From Actinoallomurus bryophytorum (GTDB lineage Bacteria > Actinomycetota > Actinomycetes > Streptosporangiales > Streptosporangiaceae), in NCBI RefSeq assembly GCF_006716425.1, contig NZ_VFOZ01000001.1:4960001-5024000 (forward strand): DNA of 64,000 bases, read 5' to 3'. Below the pieces are notes generated by a model. It was not told the origin of the DNA, ran no database searches, and saw only the letters and a list, made by a program, of their open reading frames with translations. A program made the position numbers and the translations under genes. Of this stretch, positions 1 through 64,000 are shown piece by piece; position 1 is the first letter of the stretch; each line of letters starts with the position of its first letter.

Positions 1-1125
1 CTCGGCCGCGCAGAAGTAGGCGATCGTCTCGATCGCGGGTGTGGGCCGGTCGGGGACGTCGGTGGTCACCTCGACCGGGATGGCGCTGCCGAGGGCGAGG
101 CCGGCCAGCGCATCGGGCAGACCGGTGTCGAGGATCGCCGGGTGGATGCCCCTGGCCAGGTCGCGCAGCTCGCCGAGCGCGTCTTTGGCGCCCTGGTGGG
201 CGGCCTCGACCAGCTCGCGGATCTGGGCGAGCTCGGGGCCGTCGTCGCCGAGCTTCTCCTTGGCCAGGCCGAGGTTCATCGCGAGCGCGGCCAGCCGGGC
301 CTGCGCGCCGTCGTGGAGGTCGCGTTCGAGCCGGCGCAGCAGCGCGGCGGAATCGTCCACCGCCTGGGCCCGGGTCTGTTCCAGGTCGCGGACCCGCTGC
401 GTGAGCCTGCCGGGCCCGAGCAGGTTGCGGGTCAGCCACCGGTCCGCCAGCACGACCGCCCTGCTCACCCAGGGCGCGACCAGCAGCGACGCCGCGCCTG
501 CGGCACAGACGAGAAGCGTCCCCGGGTAGGTGGTGATGTGGAACGGACGGGTCCGAAGCGGCGTCAGGAACGGGACCGGACTCAGGTGGACACCGGGCGG
601 GTGGTTGCGGAACAGCCCCCACCACAACGGGTAGCTCAGGTTGGCCAACCCGGTGACCCAGTACTCGAGGGCGTACAGCCCCAGCACCGCGACCGGCACT
701 CTCAGCAGCAGGTACGCCACGGCGCGCCAGCCGGCGCCGTCGCGGAGCCTGGGGTCCAGCCGGCCGAGGACGCCCCGGCCGGGACGGAACGACGGTGGCT
801 CCTCGACCCGCTCGCCGAGCAGCCGGGCCGTCAGACGGCGATGGAACGAGCCGAGCCGCCGCGCGAGGCGGGTCGCCAGAACGAGCAGCACCACCGCACC
901 GACGGCCACGCCGGCGAACGAGACGTTCTCCGGCTTGGCCGGGCCGGGCGCGAGGAACCCCATGATCATGAGGAACGCGAGGGCGCCGACCGGCACGGCG
1001 ATGCCGATCGGCGCCACGACGACGAGGTAGGACAGCTCGGCCCGGGCACGGCGTGTGAAGGGCGCCGTCACGAACGCGGTGAGCGTTCTCCCGGCACTCG
1101 GCGGGTCCGTGGCCACTGCGCTCAT
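1..1125 (-). CDS. Sensor histidine kinase (HisKA_3 type), C-terminus cut by window edge
   Basis: This two-component sensor kinase reads leftwards and runs off the window: 375 codons are present and no stop is reached. Four or five hydrophobic segments fill roughly residues 30-215, like the Sensor domain of actinobacterial NarL-partner kinases. The HisKA_3 dimerisation/phosphoacceptor helix follows, with the motif DLHDGAQARL and phosphoacceptor His near residue 271. The last visible residues (IPVEVTTDVP then IAYFCAAE) match the start of the HATPase domain just before the N-box, so about 70-100 residues are missing. The start is the ATG at 1125, shortly upstream of the ABC permease's stop on the same strand. 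A LuxR-type response regulator would be expected beyond the left edge. The ABC exporter upstream is a plausible target, but this is inference. Confidence 0.9.
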   Translation of the reverse strand, partial: MSAVATDPPSAGRTLTAFVTAPFTRRARAELSYLVVVAPIGIAVPVGALAFLMIMGFLAPGPAKPENVSFAGVAVGAVVLLVLATRLARRLGSFHRRLTARLLGERVEEPPSFRPGRGVLGRLDPRLRDGAGWRAVAYLLLRVPVAVLGLYALEYWVTGLANLSYPLWWGLFRNHPPGVHLSPVPFLTPLRTRPFHITTYPGTLLVCAAGAASLLVAPWVSRAVVLADRWLTRNLLGPGRLTQRVRDLEQTRAQAVDDSAALLRRLERDLHDGAQARLAALAMNLGLAKEKLGDDGPELAQIRELVEAAHQGAKDALGELRDLARGIHPAILDTGLPDALAGLALGSAIPVEVTTDVPDRPTPAIETIAYFCAAE

Positions 1126-1140
1126 CCGTCCATTGTCCGC

Positions 1141-1929
1141 TCAGGCGTCCCGGCGGACCAGGAGCAATGCCCCGGTCCCCAGCACGACGGCGGCGTACAG
1201 GCAGAGCATGGCGAGCCCGGACCACGCCGACAGGAGGTGATGTTGCGCGTCGCTCTGTGGCGTGACCGCGCTGAGCGAGCCCCCGATGATCGAGATCGGA
1301 ACGTATCCGATCACCGGCCGGGCGATCATGGCGATGAACTGCGCCACCACGAACACCCCGCCGACGAGTACGGAGATGGCGGCGGCGGTGTGCCGGACGA
1401 TGGCGCCGATACCGAGACCGAGCAGCCCGATCAGGCACAGCCCGACACCGGTCAGCACGACCGCTCGCAGCACGCCCGGCTGGCCGAGTGAAGGAGCCGG
1501 CACCCTGGCCGGCAGGGCGGCCCCGCCGGCCAGGAACGCGATGAACGCCCCGGCCTCTCCGACCGCCAGCACCGAGACCCCGTACACCGCGGTCTTCGCG
1601 GCCAGCAGCAACCGCCGGTGGGGTACCACGGCCAGGGTGGACCTGATCGCGCCGGAGGAGTACTCACCGGTCATGACGAGCACGCCCAGGACGCCGATCG
1701 TGAGCATCCCGGGGATTACGCCGGCGAGCGCGTTGTTGGTCAGGTCACCGGACGCGTCCTTGGTCTTGGCTCCCACGACGACGGCGATGCCGACCGCGCC
1801 GGCGAAGGTGATCGCCAGGGTCCACCACGTCGAGCGCAGGCTCCACAGCTTGATCCACTCCATCCGCGCCACATGCCGGAACCGGTAGTGCCCGGCCGGT
1901 ACGCGTGACTCCCACGTCGCGGTGGTCAT
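1141..1929 (-). CDS. ABC-2 type transporter permease
   Basis: A 262-residue integral membrane protein with about six hydrophobic segments. It has the N-terminal MEWIKLWSLRSTWW pattern typical of ABC-2 permeases in actinomycete ABC exporters of the bacitracin/lantibiotic-resistance type. Its ATG overlaps the end of the upstream ATPase gene by 4 nt (1926-1929), so the two are translationally coupled and should form one exporter. The histidine kinase gene follows only 15 bp downstream on the same strand. A kinase/exporter operon of this layout often senses and exports cell-envelope-active compounds. The substrate cannot be read from the sequence. Confidence 0.88.
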   Translation of the reverse strand: MTTATWESRVPAGHYRFRHVARMEWIKLWSLRSTWWTLAITFAGAVGIAVVVGAKTKDASGDLTNNALAGVIPGMLTIGVLGVLVMTGEYSSGAIRSTLAVVPHRRLLLAAKTAVYGVSVLAVGEAGAFIAFLAGGAALPARVPAPSLGQPGVLRAVVLTGVGLCLIGLLGLGIGAIVRHTAAAISVLVGGVFVVAQFIAMIARPVIGYVPISIIGGSLSAVTPQSDAQHHLLSAWSGLAMLCLYAAVVLGTGALLLVRRDA

Positions 1930-2693
1930 GACGTCCCTCCTTTTCTCGGCACGGCGAGGTCGCCGCCCCGTATCGCCGGATCGCCTCGGTACTCGGCGCT
2001 GTCACGGGTCAGCTCGAAGAACGCGTCCTCCAGCGAGGCCGACCGGGCGGTCAGCTCGGCGACCGACGTGTCCGCCAGCAGCCGTCCCTGACCGATCACC
2101 ACGAGATGCTCGGCGGTCAGCGCGACCTCGCTGATCAGATGGCTGGAGACGAAGACCGTACGGCCTTCGGCGGCCAGCGACTTCAGCAGGTCGCGGATCC
2201 AGCGGATGCCCTCCGGGTCCAGCCCGTTGACCGGTTCGTCGAACAGCAGCACGCCGGGGTCGCCGAGCAGCGCCGCGGCGATACCGAGCCGCTGGGCCAT
2301 GCCGAGGGAGAACGCCCCCGCCCTTCTCCGCCCGACGCCGGCGAGACCGACCGTGCCGAGGACCTCCTCCACCCGGCGGTCCGGGACACCGTTACCCGCC
2401 GCCAGCGCCCTCAGGTGGGACCGGGCGGACCTGCCGGGATGAAACGCCCTTGCTTCGAGCAGGGCCCCGACCTCGCGCAGCGGCCAGCCCAGCTCGCGGT
2501 ACCGGCGCCCGCCGATCCGCGCGTCTCCGGCGTCCGGCTCGTCCAGGCCCAGGATCATGCGCATCGTGGTGGACTTCCCCGAACCGTTCGGGCCGAGAAA
2601 TCCGGTCACGACACCGGGCCGTACCTCGAAGTCGAGCCGGTCGACGGCGACGGTGGATCCGTAGCGTTTGGTCAATCCACGAGCCTCAATCAC
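1926..2693 (-). CDS. ABC transporter ATP-binding protein (DrrA/BcrA-like)
   Basis: A 255-residue ATPase with a full set of motifs: Walker A GPNGSGKST near residue 36, signature FSLGMAQR near residue 128, Walker B LLFDEP near residue 148, and switch His in SSHLISE. The short C-terminal tail fits the DrrA/BcrA family that pairs with ABC-2 permeases. It is the first gene of a kinase-linked exporter operon (ATPase, permease, then kinase). The start is the ATG at 2693, since little coding signal lies upstream. The signature reads SLGMAQR rather than LSGGQ, a common variant in this family. Confidence 0.92.
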   Translation of the reverse strand: MIEARGLTKRYGSTVAVDRLDFEVRPGVVTGFLGPNGSGKSTTMRMILGLDEPDAGDARIGGRRYRELGWPLREVGALLEARAFHPGRSARSHLRALAAGNGVPDRRVEEVLGTVGLAGVGRRRAGAFSLGMAQRLGIAAALLGDPGVLLFDEPVNGLDPEGIRWIRDLLKSLAAEGRTVFVSSHLISEVALTAEHLVVIGQGRLLADTSVAELTARSASLEDAFFELTRDSAEYRGDPAIRGGDLAVPRKGGTS

Positions 2694-2774
2694 AGGAACT
2701 CCCCATTTCGGTCATGGATGTCACGCTACGAACCCAGGACATCGCGGGGAACGAGGCAATCGCCCGACTTCAGC

Positions 2775-2790
2775 TGGGGGATTTCCCCCA
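2775..2790. terminator. Short perfect palindrome, probable terminator of the 2829-3504 operon
   Basis: TGGGGGA-TT-TCCCCCA is a perfect inverted repeat 39 bp beyond the stop of the 45-residue ORF and 81 bp upstream of the ABC ATPase start. With a 2-nt centre the RNA hairpin would open by a base pair, and there is no U-run. It could equally be an operator for the ABC operon. Confidence 0.4.
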
Positions 2791-2828
2791 CCACCCAGCG
2801 ATCCGCTGGTCACGGGGTGGCCATCGCG

Positions 2829-2966
2829 TCAGGTGTCCTCGTCTTCGCCCGAGGCGTCGGCGTCGGATGCCGGCCGGGGTGAGTCGGGTGACGGGGGTCC
2901 GAGCCAGATGGCGGGCGCATCGGGATTCCACCAGATTCCTGAGCCGCTGTTCGCGCCCATGTTCAT
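2829..2966 (-). CDS. Small Trp-rich acidic peptide, 45 residues, unknown function
   Basis: This tiny ORF begins MNMGANSGSGIWWNPDAPAI, contains three tryptophans in its first 21 residues, and ends in an acidic tail (SDADASGEDEDT). Its ATG overlaps the TGA of the BldC-like gene (ATGA at 2963-2966), which is the main argument that it is translated. No domain is recognised. It is the last member of a three-gene coupled set (95-aa protein, BldC-like HTH, this peptide) divergent from an XRE/DUF397 system. Such small partners in this setting are often regulatory, but no function can be assigned. Confidence 0.55.
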   Translation of the reverse strand: MNMGANSGSGIWWNPDAPAIWLGPPSPDSPRPASDADASGEDEDT

Positions 2967-3220
2967 CGTCCGCCCTTCTCTGTGATTCCCTTGCCGGCCG
3001 ATCGGCCGCCGTTGGTCCATTCCGGCTCGGTGGCCTTCGGGTATTCGCTCAGAATTCCGTTGATCTGCGTGCGTGAATAACGGCGGTGCGCTCCCGGGGT
3101 GCACAACGCGGCGAGCTTGCCCTGGCGTGACCATTGCGCGAGTGTCGCGGGGCGGACGCCGAACAACTGCGCCGCCTCACGCGGCCTGAGCAGATCGTCG
3201 CCTGAGCCGGTGGACTTCAC
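2963..3220 (-). CDS. BldC-like MerR-family helix-turn-helix protein
   Basis: An 85-residue DNA-binding protein. Its core (LLRPREAAQLFGVRPATLAQ, then TPGAHRRYSRTQINGIL) is the winged-HTH/MerR domain shared by BldC and excisionase-like proteins: a helix, then a turn, then the GxHRRY wing. The C-terminal 25 residues are polar and not conserved in BldC. The start is a GTG at 3220 whose GTGA overlaps the stop of the 95-residue gene upstream, so translation is coupled. The stop overlaps the ATG of the 45-residue peptide. Possible roles are repressor of its own divergent promoter or architectural DNA-binding protein. The family is confident, the target is not. Confidence 0.8.
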   Translation of the reverse strand: MKSTGSGDDLLRPREAAQLFGVRPATLAQWSRQGKLAALCTPGAHRRYSRTQINGILSEYPKATEPEWTNGGRSAGKGITEKGGR

Positions 3221-3504
3221 GGGGCGTCCGAGATGACGTGCAGGATCGACGTGACGGCGTACTCGATGTCCCCGGCCGCGCAGATCGGCCCGCCCCAGGA
3301 CCAGTGCCAGGCCAGCGCCTCGTTCTCGTCCGGGCGGAGGGAGATGACCTCGGCCATCAGCGCGTGGCCGCCCAAGGCGCCGATCTTGAGTTTTGTCGAT
3401 GGCTCGATGACCTCCGTGACCAAGCCCTTGAGTTTGCACGCGGCGACGAGCCGGTCGACGTAGCGGTCGGCGCTCTCCCGCGCCTCCGGAGTCGGTGTGA
3501 TCAT
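3217..3504 (-). CDS. Conserved small hypothetical protein of XRE/DUF397 loci, 95 aa
   Basis: A 95-residue soluble protein starting MITPTPEARESADRYVDRLV, with an LKIGALGGHALMAEVISLRP segment and a Trp-rich WHWSWGG stretch. I know this type of protein from actinomycete regulatory loci next to XRE/DUF5753 genes, but it has no assigned function. The ATG at 3504 is chosen over upstream starts because AGGAGC sits about 7 nt before it. The gene is first in a three-gene coupled operon and is divergent from the XRE gene at 3663, sharing a 158-bp promoter region that carries an inverted repeat. Confidence 0.7.
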   Translation of the reverse strand: MITPTPEARESADRYVDRLVAACKLKGLVTEVIEPSTKLKIGALGGHALMAEVISLRPDENEALAWHWSWGGPICAAGDIEYAVTSILHVISDAP

Positions 3505-3566
3505 AAAGTGCTCCTGTCGGAATACGTCCCTACAGACTGGCCCGAGCGCTCTACGATCGAAATGGT

Positions 3567-3623
3567 TCAACGCCTTCCACCGAGTTCCCCACACATTCGT
3601 GCCTGGGAGTGGAATGGCGTTGA
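3567..3623. promoter_or_regulatory. Inverted repeat in divergent promoter of XRE and BldC-like operons
   Basis: TCAACGCC (3567-3574) and GGCGTTGA (3616-3623) are perfect inverted 8-mers 41 bp apart. The match extends outward imperfectly (TTCCA on one arm, TGGAAT on the other). The two half-sites lie between two divergently transcribed regulator genes, so they are a natural candidate operator for the XRE or BldC-like protein. No binding is shown. Confidence 0.4.
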
Positions 3624-3662
3624 GACACTTTTGGCGCAGTGGAATCCGGCGAAAGGGGCAAT

Positions 3663-4439
3663 ATGACAAAGCATCGGAGTCCGACGCTCATCACCTTGGG
3701 GCGTTTGGTACGCACCTTCCGGGACGCGGCCGGCGTCACGCAGAAAGGGCTGGCCGGTGCGCTCGGGTACACGAACGGGTGGGTGAGCAACGTCGAGAAC
3801 GGTCAGTTACGCCCACGCCCCGAGCAGGTGACCGCGCTCGAACACGAACTGGGCGTACCGCCGGGCGCGCTCATGAACGTCTACGAGCAACTCGACGGAG
3901 AGAGCCTGCCGGGCTGGTTCCGCGAGTGGGTGGACGAGGAGGCGGCGGCAGACGTTCTCCGGACCTTCGAACTAGCCCTGGTTCCCGGCCTTCTACAGAC
4001 GGAGGAGTACGCGCGTGCGCTGCTCCCGGCTGATCAGGCGGCCGTCGACCAGCGCATGGCTCGTCAGAAGATCCTGGCGAGGGACCACCCGCCCACCCTG
4101 CATGTCGTGCTCGACGAAGCGGTGCTCTACCGGACACGCGGCGAGGTGAAAATCATGCGAGCCCAATTGGAGCATTTGATCGCATCCGTGGGGCCGCGTC
4201 TCACGCTGCAGATCGTACGATCGGAGAAGAACCCCCGTTCTACGGGCGCGTTCAACATCGCTACCGTCGACGGCTCCGAGGTGGGATACGTCGAAACCAT
4301 CATCCGAGGCATCGTCACGAGCAGCCGCGAGGACATCGCTGAGCTATTGGCCGCCTGGGAGGCCATCAGGACGTTCGCGCTCTCCCAAGAAGAATCAATC
4401 GATTTCATCCGAAAGGTGATCGAGGAGAGATGGACCTGA
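3663..4439 (+). CDS. XRE-family regulator with C-terminal DUF5753 (WhiJ-like)
   Basis: The N-terminal Cro/C1-type helix-turn-helix spans about residues 10-70 (RLVRTFRDAAGVTQKGLAG, then WVSNVENGQLRPRPEQV). A DUF5753 ligand/partner domain follows (SLPGWFREWVDEEAAA, then LVPGLLQTEEYARALLP), ending near residue 255. This is the architecture of the WhiJ/Scr1 family of developmental and stress regulators in Streptomyces, which work with DUF397 partner proteins. The ATG at 3663 is preferred because GAAAGGGG precedes it, although an in-frame GTG lies at 3639. Codon 49 is TTA, so translation may depend on the rare leucyl-tRNA (bldA-type control). Its stop overlaps the first mini-DUF397 ORF by 10 bp. 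Confidence 0.92.
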   Translation: MTKHRSPTLITLGRLVRTFRDAAGVTQKGLAGALGYTNGWVSNVENGQLRPRPEQVTALEHELGVPPGALMNVYEQLDGESLPGWFREWVDEEAAADVLRTFELALVPGLLQTEEYARALLPADQAAVDQRMARQKILARDHPPTLHVVLDEAVLYRTRGEVKIMRAQLEHLIASVGPRLTLQIVRSEKNPRSTGAFNIATVDGSEVGYVETIIRGIVTSSREDIAELLAAWEAIRTFALSQEESIDFIRKVIEERWT

Positions 4440-4528
4440 ACAGCTACGATTGGCGTAAGTCGACTCGCAGTGGCGAGAACGGCGGTACCTGCGTCGAGGT
4501 CGCCGTTGCCGAAAGGGCCGACGCGTGA
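4430..4528 (+). CDS. Mini-DUF397 protein 1 (32 aa)
   Basis: A 32-codon ORF starting MDLNSYDWRKSTRSGENGGT and ending CVEVAVAERADA. It matches only the first half of DUF397, which normally runs on for about 30 more residues (VRDSKDP, then the FTPxEWxAF part). The start overlaps the end of the XRE gene by 10 bp after GAGGAGAG, so it should be translated with it. DUF397 proteins are the partners of XRE/DUF5753 regulators. Here the conserved W, S-x-R-S-G, GxxCVEVA elements remain but the C-terminal half is absent. It could be a functional minimal form or a remnant. Confidence 0.7.
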   Translation: MDLNSYDWRKSTRSGENGGTCVEVAVAERADA

Positions 4529-4617
4529 ACAGCTACGACTGGCGTAAGTCGACCCGCAGTGGCCAGAACGGCGGCGAGTGCGTCGAGATCGCCGTCGCCG
4601 AAAAGGGTCACGCGTAG
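4525..4617 (+). CDS. Mini-DUF397 protein 2 (30 aa), tandem duplicate
   Basis: A second 30-codon ORF, VNSYDWRKSTRSGQNGGECV then EIAVAEKGHA. It is nearly identical to the preceding one over its whole length and is coupled to it by a GTGA overlap (4525-4528). Differences are few and mostly conservative (E to Q, T to E, V to I), as expected after a recent tandem duplication followed by selection. Like its twin it stops right after the GxxCVEVA motif of DUF397. A hairpin follows at 4650-4682. Confidence 0.68.
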   Translation: MNSYDWRKSTRSGQNGGECVEIAVAEKGHA

Positions 4618-4649
4618 GCTCAAAGTCCTTCGTGTGCATCCCCGGGACA

Positions 4650-4682
4650 GTCCCCGACAGCCCGCACTTGGAGGTCGGGGAC
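4650..4682. terminator. Hairpin terminator after the XRE/DUF397 operon
   Basis: GTCCCCGAC (4650-4658) and GTCGGGGAC (4674-4682) form a perfect 9-bp stem with a 15-nt loop, 32 bp after the last mini-DUF397 stop. No U-run follows, as is common in high-GC actinomycetes. Confidence 0.5.
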
Positions 4683-4814
4683 CATCCCGTCGATCGGCGA
4701 TAGTGGTACTCGCGTGACCCGCTTCAGCCCTGCGCCCCTGTCGAAGTCGGTGCGGACACTTCGGCCCTCAATTACAGGATGCGATCGAGCAACTGCATGT
4801 AGTAACATTCGAAC

Positions 4815-6182
4815 ATGAGTTCGGGCAGCGTAGCTTCGGCGACCTCGGCCCTGGAATTGATCCGGGCCGGGTTGACCGAGCTTGCCGCCTGTGACCTCGA
4901 CGCGTACAGCACAGACGGGCTCGGCGAAGAGTGCGCGCGGATCCTGCGAGCCGTCGGCGAACTGCAGCTGGAAGCGGTACGGCGGCTGGCGCGATTCGAG
5001 GCGTTGGGCGGCCCCGCATCCGGTGGCGCGCCATCGCTACAAGCATGGCTAGGACACCGGTGTCGCCTGCGGCCGTGGGAGGCGAAGCAGCTCGCTACAT
5101 CGGCGACCCGCCTCCACCTGCTGGACGAAACCCGCGCCGTTTTCGAGTCGGGCGAGATCGAGTTCGGCGATGTGGCCACCATCGCCGAAGGCGTCGACAA
5201 GGCCGCAGACACAATGCCTCCCGACACAATGCCTCCCGACACAATGCCTCCGGAAACGACGGCTCCGGACACGGCTTCCGGCTGGACTCCGGAAAGGATC
5301 GCGAAGATCGCGCAGCCCATCCTGCTCGAGGCGGCCGGTGAGGTGACTCCGGGCCAGCTGCGCAAGGCCGCCGCCCGCGTCGCGCTGACACTGAACGGCG
5401 AGAATGCCGAGCGGCGGCGGGCCCAGATCGAACGTCAGTCGTTTTTGGACATCGGCCAGACGATGGACGGCGTAGGAGTATTGCGCGGCGACCTCGGTGC
5501 GGCCGATTTCGCCATCTTGGAGAAGACGATCGATGCCTTCGCTCCCCGTCCAGATCCCGGCAGCCCACGATGGGAGAGCCGCCCAGGACACCGCCGCCTG
5601 AAAGGCCTGGTGGCGGCATGCGAGGTCGCACTGAAAACCGCAGGGTGCCATGGATACCGCGAACGGGGCGGCGCGCCGGTGCGGGTTCATCTGATCGCGA
5701 CTCCGGCCACGCTCGACCCCGGTGTTCCGGCCGTACAGGCTCCCCCGGGGCGCACCGAGTACGGCAGCGTCATCTCGGCCACACAGATCCGGGAGATGCT
5801 CCGCCGTCATCACGCGATCATCAGCAAGATCCACCTCGGTCCCGACGGCCGGGTCATCGATCGATTCACCACGCACGGACAGCCGCTGAACTGGGGACGC
5901 ACTCGACGGCTGTTCACCCCGGCCCAACGCGACATCTACCTTGCTGTGTACGCCGGGTGTGCGGCAGAGGGCTGCGACCGGCCGCCGGCATGGGCCGACA
6001 TCGACCACAAGAGGGCATGGGCCGGCGGCGGCCGTACCGACCTGGACAACGGACAGCCACTGTGCCGCTGGCACAACCTGGAAAAGGAACATGGTTACCG
6101 CCATTACGCGCGGCGTCGCCGAGCTGGACCGGATGCCAGCCGATTACGTCAGCCTCCACCGGAAGCTCGGGGAGAGGGTTAG
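4815..6182 (+). CDS. DUF222 / HNH endonuclease (13E12 repeat family)
   Basis: A 455-residue protein of the mycobacterial REP13E12 type: an N-terminal DUF222 helical region (about 1-340) followed by an HNH nuclease module. The module carries CAAEGCDRPPAW near residue 381, DIDHKRAWAGGGRTDLDNG, then PLCRWHN, and the zinc Cys pair and HNH histidines are all present, so the nuclease should be active. Residues around 132-146 contain a small tandem repeat (DTMPP three times), from three 15-bp DNA units. Such genes are multi-copy and mobile-element-like in actinobacteria, without a settled role. It stands alone between two hairpins that share an 11-bp sequence. Confidence 0.88.
   Translation: MSSGSVASATSALELIRAGLTELAACDLDAYSTDGLGEECARILRAVGELQLEAVRRLARFEALGGPASGGAPSLQAWLGHRCRLRPWEAKQLATSATRLHLLDETRAVFESGEIEFGDVATIAEGVDKAADTMPPDTMPPDTMPPETTAPDTASGWTPERIAKIAQPILLEAAGEVTPGQLRKAAARVALTLNGENAERRRAQIERQSFLDIGQTMDGVGVLRGDLGAADFAILEKTIDAFAPRPDPGSPRWESRPGHRRLKGLVAACEVALKTAGCHGYRERGGAPVRVHLIATPATLDPGVPAVQAPPGRTEYGSVISATQIREMLRRHHAIISKIHLGPDGRVIDRFTTHGQPLNWGRTRRLFTPAQRDIYLAVYAGCAAEGCDRPPAWADIDHKRAWAGGGRTDLDNGQPLCRWHNLEKEHGYRHYARRRRAGPDASRLRQPPPEARGEG
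5208..5252. repeat. Three tandem 15-bp units inside the HNH gene
   Basis: The unit GACACAATGCCTCCC occurs three times head to tail (the third with one change near its end), encoding DTMPP repeats in the linker of the DUF222 protein. The length is a multiple of three, so copy-number changes would keep the frame. Confidence 0.85.
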
Positions 6183-6660
6183 CTCCGGCCACTCGGACGG
6201 GATCGACCAGGTCCCAAACGCGTTGGTGCCAGGACGCCACGACAATGACGACTCTCCGCAAGAGGGTGTCGATGCCGAGGTTGAGCGGTGCCAGCGTGGC
6301 CCGTGACCCGGACATCGGCTCGTTGACGGACACCCGGGCATCCCCGCCGCCAGCGCGCCGGGGTTGCCCTCAACCGCGCCGTCGCTGTGCTCGCCGGGCA
6401 CCTCGACGCGCTTCTGGCCCTCCCGGTCACGCGCGCCGATCCGTACGGCACGTCGCGCGCCAGGACAGCCGGACCGATGAAGCGGGCGGTCTCACTGAAG
6501 GAGTTGCCGAAGCCCCCGCCTGGCACCATCGGCCAGGTACGCCCGATCGCCGGGTTGACCCTGGTAATCCGAGAGCTGTCCGCCGCGGATGCCGGAATGG
6601 AGATCAGGGCCCACCTCCCAAAGAGCCACGCGAAGCCTGAGCGATCCGCTGAAAAGCGAT
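6183..6660. other. 478-bp stretch without a supported gene
   Basis: No frame on either strand gives a recognisable protein with a start and ribosome site. A minus-strand frame contains the fragment GFGNSFSETARFIGPAV, faintly like an MFS transporter helix, but it breaks immediately. The stretch may be decayed coding DNA next to the 13E12-type gene. Otherwise I see nothing in it. Confidence 0.4.
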
Positions 6661-6696
6661 GCAGTCCCCGACCCTCACGCGAGGGCCGGGGACTGC
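6661..6696. terminator. Strong hairpin terminator of the GH27 gene
   Basis: GCAGTCCCCG (6661-6670) pairs with CGGGGACTGC (6687-6696), and after one A/C mismatch CCCTC pairs with GAGGG around an ACGC loop. The stem ends 27 bp past the alpha-galactosidase stop. It also closes the region after the HNH gene and is probably bidirectional. Confidence 0.65.
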
Positions 6697-6722
6697 ATGG
6701 CGACCATTCGATCCTGAATGGG

Positions 6723-9272
6723 TCAGCCTTGGCGGAGGCGGATCTCGGCGGCGGAGGCGTAGCCGCCGTTACCCGAGGTCGCGGTCAGCCGTACGTACCT
6801 GGCCTGGGCCGAGGTGAACGCCGCCCACTTCAGTTCCTTGTCGTCGTTCCACTGGCCGTCGGCGACCTTGGTGAACGCCGAACCATCGGAGCTGACCTCG
6901 ACCTGGTAGCCGGTGATGGTGCCGGTCGTGCCGGCGTCCAGTCGCGGCTGGTAGGTCAGCCCGTCCACCCCGCGTACCTGACCGAGGTCGACCGTGATCG
7001 ACTGCGGCAGCGGTGCCTGCGGGCTGAACTCGTCGTGCCAGATCGTGGCCTGACGGCCGTCGATCGCGGCCGACGCCGGGTAGCCGTCGTGGGCGGTGGT
7101 GGCCGTCGCGGATGACGGCGTGGCGAAGGACGGCCACGGGGCGGCCGGGGCCGTACCGCAGGTGAGCTTGAGCCCGGCCCAGTCCGCCCGGTCGTTGTAC
7201 CCGCCGTCGCCGGCGTCGCCGACCTGCAGGCTGAGCACCTGCACCCCGGTCAGGTCGGCACTGAAATCATGCGTCGCCGTACGGTCGACGTTGCCGCTCT
7301 CGTACCGGGACTGGCCGTCGGCCTTCACCGTGAAGGACGCCGTGCCACCCTGCGGCCCGACCGCGTTGACGGCGTCGTCGATGCCGACGGTGCCGGTCAG
7401 GCGCGTGCAGTTGCCGCCGAGGTAGTAGTCGACGGCCGAGGGCGAGGCGACGCCCAGCCCGCGGTCGTACGACGTGCCGCCCATCGCGATGGGGTTGCCG
7501 CCCACGCTCGCGTCCGGTGCGGGGACCTGCCAGCCGCTGCTCGCGTCCAGCCAGGGCTGGTCGCTGAGGTACCCGTAGCCGCCGGGCGGGATGGAGGGCA
7601 CCTGGACCATGAGCTGCGCGGTCCGCTGTTCGGTGTGCTTCCCGCCCCACTTGTAGGCGACCTTGACGGTGAGCGCGTACCGGCCGGGCAGGGTGCCTGC
7701 CGGCGCGGTGAGCTGCCAGCGGGCGGTCAGCGTACGGCCCGTCGGCAGTGTGCCGCCGCCCGGTGCCTGGCCCGCGCCGGTCCAGCCGGACGGCGCCTCG
7801 AGAGAGAGCTTCGCGTCCGTGACCGGGGTACGCCCGTCATTGGTGAAGCCGGCCGTGACGTCCGTGGCCTTGCCGGGAAGTGCCAGCTCACCGGTCCATC
7901 CCGGGGTCGCCGGTACGGTCGGCGCGCCCAGGGTGGTGGACGGCGCGAGCCCGGGGTGCGCCCCGGTGGAGACCCGGTAGAGCACGGCGCTGCCCGGTGG
8001 CACCGTCGCCCGGATCGTGCCGGCGCTCTCGGTACGCGTGTGCGACCAGAGATCGTCCAACGTGTACTGCGAGGCGTGGCCGAGGCCCGCCGCCGACGCC
8101 GAGGTCGCGATGGTCAGCGGCGTACCGCCGCGGTTGAGCAGGGCCACCGCGCGGTCACCGTTGGCCAGCCGCCGTACCCACACGTCGCCGGACCCCTGAG
8201 AGGCGATCTTGGTGCCCTGGACGCCGAGCTTGTCCTGGTCGACCGCGAGCACGTCGCGGTTGGTCAGCATGTCGATCGTGTCCTGGGACAGGCTGCGTAC
8301 GTCGCTTCCGACGATGAGCGGCGCGGCCAGCACCGACCACATCGTGAACTGTGCCCGCGCCTGGCCGGCCGTCATGCCGAGCTCCGGGCCAAGGTAGTCC
8401 GGGTCGTTCCAGTGTCCGGGGCCTGCCGCCTCGGGGTGTGCGGCGTCGTGGTCCATGTTCCGCAGTACGTCCGACCACTGGACGCTGTGCACGAAGCCCA
8501 CGTCGGTGTCGGTACGCCAGGAGTTCCCGGTGGTCGGGCCGAACGAGTACGAGTTGTAGACCGAGCGCTCCGGCGGCGGGTCACCCGGGCCGGCCGCGCC
8601 GGGCGTGAACGGGTTGCAGATGTTGAACAGCATCGGCCGGTGGCTGCTGTTGGCCAGCAGCGCGTCGCGGAACTGCCCGTACGCGTCGGCCGGGACCAGG
8701 TGCATGTTGGTGCCGCCGCAGAAGTCGACCTTGACGGCGTCATAACCCCAGGAGGCGAACTGGTCGACGTCCTGCTGGTAGTGGCCGTAGCTGCCCTGGG
8801 CGGTGCCGCCGCAGCCGTCCTTGCCCGCGTCGGTGTAGATGCCGGCCTTGAAGCCGCGGCTGTGGATGTAGTCGGCGACCGCCTTCATGCCCGACGGCCA
8901 CTGCTTCGCGTCGACCGTGATGGCGCCCTGGCCGTCGCGGGTGCCGGACCACCAGCCGCCGTCGAGCCAGACGTACCGGTAGCCGGCGGCCTTCAGGCCA
9001 CGGCTGACGAGCGAGTCGGTGACGCTCTTGATCGTGTCGTAGTCGTAGGTCGAGCCGAGCCCGTAGTAGGTGTTCCAGCCGAGGTACGGCGTACGGGCGA
9101 GGTCGTTGATGGCGGACGGCTTGTGCGCCGTGGCGGTGGCCGGGGCCGCCGCCGCCGTCGCCGTCGCCGCGACGGCGGTCGTGGGTTCGACCGTCGTCGC
9201 TTCGGCCGGCGCGGCCATGAGACCGACCAGCAGCGCACCTGCGGCGAGGCAGGCGAGAGGAGGCATTCGCAT
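6723..9272 (-). CDS. Secreted GH27 alpha-galactosidase with NEW3, NPCBM and CBM32-like modules
   Basis: An 849-residue exported enzyme predicted to remove terminal alpha-D-galactose. A signal peptide (MRMPPLACLAAGALLVGLMA, cleaved near APAEA) is followed by the GH27 TIM barrel (about 55-430), with the entry motif YLGWNTYYG and nucleophile Asp183 in KVDFCGG. The acid/base is likely in the SWRTDTDVG region. Then come a NEW3-like beta-sandwich (about 450-560), an NPCBM domain (about 565-700, TSYDRGLGVASPS) and a C-terminal F5/8-type CBM32-like domain. Two sugar-binding modules suggest polymeric plant or gum substrates such as galactomannan. It is monocistronic, with a palindromic operator candidate upstream and a strong hairpin downstream. 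Confidence 0.92.
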   Translation of the reverse strand: MRMPPLACLAAGALLVGLMAAPAEATTVEPTTAVAATATAAAAPATATAHKPSAINDLARTPYLGWNTYYGLGSTYDYDTIKSVTDSLVSRGLKAAGYRYVWLDGGWWSGTRDGQGAITVDAKQWPSGMKAVADYIHSRGFKAGIYTDAGKDGCGGTAQGSYGHYQQDVDQFASWGYDAVKVDFCGGTNMHLVPADAYGQFRDALLANSSHRPMLFNICNPFTPGAAGPGDPPPERSVYNSYSFGPTTGNSWRTDTDVGFVHSVQWSDVLRNMDHDAAHPEAAGPGHWNDPDYLGPELGMTAGQARAQFTMWSVLAAPLIVGSDVRSLSQDTIDMLTNRDVLAVDQDKLGVQGTKIASQGSGDVWVRRLANGDRAVALLNRGGTPLTIATSASAAGLGHASQYTLDDLWSHTRTESAGTIRATVPPGSAVLYRVSTGAHPGLAPSTTLGAPTVPATPGWTGELALPGKATDVTAGFTNDGRTPVTDAKLSLEAPSGWTGAGQAPGGGTLPTGRTLTARWQLTAPAGTLPGRYALTVKVAYKWGGKHTEQRTAQLMVQVPSIPPGGYGYLSDQPWLDASSGWQVPAPDASVGGNPIAMGGTSYDRGLGVASPSAVDYYLGGNCTRLTGTVGIDDAVNAVGPQGGTASFTVKADGQSRYESGNVDRTATHDFSADLTGVQVLSLQVGDAGDGGYNDRADWAGLKLTCGTAPAAPWPSFATPSSATATTAHDGYPASAAIDGRQATIWHDEFSPQAPLPQSITVDLGQVRGVDGLTYQPRLDAGTTGTITGYQVEVSSDGSAFTKVADGQWNDDKELKWAAFTSAQARYVRLTATSGNGGYASAAEIRLRQG

Positions 9273-9672
9273 GGCGGAAATCGTCGGTTATGCGTAATTG
9301 AAACGTCAATATTTAGACGCATAACAGATAAATTGTTCGATAATGTTTGATACGAGGCGCGCCGCGCCGTCCGCGCGTGGCGAGGCCGTCCGGGTGGCCG
9401 TCCGTGCAGGTAGACGGCGCCGACGAGCCGCGTCGCCGGGGTGTCGGCGCGGCCCCGCGCGATGCCGGGGCGGGCGGCCGTCTCGCAGGATGACGGCCTG
9501 TTGGTCCAGGGTGCGCGACGGTGCCACCACGGTCCGTGTCCGCCTTGCGGCCCCCGCGCCAGGGGTCGCCGGCCCCGGGGGTTCCCGGCATCGCGATCTA
9601 TTGATCTTTACTTCACGGGTGCCGATAATCCTCGCGAGGTGCATTTTCCGGCATCACGATCGGAGCGCAGGA
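9273..9672. other. 400-bp divergent intergenic region (GH27 / SnoaL-like)
   Basis: The part next to the GH27 gene (9280-9350) is unusually AT-rich and holds the 9287-9325 inverted repeat. The middle (9350-9590) is GC-rich with no credible gene on either strand. Before the SnoaL-like gene lies a 10-bp palindrome CCTCGCGAGG at 9630-9639. Both promoters should lie here. Confidence 0.5.
9287..9325. promoter_or_regulatory. Palindromic operator candidate upstream of GH27 gene
   Basis: GTTATGCGT (9287-9295) and ACGCATAAC (9317-9325) are perfect inverted 9-mers. Inside them CGTC (9304-9307) and GACG (9316-9319) form a second nested pair. The left arm starts 15 bp upstream of the GH27 ATG, in AT-rich DNA, where a LacI-, ROK- or GntR-type repressor would sit. 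No regulator gene is adjacent. Confidence 0.5.
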
Positions 9673-10140
9673 ATGACCCTGACCACGGGCACGATGACCG
9701 ACGAACAACGCAAATCAGTAGCGCTGGAATACCTGAAGGCATTCGACAATGGGGGAGTCACGTCGACCGGCGACAGCATTCTTGATCTGTTCGCCGACGA
9801 TGCCCAGGTCTACTTCCCGAAATGGGGTCTGGCCAACGGGAAAGAGGAGGTCGGACGGCTTTTCGGCGACGTCGGCGCGACCATCAAGGCTATCGAGCAC
9901 CATTATTCGCAGTTCAACTGGGTGTTCTCCGGCAGCGACGTCGTGGTCTGCGAGGGAACGAGCCACGGCGAACACCGGGACGGCCCCTGGCGTGCGGGTC
10001 TACCGGAGTGGGCCGCCGGCCGCTGGTGCGACGTGTTCGAAATCCGCGACTGGAAGATCCAGCGCGTGTTCATCTATCTCGACCCCGACTACGCCGCCCA
10101 GGACACCGCCCGCTATCCGTGGCTGGCCGACAGGGGCTGA
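9673..10140 (+). CDS. SnoaL-like / NTF2-fold protein
   Basis: A 155-residue protein of the SnoaL_2/NTF2-like superfamily, with MTDEQRKSVALEYLKAFDNG at the start, ILDLFADDAQVYFPKWG, then the closing strand WCDVFEIRDWKIQRVFIYLD. These cone-shaped alpha+beta barrels act as isomerases, hydratases or small-ligand binding proteins. The product is too generic for a specific reaction. The ATG at 9673 follows GCAGGA directly. A TG-rich leader lies upstream, and the YciI-like gene follows after 120 bp with its own strong ribosome site. Confidence 0.82.
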   Translation: MTLTTGTMTDEQRKSVALEYLKAFDNGGVTSTGDSILDLFADDAQVYFPKWGLANGKEEVGRLFGDVGATIKAIEHHYSQFNWVFSGSDVVVCEGTSHGEHRDGPWRAGLPEWAAGRWCDVFEIRDWKIQRVFIYLDPDYAAQDTARYPWLADRG

Positions 10141-10260
10141 CGCGGCCAAGGGCTCACCGGCGCAAGACGTTTCGCTCAGGGTGTCGATCCGGCGCAGGCC
10201 CGTTCGTGTGGAAGATAGGGAGCGGCGCAGGGCCGTCCCCCCTGAGGAGGATCGACGAAG

Positions 10261-10620
10261 ATGAAGCACTACATCTTGAGCGTTCAACAGCCCGACGGAG
10301 GCCCACTCGAACCCGAGCGGATGGAACCCATCATGCGCGACGTCGGCGCCTTCAACGAGGAACTCAAGGCCGCCGGCGCGTGGGTCTTCGGCGGAGGGCT
10401 GACCGATCCGGACCAGGCGACGGTGGCGCGCCTCCAGGACGGCGAGGTGCTCACCACCGACGGCCCGTACGTCGAGGGCAAGGAGCACGTCGGCGGGCTG
10501 TCCATCATCAAGGCACCCGACCTCGACACCGCGATCGAGTGGGGCCGCAAGCTCGCCCGCGCAACCACGATCCCCGTCGAGGTACGCGAGTTCCAAGGCG
10601 ACACGACCGACCACCTTTAG
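10261..10620 (+). CDS. YciI-related (DGPFxE/DUF1330-like) protein
   Basis: A 119-residue single-domain dimeric alpha/beta protein of the YCII family. Recognisable parts are the N-terminal MKHYILSVQQP strand, VLTTDGPYVEGKEHVGG (the DGPYxExKE signature) and a final VEVREF strand. Actinomycetes carry many copies, often beside RNA polymerase sigma factors of the SigJ/ECF41 kind; no sigma factor is present here. A very good GAGGAGG sequence lies about 12 nt before the ATG. Function in the family is unsettled. Confidence 0.85.
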   Translation: MKHYILSVQQPDGGPLEPERMEPIMRDVGAFNEELKAAGAWVFGGGLTDPDQATVARLQDGEVLTTDGPYVEGKEHVGGLSIIKAPDLDTAIEWGRKLARATTIPVEVREFQGDTTDHL

Positions 10621-10665
10621 CCGTCCACGGTGGCAATGCCGGCCGGATCGGCCGATGCTGAGGCG

Positions 10666-11892
10666 ATGCGGACTGTGGTGGGACTCGCACGGGATCTGCG
10701 GGCCGGCCGGTGTACGGCGACCGCGCTGATGAGTGAGCTGCTGGACCGGCTCGAACGGCAGAGAGCACTGATCGGCGCGGTGGCCGCCACCGACCCGGAG
10801 ACCGCCATGGCCGAGGCCGAGGCCGCCGACCGGCGGTTACGGGCCGGGCGGGCCAGAGCGATGGAGGGCGTCCCGTACACGGTCAAGGACTGGATCGACG
10901 TGGCGGGCCTGCCGGTCTCGGGAGCGACCCGCCGCGATCGGGGCGCCGACGGGCGCCGGCCCGTACGCGACGCCACCGCCGTCGCGCGCCTGCGCGCCGA
11001 GGGTGCGATCGTCATCGCCATCAGCACGGCCATGGCCGACAACGCCCGGTACGGACACACGCGCAACCCGCGCGATCCGTCGCGGGCGCCGGGAGGTTCG
11101 TCATCGGGGGGCGCGGCCCTGGTCGCGGCCGGAGTCGCGCCGCTGGCGCTCGGCAGCGACTCGGGCGGCAGCATCCGGCTGCCCGCCGCGTGGTGCGGGG
11201 TGGCGGGGTTGAAGCCGACCTTCGGACGAGTGCCGCTGACCGGCCACTTCCCGCGAGCCGGCGCGCTGGAGGACGGCCGTACCGTGATCGGCCCGCTGGC
11301 GGCGTCCGTGGCCGATCTCGCCGCCGTACTCCCGCTGATCGCCGGCCCCGACGGCATGGACGCCGGCGCGCCTCCGGTCCCCCTCGGCGACCCGGCCGCG
11401 ATCGAGCCGCGCCGCCTCCGCGTGGGCCTCATCACCACGGGCGACGAACCGATGACACGCGCGGTGAAAGCGCTGGCCGAGGCGGGTGCCGTCATCACGG
11501 CGGAGCGGCTCCCGGACGTACGCGACGAGGCGCTGGAGCTGACCCGCCGCCACTGGGGCCGTACGAGCCTGACCGGCGCGGAGCACGCGGGACTGCTGTG
11601 GGACTGGGACCGGTTCCGCCGCCGGATGCTGGCCGCCACCGCCGGGATCGACGTCCTGGTCACCCCGGCCACCGAGGGTCCCGTACCACTCTGGCGCGAG
11701 TCGGCCGAAGGCGACTACCAGTGGCTGCTGCCGTGGAGCCTGACCGGCGCCCCGGTCGTGGCCGTCCCCGTGGGCACCCAAGACGGCCTGCCGATCGCCG
11801 TCCAGGTCATCGCCCGCCCGTGGGAGGACCACGTCGCCCTCGCCGCCGCCGGTCTCATCGAGGCGGCCCACCCGCCGACCGGCGCGCTCTGA
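10666..11892 (+). CDS. Amidase (amidase-signature family)
   Basis: A cytoplasmic hydrolase of the GatA/AS family that cleaves carboxamide bonds. The Ser-cisSer-Lys triad is visible: Lys in GVPYTVKDWIDV, cis-Ser in GGSSSGGAAL, nucleophile Ser in GSDSGGSIRLPAAWCG, ending with GLKPTFGR. At about 408 residues it is shorter than GatA (about 480-490), so a stand-alone amidase is more likely than the tRNA-dependent amidotransferase, and no gatB/gatC are nearby. The start is uncertain: ATG 10666 gives the typical N-terminus, but an in-frame ATG (10636) and GTG (10630) lie just upstream and none has a strong ribosome site. The gene contains a TTA codon at 10837. Confidence 0.88.
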   Translation: MRTVVGLARDLRAGRCTATALMSELLDRLERQRALIGAVAATDPETAMAEAEAADRRLRAGRARAMEGVPYTVKDWIDVAGLPVSGATRRDRGADGRRPVRDATAVARLRAEGAIVIAISTAMADNARYGHTRNPRDPSRAPGGSSSGGAALVAAGVAPLALGSDSGGSIRLPAAWCGVAGLKPTFGRVPLTGHFPRAGALEDGRTVIGPLAASVADLAAVLPLIAGPDGMDAGAPPVPLGDPAAIEPRRLRVGLITTGDEPMTRAVKALAEAGAVITAERLPDVRDEALELTRRHWGRTSLTGAEHAGLLWDWDRFRRRMLAATAGIDVLVTPATEGPVPLWRESAEGDYQWLLPWSLTGAPVVAVPVGTQDGLPIAVQVIARPWEDHVALAAAGLIEAAHPPTGAL

Positions 11893-11900
11893 GCGAGCCG

Positions 11901-12869
11901 TCAGGGACTCAGGCGGAGGAGGCGGTCGGCGTTGGCGTGGGCGACGAGCGCCAGTTCGCCGGGGGTGAGGGGGGCCGTGTCGAGGAACCGCACCGACTCC
12001 TCGGTGGGCTCGAACGGGTAGTCGATCGAGAACATCACGTTGTCGATGCCCACCGCCCGTATCGCGGCGATCAGCGTGGCGTGGGAGTAGACGCCGGTCG
12101 TGGTGATCTTGATGTTCTCCCCGAAGTACTCCGAAGGCAGCCGGTCCAGCGGCCGCTCCAGTGCGAGGTCGCGGTGCCGGGCGTCGAAGCGTGTCAGCTG
12201 GAACGGCAGGAACTCGCCCATGTGTCCCAGGATCACCTTCGCCCGTGGGAACCGGTCGAACACCTTTCCGTAGACCAGCCGCATGGCATGCCCACCCGTC
12301 GCGGCGGCCCAGGCGAACGTCGCGCCATGCAGCTCCGGGCGGCCCTCGAGCACGTGCCACCGGTCAGCGGGTACGGCTCCCGGGTGGAGGTAGAGCGGGA
12401 CGTCGAGGTCCTGCAACTCCGCCCAGACGACGGCGTACCGCTCCTCGTCCAGGTAGTGGCCCAGAGTGTGGTCGTTGACGAGCGCTCCGCGCAGCCCGAA
12501 GCCGGTGACGGCGCGACGCAGTTCGAGGACGGCACGCTCCGGGTCCTGCAGGGGCAGCGCGGCCAGCCCGGCGAACCTCGTGGGGTGCCCGGCGATCGTC
12601 TCGGCGAGGAAGTCGTTGGCCCGGCGCGCGTCGTCGGCGGCGACATCGGGGTCGGGCTGCATCTGGACGCCGGGCGAGGCTAGGGCGAGCACCTGCACGT
12701 CGACGCCGTACTCGTCCATCTCGGGCAGCCGGTACTCGGTGAAGTCCGTCAGCCTGCGGGCGAGCCGGTCCAGCGTCTCCGTCCTGTACTGCCGGCGGAG
12801 TTCCCTGAAGGAGCTCGGCGTGGCCAGTCCGTCGAACCAGAACGCCTCTTCCAGCGCGACTCGTCGCAT
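11901..12869 (-). CDS. LigW-like metal-dependent decarboxylase (amidohydrolase superfamily)
   Basis: A 322-residue TIM-barrel enzyme of the ACMSD/gamma-resorcylate decarboxylase group. It matches that group along its length: N-terminal RRVALEEAFW, LQDPERAV, NDHTLGHYLDE, VPLYLHPGA, VILGHMGEFLPF, and SIDYPFE near the end. Metal ligands would be Glu7 in LEEA, His of YLHP, His of GHMGE and Asp of SIDYP. The position that is His in gamma-resorcylate decarboxylase (EExH) is Ala9 here, as in the Mn-dependent 5-carboxyvanillate decarboxylase LigW. It probably decarboxylates an aromatic hydroxy-acid, though a hydrolase remains possible. GGGGGAGA precedes the ATG at 12869. A 24-bp palindrome lies upstream. 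Confidence 0.85.
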   Translation of the reverse strand: MRRVALEEAFWFDGLATPSSFRELRRQYRTETLDRLARRLTDFTEYRLPEMDEYGVDVQVLALASPGVQMQPDPDVAADDARRANDFLAETIAGHPTRFAGLAALPLQDPERAVLELRRAVTGFGLRGALVNDHTLGHYLDEERYAVVWAELQDLDVPLYLHPGAVPADRWHVLEGRPELHGATFAWAAATGGHAMRLVYGKVFDRFPRAKVILGHMGEFLPFQLTRFDARHRDLALERPLDRLPSEYFGENIKITTTGVYSHATLIAAIRAVGIDNVMFSIDYPFEPTEESVRFLDTAPLTPGELALVAHANADRLLRLSP

Positions 12870-12973
12870 CGGTCTCCCCCCGTACGGGACCAGGCTGCCC
12901 CCTGTTCCCCGTCCTACCCGCCGGAGGACCTCCTGCCGTTGCCGACCCGGTGACCAGGGCCTTTGGCCGGGGA

Positions 12974-12997
12974 ACGGCCCCATCCGGATGGGGCCGT
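12974..12997. promoter_or_regulatory. 24-bp perfect palindrome in divergent promoter
   Basis: ACGGCCCCATCC followed by GGATGGGGCCGT is a perfect 24-bp palindrome with no spacer. It lies between the LigW-like gene (start 12869) and the MacB-type ABC operon (start 13115). The absence of a loop argues against a terminator and for a dimeric regulator site. Confidence 0.5.
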
Positions 12998-13114
12998 GTG
13001 GGGGTAACACCAGTCCGATTCGGGGGATCGCTCCATCGTGGCCGTCACCACCCGGGACCTAGCGTCGGTTCTGGCTTCCTCGAAACCCGCGAGGAGCAGT
13101 GGAGCGGAGAGCAA

Positions 13115-13918
13115 GTGAACGTGCCATCCCCGAACGGACGGGTAGCGGCCGAGCCGCCGAGTGACGCGGCCGGAGTACCCGTCGCCGTGTCGCTTCGCGG
13201 TGTGCGGAAGGTCCACGGCCGGGGCGATTCGGCCGTACGCGCGCTGGACATCGGTGACATCGACTTCTTCGGCGGCACGTTCACCGCGGTGATGGGGCCG
13301 TCCGGATCGGGCAAGAGCACCTTGCTGCACTGCGCTGCGGGCCTGGACCGGCCGAGCGCCGGCACGGTGCGGCTGGCCGGGACCGACCTCGCGCGGCTGT
13401 CCGAGACCGCCCTCACCAAGCAGCGCCGCTCCCACGTGGGCTTCGTGTTCCAGGCGTTCAACCTCGTCTCGGCGCTGAACGTACGGGAGAACATCCTCCT
13501 GCCCTCCCGCCTGGCCGGCACCCGGTGCGACCGCGGAAGGCTGGCCGAGATCGTCAGGAGGGTCGGCCTGGAGGGCCGGCTGCGGCACCGCCCGGCGCAG
13601 CTGTCCGGTGGTGAGCAGCAGCGTGTCGCCATCGCCCGCGCGCTCTCGGTGCGCCCGGACGTGATCTTCTGCGACGAGCCGACCGGCGCGCTGGACACGG
13701 GCACCGCCGCGGAGGTGCTGACGCTGCTCCGTCAGGCGGTCGACGCCGACCGGCAGACCGTCATCATGGTCACCCACGACCCGGTGGCCGCCTCGTACGC
13801 CGACCGTGTGGTGTTCCTGGCCGACGGGCGGGTCGTCGACGACCTGCCGGCGCCGGGCGTGGCCGCGATCGCCGACCATCTGGCACGCCTGGGCGCACGA
13901 GGCGGTGTCTCCTCATGA
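13115..13918 (+). CDS. ABC transporter ATPase (MacB/LolD type)
   Basis: A 267-residue ATPase with Walker [10 protein letters not shown] near residue 59, Q-loop [16 protein letters not shown], signature [15 protein letters not shown], Walker [13 protein letters not shown] and switch His VTHDP, all typical of the MacB/LolD subfamily that pairs with FtsX-type permeases. The GTG at 13115 follows GGAGAG at a good distance. Long in-frame upstream sequence exists but has no start signal. It overlaps the permease ATG by 4 nt, so both are made together. Family members drive mechanotransmission-type export of peptides, lipids or antibiotics. Confidence 0.92.
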
Positions 13919-16455
13919 TGCGGATCGCCTGGCGGATGCTGACCCAGCGTCCCGCGAGCATGCTCGCGACCTTCCTCGCCCTGTGGTTCGCCGTCGGGAT
14001 CGTGACGACCTGCGGGGCGATGCTCGAGTCCGGGATCCGTTTCCACGGCACGACCGCCCGCTATGCCGCCGCTCCCGTTCTCGTCGCGACCACCGACCTG
14101 CGGATGACCGAGGGCAGGGGCGACGACCGCGACACCGAGAGCCTGCCGCTGCTCAAGCGGGGGAGCCTGGACGCGTCGCTGCCCGGTCGCATCGCGGCGG
14201 CCCCTGGCGTACGCGCTGCGGTCGCCGACATCGCGGTACCGGCGCAGGTCGCCGCGGGCGGCGGCACGGCACCGGTCGAGGTGCACCCGTGGTCGGCGGC
14301 CCCGCTCGCGCCGTTCACGCTGCGGACGGGGGCGGCCCCCACGGGCGACGACCAGGTGGTGCTCGACGAGGCATTCGCCGCCCGGATCGGGGCGAAGCCG
14401 GGCGACCAGGTACGGCTCGGACTCGCCTCCGGGCCCCGGGCGTTCACCGTCGGGGGCATCGCCGCGCCCACCGGTACGGCCCCGCGCACCCCGACGATCT
14501 TCGTCGGCGACGCCGAGGCCCGCGTCCTGTCCGGGGGTGCCACCGAGGTCATCGGCGTGCTTCCCGAACAGGGTGTCGGAGCCGGGACCCTGGCCGCGTC
14601 GGTACGCCGGGCGCTCCCGCCGGATCCCGCCCGGCTGTCCGGCGCCTACCCCCGCGTCTACACCGGTGCCTCGCGTGGCAGCGTCGAGTCCACCGACGTC
14701 GGCAACGGACGCGAGTTCGTCATCGCCGTGTCGGGCGTCTTCGGAGGATGCGCGCTGCTCATCGGCGTCCTCGTCATCGCCGGGACCGTGGGCCTGTCGG
14801 TCCGGCAGCGGCACCGCGACATCGCCCTGCTGCGCGCGCTCGCCGCCACCCCTCGCCAGGTGCGCCGCATGGTGATCCGTGAGGCCGCGGCACTGGGCGT
14901 CCTCGCCGGTGTGGCGGGCATCTGGCCGGGTCTGGCGGGTGCGGACCGGTTGCGCGAGGAGTACGTCTCGCGCGGCATGGTCCCGGACTCCTTCCGTACG
15001 CACCTGTCCTGGCTGCCACCGCTCGTCGCCACCGGCGCCGCGTTGCTCATCGCGGTCGTCGCGGCCTGGGCCGCCAGCCTGCGCGCCAGCAGGATCCAGC
15101 CCACGGAGGCGCTCGCGGAGACGACCGTCGAGCGCGGCGGCCTCGGCATCGTACGAGCCGTACTCGGACTGGTCGCGCTGGCCGGAGGGATCACCCTGTG
15201 CTTCGTCTCCGCGTCCGTGAGCGGCGACAGCGCGGCCGGCACCTCGGTGGCCACCGTGTTCACCCTGGTGGTGTCGGTCGCGCTGCTGAGCCCGCTGCTG
15301 ATCCGCGCCGCCGCGGCGACGTTCGGCCGGTTGCTGCGCCTGGCCGGTGTCACCGGCCGGCTGGCCGCCGCGAACACGGCCGCCTCGGCGCGCCGCCTCT
15401 CGGCCGTGGTGAGCTCGCTGGTCCTCGCGGTGGCGCTGGGAGGTTCGCTGTGGTTCGTGCAGACCTCCGAGCTCCACGTCGCCGCCGGGCAGAGCCGCGC
15501 GGGCCTGGTCGCCGACCACGTGGTGACCTCCGCCGGGCCGGGACTGCGGCCGGACGTGACCGAGGCGATCCGACGTACGGCCGGGGTCTCGGCCGCCACC
15601 AGGGTCGTGCACAGCACGATCTTCACGCCGCGGCTCGGGCTCACCGACTTCTCGGCCCAGGGCGTCGACGCGGCCGGCCTGGCACGGACGATGAACCTGG
15701 GCGTCACCAGCGGCGCCCTCGCCGGCCTCAGCGGGGACACCGTCGCCGTCGACACCCTGACCGCGCAGGCCCTGCACCTGCGCGTCGGCGGCCGGTTCAC
15801 GGGCTGGTTCGGCGACGGCGCGCCGGTGAACCTGCGCGTGGTCGCGATCTACCGGCGTGGCCTGGGCTTCGCCCAGCTGACCGTCCCCCACGACCTGCTG
15901 CTCCCGCACACGACCTCAGGTCTGGACGACGCGGTGCTCGTCGCGACCGACCGCGCCCAGGCCGTCACGGCGGTGAGGGCCGAACTGGACCGGCTCGCGC
16001 CCGGCTCCGCGCTGCTGGCCCGCGACGCGTACCAGGTCGGCCTGGGCAAGGACATGGTGGCGAACGCCTGGACGAACCAGATGGTCGTCGGCGTGCTCCT
16101 CATCTACGTGGTGATCGCGGCGGTGAACACCCTGGCGATGTACGCGCTCGGCCGGCGCCGCGAGTTCGCGGTGCTGCGGCTGTCCGGCACGACGCGGCCG
16201 CAGGTCCTGAGCATGGTCCGGCTGGAACAGGTGCTGCTGCTCGGCCTGGCGCTCGTCGTCGGCGCCGCGATCGCGGCGGCCACCCTGATCCCGATGGTCA
16301 AGGGCATCACCGGCTCCCCGACGCCCTACATCCCGCTCGCCGGCTGGGTGGCCGTGATCGGCGGCGTCGTCCTGCTCGGCGGCGCGGCGACGGCCGTACC
16401 GGTCCGGCGGGTCCTGCGGACGCGCCCGGTCGAGGGGATCGGGCTCCGTGAGTGA
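13915..16455 (+). CDS. FtsX-like ABC transporter permease
   Basis: An 846-residue membrane protein. It has an N-terminal helix, a large extracytoplasmic region (about 40-250), three helices with the first FtsX domain (about 260-400), a connecting helix near 415, a second extracellular portion, and the last FtsX domain (about 715-840) ending in PVRRVLRTRPVEGIGLRE. This duplicated FtsX layout is usual for actinomycete antimicrobial-peptide or lipid exporters partnered with a MacB/LolD ATPase. It forms an ATGA overlap with the ATPase gene. Substrate unknown. It converges on the lipoprotein gene with only 21 bp between the stops. Confidence 0.92.
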   Translation: MMRIAWRMLTQRPASMLATFLALWFAVGIVTTCGAMLESGIRFHGTTARYAAAPVLVATTDLRMTEGRGDDRDTESLPLLKRGSLDASLPGRIAAAPGVRAAVADIAVPAQVAAGGGTAPVEVHPWSAAPLAPFTLRTGAAPTGDDQVVLDEAFAARIGAKPGDQVRLGLASGPRAFTVGGIAAPTGTAPRTPTIFVGDAEARVLSGGATEVIGVLPEQGVGAGTLAASVRRALPPDPARLSGAYPRVYTGASRGSVESTDVGNGREFVIAVSGVFGGCALLIGVLVIAGTVGLSVRQRHRDIALLRALAATPRQVRRMVIREAAALGVLAGVAGIWPGLAGADRLREEYVSRGMVPDSFRTHLSWLPPLVATGAALLIAVVAAWAASLRASRIQPTEALAETTVERGGLGIVRAVLGLVALAGGITLCFVSASVSGDSAAGTSVATVFTLVVSVALLSPLLIRAAAATFGRLLRLAGVTGRLAAANTAASARRLSAVVSSLVLAVALGGSLWFVQTSELHVAAGQSRAGLVADHVVTSAGPGLRPDVTEAIRRTAGVSAATRVVHSTIFTPRLGLTDFSAQGVDAAGLARTMNLGVTSGALAGLSGDTVAVDTLTAQALHLRVGGRFTGWFGDGAPVNLRVVAIYRRGLGFAQLTVPHDLLLPHTTSGLDDAVLVATDRAQAVTAVRAELDRLAPGSALLARDAYQVGLGKDMVANAWTNQMVVGVLLIYVVIAAVNTLAMYALGRRREFAVLRLSGTTRPQVLSMVRLEQVLLLGLALVVGAAIAAATLIPMVKGITGSPTPYIPLAGWVAVIGGVVLLGGAATAVPVRRVLRTRPVEGIGLRE

Positions 16456-16476
16456 GGCGCCGTGAGTGACCGTGGC

Positions 16477-17304
16477 CTACAGCCTCCGCAGGCAGGTCGT
16501 GCTCGGGTAGTGGTGAATGTCGGTGACCGACTGCGTGGCCCCGGCCGGGCAGTTCATGGTCACGTTCGCGACGACCTTGGCCCAGGCGGACTTCGCGCCG
16601 CAGCCGACGGTGTCCAGGCCACTGATCGAGGTGGAGCCGGGGAACAGGCCCTTGTAGGTCCTGGGCTTCTTGACGCACTCACCGACCTGGAACTCCGGCC
16701 CCGGGTCCTCGACGTCCTCCCCTTCTCCGTGACAGATGATCGGCAGCTTGGGGTCGTCGCGCTTCGTCGTGTAGTAGCCGTCGAGGAAACCCTGGCTGTC
16801 GTGGCACTGCGACTTCTTCTTCAGGAAGCTTCTTATCCTGCCGGGCCCGTGACGGTCGTAGCACGGCCGTTCCTCCGGGTCGGATCCGTCCGCGGCGTAG
16901 AAGCAGTCTCCGACGCGAAGGATGCCGCCGCCCTTACCCGGGTCGCCGGGATGGGGCGCGGCGCGGTTGCGGAGGCACACCGAGCCGCCGGTGGGTGCCC
17001 GCAGGATCCCGTCGGTACGGCTCGTGCAGTCCAGCGGGCCGCGGCCTTCGCCGACGACCTTGATGATCTCGGAGGCCGCGCCGGGAGCGGCGCACGGGAG
17101 CGCCGCCGTCGTGGGGGGCTCGCTCCTGCCGTCGAACGAGGCGTTCACGCACTGGCCCACGACCCAGGCGGCCGTCGGACTCGGCGCGGGCCGGGAGACC
17201 GCCGGGCGGGATGGACGGGGAGCGGGGGAGGGATCCCCCGAACACGCCGTGAGCACGCCCAAGACGGCAAAGACCGCGACCACGCGCATGCCGTACCGCC
17301 TCAC
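16477..17304 (-). CDS. Cys-rich putative lipoprotein
   Basis: A 275-residue exported protein with a lipobox LTACSG (lipidated Cys21) after a hydrophobic stretch, then a Pro/Ser-rich linker (PSPAPRPSRPAVSRP). The mature part contains three similar units, each opening with a V-G-x-C motif (VGQCVNASF, VGDCFYAAD, VGECVKKPR) and holding further paired cysteines. The pattern recalls septum-formation-like (Septum_form) domains of actinobacterial lipoproteins, but I cannot assign it with certainty. It probably sits on the outer face of the membrane. ATG 17304 or the internal ATG at 17289 could be the start. Confidence 0.72.
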   Translation of the reverse strand: MRRYGMRVVAVFAVLGVLTACSGDPSPAPRPSRPAVSRPAPSPTAAWVVGQCVNASFDGRSEPPTTAALPCAAPGAASEIIKVVGEGRGPLDCTSRTDGILRAPTGGSVCLRNRAAPHPGDPGKGGGILRVGDCFYAADGSDPEERPCYDRHGPGRIRSFLKKKSQCHDSQGFLDGYYTTKRDDPKLPIICHGEGEDVEDPGPEFQVGECVKKPRTYKGLFPGSTSISGLDTVGCGAKSAWAKVVANVTMNCPAGATQSVTDIHHYPSTTCLRRL

Positions 17305-17327
17305 TCGCCGCTGTACATTGCGTGCAT

Positions 17328-17337
17328 TTTACGTAAA
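17328..17337. promoter_or_regulatory. TTTACGTAAA palindrome in divergent promoter
   Basis: A 10-bp palindrome inside a short AT-rich island (17310-17340). The island lies between the lipoprotein gene (start 17304) and the adenylate-forming ligase (start 17472), and is the only AT-rich DNA in the 167-bp gap. It is probably part of a promoter/operator region. Confidence 0.3.
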
Positions 17338-17471
17338 TTGTCGGCCTCTGGCCCGCCTGGGCGCTGACCTGGGACGGGCATCGGCGAGGCACCGCCCGGC
17401 CCGGTCCCGCGGCCCTTCCGCCCCACGGGCACCCCTGGTGATACCGGCCGGTTTGTCCGACACTGCGGATC

Positions 17472-18872
17472 ATGTCCTTCCCCGACAGGGTGATCCAGGT
17501 GCTGCTGACGGACCAGGACCGGATCGCGGTGGAGCACGGACCGCGCACGGTCACGCGTGGTGAGCTGCTCGCCATGATCGGCAAGGTGGCGGCCGGGCTG
17601 CGCGCCGCCGGGCTCGGTCCCGGCAGCGGTGTCGCCATGGAGCTCGGCGTCAGCCCCGAATCGCTCGCCGCCTACCTCGCCGGGTACGCCTCCGGCTGCC
17701 GGGTCCTCGGTGTCCGTCCCGGTCTCAGCCGGGCGCAGCAGCGCCACCTGATCGACGGCGGCGTCGAGCAGGTGCTCACGGACGAGGCCGTCGCGAAGCT
17801 GCTGCGTGGCCCGGCCGAGCCCGTCGACGTGCGCGCGCGCCCGCAGGACGTCGCGCGGCTCATCCACACCAGCGGCAGCACCGGGCGGCCCAAGGGCTGC
17901 GCGCAGACCTACGCCGCGATGTCGGCGCACTGGTCCTGGGGCGGCGCGTGGGGTCCCGCGACGGCCGACCTCGCCGCGCGCATGGACCGGTACCTGCTCT
18001 TCGGCACCCTGGCCAGCGCGGTCGTGCAGGACTTCGCCGCCCTCTGCCTGTTGCACGGCGGCACGGCGGTGATCCCGGAGCTCGGCGAGGGCCCGCTGTT
18101 CCCCGATGTGATCGAACGCCTGCGGATCAGCGCGTCCATCATGAACGTGCCACGGCTCTACCAGATGCTGACCGCACTGAGCGAGAAGCCCGTGGACACC
18201 GAAAGCCTCCGGGCGCTGGTCGTCTCCGGTTCGCCGCTGGCGCCGCACCGGCTCGCCGAGACGGCCGAACGGCTCGGCCCGGTCGTGTTCCAGTCCTACG
18301 GGCAGACCGAGACCGGCAACCTGGCCCTCCTGACACCGGCCGACATCGCCGCAGGCGTCCTGGACGCCGTGGGGCGGCCCCAGTCGGGCGTCGAGATCGA
18401 CATACGGGACGGTGAGATCTTCGCCCGCAGCCCGTACCAGATGACCGGGTACTGGCGGGATCCGGACCAGACCGCCGAGGTGCTCGTGGACGGCTGGGTA
18501 CGGACCCGGGACCTCGGTCACTTCGACGACGCGGGGTTCCTGCACCTGAGCGGACGTACGCGTGACGTGATCATCGTGGACGCCCTGCCGGTCTACGCCG
18601 GGCCGATCGAGCAGGTGCTCGCCTCGCTGCCCGACGTCGACCAGGCGTACGTGGTGGGCACGCCGGACGATCGCCGTGGCGAGGCGGTGCACGCCTTCGT
18701 CGTCCCCCGTGACGGGCGGGTGCCCGACAGGGCGGTCCTGTCCGCGGCCGTCCGTGACGCGCTCGGGGAGTCGAGCGTGCCGCAGACCATCGAGTTCGTC
18801 CCCGAGGCCCCGATGGCACCCAGCGGTAAGCCGGATAAACGCGCTCTGCTGGTCCTTTATCCGCGGCCTTGA
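17472..18872 (+). CDS. Adenylate-forming acid-CoA ligase (AMP-dependent synthetase)
   Basis: A 466-residue ANL-superfamily enzyme that would activate a carboxylic acid as acyl-AMP and pass it to CoA or another acceptor. Motifs: P-loop LIHTSGSTGRPKG near residue 133, SYGQTE (A5), GYWRDPDQT, TRDLG (A7), SGRTRDVI (A8), and the C-terminal catalytic Lys in APSGKPDKRA (A10). It is shorter than typical 500-550-residue ligases because the N-terminal subdomain is trimmed. No carrier-protein gene is nearby, so CoA is the likely acceptor. It leads a one-strand run of oxidative enzymes, separated from the next by 96 bp holding alternative hairpins. The substrate acid is unknown. Confidence 0.9.
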   Translation: MSFPDRVIQVLLTDQDRIAVEHGPRTVTRGELLAMIGKVAAGLRAAGLGPGSGVAMELGVSPESLAAYLAGYASGCRVLGVRPGLSRAQQRHLIDGGVEQVLTDEAVAKLLRGPAEPVDVRARPQDVARLIHTSGSTGRPKGCAQTYAAMSAHWSWGGAWGPATADLAARMDRYLLFGTLASAVVQDFAALCLLHGGTAVIPELGEGPLFPDVIERLRISASIMNVPRLYQMLTALSEKPVDTESLRALVVSGSPLAPHRLAETAERLGPVVFQSYGQTETGNLALLTPADIAAGVLDAVGRPQSGVEIDIRDGEIFARSPYQMTGYWRDPDQTAEVLVDGWVRTRDLGHFDDAGFLHLSGRTRDVIIVDALPVYAGPIEQVLASLPDVDQAYVVGTPDDRRGEAVHAFVVPRDGRVPDRAVLSAAVRDALGESSVPQTIEFVPEAPMAPSGKPDKRALLVLYPRP

Positions 18873-18918
18873 CTCAGGGAAAAGTTGCCTCTTGGCATAT
18901 GTCGCAAACAAGAGTACT

Positions 18919-18955
18919 TTGTTGACGGCTCAAAGATTGACTGTTCAACAATCTT
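18919..18955 (+). promoter_or_regulatory. Leader with two mutually exclusive hairpins before the FAD monooxygenase
   Basis: Two perfect 7-bp inverted pairs compete for the same bases: TTGTTGA (18919-18925) with TCAACAA (18945-18951), and AAGATTG (18933-18939) with CAATCTT (18949-18955). The second would cover the bases leading into the TTGGAGG ribosome site (18954-18960) of the gene starting at 18969. The leader is AT-rich against its surroundings. It could be a translational attenuator or overlapping operators. Confidence 0.4.
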
Positions 18956-18968
18956 GGAGGCGTTGGCC

Positions 18969-20564
18969 GTGCCAGAGGGTTCCGTCCTCGACTATCTGAT
19001 CATCGGAGCGGGGCCTGCCGGGCTCCAACTGGGCTACTACCTGCAGCGATCGGGTCGTGACTATTTGATCGTCGAGCGGGGGACGGCGCCGGGCACGTTC
19101 TTCACCAGCTTCCCCCGGCACCGCCAGCTGATCTCCATCAACAAGGTCCACACCGGTTGGGACGATCCTGAACTCAACCTGAGAATGGACTGGAACTCTC
19201 TGCTGAGTGACGAAGCCGCGCCATTGTTCACGGACTACTCGCCGCGGTATTTTCCCGCCGCCGACGACATGGTCCGCTATCTGGCCGACTTCGCCGGCGA
19301 GCACGGACTGGCGATCCGCTATGGCACGAATATCGCGCGGATCGGCCGGCCCGAGGTGTTCGAGGCCGTGGCCGACGACGGCGCCGTGATCCGCGCCAAG
19401 CACGTGATCATGGCGACCGGGGTCTCCCGGCCCTATGTGCCCGACATCCCCGGGATCGAGACGGCGGAGCTGTACTCGGACGTGTCGGTCGACCCCTCCG
19501 AGTTCACCGGCAAGCGGGTGCTGATCATCGGCAAGGGCAACTCGGCGTTCGAGACCGCCGACAACCTCGTCGAGACCGCGTCGGTCATCCATGTCGCGGG
19601 GCCCAGCTCGATCAGGATGGCCTGGCAGACGCACTTCGTGGGCCATCTGCGGGCCGTCAACAACAACTTCCTGGACACCTACCAGCTCAAGTCGCAGAAC
19701 GCGATCCTGGACGGGAACATCCTGGGCATCGAGCGCCGGGCCGACGCGTCGTACCTGGTGACGGTCAGCTTCTCGCGTGCCGACGAGGTCACCAAGGACA
19801 TCCCGTACGACCGGGTCATCGCCGCGACCGGGTTCCGCTTCGACGCCTCGATCTTCGAGCCGGAGTGCCGCCCCGAGATGGTGATCCGCGGCCGTTTCCC
19901 CGCGCAGACCCCCGAGTGGGAGTCGACCAACGTGCCCGGCCTGTACTTCGCCGGGACGATCACGCAGCCCCGTGACTTCAAGAGGTCCACCAGCGGCTTC
20001 ATCCACGGCTTCCGCTACGGCGCCCGCGCGCTGCACCGGATCCTGGAGCGGCGCCACCACGGCGAGACCTGGCCGCACGACGAGCTCGCGGGCACACCGG
20101 CGGCGGTCGGCGAGGCGGTGCTGGAGCGGGTCAACCGCACGTCCGCGCTGTGGCAGCTGTTCGCCTTCCTCGGCGACGTCGTGACGGTGGCGCCGGACGG
20201 CACCGCGCGGTACTGGCCCGAGATCCCGGTCGACCTCGTGGAGACGGCCGTCAAGGACGGGTTCTTCGGCGAGGTCGACGGCCACCTGGTCGTGACGCTG
20301 GAGTACGGCAAGGACCACGACCGCCTCGACCCGTTCGACATCAACGGGCGGCGGATCGCCCAGAACGACGCCGGGAACGCCCTCGACGGCCGCTACCTGC
20401 ATCCGGTGCTACGGCACTACCGCGCGGGCACGCAGGTCGGCGAGCACCACATCACCGAGAACCTGGAGAACGAGTGGACGCACGAGACCGTGCACCGCGC
20501 GCCGCTGTTCGCCTTCCTGGAGCAGGCACTGCCGGGCGATGAGGCGTCCGGCGCACGGGGATGA
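18969..20564 (+). CDS. FAD-dependent monooxygenase, FOXRED2-like
   Basis: A 531-residue flavoprotein with FAD-binding GAGPAGLQLGYYL at residues 13-25, an FAD-domain stretch SFPRHRQLISINKVHTGWDD, and a second dinucleotide-binding motif IIGKGNSAFETAD near residue 187 for NAD(P)H. ATGFRFD and the late GLYFAGTITQPRDFKRSTSG motif close the FMO-like fold. The combination fits the FOXRED2/ERFAD-like group better than Baeyer-Villiger enzymes. The C-terminal 130 residues are outside the FMO core. The GTG at 18969 is chosen because TTGGAGG lies 9 nt upstream; an in-frame upstream start lacks a ribosome site. Its TGA overlaps the next gene's ATG, so the two enzymes are co-translated. Confidence 0.85.
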   Translation: MPEGSVLDYLIIGAGPAGLQLGYYLQRSGRDYLIVERGTAPGTFFTSFPRHRQLISINKVHTGWDDPELNLRMDWNSLLSDEAAPLFTDYSPRYFPAADDMVRYLADFAGEHGLAIRYGTNIARIGRPEVFEAVADDGAVIRAKHVIMATGVSRPYVPDIPGIETAELYSDVSVDPSEFTGKRVLIIGKGNSAFETADNLVETASVIHVAGPSSIRMAWQTHFVGHLRAVNNNFLDTYQLKSQNAILDGNILGIERRADASYLVTVSFSRADEVTKDIPYDRVIAATGFRFDASIFEPECRPEMVIRGRFPAQTPEWESTNVPGLYFAGTITQPRDFKRSTSGFIHGFRYGARALHRILERRHHGETWPHDELAGTPAAVGEAVLERVNRTSALWQLFAFLGDVVTVAPDGTARYWPEIPVDLVETAVKDGFFGEVDGHLVVTLEYGKDHDRLDPFDINGRRIAQNDAGNALDGRYLHPVLRHYRAGTQVGEHHITENLENEWTHETVHRAPLFAFLEQALPGDEASGARG

Positions 20565-21631
20565 CGGGGCTCGCCCGGTTCGAGCGGCGCGCCAGGGAGC
20601 TCCTCGACCCGGTGCACTACGACTTCTTCGCCGGTGGAGCGGGGGACGAAGTCGCGCTGGCCGACAACGAGGAGGCGTTCGGCAGGCTGGCGCTCCTGCC
20701 CCGCATCCTCCGTGACACCACGGGCGGATCGACCGCGGTGACCCTGCTGGGCGATGCCTGCGAGATGCCGATCTTCGTCTCGCCCACGGCGTTCCACCGG
20801 CTCGCCCATCCCGGCGGTGAGCGCGCGACCGCGCGGGCGACCGCGGCGGCGGGCACCGTCCTGGTCACCGGAACGGCCGCCACCACGCCCGTCGCGGACG
20901 TCGTCGCGGAGGCGCGCGAGATCCGCGAGGACGCCACGGTGTGGTTCCAGCTCTACCTGCAACCTGACCCCGAGGTCACGGCCGCGCTGGTCCGCCGGGC
21001 CGAACGCGCCGGGTGCACCGCCCTTGTGGTCACCGCGGACTCGCCGGTGTTCGGCCGCCGGGGCCGCGACGACCGCAACGGCTTCCACGACCTGCCGCCG
21101 GGGCTGTATGCCGAGAACATGCGCGACCTGCCCGGCGGCGCGGACCGCGTACGCCCGATCGAGATGTCCGGCGCCTTCACATGGGAGCACCTCGACCGCC
21201 TGCGGGCACGTACGGACCTGCCGATCGTGGTCAAGGGCGTCCTGCATCCCGAGGACGCGCGGCTGGCACTGCGGCACGGCGTCGACGCGGTGCTCGTGTC
21301 CAACCACGGCGGCCGCCAGCTCGACGTCGCCCCCGCGACCGTGGACGCCCTGCCGGCGGTGGCCGAGGCCGTACGCGGCCGGATCCCCGTGCTGCTCGAC
21401 GGCGGCATCCGGTCCGGCGCCGACGCCGTCATGGCACTCGCGCTGGGCGCCACGGCGGTCGGCGTGGGACGCCCCGTCCTGTGGGGCCTGGCCGCCGGAG
21501 GAGAGAAGGGCGTCGGCGAGGTCCTGGAACTCCTGCGCGACGAGCTCGTGCACACGATGGCGCTGTGCGGCGCCGCGTCGCCCGGCGACCTGACCGGCGA
21601 TCTGGTCACGCGGCGAGGGGCGCCACGGTGA
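20561..21631 (+). CDS. FMN-dependent alpha-hydroxy-acid oxidase/dehydrogenase
   Basis: A 356-residue TIM-barrel flavoenzyme of the lactate/glycolate/mandelate oxidase family, converting a 2-hydroxy acid to the 2-oxo acid. All core residues are visible: HYDFFAGGAGDE (substrate Tyr), WFQLYLQPD, VVTADSPVFGRRGRD, IVVKGVL (Lys near the flavin) and SNHGGRQLD with catalytic His near residue 248 and substrate Arg beside it. LLDGGIRSGADAV and GVGRPVLWG bind the FMN phosphate. It overlaps its neighbours by 4 nt on both sides (ATGA at 20561, GTGA at 21628). It therefore belongs to the same enzyme set as the FAD monooxygenase and the P450. Substrate not deducible. Confidence 0.92.
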   Translation: MTGLARFERRARELLDPVHYDFFAGGAGDEVALADNEEAFGRLALLPRILRDTTGGSTAVTLLGDACEMPIFVSPTAFHRLAHPGGERATARATAAAGTVLVTGTAATTPVADVVAEAREIREDATVWFQLYLQPDPEVTAALVRRAERAGCTALVVTADSPVFGRRGRDDRNGFHDLPPGLYAENMRDLPGGADRVRPIEMSGAFTWEHLDRLRARTDLPIVVKGVLHPEDARLALRHGVDAVLVSNHGGRQLDVAPATVDALPAVAEAVRGRIPVLLDGGIRSGADAVMALALGATAVGVGRPVLWGLAAGGEKGVGEVLELLRDELVHTMALCGAASPGDLTGDLVTRRGAPR

Positions 21632-23031
21632 GGTCACTGCTCGGGGCGGGAGCGGCCGGCGTGGCGCTGTGGGTGGTCCAGCGCTGGCTGCCACGGTCGG
21701 TGGTCGCGCTGCGAGTGAGCATCTTCACCAGGGTCAACGGCGACGACGAGGTGACGCTGCCCGGCGAGCTCGGCGGCGTGGCGGCGGGCTCAGAGGTGTT
21801 CGAGCGCGTCTACGCCGATCCGGCGGCGAACGGCAGGAGCCGCGGAGCCGCGCTGTCGGACCTGTTCTGGTACTGGCTCGCGCCCGGACCCGAGGTCCAC
21901 CAGGAGCATCTCGAGGCCGGGCCGCGGTACGACGAGGTCGCCCGTACGACGCGGGAGATCCTGTCGATGCCGACCCGTTCGATCGAGGACCTGGCGGCCG
22001 GTGCCACGGAGCGGGTGCTGCGGGAGCTTCCCGGCGCACCGCTGACCGTGACCCGGCTGCGCGACCTGATGATGCCGGTGTGGGCGGAGTTCTTCTACGA
22101 AGTGGTCTTCCGCGAGCCCTGCCCTCGTACCGCGCGCGACCTCATCGTCGGCAACGCCGACGACGTGGTCAGCTCGCTCAAGTGCACCGGCCTGCGGCAC
22201 ATGCGGCGCCGCGACCGCCTCACCCGGTATCTGCGGAGGCGGATCGACGCCGGTGACGTGCCGCACCGGCTGCCGGGCGTCCTCACGCCCCAGGAACAGG
22301 CGTACTACCTGCAGGGCACGTTCTTCAACACCGCCGTCGTCCAGTCCTCCGAGGGCATGGCGCACCTGCTGCTGGCCATCGCCCAGCATCCGGATGTCCA
22401 GCGACGGCTGGTGTCCGATCCGCACGCGCGGTACCTCGGCCACGTTCTCGAGGAGGTCCTGCGCGAGTATCCGCTCTTCGGCATCGCGCACCGGATCACC
22501 ACCGCCGACATCGACGCCGGACCGGCCGTCATCCCGGCGGGCTCGGTGGTCTGCTTCAACTACCCGGCCTACGAGCGGCTCGGCCAGCCCGACCCGGACC
22601 GGTTCGACCCCGGCCGGTGGGAGGGGCGGTCCGTCAAGAACGCGCACCACATCCCGTTCGGCGTCGCGGCCAACCGGTCGTGCCCGGCGTGGCGGCTCTC
22701 GCCGATCGCGATGCGCGCGGTGACACGCGTGGTCCTGCGCCGTTATCGGCTGCGCTCGTCCGTCTCGCACACGCGCTCCATCCCGCACCGGGCACCCTGC
22801 CTGCTGCTCGACGCCGAGGACCGGCCACCGGCGTGGCGGGTACGCACGGCGCTCGCCGTCATGCGCGTCCGCGACCGGTACGAGGACGTGACGCGCAGCG
22901 TCATGCAGCTCGTGCTCGGCACCTGGATGGTGCTCGACGCACGCCGTCTCAAGTTGTGCACGAACCACTTCGCCACCCATCCACTGGACGGCGCGCCGCG
23001 CCGGAGCGCCTGCCCGGTCGACCACGGCTGA
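21628..23031 (+). CDS. Atypical cytochrome P450, membrane-anchored and C-terminally extended
   Basis: A 467-residue P450-like protein. The K-helix ExxR is in EEVLREYPLFG (near residue 280) and the thiolate Cys is Cys352 in PFGVAANRSCPAW. Two things are odd. The heme loop has one extra residue between Phe and Cys and lacks both canonical glycines (A-A and C-P-A instead of G and C-x-G). The I-helix (FFNTAVVQSSEGMAHLL) has no acid-Thr pair, Val-Gln standing there. An N-terminal hydrophobic segment (LLGAGAAGVALWVVQRWL) suggests membrane anchoring, and about 55 residues beyond the usual end form an extension. It may be a peroxygenase- or isomerase-like P450. The GTG start overlaps the oxidase stop. 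Confidence 0.82.
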   Translation: MRSLLGAGAAGVALWVVQRWLPRSVVALRVSIFTRVNGDDEVTLPGELGGVAAGSEVFERVYADPAANGRSRGAALSDLFWYWLAPGPEVHQEHLEAGPRYDEVARTTREILSMPTRSIEDLAAGATERVLRELPGAPLTVTRLRDLMMPVWAEFFYEVVFREPCPRTARDLIVGNADDVVSSLKCTGLRHMRRRDRLTRYLRRRIDAGDVPHRLPGVLTPQEQAYYLQGTFFNTAVVQSSEGMAHLLLAIAQHPDVQRRLVSDPHARYLGHVLEEVLREYPLFGIAHRITTADIDAGPAVIPAGSVVCFNYPAYERLGQPDPDRFDPGRWEGRSVKNAHHIPFGVAANRSCPAWRLSPIAMRAVTRVVLRRYRLRSSVSHTRSIPHRAPCLLLDAEDRPPAWRVRTALAVMRVRDRYEDVTRSVMQLVLGTWMVLDARRLKLCTNHFATHPLDGAPRRSACPVDHG

Positions 23032-23060
23032 AGCGCGTACGACATCGAGGAGAGCGGGAC

Positions 23061-24317
23061 ATGACCAACACCGAACTCGCCCCTGTCTTCTTCCTCGCCA
23101 TCGTGGTCATCCTGGTGGCCTGCCGCGTGTTCGCCCTGCTGCTCCGCGGCGCGCAGCAACCCCCGGTGGTGGCCGAGATGATCACCGGTGTCATCCTCGG
23201 CCCGTCCCTGCTCGGGCAGCTGTGGCCGGGCGCCGAGACCTACCTTTTCCCGCAGGCGCTGCGGCCCGTCCTCTACGTGGTCGGCCAGATCGGCCTCGTC
23301 GTGTTCATGTTCCAGAGCGGGTACGAGCTGCGCGTGGGCCGGCTGCGCAGCCTGGCCGGCACGGCCGGTCCGATCGCGGCCGCCGGCATTCTCGTACCGG
23401 GCGTGCTCGCGGTGGGGCTCGTGGTCGCCGCGCGCGGCTGGTTCGACGTGTCGGTGCGCGGAACACCTTTCTTCGTCACGGCGCTCTTCGTCGGTGTCGC
23501 CGTCGCCATCACCGCGTTCCCGATGATGGCCCGGATCATCACCGAGCGGGGACTCGCCGGAACCCACTTCGGCGCCGTCGCGCTCGCGTCGGGCGCGATC
23601 GACGACGCGGTCGCCTGGATCCTGCTGGCCGCCGTGCTCAGCCTGGCGTCGGCGAGCCTGCATCCGGTCCTGCTCGCCGTCGGCGGCACCCTGCTGTTCG
23701 TCGGTCTGCTCATCGTGGTCCACCGCGGCCTCGGGCGCGTGCTGGCTCCCCGCTTCTCCCCGGAGACGCTGCTGCTGGTCGCCATCGTGCCGCTGCTGCT
23801 GGCCGCCTGGTACACCGACCGGATCGGCCTGTACGCGGTGTTCGGCGCGTTCGCCCTCGGCATGGTCTTTCCGCGTACGGCCGAGACCGAGCAGGTGATG
23901 GCCGTGATCACGCCGCTGGGCCGGGTGGTGTTCCTGCCGCTGTTCTTCACCTACTCGGGGCTCAACACGAACTTCGCGCTGCTCAACAACGCGAGCGTCC
24001 TGCTGTTCGCCCTCGGCTGCGTCGTCGTCGCGATCGCCGGCAAACTCGTCGCGTGCACCGTCGCCGCGAGGGCCGTCGGCGAACCCTACGACTCGGCCGT
24101 ACGCATCGGCGTCCTGATGAACGCGCGTGGCCTGATGCAGCTGATCGCGCTCAACGTGGGCCTCGCGGCCGGCATCGTCTCGTCCCGGGTGTTCAGCGTG
24201 CTCGTCCTGGTCGCGCTCGTGACCACCGTCATGACCGCGCCGCTCCTGGCACTGCTCGACCGGCGCGCCGGCGTATCGCTGCCGGACGAGGATCCCCGGC
24301 CGGCACCGGTGACGTGA
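23061..24317 (+). CDS. Cation/proton antiporter, CPA2 family (KefB/NapA-like)
   Basis: A 418-residue membrane protein with 12-13 hydrophobic segments and the Na_H_Exchanger fold: VVAEMITGVILGPSLLG early, then ALASGAIDDAVAW, which carries the paired Asp-Asp of the ion site. It ends right after the last helix and lacks the TrkA-N/KTN domain of KefB/C, so it resembles the short actinomycete antiporters found inside or beside antibiotic clusters. GAGGAGAGC precedes the ATG at 23061, 29 bp after the P450 stop. It could export product-coupled ions or help self-protection. Its presence with the oxidative enzymes is the reason to treat the run as a cluster. Confidence 0.9.
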   Translation: MTNTELAPVFFLAIVVILVACRVFALLLRGAQQPPVVAEMITGVILGPSLLGQLWPGAETYLFPQALRPVLYVVGQIGLVVFMFQSGYELRVGRLRSLAGTAGPIAAAGILVPGVLAVGLVVAARGWFDVSVRGTPFFVTALFVGVAVAITAFPMMARIITERGLAGTHFGAVALASGAIDDAVAWILLAAVLSLASASLHPVLLAVGGTLLFVGLLIVVHRGLGRVLAPRFSPETLLLVAIVPLLLAAWYTDRIGLYAVFGAFALGMVFPRTAETEQVMAVITPLGRVVFLPLFFTYSGLNTNFALLNNASVLLFALGCVVVAIAGKLVACTVAARAVGEPYDSAVRIGVLMNARGLMQLIALNVGLAAGIVSSRVFSVLVLVALVTTVMTAPLLALLDRRAGVSLPDEDPRPAPVT

Positions 24318-24347
24318 GTAGACTCCCCCGCTGGGAAGGAACCTCAT

Positions 24348-24746
24348 ATGAGCGAGAACGGCCTGGTCACGGTGGAGAGCGGCCACTCCGTACCTGAGAC
24401 GATCGACCGGCTCGCCGCCACCGTCACGGCCGCGGGCCTGAAGGTGTTCGCCCGCGTCGACCACGCGGCCGGCGCGACGGAGGCGGGGATGTCCCTGCGG
24501 CCGACGGAGCTTCTGATCTTCGGCAATCCACGGGGCGGAACACCTTTGATGCAGGATCGGCAGACCGCCGGCATCGACCTCCCGGTGAAGGCCCTGGCCT
24601 GGGAGGACGAGGCCGGCAAGGTGTGGCTGACCTACAACACGGCCGCCTGGGTCGCCCTGCGCCACGACCTCGGCGAGGAGAGCCGGGCCGCCGTCACGGC
24701 CATCGACGAGGGCCTGCGGAAGGTGACCGGCCGCGCAGCCGGCTGA
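24348..24746 (+). CDS. DUF302 domain protein
   Basis: A 132-residue soluble protein of the DUF302 (TT1751-like) family, with VPETIDRLAATVTAAGLKVFARVDHAAGA, LIFGNPRGGTPLM and DLPVKALAWEDEAGKVWLTY. The family has a small alpha/beta fold and is thought to bind a small molecule or metal, with no proven reaction. GAAGGAACC lies before the ATG. Only 30 bp separate it from the antiporter stop, so it is probably the last gene of the oxidative-enzyme operon. A 387-bp gap follows. Confidence 0.85.
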   Translation: MSENGLVTVESGHSVPETIDRLAATVTAAGLKVFARVDHAAGATEAGMSLRPTELLIFGNPRGGTPLMQDRQTAGIDLPVKALAWEDEAGKVWLTYNTAAWVALRHDLGEESRAAVTAIDEGLRKVTGRAAG

Positions 24747-25133
24747 CGCTCCTCGAATCCAGCGGGGACCGGCACCGTCGATCACAGTCCACCCGAAGCC
24801 GGGCGCGAAGCCGGGACGGCGATCGCCACCGCGACCGCAGACATCCGAGGTCTGAGGCTCCTCAAGGGTGTGGATTGCCGACCTTTCGGAGATACTGATC
24901 GGCATCGCACACCACTCGCGTACCCCCACCAGGCCGTGTCCCGCCTGGGATGGCGCAACTTCCTGGCGGATTCGAGCAACAAGACGATCCGAAACAGCAA
25001 ACAGTCTTGACTGTTGAGAAATATCCGAGCAATGTTCGTCAGCGACCTGTTTTCCCGCCTCGGTCCCCGCACGGCCCAGGGTGGGTGACCAAGGCCCATC
25101 ACGATCCCCGTACCCGCCAGAGAGGATCGCGTG
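24747..25133. other. 387-bp intergenic region with palindrome
   Basis: No gene is supported. The first 200 bp are ordinary GC-rich DNA. From about 24950 the region is AT-richer and contains the 16-bp palindrome at 25000-25015. It should hold the terminator of the preceding operon, though no strong hairpin is seen, and the promoter of the beta-helix/GH95-like pair. Confidence 0.5.
25000..25015. promoter_or_regulatory. Palindrome AACAGTC-TT-GACTGTT, operator/promoter candidate
   Basis: Perfect 7-bp arms around TT, about 118 bp upstream of the beta-helix gene. TTGACT inside it could also serve as a -35 box. The 9-mer TTGACTGTT (25007-25015) occurs identically at 18937-18945 in the leader of the FAD monooxygenase, so one regulator may see both. 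Confidence 0.4.
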
Positions 25134-26663
25134 ATGACTGCTGGCCGAAGATCGGTCAAGTACCTGTCCATGCTGGTGGCGGCCGCCGCCACCCTCGTCG
25201 TCCCCGGGACCGTGCAGAGCGCCGGCGCCGCCGCCTGCATCCCCTCCGGCACCGAGGCCGGCATCAACGCCGCTCTCTCAGGAACCGGCGCGACCGCCGT
25301 CCTGTGCCCCGGTGCCGTCTTCACCCTCACCAACCCGGTCACCTTCACCGCCCCGAACCAGGTGATCGAGACTCAAGGGCTGCCCACGGACGCCAACCGC
25401 GCCAACCTGAAGGTCGGAGGTTCGCTCACCACGGCGATCAACGGCAACGGCCAGTCCGGCGTGACGGTGGAGAACATCCAGATCGACGGTGGCCGTCCCG
25501 TCCTCGGCCGCCTCGACGGCGGCGCGCTGATGGAGATGGGCGCCTCCGGCTCGAACCAGACCGTGCAGAACGTCTACGCGCACGACACCCGTAGCTGGTC
25601 GACGCTGCACATCATCGAGGGCCCCGTCACGAACAGCACCCCGGCCTGCCAGGGCGCGAAGATCCTGAACAACACCATCGGCCCGGCCGGCACCGACACG
25701 CCCAGCGGCACGTGGGCCGACGGCATCTCGCTGGCCTGCGGCACCAGCACGGTCCAGGGCAACACCGTGCAGGACGCCACCGACGGCGGCATCGTGATCT
25801 TCGGTGCGCCCGGCTCGTCGGTGAAGAACAACACGATCGTGGCGAAGTCCCGGACGCTGCTCGGCGGCATCAACCTCGTCGACTACGCGCCCATGAACGG
25901 CAACTACACCGGCACCACCGTGACCGGGAACACCATCAACGCCCAGAGCGCCTTCATCAAGGTCGGCATCGCCATGGGGCCGCAGGTGTGGGGCTGCGGG
26001 ACGGGCACCAACTACGGCGCCTCGGTGACCGGCAACACGCTGCAGGGCGCGCACATGGGCTACGGGTACGCCGTCAACGGCGTACGCGACTGGACCGTGA
26101 CCGGCAACACCGACACCTCCACGCACGTCGGCACGCCCAATGCCGGCTGCGGTGGCACGGTCTCGGCGCCCGGCCGCTTCCAGGTCCAGGCATCGGCCTC
26201 CAGCACGCTGCAGCCCGAGTTCACCAGCGCCCAGCTGACCTACGTCCTCGGCGTCGCCGAGCATCCCCCGGCCGGGGCGGTGATCAGCCTGCGCTCCCAC
26301 GCCAACGGCAGGTACGTCACGGCGGACGGCACCGCGCCGCTGATCGCCAGTGGCACGAGCGTCGGCACGGCGCAGCAGTTCGACGAGATCGACCAGGGCG
26401 GCGGCGCGATCGCGCTGCGGGCCCACGCCAACAACCAGTACGTCACCGCCGAGAACGGAGGCGCGGCGGCACTGGCCGCCAACCGCGGCGCCATCGGCCA
26501 GTGGGAGACGTTCGCGCTCGTCCACAACGGCGACGGCAGCGTCAGCCTGCGGGCGAACGCGAACAACGACTACGTCACGGCGGAGAACGCGGGCGCGGCA
26601 CCCCTGATCGCGAACCGCACGGCCATCGGGCCATGGGAAGAGTTCGACCTCATTCAGAACTGA
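25134..26663 (+). CDS. Secreted beta-helix protein with C-terminal fascin-like domain
   Basis: A 509-residue exported protein. After a signal peptide (SMLVAAAATLVVPGTVQSAGA) comes a right-handed parallel beta-helix (about 35-370) with repeated N-G-N/T-G-N-T turns (NNTIGPAG, VQGNTVQD, VTGNTINAQ, VTGNTLQGA). The last 120 residues hold three units of the pattern SLRAxANxxYVTAExxGxxPLIANR, a fascin/beta-trefoil-like sugar-binding module. Such proteins are usually polysaccharide lyases or glycan hydrolases, but I see no diagnostic catalytic triad. The start is ATG 25134 (a GTG directly precedes it) after AGAGGA. It shares an operon with the GH95-like enzyme 16 bp downstream. Confidence 0.82.
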   Translation: MTAGRRSVKYLSMLVAAAATLVVPGTVQSAGAAACIPSGTEAGINAALSGTGATAVLCPGAVFTLTNPVTFTAPNQVIETQGLPTDANRANLKVGGSLTTAINGNGQSGVTVENIQIDGGRPVLGRLDGGALMEMGASGSNQTVQNVYAHDTRSWSTLHIIEGPVTNSTPACQGAKILNNTIGPAGTDTPSGTWADGISLACGTSTVQGNTVQDATDGGIVIFGAPGSSVKNNTIVAKSRTLLGGINLVDYAPMNGNYTGTTVTGNTINAQSAFIKVGIAMGPQVWGCGTGTNYGASVTGNTLQGAHMGYGYAVNGVRDWTVTGNTDTSTHVGTPNAGCGGTVSAPGRFQVQASASSTLQPEFTSAQLTYVLGVAEHPPAGAVISLRSHANGRYVTADGTAPLIASGTSVGTAQQFDEIDQGGGAIALRAHANNQYVTAENGGAAALAANRGAIGQWETFALVHNGDGSVSLRANANNDYVTAENAGAAPLIANRTAIGPWEEFDLIQN

Positions 26664-26679
26664 TGTGGTGGGCAAAAAC

Positions 26680-29415
26680 ATGAACACCCGCGGAAGACAC
26701 CCGATCCGGTACGTGCTGGCGCTCCTCGCGCTGGTGGCCGGGACCGTGAACGTCGTGGCCATCGCCCCGGCACTGGCCTCCACCTCCGACGCCGCCTTCG
26801 ACAGCTCGACCGGCGCCCTGAGCGTCGACTACGCGAGCTACCTGGCCAAGCACGACATCGTCTACAACCGGCCCAACACCAACCCCGCGTACGGGCTCAC
26901 CGTCGGCAACGGCCGTACGGGCGCCATGGCCTGGAGTCAGAACGGCCTGACCATGCAGGTCTCCGGCGCCGACCTGTCCGAGCAGTCGGCGTACGCGGCC
27001 GGCCTGGTCAACCTGTACTCCAATCCCGGTATGGACACGGGCTACTCCACCTACCAGCAGCGGCTGTCGCTGTACGACGGAGTGCTGACGACAAAGTACG
27101 ACTCGAACCGTACGGTGACCGTCATGGGATCGCCGAACTCGGAGGTCATGGGCATCCACGTCGAAGACGGCCGGAGCAACGTCTCCAGCGTGGCGCTGGA
27201 CCTGAGCCTGTGGGATCCGAGCACGGTCAGCAACGTCGCCGACGTGCCGGACCTGAACACCTGGAAGACCTACTCCACCTTCGCCGACTCCAGCGGCGTG
27301 GGCCTGAGCCGTGGCCAGACCGACGCGAACAACTTCGGCTACACGCTCGCGGCGACGGTCGAGGGCGCGAACTACACCAGCCAGACCGTGAACGGCTCGA
27401 AGGTGCGTCTCAACATCACGCCGTCCTCCAGCTACACGATCTGGTTCACCGCGGCGAGCCGGCTCAACGCCTCGAACCACGACTCGGTCGCCCAGGCACG
27501 CAGCCAGCTCTCCTCCGTGAAGAACACCGGATACGCGACGACGTTCGCCAACTACAAGAACTTCTGGCACGGCTTCTGGCAGAAGTCCTTCGTGTCGTAC
27601 CAGAACAGCTCGGGCGACGCGGACTACATGGAGAACATCTACTACCTGGCCACGTACATGATCGCCTCGGGCGGGTACGGCAACTACCCGTTCCACTTCA
27701 TCAACGGCGTCTACCGCTCCACCGGTGACCAGACCAAGTGGAGCAACGCCTACTGGTACTGGAACCAGCGCGACGTCTACAACTCGTTCCTCGCCTCGAA
27801 CCACACCGACCTGATGAAGACGTTCAACAACCTCTACAGCCGCAACTACGCCGCGCTGAAGTCGTACACGAACACCCGGTACGGCGTGGACGCCCTGTGG
27901 GTGCCGGAGACCATGGGCTGGGACGGCAACGCACGGGGGACCGTGGGCAGCGACTACACCAAGAACATCCTGTCCACGGGCACCGAGGCCGCCTTCAACA
28001 TGTACCTGCAGTACCGGTACACCAACGACGCGACCTACCTGCGCAACACCGCCTACCCGTTCATGCGCGACGTCGTACGCTTCTACGCCGCCAAGCTGAC
28101 CAAGGACGGCAGCGGCAAGTACAACATGGCCAGCTCGAACGCGCATGAGACGTACTGGAGCGTCCCGGGCGCGATCACCGACCTGGCCGCGGTGAAAAGC
28201 CTGTTCCCGGTGACCATCCAGGCGAGCCAGACCCTCGGCCTGGACGCCGACCTGCGGAGCCAGTGGCAGAGCATCCTGGACAACCTGGCGCCGTACCCGA
28301 CCGACGGCAGCGCGTACCTGCCGCACACGCCGCCGATCGCCCAGACGAGGAACGACGAGAACGTCGCGTCGGAGGCGATCTGGCCCTACAACACGACCGG
28401 GATCGGAGCGCCGGACTACCAGACGGCGCTCAACACCTGGAACAAGCGGCCGTTCCCGTACGACAACGTGTGGGCCAACGACGCGATCCAGGCGGCCCGG
28501 CTGGGCCTGGGCGACCAGGCGTACAACGGCATGAAGACGATGCTGCAGAAGTACCAGAACTTCCCCAACGGGCTGACCGCCAACACGAACGGCGTCTTCG
28601 AGTACCTCGGTGTGCACCTGTCGGTGATGAACGAGTCGCTGCTGCAGAGCTACAACGACAAGATCCGGGTGTTCCCCGCGGTGCCGTCGGACTCCTCGTT
28701 CGCGGGCAAGTTCACGCTGCTGGCCAAGAACGGTTTCCAGGTCAGCTCCGAACGCGAGGGCGGGGAGATCAAGTACGTCGGCCTCAAGAGCCTGTACGGC
28801 AACTCCGCCACGGTGGTCAACCCGTGGGGGACCCAGCAGGTACGGGTACGCAGGGCCTCCGACAACGCGATCATCACGACCTCGTCGAGCGGTGAGATCA
28901 CCTTCAGCACGGCGGCGAACACGGTGTACGTCGTGGAGCGCACCGCCAAGCCGCTGAGCTCCTACTCGTCCACCCGGCTCACGGGTAGCGCGAACCAGGA
29001 CGTGAAGTCGCTGAAGAACACGAGCTCCACGCTGGGCCTGGGCAAGACCACGAGCGGGACGGTCAACGACACGGCACTGACGTACGACGCCAACTGGTTC
29101 GGCAGCAGCGGCCGCGGGCTGGGCGACTTCAACGACGACGTGCACTACAGCTACACGAACGGAGCGACGGCGCAGTACACGTTCACCGGCACCGGAGTCG
29201 ACTACCTGTCGGAGAAGAACGGTGACATGGGCAACGTCGACGTCTACATCGACAACGTCTTCCAGACCAACGTCAACCTCAACGTGAGCGGCGCCCGGCA
29301 GTCACAGCAGACCGTCTACCACAAGACCGGGCTGGCGGCCGGCACCCACACGATCAAGATCGTCAACAAGACCACCTCGGTCGGGATCGTGGACGCCCTC
29401 AAGATCACCCCCTGA
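26680..29415 (+). CDS. Secreted GH95-like glycoside hydrolase
   Basis: A 911-residue secreted enzyme. After the signal peptide (YVLALLALVAGTVNVVAIAP) an N-terminal beta-sandwich with NPAYGLTVGNGRTGAMAWSQ (the opening pattern of GH95) leads to an (alpha/alpha)6 barrel at about 300-660, containing NAYWYWNQRDVYNSFLAS, VPETMGWDGNARG and NVASEAIWPYNTTG. A beta-domain and a C-terminal jelly-roll sugar-binding module (about 760-910, ending GTHTIKIVNKTTS) follow. GH95 members are alpha-1,2-L-fucosidases or alpha-L-galactosidases. Similarity is partial, so the specificity is open. ATG 26680 is taken as start; GTGs at 26665/26668 are possible. A strong hairpin follows at 29431. Confidence 0.78.
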   Translation: MNTRGRHPIRYVLALLALVAGTVNVVAIAPALASTSDAAFDSSTGALSVDYASYLAKHDIVYNRPNTNPAYGLTVGNGRTGAMAWSQNGLTMQVSGADLSEQSAYAAGLVNLYSNPGMDTGYSTYQQRLSLYDGVLTTKYDSNRTVTVMGSPNSEVMGIHVEDGRSNVSSVALDLSLWDPSTVSNVADVPDLNTWKTYSTFADSSGVGLSRGQTDANNFGYTLAATVEGANYTSQTVNGSKVRLNITPSSSYTIWFTAASRLNASNHDSVAQARSQLSSVKNTGYATTFANYKNFWHGFWQKSFVSYQNSSGDADYMENIYYLATYMIASGGYGNYPFHFINGVYRSTGDQTKWSNAYWYWNQRDVYNSFLASNHTDLMKTFNNLYSRNYAALKSYTNTRYGVDALWVPETMGWDGNARGTVGSDYTKNILSTGTEAAFNMYLQYRYTNDATYLRNTAYPFMRDVVRFYAAKLTKDGSGKYNMASSNAHETYWSVPGAITDLAAVKSLFPVTIQASQTLGLDADLRSQWQSILDNLAPYPTDGSAYLPHTPPIAQTRNDENVASEAIWPYNTTGIGAPDYQTALNTWNKRPFPYDNVWANDAIQAARLGLGDQAYNGMKTMLQKYQNFPNGLTANTNGVFEYLGVHLSVMNESLLQSYNDKIRVFPAVPSDSSFAGKFTLLAKNGFQVSSEREGGEIKYVGLKSLYGNSATVVNPWGTQQVRVRRASDNAIITTSSSGEITFSTAANTVYVVERTAKPLSSYSSTRLTGSANQDVKSLKNTSSTLGLGKTTSGTVNDTALTYDANWFGSSGRGLGDFNDDVHYSYTNGATAQYTFTGTGVDYLSEKNGDMGNVDVYIDNVFQTNVNLNVSGARQSQQTVYHKTGLAAGTHTIKIVNKTTSVGIVDALKITP

Positions 29416-29430
29416 GGGGGGAGCACACCC

Positions 29431-29464
29431 GCGGCGGCGAGCCACCCAGCCGGCTCGCCGTCGC
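29431..29464 (+). terminator. Hairpin terminator after GH95-like gene
   Basis: GCGGCGGCGAGCC (29431-29443) pairs with GGCTCGCCGTCGC (29452-29464) with a single mismatch and an 8-nt loop, then GGCCTTTCCTC. It sits 15 bp past the stop, a convincing intrinsic terminator. Confidence 0.75.
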
Positions 29465-29662
29465 GGCCTTTCCTCAACGCCCACCTGATGGCGGGAAAGC
29501 CGCGCAGCCGGCTCGTCTTCAGAAAAGGACGTCTCTCGCCTCGCGCATCTGCGCCGCCCTCTGGTCACGACTTATCTCATGGCTTAAATTGTCGCCGCGG
29601 TCACATCCGTTCCGCATGCCGCGGGCGGAGCTCCGCCGAGAGCAGAGGCAGGCAGATTCGCG

Positions 29663-31516
29663 ATGCACACCCGCGCGGCGCGAGGCCGCACGACCGATAC
29701 GGGGCATCGCCGCCCCGGACTCCTGTCCCGCCGGGTGATGGGCGCCGCCGCCCTGGTCATCGTTCTCCTGGCCGCCGTGCTCCCCGGCGGGGCCGCCGCC
29801 GCGGCACCGTCTGTGGCCGTCCCGGGCCTGGGCCCTAACGTGCTCGTCTTCGACCCCGGCATGCCGCAGGCGGACATCCAGGCGGCCGTGGACGCGGTCG
29901 GCCGGCAGCAGGCCGACAACGAGATGGGCACCCAGCGCTACGCGCTGCTGTTCAAGCCGGGCGTGTACGGGTCCGCGGCCGATCCGCTGAAGTTCCAGGT
30001 CGGCTACTACACCGAGGTCGCCGGCCTCGGCCGGTCGCCGGGTGACGTGACGATCAACGGTTCGGTCGACGTCTTCAACCGCTGCCTGGCGCCGGACAAC
30101 TGCATCGCGCTGGTCAACTTCTGGCGCTCGCTGTCGAACCTGACCATCAACCCGGCCGGTGGGTCCGGGTGCCGCGCGGACACGGAGTTCTGGGCGGTGT
30201 CGCAGGCGGCGCCGCTGCGCCGGGTGAATATCACCGGGAACACCACGCTGATGGACTACTGCACCGCCGGGCCGCAGTACGCCAGCGGCGGATTCATCGC
30301 CGACTCCGCGGTCGCGGCATCGATCACCAACGGGTCGCAGCAGCAGTTCTACACGCGCGACAGCAGTATCGGAGGCTGGAGCAACGGCGTCTGGAACCAG
30401 GTCTTCTCCGGAGTGACGGGCGCGCCGGCGCAGTCGTTCCCCAGCCCGCCGTACACGACGCTGGCGACCACTCCGGTATCGAAGGAGAGGCCCTACCTCT
30501 ACCTCGACGGCTCGGGCGCGTACAACGTCTTCGTTCCGAGCGCCGCGCGGGATTCCAAGGGCACCACGTGGCAGACCGGTAGGACCCCGGGCCGCTCGTT
30601 GCCGCTGCGCGACTTCTTCGTCGCGCACCCCTCGGACTCCATCGCGAAGATCAACTCGGCGCTCGCGCAGGGGCGCGACCTGCTGTTCACCCCGGGCGTC
30701 TACGACGTCGCGCGCAGCATCGCGGTCAAGCGCGCCGGCACCGTGGTGCTGGGACTGGGCCTGCCGACGCTGACGGCGCAGCACGGCGCCGTCGCCCTGA
30801 CCGTCGCCGACGTACCGGGCGTCGACATCGCCGGGCTGACCATTGACGCCGGGCCGGTCGAGTCCCCGGCGCTGCTGCGGGTGGGCACGCCGCACGCCAG
30901 GCGCGGGTCGCGCGCGACCGACCCGACCGCTCTGCAGGACGTCTTCTTCCGCGTCGGCGGCCCGCACCTGGGCAAGGCGGCGACCAGCCTCCAGGTCAAC
31001 AGCGACCACACGATCCTCGATGACATCTGGGCGTGGCGCGCCGACCACGGCACCGGAGTGGGGTGGACGCGGAACACGGCCGGCACCGGCGTCGTCGTGA
31101 ACGGCGACGACGTGACCGCGACCGGTCTGTTCGTCGAGCACTACCAGAAGTACAACCTTGTGTGGAACGGCGAGCGCGGCCGGACGGTGTTCTTCCAGAA
31201 CGAGCTGCCCTACGACGCGCCCGACCAGACGGCCTGGCAGCACCACGGAGTGGACGGCTGGGCCGCCTACAAGGTCGCAGACCGCGTGCGTACGCACGCG
31301 GCATGGGGCCTGGGCAGCTACATCTACACCAACGTCGACCCGAGCCTGCACGCGACGAACGCCTTCGAGGTACCGGCGGCGCCGGGGGTGCGGATGCACG
31401 ACCTGCTCACCGTGTCACTCAACAAGGCGGGGACGATCGACCACGTGATCAATGGGGTCGGTGACCCGGTGACGCCGGCCTACCAGGGACCGAGCAACGT
31501 GGTCGCCTACCCCTGA
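29663..31516 (+). CDS. Large secreted double beta-helix protein, unknown activity
   Basis: A 617-residue exported protein with a long n-region and signal helix (LSRRVMGAAALVIVLLAAVL, cleaved near AAAAAP). The mature part contains two pectin-lyase-like right-handed beta-helix halves, like the GH55 laminarinase scaffold: the first with RYALLFKPGVYG, GLGRSPGDVTINGSVDVFN and FWRSLSNLTINP, the second with DLLFTPGVYDVARSIAV and TTGLFVEHYQKYNLVWNG-type strands. I recognise it as a widespread, well-conserved actinomycete family whose database names are inconsistent, and I cannot name its substrate. It is separated from the GH95-like operon by a terminator but may act on the same glycan. Confidence 0.75.
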   Translation: MHTRAARGRTTDTGHRRPGLLSRRVMGAAALVIVLLAAVLPGGAAAAAPSVAVPGLGPNVLVFDPGMPQADIQAAVDAVGRQQADNEMGTQRYALLFKPGVYGSAADPLKFQVGYYTEVAGLGRSPGDVTINGSVDVFNRCLAPDNCIALVNFWRSLSNLTINPAGGSGCRADTEFWAVSQAAPLRRVNITGNTTLMDYCTAGPQYASGGFIADSAVAASITNGSQQQFYTRDSSIGGWSNGVWNQVFSGVTGAPAQSFPSPPYTTLATTPVSKERPYLYLDGSGAYNVFVPSAARDSKGTTWQTGRTPGRSLPLRDFFVAHPSDSIAKINSALAQGRDLLFTPGVYDVARSIAVKRAGTVVLGLGLPTLTAQHGAVALTVADVPGVDIAGLTIDAGPVESPALLRVGTPHARRGSRATDPTALQDVFFRVGGPHLGKAATSLQVNSDHTILDDIWAWRADHGTGVGWTRNTAGTGVVVNGDDVTATGLFVEHYQKYNLVWNGERGRTVFFQNELPYDAPDQTAWQHHGVDGWAAYKVADRVRTHAAWGLGSYIYTNVDPSLHATNAFEVPAAPGVRMHDLLTVSLNKAGTIDHVINGVGDPVTPAYQGPSNVVAYP

Positions 31517-31529
31517 GCCGGTAGCCGAG

Positions 31530-31552
31530 CCGGGCCCCCGTCGGGGGCCCGG
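31530..31552. terminator. Bidirectional terminator between convergent genes
   Basis: CCGGGCCCCC (31530-31539) and GGGGGCCCGG (31543-31552) form a 10-bp all-GC stem with a 3-nt loop. It lies exactly between the stops of the beta-helix gene (31516) and the carboxylesterase gene (31562). Confidence 0.75.
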
Positions 31553-31561
31553 AAGCACCGC

Positions 31562-33046
31562 TCAGACGAGCCCGTCCCAGAGACGGCGTTCGTCGGCCCG
31601 CGGATCGTGCACCACGCGGGCGTCGTCGCCGTCGAACGTCATCACGGCGCGGGTCTCCGGGGCGTAAGCCGGCCAGCCCGGGTCGCCGTTCTCGGCGAAG
31701 GCCACCCAGCGGGCGTGCATGTCGTCCGCGAGCGTCTGCGGGGCATTCGGGCCGGTCAGCAGGTCCGTGCCCGGCGTTTCAAGCGTGTCGAAGACGAAAG
31801 CGATCTCCAGCGCGTGGCAGGCGCCCAGCCGGCCCACCGGCGTCGGCCAGGCGAACTCGTAGGCGTAGGTGGGGCTCGGCGCGTCCGCGCGTGCCTCGGC
31901 CAGCCGGATCGCCGGGACGCGGAAGAACCAGTCGGTGGTCATGGCGGCGAGGACGTCACCGGCCGACGCGTCCGGGCGGTTGCCCCTGTAGGTGTCCGCG
32001 ATCGCGGCATCGTAGCCGTGGAGGGCCAGCACGCCGCGGGCCAGCTCCGGTGTGATCGCGTCGAGGTAGTCCGTCGACGCGATGAACAGCCGGTACTCGT
32101 CGGTGGTGGTGCCGACCAGCATGGGGATGTCGTGGCCGGTACCCGCGCTGATCATGTCGATCGGCCGGGCGGTGAGCAGCTCGCCGTCCAGAACGGGCGG
32201 GAAGGCCATACCGGAGTCCACGACGGACTGACCCCACACGGCGGGGTCCGGGTTCGTGGTCGTGTCCTCGGAGATCGACCGCTGTGCCTCGATCAGCCGG
32301 TCCACGTCCACCGCGGCGAACGCCTCCGCGGTCGGTTCGACGCCGAGCCGCGCCGCCAGCTCCGCGGTGACGCGTGCCGCGTCGTCCCTGGTGACGGCGA
32401 TGTGGCCGGCGCCGCTCTGCGCGATCGCCTTGCCGAACAGGCCGCCGCCTGCGGCGACCGCCACCAATGTGGTCACACTCATCGCGCCGGCCGACTCGCC
32501 GAAGATCGTCACATTGCCCGGGTCGCCGCCGAACGCGGCGATGTTGTCCTGCACCCACGCCAGCGCGGCCAGCTGGTCACGGACGCCGAGGTTGGCCGGG
32601 GCGCCGGGCAGCAGCGCGAACCCGGGGGCGCCCAGCCGGTAGTTGACGCTGACCAGGACGACCCCGTCCCTGGCGAACGCCCGTCCGTCGCAGGTGGGGA
32701 CCGCGTTCGACCCGTAGACGAACGCACCGCCGTGGATCCAGACCATGACCGGCAGACCGCGGGCGCCCGGATCGGGCGTCCAGACGTTCACGTTGAGACA
32801 TTCGCCACCCGCGATGTTCGGGTCCGTCAGCAGCTCGTTGAACGGTCGCGGGTAGGGCGGCCTCGGCACGGTCGGGCCGAGCGTGACCGCGTCACGTACG
32901 CCGTCCCAGGCCGGCGCCGGTGCCGGCGCGCGGAACAGGGCGGGTCCGGTCGGCGCGTCGGCGTACGGGATGCCGAGGAACGCCATGACCCCGTCGACGG
33001 GCAGCCCGCGGATCTTGCCCTGCGTGGTGGCGGTGATCTCCTGCAT
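31562..33046 (-). CDS. Type-B carboxylesterase
   Basis: A 494-residue alpha/beta-hydrolase of the cholinesterase/para-nitrobenzyl-esterase family. Diagnostic parts are GECLNVNVWTP (type-B signature 2), oxyanion-hole GGAFVYGSN, nucleophile Ser in FGESAGAMS, the acid Glu in TTDEYRLF and catalytic His in GACHALEIAFVF. There is no signal peptide, so it acts in the cytoplasm on esters or carbamates. ATG 33046 gives the family-typical N-terminus (MQEITATTQGKIRG). It is monocistronic, transcribed leftward and followed by a strong hairpin. Confidence 0.93.
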   Translation of the reverse strand: MQEITATTQGKIRGLPVDGVMAFLGIPYADAPTGPALFRAPAPAPAWDGVRDAVTLGPTVPRPPYPRPFNELLTDPNIAGGECLNVNVWTPDPGARGLPVMVWIHGGAFVYGSNAVPTCDGRAFARDGVVLVSVNYRLGAPGFALLPGAPANLGVRDQLAALAWVQDNIAAFGGDPGNVTIFGESAGAMSVTTLVAVAAGGGLFGKAIAQSGAGHIAVTRDDAARVTAELAARLGVEPTAEAFAAVDVDRLIEAQRSISEDTTTNPDPAVWGQSVVDSGMAFPPVLDGELLTARPIDMISAGTGHDIPMLVGTTTDEYRLFIASTDYLDAITPELARGVLALHGYDAAIADTYRGNRPDASAGDVLAAMTTDWFFRVPAIRLAEARADAPSPTYAYEFAWPTPVGRLGACHALEIAFVFDTLETPGTDLLTGPNAPQTLADDMHARWVAFAENGDPGWPAYAPETRAVMTFDGDDARVVHDPRADERRLWDGLV

Positions 33047-33088
33047 GCCGACCAGGCTAACTCCGGCCCCGGCGGCAAAGCAGGGGCC

Positions 33089-33532
33089 CTAGCGGGGCAG
33101 TTTCACCACGGTCACGAAGAAGTCGTCGATCTGGCGCACTATCCGGATGAAGCTGTCGAAGTCCACCGGCTTGGTGACGTACGCGTTGGCGTGCAGGGCG
33201 TAGCTGTTGAGGATGTCCTCGTCCGCCTCCGACGTCGTCAGGACCACGACCGGGATGGAGCGCAGCTCCGGGTCGGCCTTGATGTCCCTGAGCACCTCGC
33301 GGCCGTCTTTGCGCGGGAGGTTGAGGTCGAGGAGGATCAGGTCGGGCCGGGCGGCGTTGGCGTACACGCCCTGCCTGCGGAGGTAGGCCGCGGCCTCCTC
33401 GCCGTCGCTGACGATGTTGAGGTTGTTCTTGACCTTGTTGTCGGCGAACGCCTCTTTCGTCAGGAGCACATCGCCCGGGTCGTCCTCCACGAGGAGCACC
33501 TCGATGGATTGCGAGCGGTCAGTCATCGTCAT
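33089..33532 (-). CDS. Stand-alone response regulator receiver (Rcp1-like)
   Basis: A 147-residue CheY-fold protein without an output domain: acidic pocket VEDDPGD, phospho-Asp69 in LILLDLNLP, Thr/Ser switch in [12 protein letters not shown] and Lys in YVTKPVDF. The extended PRKDGREVL and [13 protein letters not shown] features are typical of the Rcp1-type regulators that shuttle phosphate from CHASE3/phytochrome-like kinases. Its start lies inside the end of the kinase gene (14-bp overlap), so the two are made together. It should be the kinase's direct target. How it connects onward to the SpoIIE-type phosphatase of the same operon is not shown. Confidence 0.92.
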
Positions 33533-35150
33533 CTCCAGCGGGAAGGGTCCAGCGGATGGTCGTACCCGGGTGCTCCGGATCGGCGGGCTCGGAGACGTCG
33601 AGCCAGATCCGGCCGCCGTGGTGCTCGACGATCTTCTTGCACATCGCCAGGCCGATCCCGGTCCCGGTGTAGACGTCCTGAGGATGCAGGCGCTGGAAGA
33701 TGAGGAAGATCCGGTCGCCGTACTTGGCGTCGATCCCGATCCCGTTGTCGGAACAGGAGAACTCCCACATCTCGCCGTCCCGGCGGGCGCCGATGTGCAC
33801 CCGCGGTGGCTCCTCGCCGTGGAACTTCAGGGCGTTGCCGATGAGGTTCTGCAGGAGCTGGGTGTACTGGGTCTGGTCACCGGGCAGCGCCGGCAGCTCG
33901 TCCGCGGTCACCTCCGCCCCGGTCTCCTCGCGCAGCTGGGACACGCTGTACAGGGCACGGTCCAGGCATGCCTGCATGTTGACCGTCTGCTCGCGTCGCT
34001 CCAGGCGCCCGACGCGGGAGAAGTTCAGCAGGTCGTTGATGAGCACCTGCATCCGCTTGGCGCCGTCGACGGCGAAGTCGATGTACTGGCGGCCACGGTC
34101 GTCCAGCTTGTCGCTGTACTTGCGCTCGAGCATCTGGCAGAAGCTTGCCACCTTGCGCAGGGGCTCCTGCAGGTCGTGGCTGGCGACGTACGCGAACTGC
34201 TCCAGCTCGGCGTTGGACCGGCGCAGCTCGGTGGCCTGGTCGTCCAGCCGGCGGCGTGCCTCGGAGGTGAAACGCCACTCCTCCATGATGCGCTGCCGCA
34301 TGCCGTCGACGATGCTCGCGAGCTCGACGAACTCCACCGATCCGTGCACGTCGAGGGGATGGGCGAAGTCGCCGTGGGCCACCGCCCCGACGCTGCTCTC
34401 CAGGGCCGACAGCGGGCGGAGCACCGCCCGGCGGATCAGCCACGCGAGTCCGAGCGCGGACAGGACCGTGATCAGGACCGCGATGGCCAGGGACCAGTAG
34501 ACGTCGGTGGCCCTGGCCTTCAGCCGGGCCGCGAACCTGCCGTACAGCGCGGTCTGGTCCTTCTGCAGCGCCGCGTTGGTACTGCGGATCTCGGCGAACG
34601 GCTGCTCGCCGAAGTCGGGGGAGGAGCTCTTCGTGCCCTGGCGTACCGTCGCCGCCAGCGGATCGGCGTACTTCGTACGCCAGGCCGCCGCCGCCGCGTC
34701 CAGCGCCGCGACGTCCGCGCGCGAGCGGTCGGCGCCGGGCACACCACCGAGGAGGCGCCGCATGGTGGCCGAGGTACGGGCCTGTTCGGCGATCTTCTGG
34801 CGGTAGGTGGCGAGCGAGGCCGGGTCCCCGGAGGCCGCGTACGCGCGGATCGCCGTGTCCTGCTGGCCGATGGCGCCGCTCAGCTGGGGTTGCAGGAGCG
34901 CCGCGGGGACGATGCGTTCGGTGACGGTGTCGCGGATCATGGACTGGCGGTAGATCGCGACTCCGGCCACCGCCAGAGAAGAGATCAGCAGGATCGCCAC
35001 GATCAGGCCGCCGAGGCTGAACCACTGCCCGATCCGTACGCGGCCCAGCCGGCCTCTATCGTCCGCGTCCGTGCGCGGGACCATGATGGGCGGCCCGACG
35101 ATGCGCACCTCGGGCGCGGGCGCGTCCAGGCTCTCGCCGGTCGTCGTCAC
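33519..35150 (-). CDS. Membrane sensor histidine kinase with CHASE3-like sensor and HAMP
   Basis: A 543-residue sensor kinase. TM1 is near residues 40-65, followed by a helical extracellular domain of about 130 residues ([21 protein letters not shown] pattern, CHASE3-like). Then come TM2, HAMP ([20 protein letters not shown]), a coiled-coil stretch, HisKA with [12 protein letters not shown] (His near residue 325), and HATPase with N-box [10 protein letters not shown]1 DNGIGID and G2 [14 protein letters not shown]3 kinases with the SHDLQEPL box usually phosphorylate a single-domain receiver, which is encoded next (33089). The gene overlaps the upstream receiver-phosphatase gene by an ATGA. The stimulus is unknown. 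Confidence 0.93.
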
Positions 35151-36367
35151 TCGTGTCCTCCGCTCAGCAGCAGGATGGCCATGTCGTCGGTGAGCACGCC
35201 GCCGTTGAGGTCTTCGGCGTCGGTGACCAGCGTGTCGATCAGATCGTGCCCGGTCATGCCCTGGCGGAGAGCCCGGCGGGTGAGGTCCACCAGCCCCTCG
35301 GTGTCGAGCCGCCGTGAGCCGTCACCGATCCGGCCCTCGATCAGGCCGTCGGTGTAGAGCATCAGCGCCCACGGGCTCTGGAGCTCGATCACGGCGACCG
35401 GCCATTCGGCGTCGGCGAACAGCCCGAGGGCGGGGCCGCACGGATCCTCCGGCAGCGCCTCCACGCCGGAGCCGTTGAACAGCAGGGGGCGTGGATGCCC
35501 GGCGCGGTACATCGTCGCGCGCCGCCGATCCGGATGGATGGTGATCATGCACAGGGTCGTGAAGATCTCCTCGGTCCACCGCTCCAGCGTCAGGACCCGG
35601 TCCAGCGTGTCGAGCAACTCGCCACCCGTGAGACCCGCGAGCACCAGAGTGCGCCACGCCATGCGCAACCGGACCCCGAGTGACGCCTCGTCGGGGCCGT
35701 GCCCGCTCACATCGCCGATCATCAGGTGGACCGCACCGTCGGCGGTCTCGATCGTGTCGTAGAAGTCGCCGCCGAGGAGCGCGCGCCGCCGGCCCGGGCG
35801 GTACCGGCTGTGATGGCGCAGCGTCGTGTCCTGCAACTGCGGCACGGGGAGCAGACCCCGCGCCAGGCGGGTGTTCTCCCGGCTCAGGATGCGCGCCTCG
35901 GCCAGCTCGCGCTCGGACTCGTCGGCCCGCTTGCGTTCGATCGCGTACCGGACCGCGCGGGCCAGCAGCGGCGCGTCGACCTCCTGTTTGACCAGGTAGT
36001 CCTCTGCGCCGGCGGCGACCGCGGACACCCCGACCTGGGCGTCGTTGAGCCCGGTCAGGACGAGTACGGCGGCGCGCGGCGCCAGGCCGAGCACCTCACG
36101 CAACATGTCCAGGCCGTCCGCGTCCGGCAGCGACAGGTCCACCAGCACGCACTGGAAGGCGGTCGCGTCGGCGGCCAGCAGCTGCCGCGCCTCCCCGAAG
36201 CTGCGTGCCACGATCATGCGCGCGTCGAGCTCCCCGTCGTCGAGGAACTCCTGGACGAGGAGCGCGTCCCCCAGGTCGTCCTCGATCAACAGGATCTCGA
36301 GTGCGTCCTGACCCACCAGCGGCAAGAGGGATCGATCAACAGTCCGCACTGCCACCAGGCCTTTCAT
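35147..36367 (-). CDS. Receiver-SpoIIE PP2C-type phosphatase
   Basis: A 406-residue response regulator with an N-terminal receiver (EDDLGD, phospho-Asp77 in VLVDLSLP, Lys in DYLVKQEV), a coiled-coil linker (ERKRADESERELAEARILSR), and a PP2C/SpoIIE serine phosphatase domain with metal-binding GGDFYDT, GDVSGHGPDEASLG and late DDMAILLLS. This is the RsbU/RssB-like class that dephosphorylates an anti-anti-sigma factor when its receiver is phosphorylated. No anti-sigma/antagonist genes lie in the window, so the partner-switch components must be elsewhere. It is first in a three-gene coupled operon with the kinase and receiver. Confidence 0.93.
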   Translation of the reverse strand: MKGLVAVRTVDRSLLPLVGQDALEILLIEDDLGDALLVQEFLDDGELDARMIVARSFGEARQLLAADATAFQCVLVDLSLPDADGLDMLREVLGLAPRAAVLVLTGLNDAQVGVSAVAAGAEDYLVKQEVDAPLLARAVRYAIERKRADESERELAEARILSRENTRLARGLLPVPQLQDTTLRHHSRYRPGRRRALLGGDFYDTIETADGAVHLMIGDVSGHGPDEASLGVRLRMAWRTLVLAGLTGGELLDTLDRVLTLERWTEEIFTTLCMITIHPDRRRATMYRAGHPRPLLFNGSGVEALPEDPCGPALGLFADAEWPVAVIELQSPWALMLYTDGLIEGRIGDGSRRLDTEGLVDLTRRALRQGMTGHDLIDTLVTDAEDLNGGVLTDDMAILLLSGGHE

Positions 36368-36624
36368 CGTCGTGGGCGCGGGGGGAGCACCTGGCTCTGA
36401 TCAGGACACGGCGCGACGCCACGCCTGAGTGAGAAGGAACGGCAACGTGACTCGCCCCTGAGGAGGGCGCATCACCCCATGCCACGTCCGCTCCCTGACC
36501 CCGCAACCGCCTGCACGCTCCCGCACCCCGAGCGGAAAGCCCGCCAGTCTGCTACCGAGAGTGCCACGATACCGGGGCAATTGCTGCCCGACAACAGAAC
36601 CCCTCGCCAGGCGAGAGCGTCGGC
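36368..36624. promoter_or_regulatory. 257-bp intergenic region upstream of the signalling operon
   Basis: This holds the promoter of the leftward phosphatase/kinase operon and the region downstream of the methyltransferase. A plus-strand ORF begins at 36479 about 12 nt after AGGAGG, but it runs into the methyltransferase's 3' end and shows no family similarity, so it is not called. No clear hairpin was seen. Confidence 0.35.
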
Positions 36625-37470
36625 TCAGGCCTTGCGGGCGACCCCGCCTACGAGGGCGCGGTGGATCGGGACCAGACCACCGGCGGTGGAGCCGATCTGC
36701 TGATCGCCCTCCGGGTACGGGCGCCAGAGTGGCAACGGCACCAGCCCCGGTTCGAGGAGTTCGAGGCCCTCGAAGTACCGGAGGATCTCCTCGCGCGTCC
36801 GCCATCGCCCGGTGCCGAAGCGTTCGTTGAAGAGCTTCTCGCTCGCGGCGGCCTGCTCGGCGACCTCGGGATGCTCCGCGCCCGGGTTGTGGAAGTGGGT
36901 GATCGCCACGTGGCTCCCCGCGGAGGCCGCGCCGGCGACGCGTTCGACGATGCCCGCGGGATCCTCGTGGTCGTTGAGGTGGTGCAGGATCGCGAAGAAC
37001 AGCAGCCCGACGGGCCGTTCGAAGTCGATGAGCTGCCGGACCTCGGGGTGGTTCAGGATCGCCTCCGGCCGGCGGATGTCGGCCTCCACGATCGCGGTGG
37101 TCCCGTCACGGGCGAGCAGCGCACGGCCGTGTGTGAGAACGATCGGGTCGCTGTCGACGTAGACCACGTGCGTCTCCGGGGCGATCCGCTGGGCGATCTC
37201 GTGCACGTTTCCCTGGGTGGGCAGACCGGAGCCGAAGTCGAGAAACTGCCGGATGCCCATCTCTTCGGTCAGATGGCGGACGACGCGCTGGAGGAAGTCC
37301 CTGTTGGCACGGGACGTGATCGGGGCCTCAGGGACGATCTTCAGCGTCATCTCGGCGACCTGCCGGTCGATGGCGAAGTTGTCCTTGCCGCCGAGCATGT
37401 AGTCATAGACCCGGGCGATGCTGGGCACGGTCACGTCGACGTCTGGGGGGACCCGCTCGTCCTCGGACAT
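36625..37470 (-). CDS. DUF574-type SAM-dependent methyltransferase
   Basis: A 281-residue enzyme of the Methyltransf_19/DUF574 family, very common in Streptomyces and relatives. It has the family entry VTVPSIARVYDYMLGGKDNF, TSRANRDFLQRVVRHL, the SAM-binding loop IRQFLDFGSGLPTQGNVHE, then VVYVDSDPIV and LLFFAILHHL. The natural substrate in this family is undefined. ATG 37470 is chosen because GGGGGAGG lies 7 nt upstream; the frame extends further but has no signal there. It stands alone between the signalling operon and the fucosidase gene. Confidence 0.9.
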   Translation of the reverse strand: MSEDERVPPDVDVTVPSIARVYDYMLGGKDNFAIDRQVAEMTLKIVPEAPITSRANRDFLQRVVRHLTEEMGIRQFLDFGSGLPTQGNVHEIAQRIAPETHVVYVDSDPIVLTHGRALLARDGTTAIVEADIRRPEAILNHPEVRQLIDFERPVGLLFFAILHHLNDHEDPAGIVERVAGAASAGSHVAITHFHNPGAEHPEVAEQAAASEKLFNERFGTGRWRTREEILRYFEGLELLEPGLVPLPLWRPYPEGDQQIGSTAGGLVPIHRALVGGVARKA

Positions 37471-37543
37471 GACGCCTCCCCCTGATATGTCATCCGGCCT
37501 GTCGATGATCAAAGATAGGGGACGACGCCCGAAAGGTCGGCTG

Positions 37544-39856
37544 CTATGACCATTTCACCTTGAACACCCATGCGTACTGACCGGAACTCTGGGCCGCGGC
37601 CGGGACATCGATCTTCAACGTGCCGTCCTCCATGGTCCAGTGCAGCGGCTCGCCGTCGTATCCGAGCAGGCTGATCTGCTGGCCCGCCTGGATCGGCACG
37701 GGTGCGTTCACGACGACCTGGTCGCCGGGCCGCTTCAGCGAGGTGATGTAGAACGCCTTGTTCTGCGCGACGGTGAACCGGATGTCATCGCCCGCGGACG
37801 CCTGCCGTGACCAGTAGCTCGTGTTGTAGACGGACTCACCGTTGACCTTGAGCCACGCGCCGATCCGGCGCAGCCGGTCCTGCATCACCTCGGGGATCGT
37901 GCCGTCGGCGCGGGGGCCGATGTCGAGCAGGAAGTTGCCGTTCTTGCTCACGATGTCCACGAGGTCCTGCACGGCCTCCTCGGCGGTCATGTACGCGTCG
38001 TCCGGAGTGGCCGCGTTGTAGCCGTAGGAGCGGGGGTCGAGCCCGCGGCTGGCCTCCCACTTCGCCACGACGGTGTCGCCGTATTTCGCGTACTCGGGCG
38101 TGGTGTAGTCATGCGTCGGGATGCCGCACCGGTCGTCGTAGGTCACCTGGTCGCCCTGCTGGGCCGCGTGGTTGAGGAAGTCGGCGAACACCGAACGGGG
38201 CGCGGCGGGCGTACCGATGTCACACCACATGACGTCGGGGCTGTACTGGTGGATCAGCTCCTCCATCTGCGGGGCCTGGTAGTCGGTGACGTAGTCGCCC
38301 ACCGGCTTGTATCCGATGTAGGGGACCGGCTGCCCGGTGTAGGGGTTCTGCGGGCCGTGGCCCATCCAGGGATCGGCTGGGTTGTACCACTCGGGCAGCG
38401 AGTAGTAGAGCCCCGGGTGCACGTCCGGCGTGTACTCGCGGTCGGCCTTGAACAGCGCGTCGACCAGGTCGCGGTGCGGGCCCATCGCGACCGAGTCGCG
38501 GTCGGTCACCGCCGTGTCGAACAGCGAGAACCCCTCGTGGTGCTTCGCGGTCAGCACGAAGTACTTCGCCCCGGCGTCCTGGAACAGCCGCACCCACGCC
38601 TCCGGGTCGAACTTGGCCGCGGTGAACTGCGGGATGAAGGAGTCGTAGTCCGTCTCCTCGCCGTACGTCTGCGCGTGGTGGGCGTAGGTCGGGTCGTTCG
38701 GGTCGTTCATGTGCTGCCAGTACCACTCGGCGTACTCCTGGCCGACCGGTGCCCAGGCGGGCACGGAGTAGAGGCCCCAGTGGATGAAGATGCCGAACTT
38801 GGCGTTGTCGAACCAGTCAGGTGCCTGGTGCTGTCCCAGCGACGCGTCGGTGGCCTCGTACGGCGGGATGCCGACGTGCAGGGTGAGGTCCTGACCGGCC
38901 GAGGTGTCATCGCCGACGCGTGCGATGACCTTTCCGGCCACCGGCGTACCGGGCGGTGCCGGGCTCGACGCCTCGATCCCGATCTCGACCCGCTGCGCGT
39001 CGCCCGGCGCCAGCCAGTCGAGCGTCGCGGGGGCGACGGTGCGCACGCCCGCGGCCTCCACGGTGACCGTCGCGGTGTGGCCGGGCCGCAGCCACTGGTC
39101 ACCGAGGTTCTGCACGGTCGCCTGGACGACCTGTACCTGCTGTCCGCCGGGCGCCGGCATGGTCTTGGTGGTCGACGCGGCGTCGCCGACCCGTACGGCA
39201 TAGCCCTGCACGGCGGGCTGGAGGGACAGTGCGAAGACGTGCATGCTCGGCGTGCCCGCGACCGGCTTGGCGGTGCTCGGCAGGGTGACCGAGGTCGCCT
39301 CACGCGCCGGGTCCATCGACAGGAAGATCGGGAAGATCGAGACCGGATGGGCGTCCGTCTCCGTCGGGCTGAACCGGTGGGACGCGTTGATGACTCCGGT
39401 GCCACCGGAATACCAGTCCGGCGCGCTGACCGGCGCCTGGCTCGTGCCGCCGTCGGCGTAGTGCACCGTGGCGGTACCCCCGGCCGGTCCGTAGCTCGAC
39501 GCGCCGAGCAGGTAGGCGCCGAGGTAGTGACCCTGCGCGACGGTGACGTCCTGCCCCAGCGCCACGACGTTGTCGTCGCCGGCGGTGGGCGGGAAGTCGT
39601 ACGGAACACCGCCCAGCGTCACCGTGCCCGCGGCGGGCACCTGGTCCGCCGGGAACGAGTACGTGCTGCCGTCGAAGTCGGCCTGGCCGGGACTCTCGCC
39701 GATGCCGTCGTTGTCGAGGAGGCCGCCCAGCGACACCGGGACGGGATCGGAGCCGGCCCTCTGCCGTACGGGTGCGGCGGGTGCCGCCGTCGCCGGGACC
39801 ATCAGAGCGCCGATCACGCCGACGGCCAGCACGAACCGGCCTGCGCGTCCTCGCAT
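37544..39856 (-). CDS. Secreted GH29 alpha-L-fucosidase with N-terminal beta-domains
   Basis: A 770-residue exported glycosidase predicted to release alpha-linked L-fucose. Signal peptide: FVLAVGVIGALMVPATAAPA. Two beta-sandwich domains (about 40-230 and a NEW3-like one at about 235-330, TVQNLGDQWLRPGHTATVTV) precede the GH29 barrel, recognised by DWFDNAKFGIFIHWGLYSVP, YFVLTAKHHEGFSLFD and SPDVMWCDIG, where the Asp is the expected nucleophile. A C-terminal beta-domain closes it. The ATG at 39856 is chosen because AGGAGGTCCC precedes it directly. It may complement the GH27 and GH95-like enzymes on fucosylated/galactosylated plant glycans. Confidence 0.92.
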   Translation of the reverse strand: MRGRAGRFVLAVGVIGALMVPATAAPAAPVRQRAGSDPVPVSLGGLLDNDGIGESPGQADFDGSTYSFPADQVPAAGTVTLGGVPYDFPPTAGDDNVVALGQDVTVAQGHYLGAYLLGASSYGPAGGTATVHYADGGTSQAPVSAPDWYSGGTGVINASHRFSPTETDAHPVSIFPIFLSMDPAREATSVTLPSTAKPVAGTPSMHVFALSLQPAVQGYAVRVGDAASTTKTMPAPGGQQVQVVQATVQNLGDQWLRPGHTATVTVEAAGVRTVAPATLDWLAPGDAQRVEIGIEASSPAPPGTPVAGKVIARVGDDTSAGQDLTLHVGIPPYEATDASLGQHQAPDWFDNAKFGIFIHWGLYSVPAWAPVGQEYAEWYWQHMNDPNDPTYAHHAQTYGEETDYDSFIPQFTAAKFDPEAWVRLFQDAGAKYFVLTAKHHEGFSLFDTAVTDRDSVAMGPHRDLVDALFKADREYTPDVHPGLYYSLPEWYNPADPWMGHGPQNPYTGQPVPYIGYKPVGDYVTDYQAPQMEELIHQYSPDVMWCDIGTPAAPRSVFADFLNHAAQQGDQVTYDDRCGIPTHDYTTPEYAKYGDTVVAKWEASRGLDPRSYGYNAATPDDAYMTAEEAVQDLVDIVSKNGNFLLDIGPRADGTIPEVMQDRLRRIGAWLKVNGESVYNTSYWSRQASAGDDIRFTVAQNKAFYITSLKRPGDQVVVNAPVPIQAGQQISLLGYDGEPLHWTMEDGTLKIDVPAAAQSSGQYAWVFKVKWS

Positions 39857-40081
39857 GGGACCTCCTGCTCGCCCAGGAAAGGACATCCGATCACCTCCGC
39901 ACCCACCGGCCTTCCGGAGGCCGAACGGACGTCTCGACACGGAGATAGATCCGATGTCTGTGTGATCGTCCGATTTCATGACCGGTCTGTCAAGGTCACG
40001 ACCGGGCGCGGCTTACCGAGTCAGGGCCACGCGTGGTTCGTCCGGATGGGTCCCCGATGCGGCCGGCGCCGCGTGAACGGT
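39857..40081. promoter_or_regulatory. 225-bp gap between fucosidase start and alpha/beta hydrolase stop
   Basis: This carries the fucosidase promoter. ATCCGAT-like sequences are repeated around 39950 and 39968 in slightly AT-richer DNA, but no clear palindrome was found. No gene is supported. Confidence 0.3.
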
Positions 40082-40807
40082 TCAGCCCAGCTCGAGCAGG
40101 AGCTCGGCGAGCGCGACCGGCATGGTGATCATGCAGTCGTGGCCGGTCGCGAGCTCCCGTACCTGTGCCGGCGTGCCGTTGGGCTGTACCGCGGGGACGG
40201 GCCGCCGGGCGAAGCCGTCCGGCTTGCCGACGGTGCAGTGGATGTGCGTCCGTGGGATCGCGTCCACGGCCGGGTCGTCCAGCCGGACCGGTTGCTGGAG
40301 GCAGAGCACCGGCTGATCCGACAGCATCGTGCGCAGCCAGGCGACGTCCGCCGGGTCGGTGACCCCGAACAGGCCCGAGGGTGGTGGTGCCTCGGGGAGC
40401 GGCGGAACCCGCCAGCCACTGTCGGACTTCACGGCGAGATCGATCAGGGTCTGGGTCACGGGCAGGACGTCGGCCGCGGTCTCGCCGTCCTCCGGGACCA
40501 TCGCGTCGAGGTAGACCAGATGTGCGATCCGGTGCGGGACCTGGTTGGCCGCGGACGAGATGACCAGCCCGGAGTAGCTGTGTCCCACAAGGATCACCTC
40601 GGTGAGGTCCTCCTCGATGATCAGCCTGACGATGTCGTCCACGTGCGTGTCCAGCCCCACCTCGGGGCCGAGCAGATGCGCCTTGTCGCCGTAGCCGGTC
40701 AGTGACGGCGTGAGCACCCGATGTCCGGCCGACGTGAGCGACGGGACCACTCGCTCCCAGCACCGACCGCTGTGCCAGGCACCGTGGACTAGCAGATATG
40801 TCGACAT
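40082..40807 (-). CDS. Alpha/beta hydrolase (EstC/salicylate-esterase-like)
   Basis: A 241-residue hydrolase with oxyanion-hole LVHGAWHSGRCW, nucleophile Ser in LVGHSYSGLV, and C-terminal His in ATGHDCM. The N-terminal STYLLVHGAWH and the long AHLVYLDAMVPEDGE cap resemble the EstC/methylsalicylate-esterase-like hydrolases often controlled by an adjacent TetR regulator. It is divergent from such a regulator, with two GGGAC-N3-GTCCC operators between them. Substrate likely a small ester or lactone, not determinable. Confidence 0.88.
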   Translation of the reverse strand: MSTYLLVHGAWHSGRCWERVVPSLTSAGHRVLTPSLTGYGDKAHLLGPEVGLDTHVDDIVRLIIEEDLTEVILVGHSYSGLVISSAANQVPHRIAHLVYLDAMVPEDGETAADVLPVTQTLIDLAVKSDSGWRVPPLPEAPPPSGLFGVTDPADVAWLRTMLSDQPVLCLQQPVRLDDPAVDAIPRTHIHCTVGKPDGFARRPVPAVQPNGTPAQVRELATGHDCMITMPVALAELLLELG

Positions 40808-40909
40808 GGTTCTCGCTCCGTCCGCGCGTTTCGCATCGATGTATCGCTTCGTGAAGCCGGCTGGGCGTGGCGTGGTCGCCGGGTTCCTGATCTGGCATCA
40901 TGAAGAAAA

Positions 40910-40952
40910 CGGGACATCGTCCCGGTTTTGGACGATATGGGACAGTGTCCCG
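40910..40952. promoter_or_regulatory. Two TetR-type operators (GGGAC-N3-GTCCC)
   Basis: CGGGAC-ATC-GTCCCG (40910-40924) and GGGAC-AGT-GTCCC (40939-40951, then G) are both perfect palindromes, with centres 28 bp apart. They lie between the divergent hydrolase (start 40807) and TetR gene (start 40986). The spacing is near three helical turns. They should be sites for the adjacent TetR protein, controlling both promoters. Confidence 0.75.
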
Positions 40953-40985
40953 TTTAGCAAGCGCGGGCAGCGAGAGAAGGACGCG

Positions 40986-41567
40986 GTGAACGAGGACGCG
41001 GGGCGCGGGGTCAGGCCCAAGCGGGCGGACGCTCGACGCAACAAGGAGACCCTTCTCAACGCGGCCGCCGCGATCTTCGTCACGTCCGGTGTGGAAGCGC
41101 CGATCCGCGACATCGCGGCCAGGGCCGGCGTCGGGACGGCCACGATCTACCGTCACTTCCCGACGCGAGCGGACCTCATCATCGCGGTCTACCGGCACCA
41201 GGTCGAAGCCCTCGCGCAGGCCGGTCCCGCGTTCCTGGCGGCCGGCGCGACTCCGCACGCCGCACTGGGGCGGTGGATCGACCTCTTCGTCGATTTCCTC
41301 GTCACCAAGCAGGGGCTCGCCGCCGTGCTGCAGTCCGATGATCCCTGCTTCGACCCCCTGCACTCCTATTTCCTCGAGCGGCTCGAGCCCGTCTGCGCCC
41401 AGCTGCTCGACGCCGCGGCCGGCTCCGGCGAGATCCGCTCCGGCCCGGACGCCTACGAGCTCATGCGCGGCGTCGGGGGCCTCTGTGCGGGCGCGGGCAA
41501 CAGTCCCCGCTACGACGCGCGCCGGCTGGCCCAGCTCCTCATCGCGGGACTACGCCGGCCGCAGTGA
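40986..41567 (+). CDS. TetR-family transcriptional regulator
   Basis: A 193-residue repressor with a TetR N-terminal DNA-binding domain: KRADARRNKETLLNAAAAIF, GVEAPIRDIAARAGVGTAT, then IYRHFPTRADLI. An all-helical ligand domain (to residue about 190) follows. The start is the GTG at 40986 after AGAAGGA; an upstream in-frame ATG would put the operators inside the coding region. With two clear palindromes in the shared promoter it probably autoregulates and represses the alpha/beta hydrolase, the ligand perhaps being that enzyme's substrate. Confidence 0.92.
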   Translation: MNEDAGRGVRPKRADARRNKETLLNAAAAIFVTSGVEAPIRDIAARAGVGTATIYRHFPTRADLIIAVYRHQVEALAQAGPAFLAAGATPHAALGRWIDLFVDFLVTKQGLAAVLQSDDPCFDPLHSYFLERLEPVCAQLLDAAAGSGEIRSGPDAYELMRGVGGLCAGAGNSPRYDARRLAQLLIAGLRRPQ

Positions 41568-41581
41568 CCCTCGCCGGGCGG

Positions 41582-42469
41582 TCAGAGCGGCTCGGGGCGG
41601 GTCGCCTGCTGGGCGGCCTCGGCGAAGGCTTCGATGAGGGAGGAGTCCCGCGCCGCCTCCCAGGCCAGCACGATCTGGCCCGCCTGGACGCCGGTGATCG
41701 GGACGTACGCGACGTCGGGCCGGGGAAACGCGGCGGCGATCGGGCCCGGGAGGAACGCCACGCCGCTTCCCGCGCGGACGTACTCCACGATCTCCTCCAT
41801 GTCGCGTACGGCGGGCCCGTGCCGGGGCTGGGTGCCGTCCGGGCGCGGGTCCATGCTCCAGAAGGCGTTCCACGCGGGTGGGGCGTCGGCGTAGCGGAGC
41901 ACGCGTTCGCCGGCGATGTCGGCGAGGCGGACGGACGGGCGGCCGGCCAGCGGGTGGCTCGACGGCAACGCGACGGTCAGCGGCTCGGTGTACAGCGGCA
42001 GCAGGCCGAGCCCCTGCGAGGCCACGGGAAAGCGAACGAACCCGACGTCGACGCGTCCGTCGAGCAGCGTCTCGGCCTGGTTCCACCAGCGCAGGCGCTG
42101 GAGCTGGAGGTCGACCTCCGGGTGACGCTCGCGGAAGAGCCGCAGGGCGGGATCGACGTTCACGCCGAGCATGAATCCGACGGTGAGCGTCCGCATCCCG
42201 GTGGCGTGACGCGTGCGCTCCAGGGCACCGTGCGCGGTGGCCAGCAGCCGCAGGCCGTCGCGCAGGAGCTGTTCGCCGCCCGGAGTGAGCGTCACCTCCC
42301 GGCTCGTACGCGCGAACAGCTCGACGCCGACGTCGTGTTCGAGCTGCTGGATCTGACGGGAGAGCGCGGGCTGGGTGATGTGCAGCGCCGCGGCGGCCTG
42401 TCCGAAATGGAGCCGTTCGGCCACGGCGACGAAGTAGCGCAGCCTGCGGAGGTCCAGGTCCGGCTCCAC
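41582..42469 (-). CDS. LysR-family transcriptional regulator
   Basis: A 295-residue activator-type regulator with winged HTH at residues 6-65 (LRRLRYFVAVAERLHFGQAA, ITQPALSRQIQQLEHDVG) and a periplasmic-binding-like effector domain (MRTLTVGFMLG, VDVGFVRFP, VEYVRAGSGVAFLPGP). It is divergent from the zinc alcohol dehydrogenase at 42664 and is its likely regulator. The 194-bp gap holds two GATCA sequences (around 42497 and 42520) that could be part of a T-N11-A box. The gene is convergent with the TetR gene, 14 bp apart. Confidence 0.92.
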   Translation of the reverse strand: MEPDLDLRRLRYFVAVAERLHFGQAAAALHITQPALSRQIQQLEHDVGVELFARTSREVTLTPGGEQLLRDGLRLLATAHGALERTRHATGMRTLTVGFMLGVNVDPALRLFRERHPEVDLQLQRLRWWNQAETLLDGRVDVGFVRFPVASQGLGLLPLYTEPLTVALPSSHPLAGRPSVRLADIAGERVLRYADAPPAWNAFWSMDPRPDGTQPRHGPAVRDMEEIVEYVRAGSGVAFLPGPIAAAFPRPDVAYVPITGVQAGQIVLAWEAARDSSLIEAFAEAAQQATRPEPL

Positions 42470-42663
42470 GTGGCGTCCCCCCTTGCCTCGTACGGCCGAT
42501 CAATGCTCCAAGCGTATCGATCATGCCGGAAGAGGCCTTGGACACCGTGCCCGCGAAGGCGGAAGACTCGACCACGGACGGCCACGCCGCCGGGCCGTCG
42601 CTTCGATCCTGGGGAGGGTCATCGGCGGCCACGTGGATACCTGACGATTCTCTGGAGTTCTTC

Positions 42664-43674
42664 ATGCGTGTTGCCGTCGCCACCGGAGTCGACGCCCCAC
42701 TGTCGCTGACCGAGCGGGACGTGCCCGAGCCGGGCCCCGGTGAGCTGCTGGTACGGGTGACCGCCTGCGGCGTGTGCTTCTCGGACCTGAACCTGCTGCA
42801 CGGCCACTACCCCTTCGCCCGCTTTCCGGTCATCCCGGGACACGAGGTCACGGGCGTGGTCGAGGCGCTGGGGGAGGGGGTGTCCTGGCCGGCGGTGGGT
42901 ACGGCGGTGGGCGGCCAGTTCCTGTACGACTCGTGTGGGCACTGTGACTACTGCGTACGCGGCGAGCAGATCCTGTGCCCGAAAAAGCGCATCACCGGCG
43001 TTGTGGTCGACGGCGGCTATGCGGAGTACGCAGTGTTCAAGGCCGGTTTCGTCACCCCGCTCCCGGCGAGCCTGGATCCGGTCACCGCGGCGCCGTTGAT
43101 GTGCGCCGGGCTCACCGCGTTCAACGGGCTCCGGCTGGGCGGGGCCGTGGCGGGATCGCGGGTGGCGGTGATCGGCGCCGGCGGCATCGGCGCCCTTGCG
43201 ATCCGCTACGCGGTGGCGCTGGGCGCGCGCGTCGCCGTGGTCGGCCGTTCACGCCGGGGCGAGGAGAACGCCAAGGCCCTGGGGGCCGAGCTGTTCGTCG
43301 CCACCGAGGACACCGACCCCGCCCCCGCCCTGAAGGCATGGGACGGCGGGGCGAACCTCGTGCTGAACGCGGCGCCGTCGACATCGGCGGCCGCCGCCAC
43401 CCTGGGCGGTCTGGCACCGGACGGGACGTTGCTGCTCTGCGGGTACAGCGGGGAGCCGCTCGAGCTGCCGACCCAGCCGATGGTGCTGAACCGGCTGCGG
43501 GTGATGGCCTCACCGTCCGGCTCGCCGCACGACCTGCGGGACACGCTCGCGTTCTCGGCCGTCCACGACATCATTCCCCAGGTCACCACCATCGGCCTGG
43601 ACGATGCCCAGGCCACCCTGGAGGCCATGGACGCCGGGGCCTCACACGGCCGCAGCGTCATCAGCTTCATCTGA
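42664..43674 (+). CDS. Zinc-dependent alcohol dehydrogenase (MDR family)
   Basis: A 336-residue NAD(P)-dependent dehydrogenase. The catalytic zinc site is Cys in CGVCFSD, His in PGHEVTG; the structural zinc cysteines are in DSCGHCDYCVRGEQILC, all four present. Rossmann motif is VAVIGAGGIGALA near residue 165. The GHCDYC / KRITGVVVDGGYAEYAVF pattern fits AdhA/AdhP-like alcohol dehydrogenases. CTGGAG precedes the ATG at 42664; an in-frame extension to 42523 has no family similarity. A truncated SDR gene follows 21 bp downstream, so the operon once had a second dehydrogenase. Confidence 0.92.
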   Translation: MRVAVATGVDAPLSLTERDVPEPGPGELLVRVTACGVCFSDLNLLHGHYPFARFPVIPGHEVTGVVEALGEGVSWPAVGTAVGGQFLYDSCGHCDYCVRGEQILCPKKRITGVVVDGGYAEYAVFKAGFVTPLPASLDPVTAAPLMCAGLTAFNGLRLGGAVAGSRVAVIGAGGIGALAIRYAVALGARVAVVGRSRRGEENAKALGAELFVATEDTDPAPALKAWDGGANLVLNAAPSTSAAAATLGGLAPDGTLLLCGYSGEPLELPTQPMVLNRLRVMASPSGSPHDLRDTLAFSAVHDIIPQVTTIGLDDAQATLEAMDAGASHGRSVISFI

Positions 43675-45036
43675 TCGGATCCCGGGAGTCCAGCCATGCC
43701 GAAGACCATCATCGTGACCGGCGCCTCCAGCGGGTTCGGGGCGCTGACCGGCCGCGCGCTCGCCGACGCAGGTCACGTCGTGTACGCCGGGATCCGGGCC
43801 ACCACCGGGCGCAACGCCCCTGCACTCGGGGCCGGACAGGTGCGTCCGTCGGGGCAGCAGGAGCGGGGTGGCGAGCAGGAGAACGCCGGACATGGTGATC
43901 GCGGTGAGCGGACCGGTGAGCGTGGCGAGGACGCCCCAGATCACCATCAGGGCGGCCTGGAGGAGTTTGCTGCTGACACTCCAGGTGCTGAGGACCTGGG
44001 CGGCGTGATCCGCGGGAGTCCGCCGCAGGCGTTCTGTCGCGTAGATCGGGTTGAACACGCCCATGCAGGTGATCAGTAGGCCCTCGACGATGATCACGGT
44101 GAGGAGTCCGGAGACGCCGGGACGGATGAACGCGAGACCGAGCGGGAAGAGCGATCGCAGCCGGCCGAAGACGATCATGACCCGGTGCCGGCCGTAGCGG
44201 GTCACGAGGCGTGCGGAGAGGCGGGCGCCTGCGAAGCCGCCGAGCGCCGGGATGCCGAAGGCCAGACCGTACTGCCAGGCCGGGAAGTGGTACCGGCCCA
44301 GCAGGAGGACGGACAGGAGCGGGGCGGTGGCCATGATCAGGCCGCTGACCAGGATCGAGTTGAGGAACAGGCGCCGTAGCGCGCGGTCGCGGAGGATGAA
44401 CCGCCAGCCGGCGAGAAGGTCGGCCGCGCGCAACCCGGTGGCCCGGTCGCGGGGTGTCGCGACGTCGCCTCCGCGGATGCGCAGGACCCCGAGCGCGGAC
44501 AGCAGGTAGCTGAGGGCGTCGGCCATGACCGTGATGACCGGGCCGAGCAACCCGATGAGCGCGCCACCGAGGGGCGGACCCGCCGCGGTCGCCACCCAGC
44601 TCGTGCCCTCGAACCTTCCGCTCGCGACAAGAAGGTGGTCGCCACGGACGAGATGTTTCAGGTACGCGCCCGATGCGGCGGTGAAGGCGATGCTCGCGGT
44701 CCCGGAGATGACCGAGACGACCAGCAACTGGCCGTAGGACAGCACGCCGAGGACGTACGCGACCGGAACACTCGCCATCGCGACGAACCTGATCAGGTCC
44801 ATCGCGACCATCACCGGGCGCTTGGCCCGGTGCTCGACCCACGGCCCGAGCGGGAAGGCGACGATCGCCGCGACGGCGAGCCCGGCCGCCTCCAGCAGCG
44901 AGACGGCGAACGCCGGCGCGTTCAGCACCCGGACCGCGATCAGCGGGAACGCCCCGAAGGCGATCCACGTCCCGTATGTACTGACGGCGTAGGCCGACCA
45001 CAGCCGGCCGAAATCACGCCCCAACCGCACGCGCAT
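43642..45036 (-). CDS. MFS transporter with C-terminal tail created by a deletion junction
   Basis: A 464-residue major-facilitator protein of the enterobactin-exporter/MFS_3 kind (12 helices, about residues 10-400; AGPPLGGALIGLLGPVI and LPLLLPRRT-like end). The natural protein should end near TPLLLPRRTHLSG (about 43830). The last 60-odd residues are instead antisense of the truncated SDR gene and of the alcohol dehydrogenase end, low in hydrophobicity and without family similarity. The start is ATG 45036 after GAGGGAG. It is divergent from a LysR gene. The core should still fold, though whether the tail is tolerated is unknown. Confidence 0.8.
   Translation of the reverse strand: MRVRLGRDFGRLWSAYAVSTYGTWIAFGAFPLIAVRVLNAPAFAVSLLEAAGLAVAAIVAFPLGPWVEHRAKRPVMVAMDLIRFVAMASVPVAYVLGVLSYGQLLVVSVISGTASIAFTAASGAYLKHLVRGDHLLVASGRFEGTSWVATAAGPPLGGALIGLLGPVITVMADALSYLLSALGVLRIRGGDVATPRDRATGLRAADLLAGWRFILRDRALRRLFLNSILVSGLIMATAPLLSVLLLGRYHFPAWQYGLAFGIPALGGFAGARLSARLVTRYGRHRVMIVFGRLRSLFPLGLAFIRPGVSGLLTVIIVEGLLITCMGVFNPIYATERLRRTPADHAAQVLSTWSVSSKLLQAALMVIWGVLATLTGPLTAITMSGVLLLATPLLLPRRTHLSGPECRGVAPGGGPDPGVHDVTCVGERAAGQRPEPAGGAGHDDGLRHGWTPGIRSDEADDAAAV
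43696..43821 (+). pseudogene. Truncated short-chain dehydrogenase (5' fragment)
   Basis: About 42 codons match an SDR N-terminus: MPKTIIVTGASSGFGALTGR, then ALADAGHVVYAGIRATTGRN-AP, including the TGxxxGxG NAD-binding motif. After Pro42 the frame goes on as non-homologous sequence that is the antisense of the MFS gene. A proper GGAG site and ATG remain, so a useless fusion peptide may be made. The rest of the SDR gene (about 600-800 bp) is missing, lost in the deletion that also removed the MFS stop. Confidence 0.8.
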
Positions 45037-45060
45037 GCGACTCCCTCGCGACAACCGATG

Positions 45061-45074
45061 TTCGGGTCCCCGAA
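45061..45074. promoter_or_regulatory. TTCGGG-TC-CCCGAA palindrome, operator candidate
   Basis: A perfect 14-bp inverted repeat 24 bp upstream of the MFS start, in the 123-bp divergent region shared with the LysR gene at 45160. It is a candidate regulator site. A further CAACCG/CGGTTG pair lies at 45105-45110 and 45134-45139. Confidence 0.4.
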
Positions 45075-45159
45075 TCGCATCAGCCACAGCATCGCGGGAT
45101 CAAACAACCGGCTCCCGGGCGAGCCACAACGATCGGTTGGGCACTCGTAGGCTGCATCG

Positions 45160-46113
45160 ATGGATACCGAGGCGGTGCGATCCTTCGTCCGCGCGGCCGA
45201 GCTCGGGCAGCTGCGGCACGCGGCCGACGAGCTCGGCGTGACGCAGCAGGCCGTGTCGAAGCGGATCGCGACGCTTGAGCGCCAACTCGACGTCCGGTTG
45301 TTCACCCGCACCGCACGGGGGGTCGAGCTGACACTCGACGGCCAGGCCTTCCTCCCGCACGCCCGGGACATCGTCACGGGTGCCGATCGCGCCATCACCG
45401 CGATCAGACCGGGCTCGCGTGCCCTTCGGATCGACGTTCTCGGGCTGCGATCCGCGCAGGCCGTCGTCCTGCACGACTATTGGCGGTCACACCCCGGCGT
45501 CGACCTCGACGTGGTGGTCCTCAGGGTCGACGACCCGCAAGTGGCGGTCGCCGCCGTCCAGGCGGGCGACATCGACGCCTCGTTCCGTACGGTCACCGAC
45601 CCGGCCACGCTGCCGCGCGACGTGCGAATGATCCACGCGTTCGACTCCCCGCTGGAACTCCTCGTCGGCCCGGGACACCCGCTCGCCTCCGCACGAACAC
45701 TGACACCACCCCGGCTGCGTGGCCACCGGATCTGGGTGCCGGGAATCGCGCCGCGAAGCGAATGGGCGGATTTCTACGATCAGCTCGCGACCGACTTCGA
45801 CCTCCGCGTCGACGCCGCGGGCCCGAACTTCGGCAACGAGGTACTCCTCGACACTCTCGCGGACTCCGCGGACGTGGCCACTCTCGTAGGTGCGCGCGAC
45901 CGGTACATCTGGCCGGCGAATTACGACCTGCGCCGCATCCCGATCGTGAATCCGACGCTCGCGTACCCGCTCTCGCTCATCTTCCCCAGGACGAACCCGC
46001 ACCCAGGACTCCGGGCGATCATCGACCACTTCGGCGGCCTGACACCGCTCCCCGAGACGGCCTGGCTCCCGTCCTGGGCGACGAGACCACGCCGCGGCCG
46101 GCACCCCCTCTAG
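45160..46113 (+). CDS. LysR-family transcriptional regulator
   Basis: A 317-residue LysR protein with N-terminal HTH (AVRSFVRAAELGQLRHAADE, VTQQAVSKRIATLERQLDVR) and substrate-binding domain (LRIDVLGLRSAQAVVLHDYW, ELLVGPGHPLAS). Divergent from the MFS exporter, a frequent regulator/exporter pairing in actinomycetes. The C-terminal 20 residues are basic (RPRRGRHPL). It ends convergently on the acyltransferase gene with a 4-bp overlap of the stops. Confidence 0.92.
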   Translation: MDTEAVRSFVRAAELGQLRHAADELGVTQQAVSKRIATLERQLDVRLFTRTARGVELTLDGQAFLPHARDIVTGADRAITAIRPGSRALRIDVLGLRSAQAVVLHDYWRSHPGVDLDVVVLRVDDPQVAVAAVQAGDIDASFRTVTDPATLPRDVRMIHAFDSPLELLVGPGHPLASARTLTPPRLRGHRIWVPGIAPRSEWADFYDQLATDFDLRVDAAGPNFGNEVLLDTLADSADVATLVGARDRYIWPANYDLRRIPIVNPTLAYPLSLIFPRTNPHPGLRAIIDHFGGLTPLPETAWLPSWATRPRRGRHPL

Positions 46114-47354
46114 GGATGGCCGTGCACGACGACACCGGTCTCCTGTTCCGGAGGAGGCTTGGGCTGGGCGAGGACCGCGCTGCAGAAGACGAGGGCCGCG
46201 CAGGCGAGTAGCGGTGAGGCCAGTGCGACCGGGCGGACGATCTTCTTCGTCGGCTTCTCGATCAGAGTGAACGACAGCGTGGCCAGTACGAGTGTCGCCG
46301 CCAGCTCGGCCGCCACCACGAGAGGGCGTCCGGCGTGCGCCGTGTGGATCGCGTAGATGTGCACGGGCCAGTGCCACAGGTAGAGGGAGTAGCTCAGCCG
46401 GCCGATCCGGACCATCGGCCAGGATCCGAGCAGCCGCGCCGCCCGGCTGCCGGGCATCGTGACCACGTAGGCGATGACCACCGCGGCCGAGACGCCGGCG
46501 ACGACGAGGCCGCCCTCGTAGAGCCAGGGACTCTTGATGCCGGCGACGGACCAGAGCACGGCCAGAGCCGCCACGGCCGGCAGGAACACGGACCTCGTGA
46601 GCAGGCGGCGTGGCGGCGGCCGGTCCCAGGAGCCGTCCGGGCCGGGCGCGGGGCGGGTGAGGGCCAGCGCGCACAGGACGCCCAGCAGCAGCGCCCCGCT
46701 CCTCGCGTCGGTGCCGAGGTAGGCGCGGTCGACGCCCTCGGACGCGAACAGCGAGCCGGCCGCGCCGTACGAGGCCACCGCGCCCACGCCGGCCACCGCC
46801 GCCAGGACGCGCCGGGAACGGGTGAGCGTCAGTACGCCGATGAGCAGCAGCGGCCAAACCAGGTAGAACTGTTCCTCCACCGCGAGTGACCACAGATGGG
46901 TCAGCGGCGCGCTGTCCGTGAGCGCGCCCCAGTAGCTCACGTCCTTGGCGATCGCGTACCAGTTCGAGACGTACGCCAGCGCCGCGACCGTCTGGTCGTC
47001 GGTGGTGGCCCGCAGCTCGGGAGGGGCGCCCGCCCGCAGCCACAGCTGCACCACGATGAGTACGGCGAGGACGGCCGGCAGCAGGCGCCGCGCCCGGTGG
47101 GCCCAGAACCTCAGCCAGTCGATCGACCCGGTCCGGTGCCACTCGATCAGCAGGAGCCGGGTGATGACGTAGCCGGAGATGACGAAGAACAGATCGACGC
47201 CGAGGAACCCGCCGGGCACACCGAGGCCGAAGTGAAAGGCGATCACCCCGGCCACGGCGACCGCGCGCAGCCCCTCGACGGCGCCGATCCGCCCCTTGTC
47301 GTGGCGCGCGCGACTGTGTGGCGGGGCGCCGCCCACCTTGGTCGATTCGATCAC
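46110..47354 (-). CDS. Acyltransferase 3 (OafA/YrhL-like) membrane protein
   Basis: A 414-residue integral membrane acyltransferase with 10-11 helices: IGAVEGLRAVAVAGVIAFHF (catalytic His in FHF), VDLFFVISGYVITRLL, FWAHRARRLLPA, SLAVEEQFYLVWPLLL and YSLYLWHWPVHI. It would move an acetyl or other acyl group onto an extracytoplasmic sugar. Unlike many OafA proteins it lacks a fused C-terminal SGNH domain; two separate SGNH proteins are encoded next door and could act with it in trans. It marks the left end of the polysaccharide locus. Confidence 0.92.
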   Translation of the reverse strand: MIESTKVGGAPPHSRARHDKGRIGAVEGLRAVAVAGVIAFHFGLGVPGGFLGVDLFFVISGYVITRLLLIEWHRTGSIDWLRFWAHRARRLLPAVLAVLIVVQLWLRAGAPPELRATTDDQTVAALAYVSNWYAIAKDVSYWGALTDSAPLTHLWSLAVEEQFYLVWPLLLIGVLTLTRSRRVLAAVAGVGAVASYGAAGSLFASEGVDRAYLGTDARSGALLLGVLCALALTRPAPGPDGSWDRPPPRRLLTRSVFLPAVAALAVLWSVAGIKSPWLYEGGLVVAGVSAAVVIAYVVTMPGSRAARLLGSWPMVRIGRLSYSLYLWHWPVHIYAIHTAHAGRPLVVAAELAATLVLATLSFTLIEKPTKKIVRPVALASPLLACAALVFCSAVLAQPKPPPEQETGVVVHGHP

Positions 47355-47385
47355 TCAGGCCTGCCAGCGCCGCGCCGCGGGCGCG

Positions 47386-47622
47386 TCAGCGCGCGTAGAG
47401 GTCGAGGACGGGGACGCCGGCCTTGTCATAGTCGTTCTCGCAGCGGTACTCGCGCGCCTGGCGGCGTGAGACCAGGCCGTGGCCGGCGGTCTGGCACGCG
47501 CTGAGCGCCCGGTAGACCCGGACGAAGCGCCAGTTGTCGGCGTGGGCGCCGGCGACGGGAGTGAGCACGGACGCGAGGACACCGGCGCCCGCGAGTGTGA
47601 GAGCCGCGGTGCGAATGGTCAT
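47386..47622 (-). CDS. Small secreted Cys-pair protein, 78 aa
   Basis: A short exported protein: signal peptide MTIRTAALTLAGAGVLASVL (cleaved near AGAHA), then a 50-residue mature part with two cysteines (LSACQTAGHGL and EYRCENDY). These match the pattern of small actinomycete secreted proteins of unknown role. AGAAAGG lies about 8 nt before the ATG. It lies between the acyltransferase and SGNH genes on the same strand, so it may belong to that cell-surface unit. No function known. Confidence 0.7.
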   Translation of the reverse strand: MTIRTAALTLAGAGVLASVLTPVAGAHADNWRFVRVYRALSACQTAGHGLVSRRQAREYRCENDYDKAGVPVLDLYAR

Positions 47623-47638
47623 GGAAATACCTTTCTGT

Positions 47639-48472
47639 TCAGGACGAGCCGCCGTTCTTTCCCCGATTGGACAGGTCGGCGTGAATGAAGTTGAGAATCC
47701 AGCTGCCGAGCCGATCGTGTGCGGCGCCCGATGGATGCCCCGTGTCGTCATAGACCTGAATACCCGCGGCTTTACGCGGACAGACTTTTGCCGCGGTGCA
47801 CAGCTGGCCGTGGAGATCTAGCAATGAGGCGTGCGGGTTCCGCGTCACCGCGGCGTGGATCGCGGCGTTCATGGCATCGGAGTTGGCCCGGCTCGTTTCG
47901 TCGTTGTCGATGACCGTCGGCAGGTAGACCGTGGCGCCGCCGGCACTGAGAATGCCGATCGCCCGGTCGATCTGCGTGTCGAACCTGTGCCGGAAGCCCG
48001 GCGCGGTGATGGAGCTGACGTCTTTCTGCCCGGGAAGCTGCTGGGAGTCCTGGCCGTCCCAGTAGCCCACCTCGAGCAGCGCCGCAGTCGGCCGGTACCT
48101 GGTCACCAGGTCGTGCCAGCGCGAGGGCCACCGGTTGCACTCGGCGGGCGCCGCGATCATCCTGCCCTGCCTGCGGATACGTACCGGCTGCATCAGGCCG
48201 CAGCCGGGCTCGCCCGCGTTCACCACGACGTTGCGCCGGTCGCGGTCCGCGTCCGCGGCGCCGACGCCGAGATTCCTGGCCCAGGAGTCACCCACCACGA
48301 GCAGCGTCAGCCCGCGGACCTCCGGTGACAGTGACGCCGCGCCGACGGGCACGGGCGCGCCGGCCGGTCGTGTCGGCTCCCCGGCTCGCCGGGAACAACC
48401 GCCCAGCGCCAGGGCGACGGCGAGCGCGCAGGCGCCGATCTTCGCATGAGTGGAAGAACGTCCGATGGCCAC
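47639..48472 (-). CDS. SGNH-hydrolase-like lipoprotein
   Basis: A 277-residue protein with an N-terminal lipobox-like segment (LAVALALGGCSRRAG, lipidated Cys near residue 25). The SGNH-fold core follows: block I LLVVGDSWARN (nucleophile Ser), block III region LLEVGYWDGQD and the final block V DDTGHPSGAAHDRLG with catalytic Asp/His. It resembles the SGNH domain fused to acyltransferase-3 proteins such as OafA, here separate and anchored. It sits 16 bp before the small secreted protein gene. Likely an acetyl-transferring or deacetylating partner in glycan modification. Confidence 0.82.
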   Translation of the reverse strand: MAIGRSSTHAKIGACALAVALALGGCSRRAGEPTRPAGAPVPVGAASLSPEVRGLTLLVVGDSWARNLGVGAADADRDRRNVVVNAGEPGCGLMQPVRIRRQGRMIAAPAECNRWPSRWHDLVTRYRPTAALLEVGYWDGQDSQQLPGQKDVSSITAPGFRHRFDTQIDRAIGILSAGGATVYLPTVIDNDETSRANSDAMNAAIHAAVTRNPHASLLDLHGQLCTAAKVCPRKAAGIQVYDDTGHPSGAAHDRLGSWILNFIHADLSNRGKNGGSS

Positions 48473-48698
48473 CTGAACCCCCGTGGTGCTGACTTACGCG
48501 CATCCAATTTATGCGAGTTCGGATTCTGGCAAGCAAATCGCGGCACCATTTCGCGTCAGTAGATCGTCAAAGACCTGCGCCACGCGAATATCGCCTTCTA
48601 CGAGGAATCGCCTCATATGTGTGGTGCGCGGATCGAACTCGCCGGGCGGCTAAGGTGGCGCCTATTCCGCGAGGAGATGACGGAAAACACGAAAGGCG
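48473..48698. promoter_or_regulatory. Divergent promoter region of the two SGNH genes
   Basis: A 226-bp region, AT-richer than its surroundings. It contains CGCAT-N7-ATGCG (48499-48515) and repeated TTTCGCG/GCGAATA sequences. Both SGNH genes start from it, so they are likely co-regulated. Confidence 0.4.
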
Positions 48699-49556
48699 AT
48701 GAAAGTGATGGCCGGACGCACCCTTCGCCGGCTCTCGCTGGCCCTGCTCGCCGGCGTGCTGCCGCTCTCCGCCGCGCGGGCGGACCCGAGTCCGCCGCAT
48801 CACATGAACCTGCCGAAGCCCACGCCGCGGGGCGGCGACGCCGCTCCCTTCGTCGTGACCGGCTCACCGGCGGCGGACACCGCCCCGACCGTCGCCGTGA
48901 TCGGTGACTCGGTGGCGCGCGACTACGCCTACTACCTCGCGCGCGAGCTGGGGCCACGCGGTGTGCGCATCGTGGACGGCGCGCTGTCCGGCTGCCCCGT
49001 GGGGACACTCCAGCTCATCTCCAGGATCCACGACCGGATCGCCCCGCTGCGTGGCGGCGCCTGCCCGAAGCTCGTCACGGACAAGCAGCGGGCGGTGGTC
49101 GCCCGGTTCTCCCCAAAGATCATCCTGTGGCACTCGATCACCGAGATGTGGTCCATAGCCGACGGGAAGGGGGAGGTGCCGTCCGGCTCCACGGAATGGG
49201 GGAGACGGGTGATGGCCCAGTGGGACGACACCCTCGGGCGCATCACCCGCGGCGGCGCGCGGGTCGTCGTCATCCTGCCGCTCTGGTACGAACGCTCCGC
49301 ACCGCACCGGCTGGACGGGCCGGGGCCCAGCGTGGAGAAGCTCCGGGATCTCTACGTCCGGTGGGCGGCTCGTCACCAGGTCGGCGTGGTGGACGTCGCA
49401 CCCCTCGCCTGCCCCGGCGGCCCGCCCTGCGCTCCGGTGCGCGGAGTGGACTTCCGGCCGGACACGACGCACTACGACGACCCCGGAGGCGTCCAGGTCG
49501 CCGCCTACCTCCGCGCCCATGTGCCCGCGCTGGCGCGGCTGGCCGGCGGGCGCTGA
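48699..49556 (+). CDS. SGNH-hydrolase-like secreted protein (second copy)
   Basis: A 285-residue exported protein with signal peptide TLRRLSLALLAGVLPLSAAR, then the SGNH-like core: VAVIGDSVARDYAYYLAREL (block I Ser), LSGCPVGT, IILWHSITEMWS, and a C-terminal DTTHYDDPGG with the Asp/His block. It is a distant paralogue of the divergent SGNH gene (47639); the two share a promoter region. ATG 48699 or 48708 could be used. It probably hydrolyses or transfers acyl groups on surface glycans. Confidence 0.82.
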   Translation: MKVMAGRTLRRLSLALLAGVLPLSAARADPSPPHHMNLPKPTPRGGDAAPFVVTGSPAADTAPTVAVIGDSVARDYAYYLARELGPRGVRIVDGALSGCPVGTLQLISRIHDRIAPLRGGACPKLVTDKQRAVVARFSPKIILWHSITEMWSIADGKGEVPSGSTEWGRRVMAQWDDTLGRITRGGARVVVILPLWYERSAPHRLDGPGPSVEKLRDLYVRWAARHQVGVVDVAPLACPGGPPCAPVRGVDFRPDTTHYDDPGGVQVAAYLRAHVPALARLAGGR

Positions 49557-49559
49557 CGG

Positions 49560-50846
49560 TCAGAGCCGCTCGACGGTCTCCGACGCCGACAGCACCCCCC
49601 GGGTGTCCAGCACCAGCAGGGCGCGCACGGCGATGTGCGACAGGTCGAACGAGCGGTGCGGCTGCAGGAGGATCACCAGGTCGGACGAGGCGAGTGCCTC
49701 GTCGAGGTCGTGCACACGCCGTACGGCCTCGCCGTCGGCCGACCAGTCCTCGATGAGCGGGTCGAAGTAGCCGACGTCGGCCCCGGCGGCGCGGAGCCGC
49801 CGTGCCAGCGGCGTCGCCGGTGACTCGCGCCCGTCCGCGATGTCGGGCTTGTAGGTGACCCCGAGCAGGAGCACCGAGGCGCCGTTCGCGCAGCGTCCGT
49901 GCCGGTGCAGCATGCGGACGGCACGCTCCGCCACGTAGGCGGGCATATGGTCGTTGACCTGCTGGGCGAGCTCGGCGAACTGGAACTGGCGTCCGAGCCG
50001 CCGGACGCGATGGGACAGATAGCTCGGGTCGATGGGGATGCAGTGCCCGCCCACGCCGGGGCCGGGCCGGAACGCCTGATAGCCGAACGGCTTGGTCGCC
50101 GCCGCCGAGATGGTGTCCCACACGTCGATCGCCAGCTCGTCGCACAGGACCGCGATCTCGTTGACGAGGGCGATGTTGACCTGCCGGTAGGTGTTCTCCA
50201 GCAGCTTGGCCATCTCGGCCTCACGCGTACCGCGCACCGGCACGACCTGTTCCACCAGCTTCCCGTAGAAGCCCATGGCGCGGTCGAGGCACGCGCCGGT
50301 GACACCACCGACGATCTTCGGGGTGTTGCGCAGGTCATAGACCGGGTTGCCCGGGTCGATGCGCTCGGGTGAGTAGGCGAGGTGAAAGTCCGTCCCGGCG
50401 GTCAGGCCGCTCTTCTCCAGCAGCGGGCGCATGACCTCCTCGGTGGTGCCGGGCCAGGTGGTGGACTCCAGCACGACCAGGGTGTCGGGACTCAGGTGGC
50501 GCGCGACCGTCTCGGCGGCACCGATCACCGCACCGAGGTCCGGCCGCCGATCCTCGTCGAGCGGTGTGGGAACACAGATGACCACGGTGTCGGCGGAGGC
50601 CAGGACACTCTCGTCCGTGGTCGCGCGGAACCCCTGCGCGAGAAGCGCCTCGACGTCGCCGTCGGTGAGGTCGTCCACGTGGGAGGTGCCCGCGTTGAGC
50701 AGGTTCACCCGGGTCGAGTCGACGTCGAGTCCGGCGACGCGCATCCCGGAGCGGACGGCCTCGCGGACCAGTGGCATCCCCACATACCCCAGGCCGATGA
50801 CGGCAAGGTCCCATTCGATGACCCGGTTGTTTCGTGACTCACTCAT
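49560..50846 (-). CDS. Nucleotide-sugar dehydrogenase (UDP-Glc/ManNAc/GDP-Man DH family)
   Basis: A 428-residue NAD-dependent enzyme that oxidises a nucleotide sugar to the uronic acid. Motifs: N-terminal Rossmann WDLAVIGLGYVGMPLVREAV, VICVPTPLDE, ESTTWPGTT, YSPERIDPGNP (typical of WecC/VipA-type UDP-HexNAc dehydrogenases), KLLENTYRQVNIALVNEI, and catalytic Cys in GPGVGGHCIPIDP. The C-terminal UDPG_MGDP_dh_C domain has TYKPDIADGRESP. Start ATG 50846. The frame stays open far upstream, giving an apparent 861-residue fusion that is not real. Last gene of a leftward operon with two epimerases and a GT4. Confidence 0.93.
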   Translation of the reverse strand: MSESRNNRVIEWDLAVIGLGYVGMPLVREAVRSGMRVAGLDVDSTRVNLLNAGTSHVDDLTDGDVEALLAQGFRATTDESVLASADTVVICVPTPLDEDRRPDLGAVIGAAETVARHLSPDTLVVLESTTWPGTTEEVMRPLLEKSGLTAGTDFHLAYSPERIDPGNPVYDLRNTPKIVGGVTGACLDRAMGFYGKLVEQVVPVRGTREAEMAKLLENTYRQVNIALVNEIAVLCDELAIDVWDTISAAATKPFGYQAFRPGPGVGGHCIPIDPSYLSHRVRRLGRQFQFAELAQQVNDHMPAYVAERAVRMLHRHGRCANGASVLLLGVTYKPDIADGRESPATPLARRLRAAGADVGYFDPLIEDWSADGEAVRRVHDLDEALASSDLVILLQPHRSFDLSHIAVRALLVLDTRGVLSASETVERL

Positions 50847-50911
50847 TGTGCCCCCGGCGTGATCGCCCGCGTCGGTCGCGGGTCCTGTTCTTGAGCGGAC
50901 TGAAAGGCAGG

Positions 50912-51868
50912 TCAGAGCGTCGCCGCGCTCCCGGCGTACGCGGGCCGCCCGCGGAACCAGGCCACCGTCCGTTCGAGACCGGCGTCCAGCGGAACCGCCG
51001 TGGCGGCGGGGAACAACCGGCAGAGGCGCTCGTCCGCCGCCTGTGAGTCCCGCACGTCCCCGGTGCGCTGCGGGCCGTGGCGTACCTCGACCGGCTCCTC
51101 GAGCACGACGGCCAGCCGCCGCGTGAGCTCCAGGAGCGACACACGGGTACCGAACGCCAGGTTCACCGGCTCGCCGCTCGTCACGCGTCGCAGGACCGCG
51201 TCGGTGAGCACGCCGGTCACGGTGCCGACGAACGTGAAGTCGCGCGTCTGTTCCCCGTCGCCGTGGATGAGGAGCGGCTCGCGGCGCAGTGCCGCGTCGA
51301 TGAACGTCGGGATCACCGCCGCGTACGCGTGGCCGGCCGGCTGCAGCGGGCCGTACACGTTGAAGAAACGGAACGCCAGCACGGGCAGGCCGAAGCTCGC
51401 CCCGTACGCCAGCGTGTACGCCTCGGTCGCGAGCTTGCTGGCACCGTACGGGCTGAGCGGCCGCGTCGGCAGGTCCTCGTGCTTGGGCAGGTGCGGCACA
51501 TCGCCGTAGACCGAGGACGAGGAGGCCGCCACCAGATGGACCGACTCGCGACGGCAGGCCTCGAGGACGCGTACCGTCCCGGTGGCGTTGACGTCGTGAC
51601 TGGCCACCGGATCGGCCAGCGACCGGGGCACCGAGGGCCGGGCGGCCAGGTGGACGACCGCGTCGGTGTCGCCCACGAGCCGCGTGAGGACGTCGGCGTC
51701 CAGGATGCTCGCCCGCACCAGCTCGACGCCGGTGTCGTCGAGGTTCTCGGCGCGGCCCGTGCTGAGGTCGTCGAGCGCGACGACCCGGTCGATCTCCGGC
51801 CGTGCCGCGAGCTCCCGGCAGAGATTGGCGCCGATGAACCCGGCACCCCCGGTGACAAGAACTCTCAT
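50912..51868 (-). CDS. NAD-dependent sugar epimerase/dehydratase (SDR)
   Basis: A 318-residue extended SDR: MRVLVTGGAGFIGANLCREL (NAD site), VVALDDLSTGRAENL, HLAARPSVPRS, catalytic SSSSVYGD and YGASK, FFNVYGPLQ. The pattern is that of UDP-glucose/UDP-GlcNAc 4-epimerases. It is the third gene of a coupled operon: its ATG overlaps the GT4 stop by 4 nt (51865-51868). Together with the dehydrogenase next to it, it would provide nucleotide sugars for the surface polysaccharide. Exact sugar unknown. Confidence 0.92.
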   Translation of the reverse strand: MRVLVTGGAGFIGANLCRELAARPEIDRVVALDDLSTGRAENLDDTGVELVRASILDADVLTRLVGDTDAVVHLAARPSVPRSLADPVASHDVNATGTVRVLEACRRESVHLVAASSSSVYGDVPHLPKHEDLPTRPLSPYGASKLATEAYTLAYGASFGLPVLAFRFFNVYGPLQPAGHAYAAVIPTFIDAALRREPLLIHGDGEQTRDFTFVGTVTGVLTDAVLRRVTSGEPVNLAFGTRVSLLELTRRLAVVLEEPVEVRHGPQRTGDVRDSQAADERLCRLFPAATAVPLDAGLERTVAWFRGRPAYAGSAATL

Positions 51869-53040
51869 CGGGCTTCCTCTTTCTCTCGAACGGGCCACCA
51901 GCCCCGTTCTTCGGCGATTGACGTGTAGATCCCGGCCACGTCGGAGACGAGGCGGTCGGGGCCGAACCGCCACGCGGTCCGCGCGCGTGCCCGCAGCCCC
52001 ATCTCCCGGCGCAGCGGTTCGTCGAGGAGCAGCCGCGCCACGCGGTCGGCCAGCTCACCCGCGTCGCACGGCCCGAGCAGCCCGGTGACGCCGTCCTCGA
52101 CGACCTCACCGACGCTCCCGACCCGCGTCGCGACGACCGGGACACCGGCCAGCCCCGCCTCGATCAGTGAGATCGGCATGCCCTCGTTGTCCGAGGTGAG
52201 CAGCACGAGATCGGCCGCCGCGTACACGGTCTCGACGTCGGAGCGCCAGCCCACCATGCGCAGGGGGAGCTCGCCCGCCGCGGCCTCGACCTCGGCGGTC
52301 GCGTCCCCGCTTCCGCAGATGACGAAGCGGGCGCCGGGGACGCGCCGGTGAACCTCACGCGCGACGCTCACCAGGCGGTCGGGTCGTTTGATCCGGGTCA
52401 GCCGGCCGACGAACGCGACGACCGGGTCCTCTCCGGGCACCCCGAGCGCCATCCGCGCGGAGGCGCGGTCGGGGAGCGGCCCGAGCGTGGTGCCGGGCGG
52501 CACCACGACGTACTGGCCACGCCTCCCGACGCCGGCGGCGACGAGCTCGTCGCGTACGCGCGTGCCGACCGCGACGAGGCGGTCGCACAGCCGGGCGGAC
52601 AGCCGCTCGGTGGTCACCACCAGCCGGGTCTTGCCGGGAGAGAAGTAGCCGTACAGCAGATGACCGTGGTAGGTGTGCACCCGCGCCGGTACCCGCGCCA
52701 GCACGGCCGCGGTACGCCCGAGCGTCCCGGCCTTGGCCATGTGGGTGTGCACGATGTGCGGCCTGAATCTCCGCATCTCGGCGACCAGCGACGCGATGGC
52801 GCGTGCGTCGTCGGCCGGGCGCACCGAGCGCCCGAGCCGGGGCATCCGGTGCGCTCTGACATCGTCCGCGCGCAGGTCGAGATAGTCGGCCTCGCCCGGC
52901 TCCACGAGGCCCGTGTAGAGGCGTTGGTCGAACCGCTCCGGGTCGAGCCCGCGCATGAGGACGCTCGCCTGGAGCGCGGGACCGCCGACGTTCATCCGCG
53001 TGAGGACGCGCATCACCCGGATGCGTTCGCCGCCGCTCAC
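51865..53040 (-). CDS. GT4 family glycosyltransferase
   Basis: A 391-residue retaining glycosyltransferase of GT-B fold. The N-terminal RVLTRMNVGGPALQASVLMR and PHIVHTHMAKAGTLGR are like WbpY/WcaL-type GT4 enzymes. The donor half has VAFVGRLTRIKRPDR, YAAADLVLLTSDNEG, and the E-x7-E motif EGMPISLIE. It has no membrane segment and works at the cytoplasmic face. The start is the GTG at 53040, whose GTGA overlaps the upstream epimerase stop; its own stop overlaps the next epimerase ATG. Confidence 0.92.
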   Translation of the reverse strand: MSGGERIRVMRVLTRMNVGGPALQASVLMRGLDPERFDQRLYTGLVEPGEADYLDLRADDVRAHRMPRLGRSVRPADDARAIASLVAEMRRFRPHIVHTHMAKAGTLGRTAAVLARVPARVHTYHGHLLYGYFSPGKTRLVVTTERLSARLCDRLVAVGTRVRDELVAAGVGRRGQYVVVPPGTTLGPLPDRASARMALGVPGEDPVVAFVGRLTRIKRPDRLVSVAREVHRRVPGARFVICGSGDATAEVEAAAGELPLRMVGWRSDVETVYAAADLVLLTSDNEGMPISLIEAGLAGVPVVATRVGSVGEVVEDGVTGLLGPCDAGELADRVARLLLDEPLRREMGLRARARTAWRFGPDRLVSDVAGIYTSIAEERGWWPVREKEEAR

Positions 53041-54047
53041 GAGGAGACCAGGTCGGGCCGGGGCGCCGCCTCGATGCGCGCCTCGCTGATGGCGTCCTCC
53101 AGCACGTCGGCGAGTGTGTGCCGGGTCGCCCATCCGGTCAGCGTGCGCAGCTTCGTCGTGTCGGGGACTCTTCGCTGCATGTCCTCGAAGCCGGCCCCGT
53201 AGGCCTCGTCGTAGGGGATGAGCTCGATCTTCGACCCGCTCCCGCACGCCGCGATGATCGTCTCGGCGAGCCGGCCGATGCTGATCTCCTCGGACGAGCC
53301 GATGTTGAAGGTCTGCCCGATCGCGGCGTCGTTGTCCAGCAGTTGCAGCAGGGCCTCCACCACGTCCAGCACGTGGGCGAAGCAGCGGGTCTGCCGGCCG
53401 TCGCCGAAGACCGTCAGCGGTTCGTTCCGCAGCGCCTGCCGCACCAGCCGGGGGATGACCATGCCGTACGCCGGGCTCTGCCGGGCGCCGACGGTGTTGA
53501 ACAGCCGCACCACGATCGTCGGCAGGCCGCGCTCGCGGTGGTAGCAGTTGGCGAGGATCTCATCGACCGCCTTGGCCGTGCTGTACGCCCAGCGCACGAT
53601 CGAAGGACTGCCGAGAATGCGGTCGGCCGTCTCGTGCAGGGGTCCTAGCGAGTTCTTCCCGTAGATCTCGCTGGTGCTGGTCATCAGGATCTTGCGGCGG
53701 TAGCGGTGCGCCGCCTCGATCATGACCTGCGAGCCGCGGATGTTGGTGGTCAGCGACTTCAGTGGCTGTTCCACCACGAGCCGCACCCCCACGGCCGCGG
53801 CCATGTGCACGACGACGTCGCACTGGTGCACCAGCTCGTCGACCATGAGCTCGTCGAGCACGGATCCATGGACGAAGTGGAAGCCGGGAGCCTTGCTGGC
53901 CTCGTCGAGGTTGGCCAGCCGCCCTGTCGTCAGGTTGTCCAGGGCGACCACCGAGTCACCACGGGCCAGCAGAGCGTTGACCAGGTAGGAGCCGATGAAC
54001 CCGGCGCCACCCGTCACCAAATACCTCGTCTTGGTGCTGTCTGCCAT
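53037..54047 (-). CDS. NAD-dependent sugar epimerase / UDP-GlcA decarboxylase-like SDR
   Basis: A 336-residue extended SDR: RYLVTGGAGFIGSYLVNALL, VVALDNLTTGRLANLDEA, HMAAAVGVRLVVEQPLKSL, TSTSEIYGKNSLGPLHE, WAYSTAKAVDE (Tyr/Lys pair) and LFNTVGARQSPAYGMVIPR. This set of motifs is characteristic of UDP-glucuronic-acid decarboxylases and related GDP/UDP-sugar dehydratases. It is first in the leftward operon (this gene, GT4, epimerase, dehydrogenase), all overlapping by 4 nt except the last. The 246-bp promoter region holds a 22-bp palindrome. Confidence 0.92.
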   Translation of the reverse strand: MADSTKTRYLVTGGAGFIGSYLVNALLARGDSVVALDNLTTGRLANLDEASKAPGFHFVHGSVLDELMVDELVHQCDVVVHMAAAVGVRLVVEQPLKSLTTNIRGSQVMIEAAHRYRRKILMTSTSEIYGKNSLGPLHETADRILGSPSIVRWAYSTAKAVDEILANCYHRERGLPTIVVRLFNTVGARQSPAYGMVIPRLVRQALRNEPLTVFGDGRQTRCFAHVLDVVEALLQLLDNDAAIGQTFNIGSSEEISIGRLAETIIAACGSGSKIELIPYDEAYGAGFEDMQRRVPDTTKLRTLTGWATRHTLADVLEDAISEARIEAAPRPDLVSS

Positions 54048-54129
54048 GACACGCCCTCTCGAGATCCTGGGCGGTCGGCGGAAGCGTGACTACCCTTCGT
54101 GATCACATAGTTACATCAGGCTAAGTAGC

Positions 54130-54151
54130 GATGATCAAAAGTTTGGTCATC
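54130..54151. promoter_or_regulatory. 22-bp near-perfect palindrome, operator candidate
   Basis: GATGATCAAA (54130-54139) and TTTGGTCATC (54142-54151) are inverted with one mismatch around AG. They lie midway between the leftward sugar operon (start 54047) and the rightward methyltransferase (start 54294), in AT-rich DNA. This is the best operator candidate of the polysaccharide locus. Confidence 0.5.
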
Positions 54152-54293
54152 AGGCCACACGACCTAGGCATCTTCTGGACGCGCGATCAAAGAGAGTCCG
54201 TGCCCAGGGAAAGGCGGCGATGCGACACGGCGGCATGACGGCCGCCGGACTCGGCGCCGCCGCAGGGATCGGACGCGGCAGAGGGAGTTGACC

Positions 54294-55154
54294 ATGATCG
54301 ACGGTAGCCAGGAGATCCTCGCGGGTGACCGGTTCGCGTTCGGCAGCAACTGGCGCGCCTTCGTCGAACTGGTCGACGAGGAGCGGATCAACGCCGCCAT
54401 CGCCTCGCTCAGCGGGCCGCTGGACACCACCGACCTGAGCGGGCGCACCTTCCTGGACGCCGGATGCGGGAGCGGCCTGTTCTCACTCGCCGCGAACCGG
54501 ATGGGCGCGCGGGTCCGGTCCTTCGACTACGACCCCGAGTCGGTCGCCGCGACGCTCGAGCTGCGGAGGCGCTTCGGCGACGGCGGAGAGTGGACCGTCG
54601 GCCAGGGATCCATCCTCGACGAGGAGACCGTCGCCGCGCTCGGCCGGTTCGACATCGTCTACTCATGGGGCGTGCTGCACCACACCGGTGACCTGTGGCG
54701 CGCCACCGACATCGCGGCCCGCCTGGTTGCGCCGGGCGGCCTGCTGTACATCTCCATCTACAACGACCAGGGGCTCGAGAGCCGCATGTGGCGGCGCGTC
54801 AAGCACCGCTACAACAAGTCCGGCGCGCTGGCGCGGCGGCTGCTCGTGCTGGGCAGTGCCGCCTACCTTCACCGGCGGCGGCCGCTGGCGAGCCTCATCG
54901 GCCTGGTACGCGGCACCGGCCCGGTCCTCTCGCGGCCGCCACGCGCGCGCGGCATGTCGGCCAGGCACGACCTGGTCGACTGGGTCGGCGGCTACCCCTT
55001 CGAGGTGGCCAAGCCGGAGGAGGTGTTCGCCTTCATGCACGAGCGGGGCTTCGAGCTGCGCCACCTGAAGACGTGTGCCGGTGGCATCGGCTGCAACGAG
55101 TACGTCCTCGAACGCGTTTCGGGACGCCCGCACGTCTCAGGAGGTCCGGCCTGA
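54294..55154 (+). CDS. Class I SAM-dependent methyltransferase
   Basis: A 286-residue methyltransferase: TFLDAGCGSGLFSLAANRMG (SAM motif I), VRSFDYDPESV, FDIVYSWGVLHHTGDLWRA, and APGGLLYISIYND (motif III). The C-terminal third (RHDLVDWVGGYPFEVAKPEE, CAGGIGCNEYVLER) matches the methyltransferases found in polysaccharide/O-antigen loci. It would methylate a sugar hydroxyl or carboxyl. ATG 54294 follows GAGGGAG. It is the only rightward gene between two leftward operons and overlaps the flippase 3' end by 18 bp (convergent). Confidence 0.9.
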   Translation: MIDGSQEILAGDRFAFGSNWRAFVELVDEERINAAIASLSGPLDTTDLSGRTFLDAGCGSGLFSLAANRMGARVRSFDYDPESVAATLELRRRFGDGGEWTVGQGSILDEETVAALGRFDIVYSWGVLHHTGDLWRATDIAARLVAPGGLLYISIYNDQGLESRMWRRVKHRYNKSGALARRLLVLGSAAYLHRRRPLASLIGLVRGTGPVLSRPPRARGMSARHDLVDWVGGYPFEVAKPEEVFAFMHERGFELRHLKTCAGGIGCNEYVLERVSGRPHVSGGPA

Positions 55155-56429
55155 GAGCCGCGTGAACCTGCTTCGCACCCACTCCATCTCGGCCGGGCCG
55201 GGAAGCAGGTCCCGTACGCCGGCGCCGGTGGCGCGCAGGAACCACGCGGTCTGGAGGCCGGCCAGCGTGGCGTACGCGATGCTGGAGGCGGCCGCGCTGC
55301 CGGCGATGCCGTAGAGCGGCACGAGCACCAGGTTCAGCGCGATGTTGAGTCCGAGTGCCGCCACGGACATCGACGACGCGAGCGCCGGACGGTCGAGCCG
55401 CAGGAGGAAGGCGCCGATCGGCCGGGTGGCGCCGAGGGCCAGCAGCCCGGGAGCCAGCATGAGAAGCGGCGTCACGCTGCCGCGGAACGACGACCCGTAG
55501 ATGACCGGGATCAGGAAGGGCGCCGTGGCGCACATCAGGCCGACCGAGACCAGCGCGACGACCGTCGTCAGGCGGGTGACCGCCATGGTCGCGGCGGCGG
55601 CGTCGTCGTGGCCGGTGTTCATCTGCCGGGGGAGCGCGATCTGGGCGATGGCGTCCGTGACCAGGCGCGTGAGCTCGGCGAGGCTGACCGCGAGAGAGTA
55701 GAGGCCCACCGCTGCCGTCGTCGTCATCCCGTCCAGGATCAGGATGTCGGAGCGGAACAGCAGGAACAGCGAGGCGAGCCCGGGGTGGTAGCGCAGGCCC
55801 CTCCCGACGGCCTGACGGGCCAGGGACGGCTCCCAGTCACGCAACCTCGGCCGGACCGCGGGCACGAGCACGATGAGCGGCGTGGTCACGGAGCACACCC
55901 ATAGCAGGATGACCAGGCCGGGAGACATCCCGGCCGTCGTCGCCAGGAGCAGCAGCACCGTGCACTGCAGCGAGCCGCCGAGCAACGCCCCCCGGTTCAC
56001 GACCTGCACCTGGGACCGCAGCACGAGGATGTTGTTGAGGTAGAGCACCGCCATCGCGCCCGGGATGGCCGACAGCGCGAGCGCGAGCATGCCGTAGCCG
56101 GCCACCGGGATCACGCCCGGCCCCAGCACGCAGACGATCACCGCCGCCGCGACCGCCGCCAGGGCGCCCACGACGAGCCCGAGCACCAGGCTGTTCGCGG
56201 CGAGCTTGCGCGGGTCCGCGGTGCGCGACCAGAGCCAGACGTGCGCCTGCTCGATCGACAGGTGACCGACCGAGATCGTGATCGCGGCGATGGTCGCGAT
56301 CACGTAGTAGGCGCCGCGTCCCTCGGGCTGTAATTCACGGGCGATCACGACACCGCTGACCGCGCCCATGACCATCAGGCACGCGCGGATGACGACGGTG
56401 TGCGCGACCTGACGAATCTGGGTCTTCAC
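55137..56429 (-). CDS. Polysaccharide flippase (Wzx / MATE-like)
   Basis: A 430-residue membrane protein with 12-14 helices of the polysaccharide-transport/MVF superfamily: VVIARELQPEGRGAYYVIAT at the N-terminal end, GLRYHPGLASLFLLFRSDIL and AVGLYSLAVSLAELTRLV in the middle, and AALGLNIALNLVLVPLYGI-type helices near the end. It would flip lipid-linked oligosaccharide to the outer face. The GTG at 56429 overlaps the stop of the upstream GT4 gene, so it is the last gene of a coupled operon (GT4, amidotransferase, GT4, flippase). Confidence 0.9.
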   Translation of the reverse strand: MKTQIRQVAHTVVIRACLMVMGAVSGVVIARELQPEGRGAYYVIATIAAITISVGHLSIEQAHVWLWSRTADPRKLAANSLVLGLVVGALAAVAAAVIVCVLGPGVIPVAGYGMLALALSAIPGAMAVLYLNNILVLRSQVQVVNRGALLGGSLQCTVLLLLATTAGMSPGLVILLWVCSVTTPLIVLVPAVRPRLRDWEPSLARQAVGRGLRYHPGLASLFLLFRSDILILDGMTTTAAVGLYSLAVSLAELTRLVTDAIAQIALPRQMNTGHDDAAAATMAVTRLTTVVALVSVGLMCATAPFLIPVIYGSSFRGSVTPLLMLAPGLLALGATRPIGAFLLRLDRPALASSMSVAALGLNIALNLVLVPLYGIAGSAAASSIAYATLAGLQTAWFLRATGAGVRDLLPGPAEMEWVRSRFTRLSGRTS

Positions 56430-57562
56430 CGCAGCAGCGTCCGGTACACGGATTCGTGCCGTACGGCGCACTCGTCGACGCTCAGGCGTTCGGCGTGCTC
56501 GCGGCCGGCCGTACCCATCCGCGACCGCAGCAGCGGATCGCCGGCGATCGCCTCGATCGCCGCGGCCAGGTCCGCCGGTGCGCGCGCCGGTACGAGGATT
56601 CCGGTGACCCCGTCGGACACGATCTCGGGAACGCCCCCGACCGCGGTGGCGATCACCGGGAGGCCGGCCGCCATCGCCTCCAGGACGGCGTTGGGCATCC
56701 CTTCGCCGTGGGACGGCAGCACCGCGAACTCGTAGTGCTCCAGCAGATCCCTCGCGTCGGGCACCGCTCCGGCGAGGGTCACGACGTCGTCGAGTCCGCG
56801 TGCCCCGATGAGCTCGGTGAGCCGGTCGCGCTCGGATCCCTCACCGATGAGCGACAGAGGAGGCGGCGTCGCGAGAAGGGCGAGCGCTTCGATGAGGTCG
56901 GCGTGACCCTTGTACGCGATGAGGTTGGCGACGACGATCCCCCGCGCCGGCCGGCGGGACGGGTCCGCGCGCCTCTCGTGGGGCTCGACACCGTTCGCGA
57001 TCACCTCGACGCGGTGGGGCGGCACCTTCTCCTCGCGTACCAGCCTCTCCGCCTGGGCGCGGCAGTTGGTGAGGTACAGGGTCGACGAGTGGTGGCCGAT
57101 GAAGTCCAGCACCGCGCGGAGGAGGCCGGTGGGCCTCGGAGGCGCCGCGCCGCGGCGGCCGTTGACCCGTACGGGGACGCCGGCCGCCCAGGCCAGCGGG
57201 AGCACGTGCGTGTAGCAGGTGAACAGGAACGCGTGACAGACGTCGGGCCGCAGCCGTCTCAGATGGGACCAGATCGCGAGGAGCTTGCGCGTCTCGGTGA
57301 TCAGTACCCGCAGGGACCGCCTGCCGGTCTCGTCCCGCAGGCGCAGCCCCCCGTAGCCGAAGACGCGGGTGGGAATCCCGAGGCTCCGCAGGTTCGCCTC
57401 GTACGGGCCGCCGCGGCAGACCACGATGACGTGGACGTCGTGGCCACGGCCCGCGAGCCGCGACGCCAGCTTGACGAGCTGGGACTCGGTGCCGCCGACC
57501 TGGAGAGAGCCGATGGACAGCGCGATCCGCAGTGGCCGTCCGGCATCGCGCGCCGGCGTCAT
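56426..57562 (-). CDS. GT4 family glycosyltransferase
   Basis: A 378-residue GT-B transferase: LRIALSIGSLQVGGTESQLV (acceptor half), RRLRPDVCHAFLFTCYTH, the KVPPHRVEVIANGVEPHERR linker, GIVVANLIAYKGHADLIEAL, and FAVLPSHGEGMPNAVLEAMA with the E-x7-E motif. It is clearly related to the GT4 at 59472. The ATG at 57562 follows directly after the AsnB-type stop (a GTG at 57565 is an alternative), so translation is coupled. Sugar specificity unknown. Confidence 0.9.
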   Translation of the reverse strand: MTPARDAGRPLRIALSIGSLQVGGTESQLVKLASRLAGRGHDVHVIVVCRGGPYEANLRSLGIPTRVFGYGGLRLRDETGRRSLRVLITETRKLLAIWSHLRRLRPDVCHAFLFTCYTHVLPLAWAAGVPVRVNGRRGAAPPRPTGLLRAVLDFIGHHSSTLYLTNCRAQAERLVREEKVPPHRVEVIANGVEPHERRADPSRRPARGIVVANLIAYKGHADLIEALALLATPPPLSLIGEGSERDRLTELIGARGLDDVVTLAGAVPDARDLLEHYEFAVLPSHGEGMPNAVLEAMAAGLPVIATAVGGVPEIVSDGVTGILVPARAPADLAAAIEAIAGDPLLRSRMGTAGREHAERLSVDECAVRHESVYRTLLR

Positions 57563-59484
57563 CACGATCGCCAGTGGTCCGCGCCCGCCGCGATCGCCGT
57601 GGTGGCCTGCGAATGAGCCCCGTCCACGAAGATGCGGTGCCACAGCTCGAACTGGATGAGCGCCCAGATCCGCGGGCTGTGGTCGGTTCCCTCGTCGTGC
57701 TGACGAAGGAGGCGGGTGACCGTCTCGGGCCGGAAGAGCCCACGTGAGCGTGCCGTGTGGTCGGTGAGCAGGTCCCAGGACAGGTCGCGCAGCTCGGTAC
57801 GCAGCCACGCCGCGAGTGGCACGCCGAATCCCATCTTCGGGCGGTTGACCAGCTCGGGAGGGAGCCACTCGGCGACGGCATGCTTCAGCAGGTACTTCGT
57901 CACGCCCGACCGGATCTTCAGGTCGGCGGGAAGCCCGGCCGCCCACTCCATCAGGTGGTGGTCGAGGAAGGGCGAGCGCCCCTCGATGGAGTTCGCCATG
58001 GTGGTGATGTCGGACTTCACCAGCAGGTCGCCCGGAAGATAGGTGTTGACGTCGACGTCCATGATGGCCCCGATCCCGGAGCCGGCACGTGAGGCCGCGA
58101 ACGACGCGTCCATGATCTCGTAGCTGTCCACTCCGGCGAGCCGTTCCCGCAGGGCGTCCGAGTAGAGCGCGAACTTCTGTTCGGGCGAGAAGTAGGACAT
58201 CATCCGCGCGTAGCGGCGTGAGAGCGGATGGCTGAGCAGCTCCAGGACCCGGCCGGCCTTCCACAGTGAGGACTGCGGGGTGCCGCGTGAGACGAGCTGG
58301 GAGCCGAGACGTCCGAGCCGCGGACGCAGTGCCGCCGGCAGCGAGATCCGCTGGGTCCGCGCCATCGCGACGTACCGGCGGTAGCCGCCGAAGCACTCGT
58401 CCCCGCCGTCGCCGTTGAGCACGACGGTGACGCGCTCGCCGCTCATCTTGGCCACGTAGTAGCTGGGGATGGCGGAGGAGTCGGCGAACGGTTCGTCGAA
58501 GTGCCAGGCCAGCGCGGGGAGCACATCGATCGCGGACGGCCTGACCACCAGCTCGTGATGGTCCGTGCCGTACCACTCGGCCAGCCTTCGCGCGTAGCGC
58601 CGCTCGTCGAAGGCCTGCTCGTCGAAGCCGATGCTGAACGTCTTGACCCGGCCCGTGGTCTGGCGGGCCATGGCCGCCACGACCGCCGACGAGTCGAGGC
58701 CGCCGGACAGGAACGCGCCCAGCGGGCGTTCGCTGACCATACGTACGCGGGTGGCGTCCAGCAGCTTCTCGCGGAGCTCTTCGGCCGCCTCCCGCTCATC
58801 GGTCACCCGGCGCGGCGTGCAGTCCAGGCGCCAGTACGGGCGGACCTCGTGCGAGCCGTCCTGCCAGACGAGGAGATGCCCGGGCGGCAGCTTCCGCACG
58901 TCCCGCAGGATGGACCAGGGCGCCGGTACGTACTGGTAGGTCAGGTAGTGGTGCAGCGCCACCGGGTCGACCTCACGCGGCATGGCGGGATCCTGCATCA
59001 GCGCCTTCAGCTCGGATCCGAAGACGAGCGAGCCGCCGTGCGATCTCCAGTACAGCGGCTTCTTCCCGACGCGGTCGCGGGCGAGCAGCAGGCGCCGTCT
59101 GGGCGCGTCCCAGATCGCGAACGCGAACATGCCGCGCAGCCGGTCGATCAGCCCGTCGCCGTACTCCTCGTACAGGTGGACGAGGCACTCGGTGTCGCCT
59201 TCGCTGCGGAAGCGGTGCCCCTTGTCGCGCAGTGACTCTCGTAGCGACGCGAAGTTGTACAGCTCACCGTTGAGCACGGCCGCCACGGTCCGGTCCTCGT
59301 TGAAGACCGGCTGGTCCCCGCCCGCCACGTCGATGATGGCGAGCCGGCGCATGCCCAGGGCCGCGTGCTCGTCGGAGTGGAAGCCCTCACCGTCCGGGCC
59401 GCGGTGGATGAGCGCGTCGCACATGCGGCGGACCAGCCCGCCGTCGGGCGTGTCGGTCGATACGACTCCCGCTATTCCGCACAT
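57562..59484 (-). CDS. Asparagine-synthase-like amidotransferase
   Basis: A 640-residue class-II glutamine amidotransferase/ATP-pyrophosphatase enzyme. The N-terminus MCGIAGVVST has the mature nucleophile Cys2, then LIHRGPDGEGFH, MRRLAIIDVAGGDQPV and VLNGELYNF. The synthetase half has SGGLDSSAVVAAM (PP-loop), FSIGFDEQAFDE and LNGDGGDECFGGYRRY. Members in polysaccharide loci usually make amides of uronic acids or glycan-linked amino acids. The neighbouring nucleotide-sugar dehydrogenase can supply a uronic acid. Start ATG 59484 lies inside the GT4 gene's end (13-bp overlap). Confidence 0.92.
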   Translation of the reverse strand: MCGIAGVVSTDTPDGGLVRRMCDALIHRGPDGEGFHSDEHAALGMRRLAIIDVAGGDQPVFNEDRTVAAVLNGELYNFASLRESLRDKGHRFRSEGDTECLVHLYEEYGDGLIDRLRGMFAFAIWDAPRRRLLLARDRVGKKPLYWRSHGGSLVFGSELKALMQDPAMPREVDPVALHHYLTYQYVPAPWSILRDVRKLPPGHLLVWQDGSHEVRPYWRLDCTPRRVTDEREAAEELREKLLDATRVRMVSERPLGAFLSGGLDSSAVVAAMARQTTGRVKTFSIGFDEQAFDERRYARRLAEWYGTDHHELVVRPSAIDVLPALAWHFDEPFADSSAIPSYYVAKMSGERVTVVLNGDGGDECFGGYRRYVAMARTQRISLPAALRPRLGRLGSQLVSRGTPQSSLWKAGRVLELLSHPLSRRYARMMSYFSPEQKFALYSDALRERLAGVDSYEIMDASFAASRAGSGIGAIMDVDVNTYLPGDLLVKSDITTMANSIEGRSPFLDHHLMEWAAGLPADLKIRSGVTKYLLKHAVAEWLPPELVNRPKMGFGVPLAAWLRTELRDLSWDLLTDHTARSRGLFRPETVTRLLRQHDEGTDHSPRIWALIQFELWHRIFVDGAHSQATTAIAAGADHWRS

Positions 59485-60668
59485 CGGCTCTCCAGGAGCT
59501 CTCGGTAGATGTGGACGTGGCGGTCGACCATCGCGTCGACGTGGAGGTGCTCCAGGCTCCAGTCCCGCGCACGTGCGCTGAGACGCGCGGCCAGCGCGGG
59601 GTCATCGAGGATCTGGGCGAGCCCGTCGGCCAGTGCCCCGGAGTCGGCCGGGGGCACGAGGATCCCGCGGCCGTCGAGCAGCTCGCCCGTTCCGCCGACG
59701 TCGGTGGCGACCACCGGGCGTCCGGCGGCCATGGCCTCCATGACGGCGTTGCTCATGCCCTCGTGCAGGGACGGCAGGGTCACGACGTCCGCACGCGCCA
59801 GCAGCGACTCGATGTCGGTGCGGTGCCCGAGGAACCGCACGTCGACGCCCAGCCGGGCGGCCTGGTCCTCCAGCGCCCGGCGTTCGCGGCCGTCGCCGAC
59901 CAGGGCGAGCGTGCACGTACGCTGCCGGTCGCGGAGCCGCGCGACCGCCTCGATCAGGAACCGGTGACCCTTGTCCGGGTTGAGGTTCGCGATGCAGAGG
60001 ATCAGGGGTACGGCGGTGGTGAGCGCCGCCGGATCGGCCGGTTCGAAGGCGCTGTCCGGCAGCCCGTTGTACACGGTCGTGATCTTGTCCGGCCGTACCC
60101 GCTCCTGGCGCAGCGTGTCCATGGCGACGGCCTCCGCGTTGGCCACGAGGAGGTCGGTCATGCGCGTCGCGAGGCGTTCGGCCGCCAGCAGCACCGGGCG
60201 GTCCCGCTTGAAGTCACCGAGGCTCCGGCGGCCCGCAATCAGCACTCTGATCCCCGCCATGCGTGCGGCCGGCGCGGCCGTCACGTAGCTGTGGAAGAGG
60301 AACGCGTGAAGGACGTCGGGACGGAGCCGCCGCAGCCGTAGCACCAGCCGGGCGAAGGCCCCGGTGTTGACCAGCAGCGTCCGCGGCCCGATGCCGGCGG
60401 CGAAACCGAGGTGCAGGACCGGCACTCCGGCCGCGTGGAGCGCGTCCTCTCTGGGGCCGCCCTTGAACAGCAGCAGCACGCTCACGTCGATCCCGCGCCC
60501 GCGCAGGCCCTTGGCGAGCAGGACGACCTGCTTCTCGGTCCCCCCGAGGCCGAGTTGGCCGACCAGGAGGCACACCCGGGCCGGGCCTCCGCCGGGGGCC
60601 GGGTGGGCCGCCGTGTCAGGCCTGGGTGTCCGGACGCCCGTGGCGTCGCCGGTGCGGAAGTCAGCCAT
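59472..60668 (-). CDS. GT4 family glycosyltransferase
   Basis: A 398-residue GT-B transferase: RVCLLVGQLGLGGTEKQVVL, LRPDVLHAFLFHSYVTAAPA, IAGRRSLGDFKR, DKITTVYNGLPDSAFE, and ADVVTLPSLHEGMSNAVMEA (E-x7-E). It closely resembles the GT4 at 56426, so the two probably arose by duplication and add similar sugars. ATG 60668 is preferred; AGGA lies upstream, while an earlier in-frame ATG (60692) has no ribosome site. It is the first gene of the leftward four-gene operon. Confidence 0.9.
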   Translation of the reverse strand: MADFRTGDATGVRTPRPDTAAHPAPGGGPARVCLLVGQLGLGGTEKQVVLLAKGLRGRGIDVSVLLLFKGGPREDALHAAGVPVLHLGFAAGIGPRTLLVNTGAFARLVLRLRRLRPDVLHAFLFHSYVTAAPAARMAGIRVLIAGRRSLGDFKRDRPVLLAAERLATRMTDLLVANAEAVAMDTLRQERVRPDKITTVYNGLPDSAFEPADPAALTTAVPLILCIANLNPDKGHRFLIEAVARLRDRQRTCTLALVGDGRERRALEDQAARLGVDVRFLGHRTDIESLLARADVVTLPSLHEGMSNAVMEAMAAGRPVVATDVGGTGELLDGRGILVPPADSGALADGLAQILDDPALAARLSARARDWSLEHLHVDAMVDRHVHIYRELLESRCAE

Positions 60669-60763
60669 TCGAATCAGCGTCCTCCGTGCCATTTATTACG
60701 TGCGCCGGAACATGGGCCCATTCATGCTCCGACGCACGTCGTGTGGTGGTTTATACGCCAGTC

Positions 60764-61696
60764 TCAGCCGATGCACCCGGGGACGGAGCCCGGAGGAGCG
60801 CAGTTGTTCGGCGCGTTGGTGGTCACGATACTGGTGACGAGTGAGACCCGGCCGACGATGGCGGCGTTGAATATCCCGCCGCCACTGGTGGCGATGTTGC
60901 GATTGACCAGGGTGCGGATGAGCGTGAGCCTGCCGTCCGTCGCATTGAAGAACGCGCCCCCGTTGGTGCCGGCCGTGTTGGCGTCCGCCGTCACGTTGAC
61001 AAATTGGGCTCTTCCGCCCTGCCCGTTGTAAATGCCACCGCCGGTCGTGTTGGCGTGGTTGGCCCGGAGAATACTGAATTCGATGGTAAGAGAGCCATCG
61101 TTGTAGAAGCCGCCACCGCCACCGCCGCCGGCGCGGGTGGTGTTGTTCTGAACAAGAGTGTTCGCCACGTCGACGCGACCGCTGTCATTGGAGAAGCCGG
61201 CGCCGCTGTCCGCGGTGTTGCCCGTGAGCGTCACGTGGTTCAGCAACACGGTGCCGCGGGAGTTGAGGATGCCGCCCCCGGTGTCGTTCGTGGGGATCGT
61301 CGCGTCGGCGTTGCCGCCGGAGATGAACAGGTTCCGCAGCCCGAGTACGGCCCCGGACGCGACCTCGACGATGCGGAACGCCACCGCCGTCGAGGACCTG
61401 GCGATCGTGGTGGAGTTTCCTCCGATGAGGTTGAGGTTCCCGGTGATGAGCGGCAGCCCGTCCGGTCCTCGCCCCACCCCGTTGGACGTGGTCAGGAGGT
61501 AGGTGCAGTGCGAGGCCAGGAGGAGTGTGCCCGAGCCGGCGGTATTGGCCGTGTTGATCGCGGAGATCAGCGACGGCGTGCTGCAGGGCACGTTCACGAC
61601 CTGACGGGCGTGTGCCGCGGTAGCGGTGGCGGGAATCCCCGCCAGTGCCAAGGTGGCGGCGACGGTGCCGCCGAATCGTCTATTTCCCGAACGCAT
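60764..61696 (-). CDS. Secreted beta-helix (polymorphic-repeat) surface protein
   Basis: A 310-residue exported protein. Signal peptide GGTVAATLALAGIPATATAA, then many short G-G-I-x-N and N-T-A units (GGGILNSRG, GNTADSGAGF, TTGGGIYNGQ, NGGAFFNATD, SGGGIFNAAI) that form a right-handed parallel beta-helix. The N-terminal part (VPCSTPSLISAINTANTAGS) is the CSLREAI-like entry of such proteins. It has no cell-wall anchor motif. Its place beside a polysaccharide locus suggests a surface-associated or glycan-binding role. GGGGGAGC precedes the ATG at 61696. Confidence 0.82.
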   Translation of the reverse strand: MRSGNRRFGGTVAATLALAGIPATATAAHARQVVNVPCSTPSLISAINTANTAGSGTLLLASHCTYLLTTSNGVGRGPDGLPLITGNLNLIGGNSTTIARSSTAVAFRIVEVASGAVLGLRNLFISGGNADATIPTNDTGGGILNSRGTVLLNHVTLTGNTADSGAGFSNDSGRVDVANTLVQNNTTRAGGGGGGGFYNDGSLTIEFSILRANHANTTGGGIYNGQGGRAQFVNVTADANTAGTNGGAFFNATDGRLTLIRTLVNRNIATSGGGIFNAAIVGRVSLVTSIVTTNAPNNCAPPGSVPGCIG

Positions 61697-62038
61697 CAGG
61701 CTCCCCCGAATGATATGGACATTTGTTCCTGTGGAATCGACTTTCGTTGCAGCGATCCAGTAAATCCACTGCTGTTTCAATAAAGTAAGATCGCAGACTA
61801 GCATGTGAGTTCGGCTATTAATAGTCCACAAGTCTTGACCGTAATTGGAAATCCTTTATGTGATGTCATGTTTCAGGCGTAATGTGACACGAGATGTCCG
61901 CTGGTGAGGGATCTGGAGCCGGTATTCGGCGGGCCGTTCATTCGGCTCGGCACGGTTATCGATGCGACCGTGTTTTGTGCGTGGCGACGTGCGGTAACAG
62001 GATCGAAGAGGTTCCGGTGTCGACGAGAGATCAGTGAA
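61697..62038. promoter_or_regulatory. 342-bp AT-rich divergent promoter region
   Basis: One of the most AT-rich stretches of the window, between the beta-helix gene (leftward) and the WecA-like gene (rightward). It contains TTGACC around 61836 followed by an AT-rich stretch that could be a promoter, and repeated TGTGAC/GTCA elements near 61861-61890. No small ORF with support was seen. Confidence 0.5.
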
Positions 62039-63055
62039 ATGCCAATGGCCTGGGTGGGGTTCGTGGCCTTCGCGATCGTCGGCGGATTGACCGAGTTCGT
62101 GCGGAGATTGGCCGTGAAGCTGGCTCTGACCGATCGGCCCGGTGCGCGCAAGGGCCATCAGCACCCGACGCCCTATCTCGGCGGAGTCGTCATCGTCGTC
62201 GGCGTGCTGAGTCCGGCGGCCGCCGCCGTGGGCGGGGGAGACGCGCGCATCCTGACCGTGCTGGTGGCCGCGGCGGTCATCGCCCTGCTCGGTCTCGCCG
62301 ACGATCTCCGGCCGCTGTCCCCTTCCCTCCGGCTGCTCGTGGAGGGACTGGCCGCCAGTTCGGTCGTCGCCTCGGGGGGTCACGTGAAGATCTTCGGGAA
62401 CTGGCTGGACTACATCGTCCCGATGCTCTGGATCGTCGTCATCACCAACTCCTTCAACCTGCTCGACAACATGGACGGGGCGGCGGCCGGCGTCGGCTGC
62501 GTGACCGCGGCCGCGCTCGCGCTTCCGGCGCTGATGGTCGGACAGCGCGGTGCCGTCGCGCTGCTGCTGGCGCTCGCGTGCGGCTGCGCCGGCTTCCTGC
62601 CGCACAACTGGACGCCGGCGCGGATCTTCATGGGCGACGCGGGGTCACTGTTCATCGGGTTCGTCATCGCGGCGTCGGCGCTGCTGGTCTTCGCGTCTCC
62701 GGCCCACCACGCGAGTGTCGCCGGGCCGCTCATGGTGACCTTCGTCGCCACCGTCGACACCTGCGTCGTGATGGTCTCGCGGCATCGCGCCGGACGGCCG
62801 CTCATGCTGGGCGGGACGGACCACGTGTCGCACCGCCTGCGCCGGCTCGGGCTCAGCACCTGGCAGGTCGCGCTCGCCCTGTCCGGGACGGCCGCGCTCA
62901 CCTGCCTCGCCGTGATCCCGGTGGTGCGGGGCTGGGTGCCCGCTCCGGTGCCGCTCATCATCGGAGCCGGATTGGGCGTGGCCCTCGTCTGGCTCCTGCA
63001 GAAGGTCCCCGTCTATGACCATCTCGGCGCCAAGCACAACGTGCGAGCCACCTGA
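62039..63055 (+). CDS. WecA/MraY-type polyprenyl-phosphate sugar-1-phosphate transferase
   Basis: A 338-residue membrane enzyme that starts glycan assembly by moving a sugar-1-phosphate (HexNAc-1-P in known members) onto undecaprenyl phosphate. It has about 10-11 helices and the family motifs: DRPGARKGHQHPTPYLGGV, ALLGLADDLRPLSP (Asp-Asp, Mg site), TNSFNLLDNMDG, IFMGDAGSLFIGF, and GGTDHVSHRLRRLGLS (HxxxR, as in WecA). It probably primes the polysaccharide of this locus. The start at 62039 (MPMAWVGFVAF) is chosen for the membrane start; ATG 62045 is also possible. Confidence 0.92.
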   Translation: MPMAWVGFVAFAIVGGLTEFVRRLAVKLALTDRPGARKGHQHPTPYLGGVVIVVGVLSPAAAAVGGGDARILTVLVAAAVIALLGLADDLRPLSPSLRLLVEGLAASSVVASGGHVKIFGNWLDYIVPMLWIVVITNSFNLLDNMDGAAAGVGCVTAAALALPALMVGQRGAVALLLALACGCAGFLPHNWTPARIFMGDAGSLFIGFVIAASALLVFASPAHHASVAGPLMVTFVATVDTCVVMVSRHRAGRPLMLGGTDHVSHRLRRLGLSTWQVALALSGTAALTCLAVIPVVRGWVPAPVPLIIGAGLGVALVWLLQKVPVYDHLGAKHNVRAT

Positions 63056-63085
63056 AAGGCGGCGGCATGGAGCCGGCCGGTCCGT

Positions 63086-64000
63086 TCAGGAGAAGAGCGT
63101 GCTGTACGCGTCGAGTGCGGGCTGCCCGCCGAGGTGGGCGTACAGGACGGTGCTGTCCCTGCCGATCTCGCCGCGGGTCACCAGGTCGATCAGGCCGGCC
63201 ATGGACTTTCCCTCATAGACCGGGTCGGTCACCATGCCCTCGGTGCGCGCCGCCAGGCGCATCGCGTCCAGGGTCGCCTCGTCCGGGATGCCGTATGTCC
63301 CGGCGTGGTAGCGCTCGTCCAGCTCGATCTCGTCCTCGCGCAGCTCACGTCCGACACCGATGCTCGCGGCGGTGCTGCGGGCGATGCGGGTGATCTGCTC
63401 GCGGGTCGCACCAGGCTCGGCGGAGGCGTCTATGCCGATCACGCGTCGGCCGTTCTCCGGCAGCGCGGCGAAGCCCGCGACCATGCCCGCCTGGGTGCTG
63501 CCGGTGACCGAGCACACCACGATGGTGTCGAAGAAGACGCCGAGCTCGCGTTCCTGCTCGGCCAGCTCGCAGGCCCAGCCGGCGAAACCGAGGCCGCCCA
63601 GCGGATGATCCGAGGCGCCGGCGGGGATGGCGTAGGGCCTTGCGCCGCTCTCCTCGATCTCGCGCAGCGTACGCTCCCAGCTCTCCTTGACGCCGATGCC
63701 GAACCCGGCGCGTACGAGGCGGACGTCGGCGCCGGCCAGCCGGCTGATCAGGATGTTGCCCACCTTGTCGTAGGCCGGGTCCGGCCAGTCGACCCAGCTC
63801 TCCTGCACGAGTACGCAGCCGAGCCCGGCCCGCGCCGCCACCGCGGCGACCTGACGCGTGTGGTTCGACTGAACGCCACCGATCGACACCAGCGTGTCGC
63901 AGCCCTTGGCGAGGGCGTCGGCGACGAGGTACTCCAGTTTGCGCGTCTTGTTCCCGCCGTAGGCGATCCCGGAGTTGCAGTCCTCGCGTTTGGCCCAGAC
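63086..64000 (-). CDS. ACC deaminase / D-cysteine desulfhydrase-like PLP enzyme (5' end cut)
   Basis: A PLP-dependent fold-II enzyme of the 1-aminocyclopropane-1-carboxylate deaminase family; the gene enters from the right edge, with 304 codons visible. The first visible residues [20 protein letters not shown] carry the PLP Lys of GGNKTRK. Then come [43 protein letters not shown] (phosphate loop), and the final [15 protein letters not shown]. These residues (GGNKTRK, SIGGxQSNxTRQ, W-x-D at 100) fit ACC deaminase better than D-cysteine desulfhydrase, suggesting plant association, but the activity is not proven. Confidence 0.88.

Follow-up and report, generated by a model that had tools for sequence, protein, structure and literature searches.

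Five adjoining genes of Actinoallomurus bryophytorum, which encode an acid-activating ligase (LIG), a flavoprotein (FOX), a 2-hydroxy-acid oxidase (HAO), an atypical cytochrome P450 and an antiporter-family protein (CPA), constitute, in our judgment and with somewhat better than even confidence, one member of a specialised-metabolite cassette that moves horizontally among actinomycetes and lacks a PKS or NRPS core. They occupy positions 17472-24317 on the plus strand of the window, by which we mean the whole stretch of 64,000 nucleotides that was analysed. Why might such a cassette matter? Should a compound come out of it, this would be both widespread among actinomycetes and new; the cassette also brings with it a family of P450s whose active site departs from the standard one and whose reaction is open to direct test. 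No earlier description of the cassette or of its enzyme combinations was found among the literature matches listed, which cover part of the literature. The initial annotation had proposed a biosynthetic cluster of six genes. The conserved FOX-HAO-P450 trio, the ligase and transporter that usually accompany it, the patchy distribution, the missing core and the aberrant P450 all speak for that proposal; membership of the sixth gene, which encodes a DUF302 protein, was not borne out.

Gene Layout

Six plus-strand genes run from 17472 to 24746, and all of the open reading frames and Pfam domains originally named for them are present. LIG (17472-18872), an ANL-superfamily acid-activating enzyme, has the domains AMP-binding and AMP-binding_C; FOX (18969-20564) is an FAD/NAD(P)H flavoprotein (Pyr_redox_3, 173.7 bits); HAO (20561-21631) is an FMN-dependent 2-hydroxy-acid oxidase (FMN_dh, 401 bits); the P450 (21628-23031), which has a GTG start, matches p450 at 54 bits; CPA (23061-24317), a CPA2-type cation/proton antiporter-family membrane protein, matches Na_H_Exchanger at 164.6 bits; and the adjoining gene (24348-24746) matches DUF302 at 67.8 bits. 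For FOX, the mechanical open reading frame begins at TTG 18885, and a GTG at 18969 has GGAG 9 nt upstream. The claim that three of the genes are joined by 4-nt overlaps is true of FOX, HAO and P450 (FOX/HAO and HAO/P450), and the gaps elsewhere are 96 nt (LIG-FOX), 29 nt (P450-CPA) and 30 nt (CPA-DUF302). Pattern scans, which are little informative for actinomycetes, gave no promoter-like site and two terminator-like sites, both within the antiporter gene. None of the 22 window proteins scanned with Pfam has a PKS, NRPS, terpene or RiPP core domain, just as the initial annotation had it.

A Conserved Trio and Its Partners

Could these genes simply be unrelated neighbours, each with a housekeeping role of its own? 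Every domain family of the set is common in actinomycetes, which lends the idea some appeal; what speaks against it is conservation, collinearity and gene overlap across genera. Our main sample consisted of 60 loci retrieved by FOX alone (a few are near-duplicates, e.g., two Nocardia brasiliensis records). FOX, HAO and P450 occur together in 57 of these and are collinear in all 57; when the P450 is the anchor, FOX and HAO adjoin it in 24 of 29 loci, with one exception being a contig end. That is, the trio is conserved together from either anchor, the very point on which the biosynthetic proposal had staked itself. Of the 58 FOX/HAO pairs called, that of the window among them, 49 keep the 4-nt overlap, and HAO overlaps the P450 start or lies within 10 nt of it in 38 of 56. 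Because the order recurs so consistently and the FOX/HAO overlap is kept, the FOX>HAO>P450 arrangement is far beyond chance. Pairwise divergences covary as well (with host kinship ignored, rho is 0.65 for FOX-HAO, 0.66 for FOX-P450 and 0.60 for HAO-P450, against permutation maxima of 0.24, 0.22 and 0.21, respectively). For the trio, the reading as unrelated neighbours is refuted; for LIG and CPA it is unlikely; and as an account of the whole set we hold it to be very improbable.

It is probably true of the DUF302 gene only. We place that gene outside the conserved set because all 60 FOX-anchored loci lack a relative of it, and its inclusion in the proposed cluster was accordingly not borne out; none was found either in 29 short P450-anchored loci (reaching about 1.5 kb past the P450) or in 11 further loci. 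Several of all these loci overlap one another.

The partners of the trio are more variable. A LIG relative is present in 52 of the 60 FOX-anchored loci, a transporter (CPA or MFS) in 48, a CPA relative in 47 and a linked OmpR-type two-component pair (response regulator and histidine kinase) in 28, and a second FOX is among the genes added in relatives' loci. LIG is optional in the set; it is absent from the stretch in the same-genus loci L128-L132 (five examined of the six same-genus genomes that have the P450). HAO is lacking beside FOX and P450 in L020, L028 and L097, and FOX is lacking in L132. Since LIG, HAO or FOX can each be missing, no single chemistry needs all of the parts. When we sought a relative with annotated genes, one Nonomuraea gerenzanensis record was found, without gene annotation at the locus.

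Probable Horizontal Transfer

The distribution of the cassette is patchy. Records of Nocardia, Streptomyces, Actinacidiphila, Lentzea, Saccharothrix, Actinosynnema, Umezawaea, Crossiella, Nonomuraea and Actinomadura contain the set; a phylum-wide sample of 396 genomes yielded 6 with a FOX match at an E-value of 1e-260 or better, and of 297 genomes from the order, 76 have the P450. The nearest Nocardia copies are 74-78% (FOX), 69-71% (P450) and 67-71% (LIG) identical to those of the window, and same-genus copies are 58-68% (FOX) and 60-61% (P450) identical, LIG being absent there. The window's FOX, P450 and LIG are thus nearer to Nocardia than to copies from their own genus, which makes horizontal transfer of the cassette likely on sequence grounds. 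As a point on the other side, the window HAO is equally near to the copies in Saccharothrix, Actinacidiphila, Streptomyces, Umezawaea and Nocardia.

Two Flavoproteins

HAO is a clear member of the FMN-dependent 2-hydroxy-acid oxidases by sequence (291.6 bits to glycolate oxidase 1gyl), and its catalytic residues are kept. If, as we assume, the catalytic Tyr/Tyr/Asp/Arg/His/Arg numbering of glycolate oxidase applies, the window copy has the full set (Y20, Y132, D160, R167, H249 and R252), and these are conserved in 45, 49, 58, 44, 57 and 57 of 58 family members, respectively. It thereby resembles the glycolate and 4-hydroxymandelate oxidases in family and in active site and differs from them in being placed in a fixed trio.

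FOX, judged by its sequence and its predicted model (pLDDT 84.9), is probably a class B-type monooxygenase. It shares an N-terminal two-domain fold with single-component FAD/NADPH monooxygenases (4a9w and ArsO) and with YpdA. Its top ten Foldseek rows (the flavin monooxygenases 3d1c and 4a9w, YpdA and FNRs) cover 341-390 columns of its 531 residues, and its C-terminal region, falling outside these best structural alignments, sets it apart from 4a9w, ArsO and YpdA alike. Its scores also fall far under the NCBIfam cut-offs (80.9 of 425 bits for ArsO).

An Aberrant P450

The P450 was described at the outset as aberrant, and the whole family bears that description out. We take the canonical markers to be the acid-alcohol pair of the I-helix and a Cys loop of the form FGxGxRxCxG (two ordinary P450s were aligned here). 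In place of the pair stand V238 and Q239, invariant in a 43-row alignment, and the Cys-ligand loop, FGxxxNRxCPA, is one residue longer than the canonical one and has Ala for the last Gly; the protein therefore has neither marker of the standard O2-activating type. Its predicted model (pLDDT 84.9) has a long C-terminal helix. A membrane anchor was considered and rejected: the N-terminus is hydrophobic, yet only 9 of 43 members average 1.6 or more across 19 residues, and the window copy averages 1.22.

How might such a P450 work? It could be a peroxygenase fed by the H2O2 of the co-translated HAO, a sub-mechanism that fits a biosynthetic or a catabolic role equally and that we regard as rather unlikely. 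The absent acid-alcohol pair, the intact catalytic residues of HAO and its close junction with the P450 start fit this idea, as does a scan for ferredoxin motifs of Fe-S types other than 2Fe-2S, which gave none at positions 10000-32000 of the window. (A dedicated ferredoxin in relatives was likewise set aside: motif matches in 11 of 60 loci, from a scan of the same scope, look like chance frames.) Structural scores may lean the same way. Among the best 50 Foldseek rows, from one aligner, the 12 that we take from their titles to be CYP152 peroxygenases have the highest TM-scores (0.54-0.60 normalised as TMq, 11 of them 0.58-0.60), and the other 38 reach 0.46-0.57, including the rank 1 row, P450PL2 (unclassed), at 0.54; the best value, 0.60, is modest and is not first by E-value. 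The P450 resembles CYP152 enzymes (P450 BSbeta, SPalpha and OleT) in these scores and in having no acid-alcohol pair.

It differs from them in its shorter Cys loop and in lacking the Arg-Pro dyad in the I-helix, presumably the CYP152 signature: T-A stands there in the 15 family rows displayed (T-A-V-V-Q overall), whereas R-P is seen in five of five fetched homologues of the CYP152 profile, which score under that profile's curated cut-off. The profile itself, NF053744, matches 11 of 43 family members weakly (best 1.4e-5) and the window copy not at all at E-values up to 0.001. A sequence profile of the P450 ranks CYP3A4 and CYP11B2 first, with no chain labelled CYP152 in the best 60 of 232 matches. 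Also counting against a peroxide feed are the three loci in which the P450 has no HAO beside it.

Ligase, Lyase and the Direction of the Chemistry

The nearest solved relative of LIG by sequence is the amide bond synthetase McbA. This is what we take the best PDB chains, 6sq8 and 6h1b (232.8 and 229.7 bits; next enzyme, 157.7), to be, in agreement with the K483A change visible in 6h1b. The ANL core is present, the adenylating A10 lysine (K453) is kept in 52 of 52 copies and, in the A8 loop, all 52 copies carry Ala where CoA ligases have a glycine to which we ascribe a role in those enzymes. LIG shares its A10 lysine with the amide bond synthetases McbA and ShABS (PMC6282839, PMC10804368), its nearest solved relatives. 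According to PMC6282839, the amine entrance of McbA has the carboxylates E221, E400 and D463. The window LIG is acidic at all three positions (E203, D370 and E433, in that order), and its family is acidic in 46, 9 and 28 of 52 copies; the family differs from McbA at E400, where 43 of 52 have Asn, and at D463, acidic in those 28 only.

In relatives, a tyrosine-ammonia-lyase-like gene lies in 15 of the 60 loci, counted by tblastn because the gene caller put an antisense open reading frame over the lyase in L082 and L124. All 12 called proteins have Ala-Ser-Gly and His-Leu, the latter aligned with the His-Leu of 2o6y, which we take to be RsTAL and from which we take Ala-Ser-Gly and the His-Leu selectivity pair.

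Does the set build something or break it down? Aromatic catabolism also uses a ligase, a hydroxy-acid oxidase and monooxygenases, and the cassette might be one for catabolism or detoxification, taking up and oxidising an aromatic or 2-hydroxy acid; LIG would then make a CoA ester, and the compound would be what the sensor kinase responds to. The linked OmpR-type pairs and the MFS carrier that replaces the antiporter in relatives suit such a role, and catabolic genes may be among neighbours found in fewer than nine loci, mostly outside an annotation that centred on recurrent families. Against it, the families found in at least eight loci besides the set comprise two regulatory ones (response regulator and kinase), the ammonia-lyase, a sulfotransferase and one further family; the lyase produces an acid rather than consuming one; and the Ala of the A8 loop argues against a CoA ligase. 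We consider catabolism an unlikely alternative, though the most serious one.

On the preferred, biosynthetic reading, LIG would adenylate a carboxylic acid, probably aromatic, and hand it to an amine or a thiol; 4-coumarate could be supplied by the lyase-like gene in the 15 loci that have it. FOX would insert oxygen at N or C, HAO would convert a 2-hydroxy acid to a 2-oxo acid and H2O2 and the P450 might oxidise or rearrange further without standard O2 activation. CPA, or the MFS carrier in relatives, might move the product or protect the cell, and the linked two-component system in relatives would probably switch the cassette on. More speculatively (we think it slightly less probable than the peroxygenase idea by itself), an H2O2-producing HAO may be coupled to a new, non-CYP152 peroxygenase-type P450 with Val-Gln and, together with FOX and an amide-forming LIG, yield a tyrosine- or hydroxycinnamate-derived product class missed by core-enzyme mining. 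A coumarate-type precursor has a counterpart in the actinomycete naringenin pathway of S. clavuligerus (PMC4640377), which uses a chalcone synthase; the window proteins scanned include none.

CPA is a possible exporter (118.9 bits to TIGR00932, under the NCBIfam cut-off); in the same-genus loci L128-L131, an MFS transporter takes its place, and the trio is retained. Neither a two-component pair nor an ammonia-lyase lies beside the set in the window, and an orthologue of the lyase elsewhere in the genome was rejected, the ammonia-lyase-family proteins there being only 31-35% identical. At 33089-35150 of the window lies an unrelated-looking two-component pair with CHASE3.

Conservation of the Cassette

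The conserved, mobile cassette that we find in this part of the 9.47-Mb genome (the window covers its positions 4960001-5024000) is real, and its most likely role is the formation of a specialised metabolite. The initial annotation had read window positions 17472-24746 as a possible six-gene biosynthetic cluster, and for five of those genes the idea largely stands: in order on the plus strand, an AMP-binding ligase (LIG), a FAD monooxygenase-like flavoprotein (FOX; Pfam Pyr_redox_3), an FMN-dependent 2-hydroxy-acid oxidase (HAO; FMN_dh), a P450 and a CPA2-type antiporter-family protein (CPA; Na_H_Exchanger). The last gene, DUF302, falls away, as tblastn placed it in 0 of 60 FOX-anchored loci. 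Overlaps of 4 nt join FOX to HAO and HAO to P450, and the coordinates give spacings of 96 nt (LIG-FOX), 29 nt (P450-CPA) and 30 nt (CPA-DUF302). Pfam scans of 22 window proteins found no PKS, NRPS, terpene or RiPP domains. ABC-transporter/FtsX genes and one gene without a Pfam match lie upstream.

FOX alone, used as query against named genomes, yielded the 60 loci (a few of them near-duplicates), whose gene content was read by tblastn with window proteins and flanking genes as queries. FOX was present in 60, HAO in 58, P450 in 57, LIG in 52, CPA in 47, an MFS carrier in 1, a response regulator and a sensor kinase in 28 each, ammonia-lyase in 15 and a sulfotransferase in 8. FOX, HAO and P450 occur together in 57 of the 60, collinear in 57/57; of 58 called FOX/HAO pairs, 49 have a spacing of -4, and HAO and P450 overlap or lie at most 10 nt apart in 38 of 56. 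Three loci lack the complete trio: L044, a 6.3 kb contig that ends inside HAO; L081, which reads FOX-LIG-ammonia-lyase-HK-RR (kinase, regulator) without HAO or P450; and L090, a deltaproteobacterial MAG with a tandem FOX pair, in whose 21 kb stretch neither HAO nor P450 was found. The tandem homologues (L090:9986-13385) are 50% and 44% identical to the window FOX.

Anchoring on P450 instead gave matches at E 1e-20 or better in 76 of 297 genomes of the order, with FOX and HAO within ~1.5 kb in 24 of the 29 best non-window loci. Among the remainder, L020 and L028 lack HAO and have FOX immediately adjoining P450, L021 is without FOX, L031 stops at a contig edge, and L033 has HAO farther off, its short stretch being without FOX.

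Variable Parts

Five same-genus loci (L128-L132) each carry a two-component pair and have no LIG in their 20 kb stretch; in four (L128-L131) an MFS carrier takes the antiporter's place after P450. Since ligase, transporter type and regulators vary in this way, the trio is the core. A DUF6282/amidohydrolase-like gene lies between carrier and regulator at L131:11704-12762, and L132 has an ORF of similar size (348 aa) between regulator and P450.

Thirteen of the 60 loci have a double FOX, 12 of them with ammonia-lyase as well (the exception is L090). The 11 FOX copies labelled as adjoining LIG only form a single clade, apart from most HAO-linked copies; its sister, on tree topology alone, is the HAO-linked FOX of L124. 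All 12 called ammonia-lyase proteins carry an Ala-Ser-Gly motif and a His-Leu pair, the latter aligned with that of 2o6y, Rhodobacter TAL (RsTAL), and these motifs make a predicted supply of 4-coumarate plausible in lyase-bearing loci. The window itself has neither ammonia-lyase nor an adjacent two-component pair. A Sulfotransfer_4-type gene adjoins LIG on the opposite strand in 8 of 60 loci (e.g. L066:7586-8275), where the product might be sulfated.

Origin

In the tree, the window FOX is sister to a seven-locus Nocardia clade, a count that excludes L084, titled Nocardia, which clusters with Lentzea. Window identities to Nocardia exceed those to same-genus loci for FOX (74-78% vs 58-68%), P450 (69-71% vs 60-61%) and HAO (67-70% vs 60-61%); LIG is 67-71% identical to Nocardia, and no same-genus LIG was found. 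By length-weighted identity, HAO is equally near Saccharothrix, Actinacidiphila, Streptomyces and Umezawaea copies (69-70%), and CPA, with no counterpart in the Nocardia stretches, has its nearest relatives in Saccharothrix, Streptomyces and Crossiella (~60%). The Nocardia-like identities and tree, with the differing affinities of HAO and CPA, point to a cassette acquired horizontally and perhaps mosaic. FOX matches at E 1e-260 or better occur in only 6 of 396 genomes sampled in the phylum, the window's included, and distant partial ones in 13 more. Divergence matrices of the trio correlate at rho 0.60-0.66, vs permutation maxima of 0.21-0.24, host phylogeny uncorrected.

Predicted Chemistry

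Because HAO keeps the glycolate oxidase catalytic residues, it is expected to convert a 2-hydroxy acid to a 2-oxo acid and H2O2. In Foldseek, the first two domains of the FOX model share their fold with FAD/NADPH monooxygenases and YpdA; the last ~150 residues fall outside the ten best alignments, judging by their lengths of 341-390 columns.

ExxR and the cysteine are both retained in the P450 family. Against two ordinary P450s aligned with it, its I-helix reads T-A-V-V-Q vs A-G-H-H/E-T and its loop, FGxxxNRxCPA, has one extra residue; the model adds a long C-terminal helix beyond the usual end. Among the matches listed, the top Foldseek TM-scores went to rows presumed from their titles to be CYP152 enzymes (11 of 12 such rows at 0.58-0.60; the other 38, at most 0.57). 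We nevertheless reject CYP152, since its Arg-Pro signature is missing from the family alignment and a profile search ranks CYP3A4 and CYP11B2 first; the enzyme is probably not a standard O2-activating monooxygenase either. HAO could possibly supply it with H2O2, against which stand L020, L028 and L097 (FOX then P450 directly), where P450 has no HAO beside it; these three offer a natural test of the HAO requirement.

Among PDB chains, LIG is nearest to McbA (232.8 bits vs 157.7 for the next enzyme). The window LIG is acidic at all three amine-entrance positions (E203, D370, E433). In McbA, according to PMC6282839, three carboxylates lie at that entrance. Predicted amide formation is a lead only, because the second and third positions are acidic in just 9 and 28 of 52 family members.

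Literature and Neighbouring Genes

Among the literature matches listed, with most subscription journals outside their scope, we found no description of the cassette, and publication elsewhere is possible. The DUF302 protein (24348-24746) matches, below cut-off, positions 140-269, the C-terminal part, of the NCBIfam model for the fluoride efflux transporter CrcB, a name that would mislead annotators. Downstream, a right-handed beta-helix gene and, after a 1 nt gap, a GH95-like glycoside hydrolase gene (25131-29415) form a possible polysaccharide-degrading pair.
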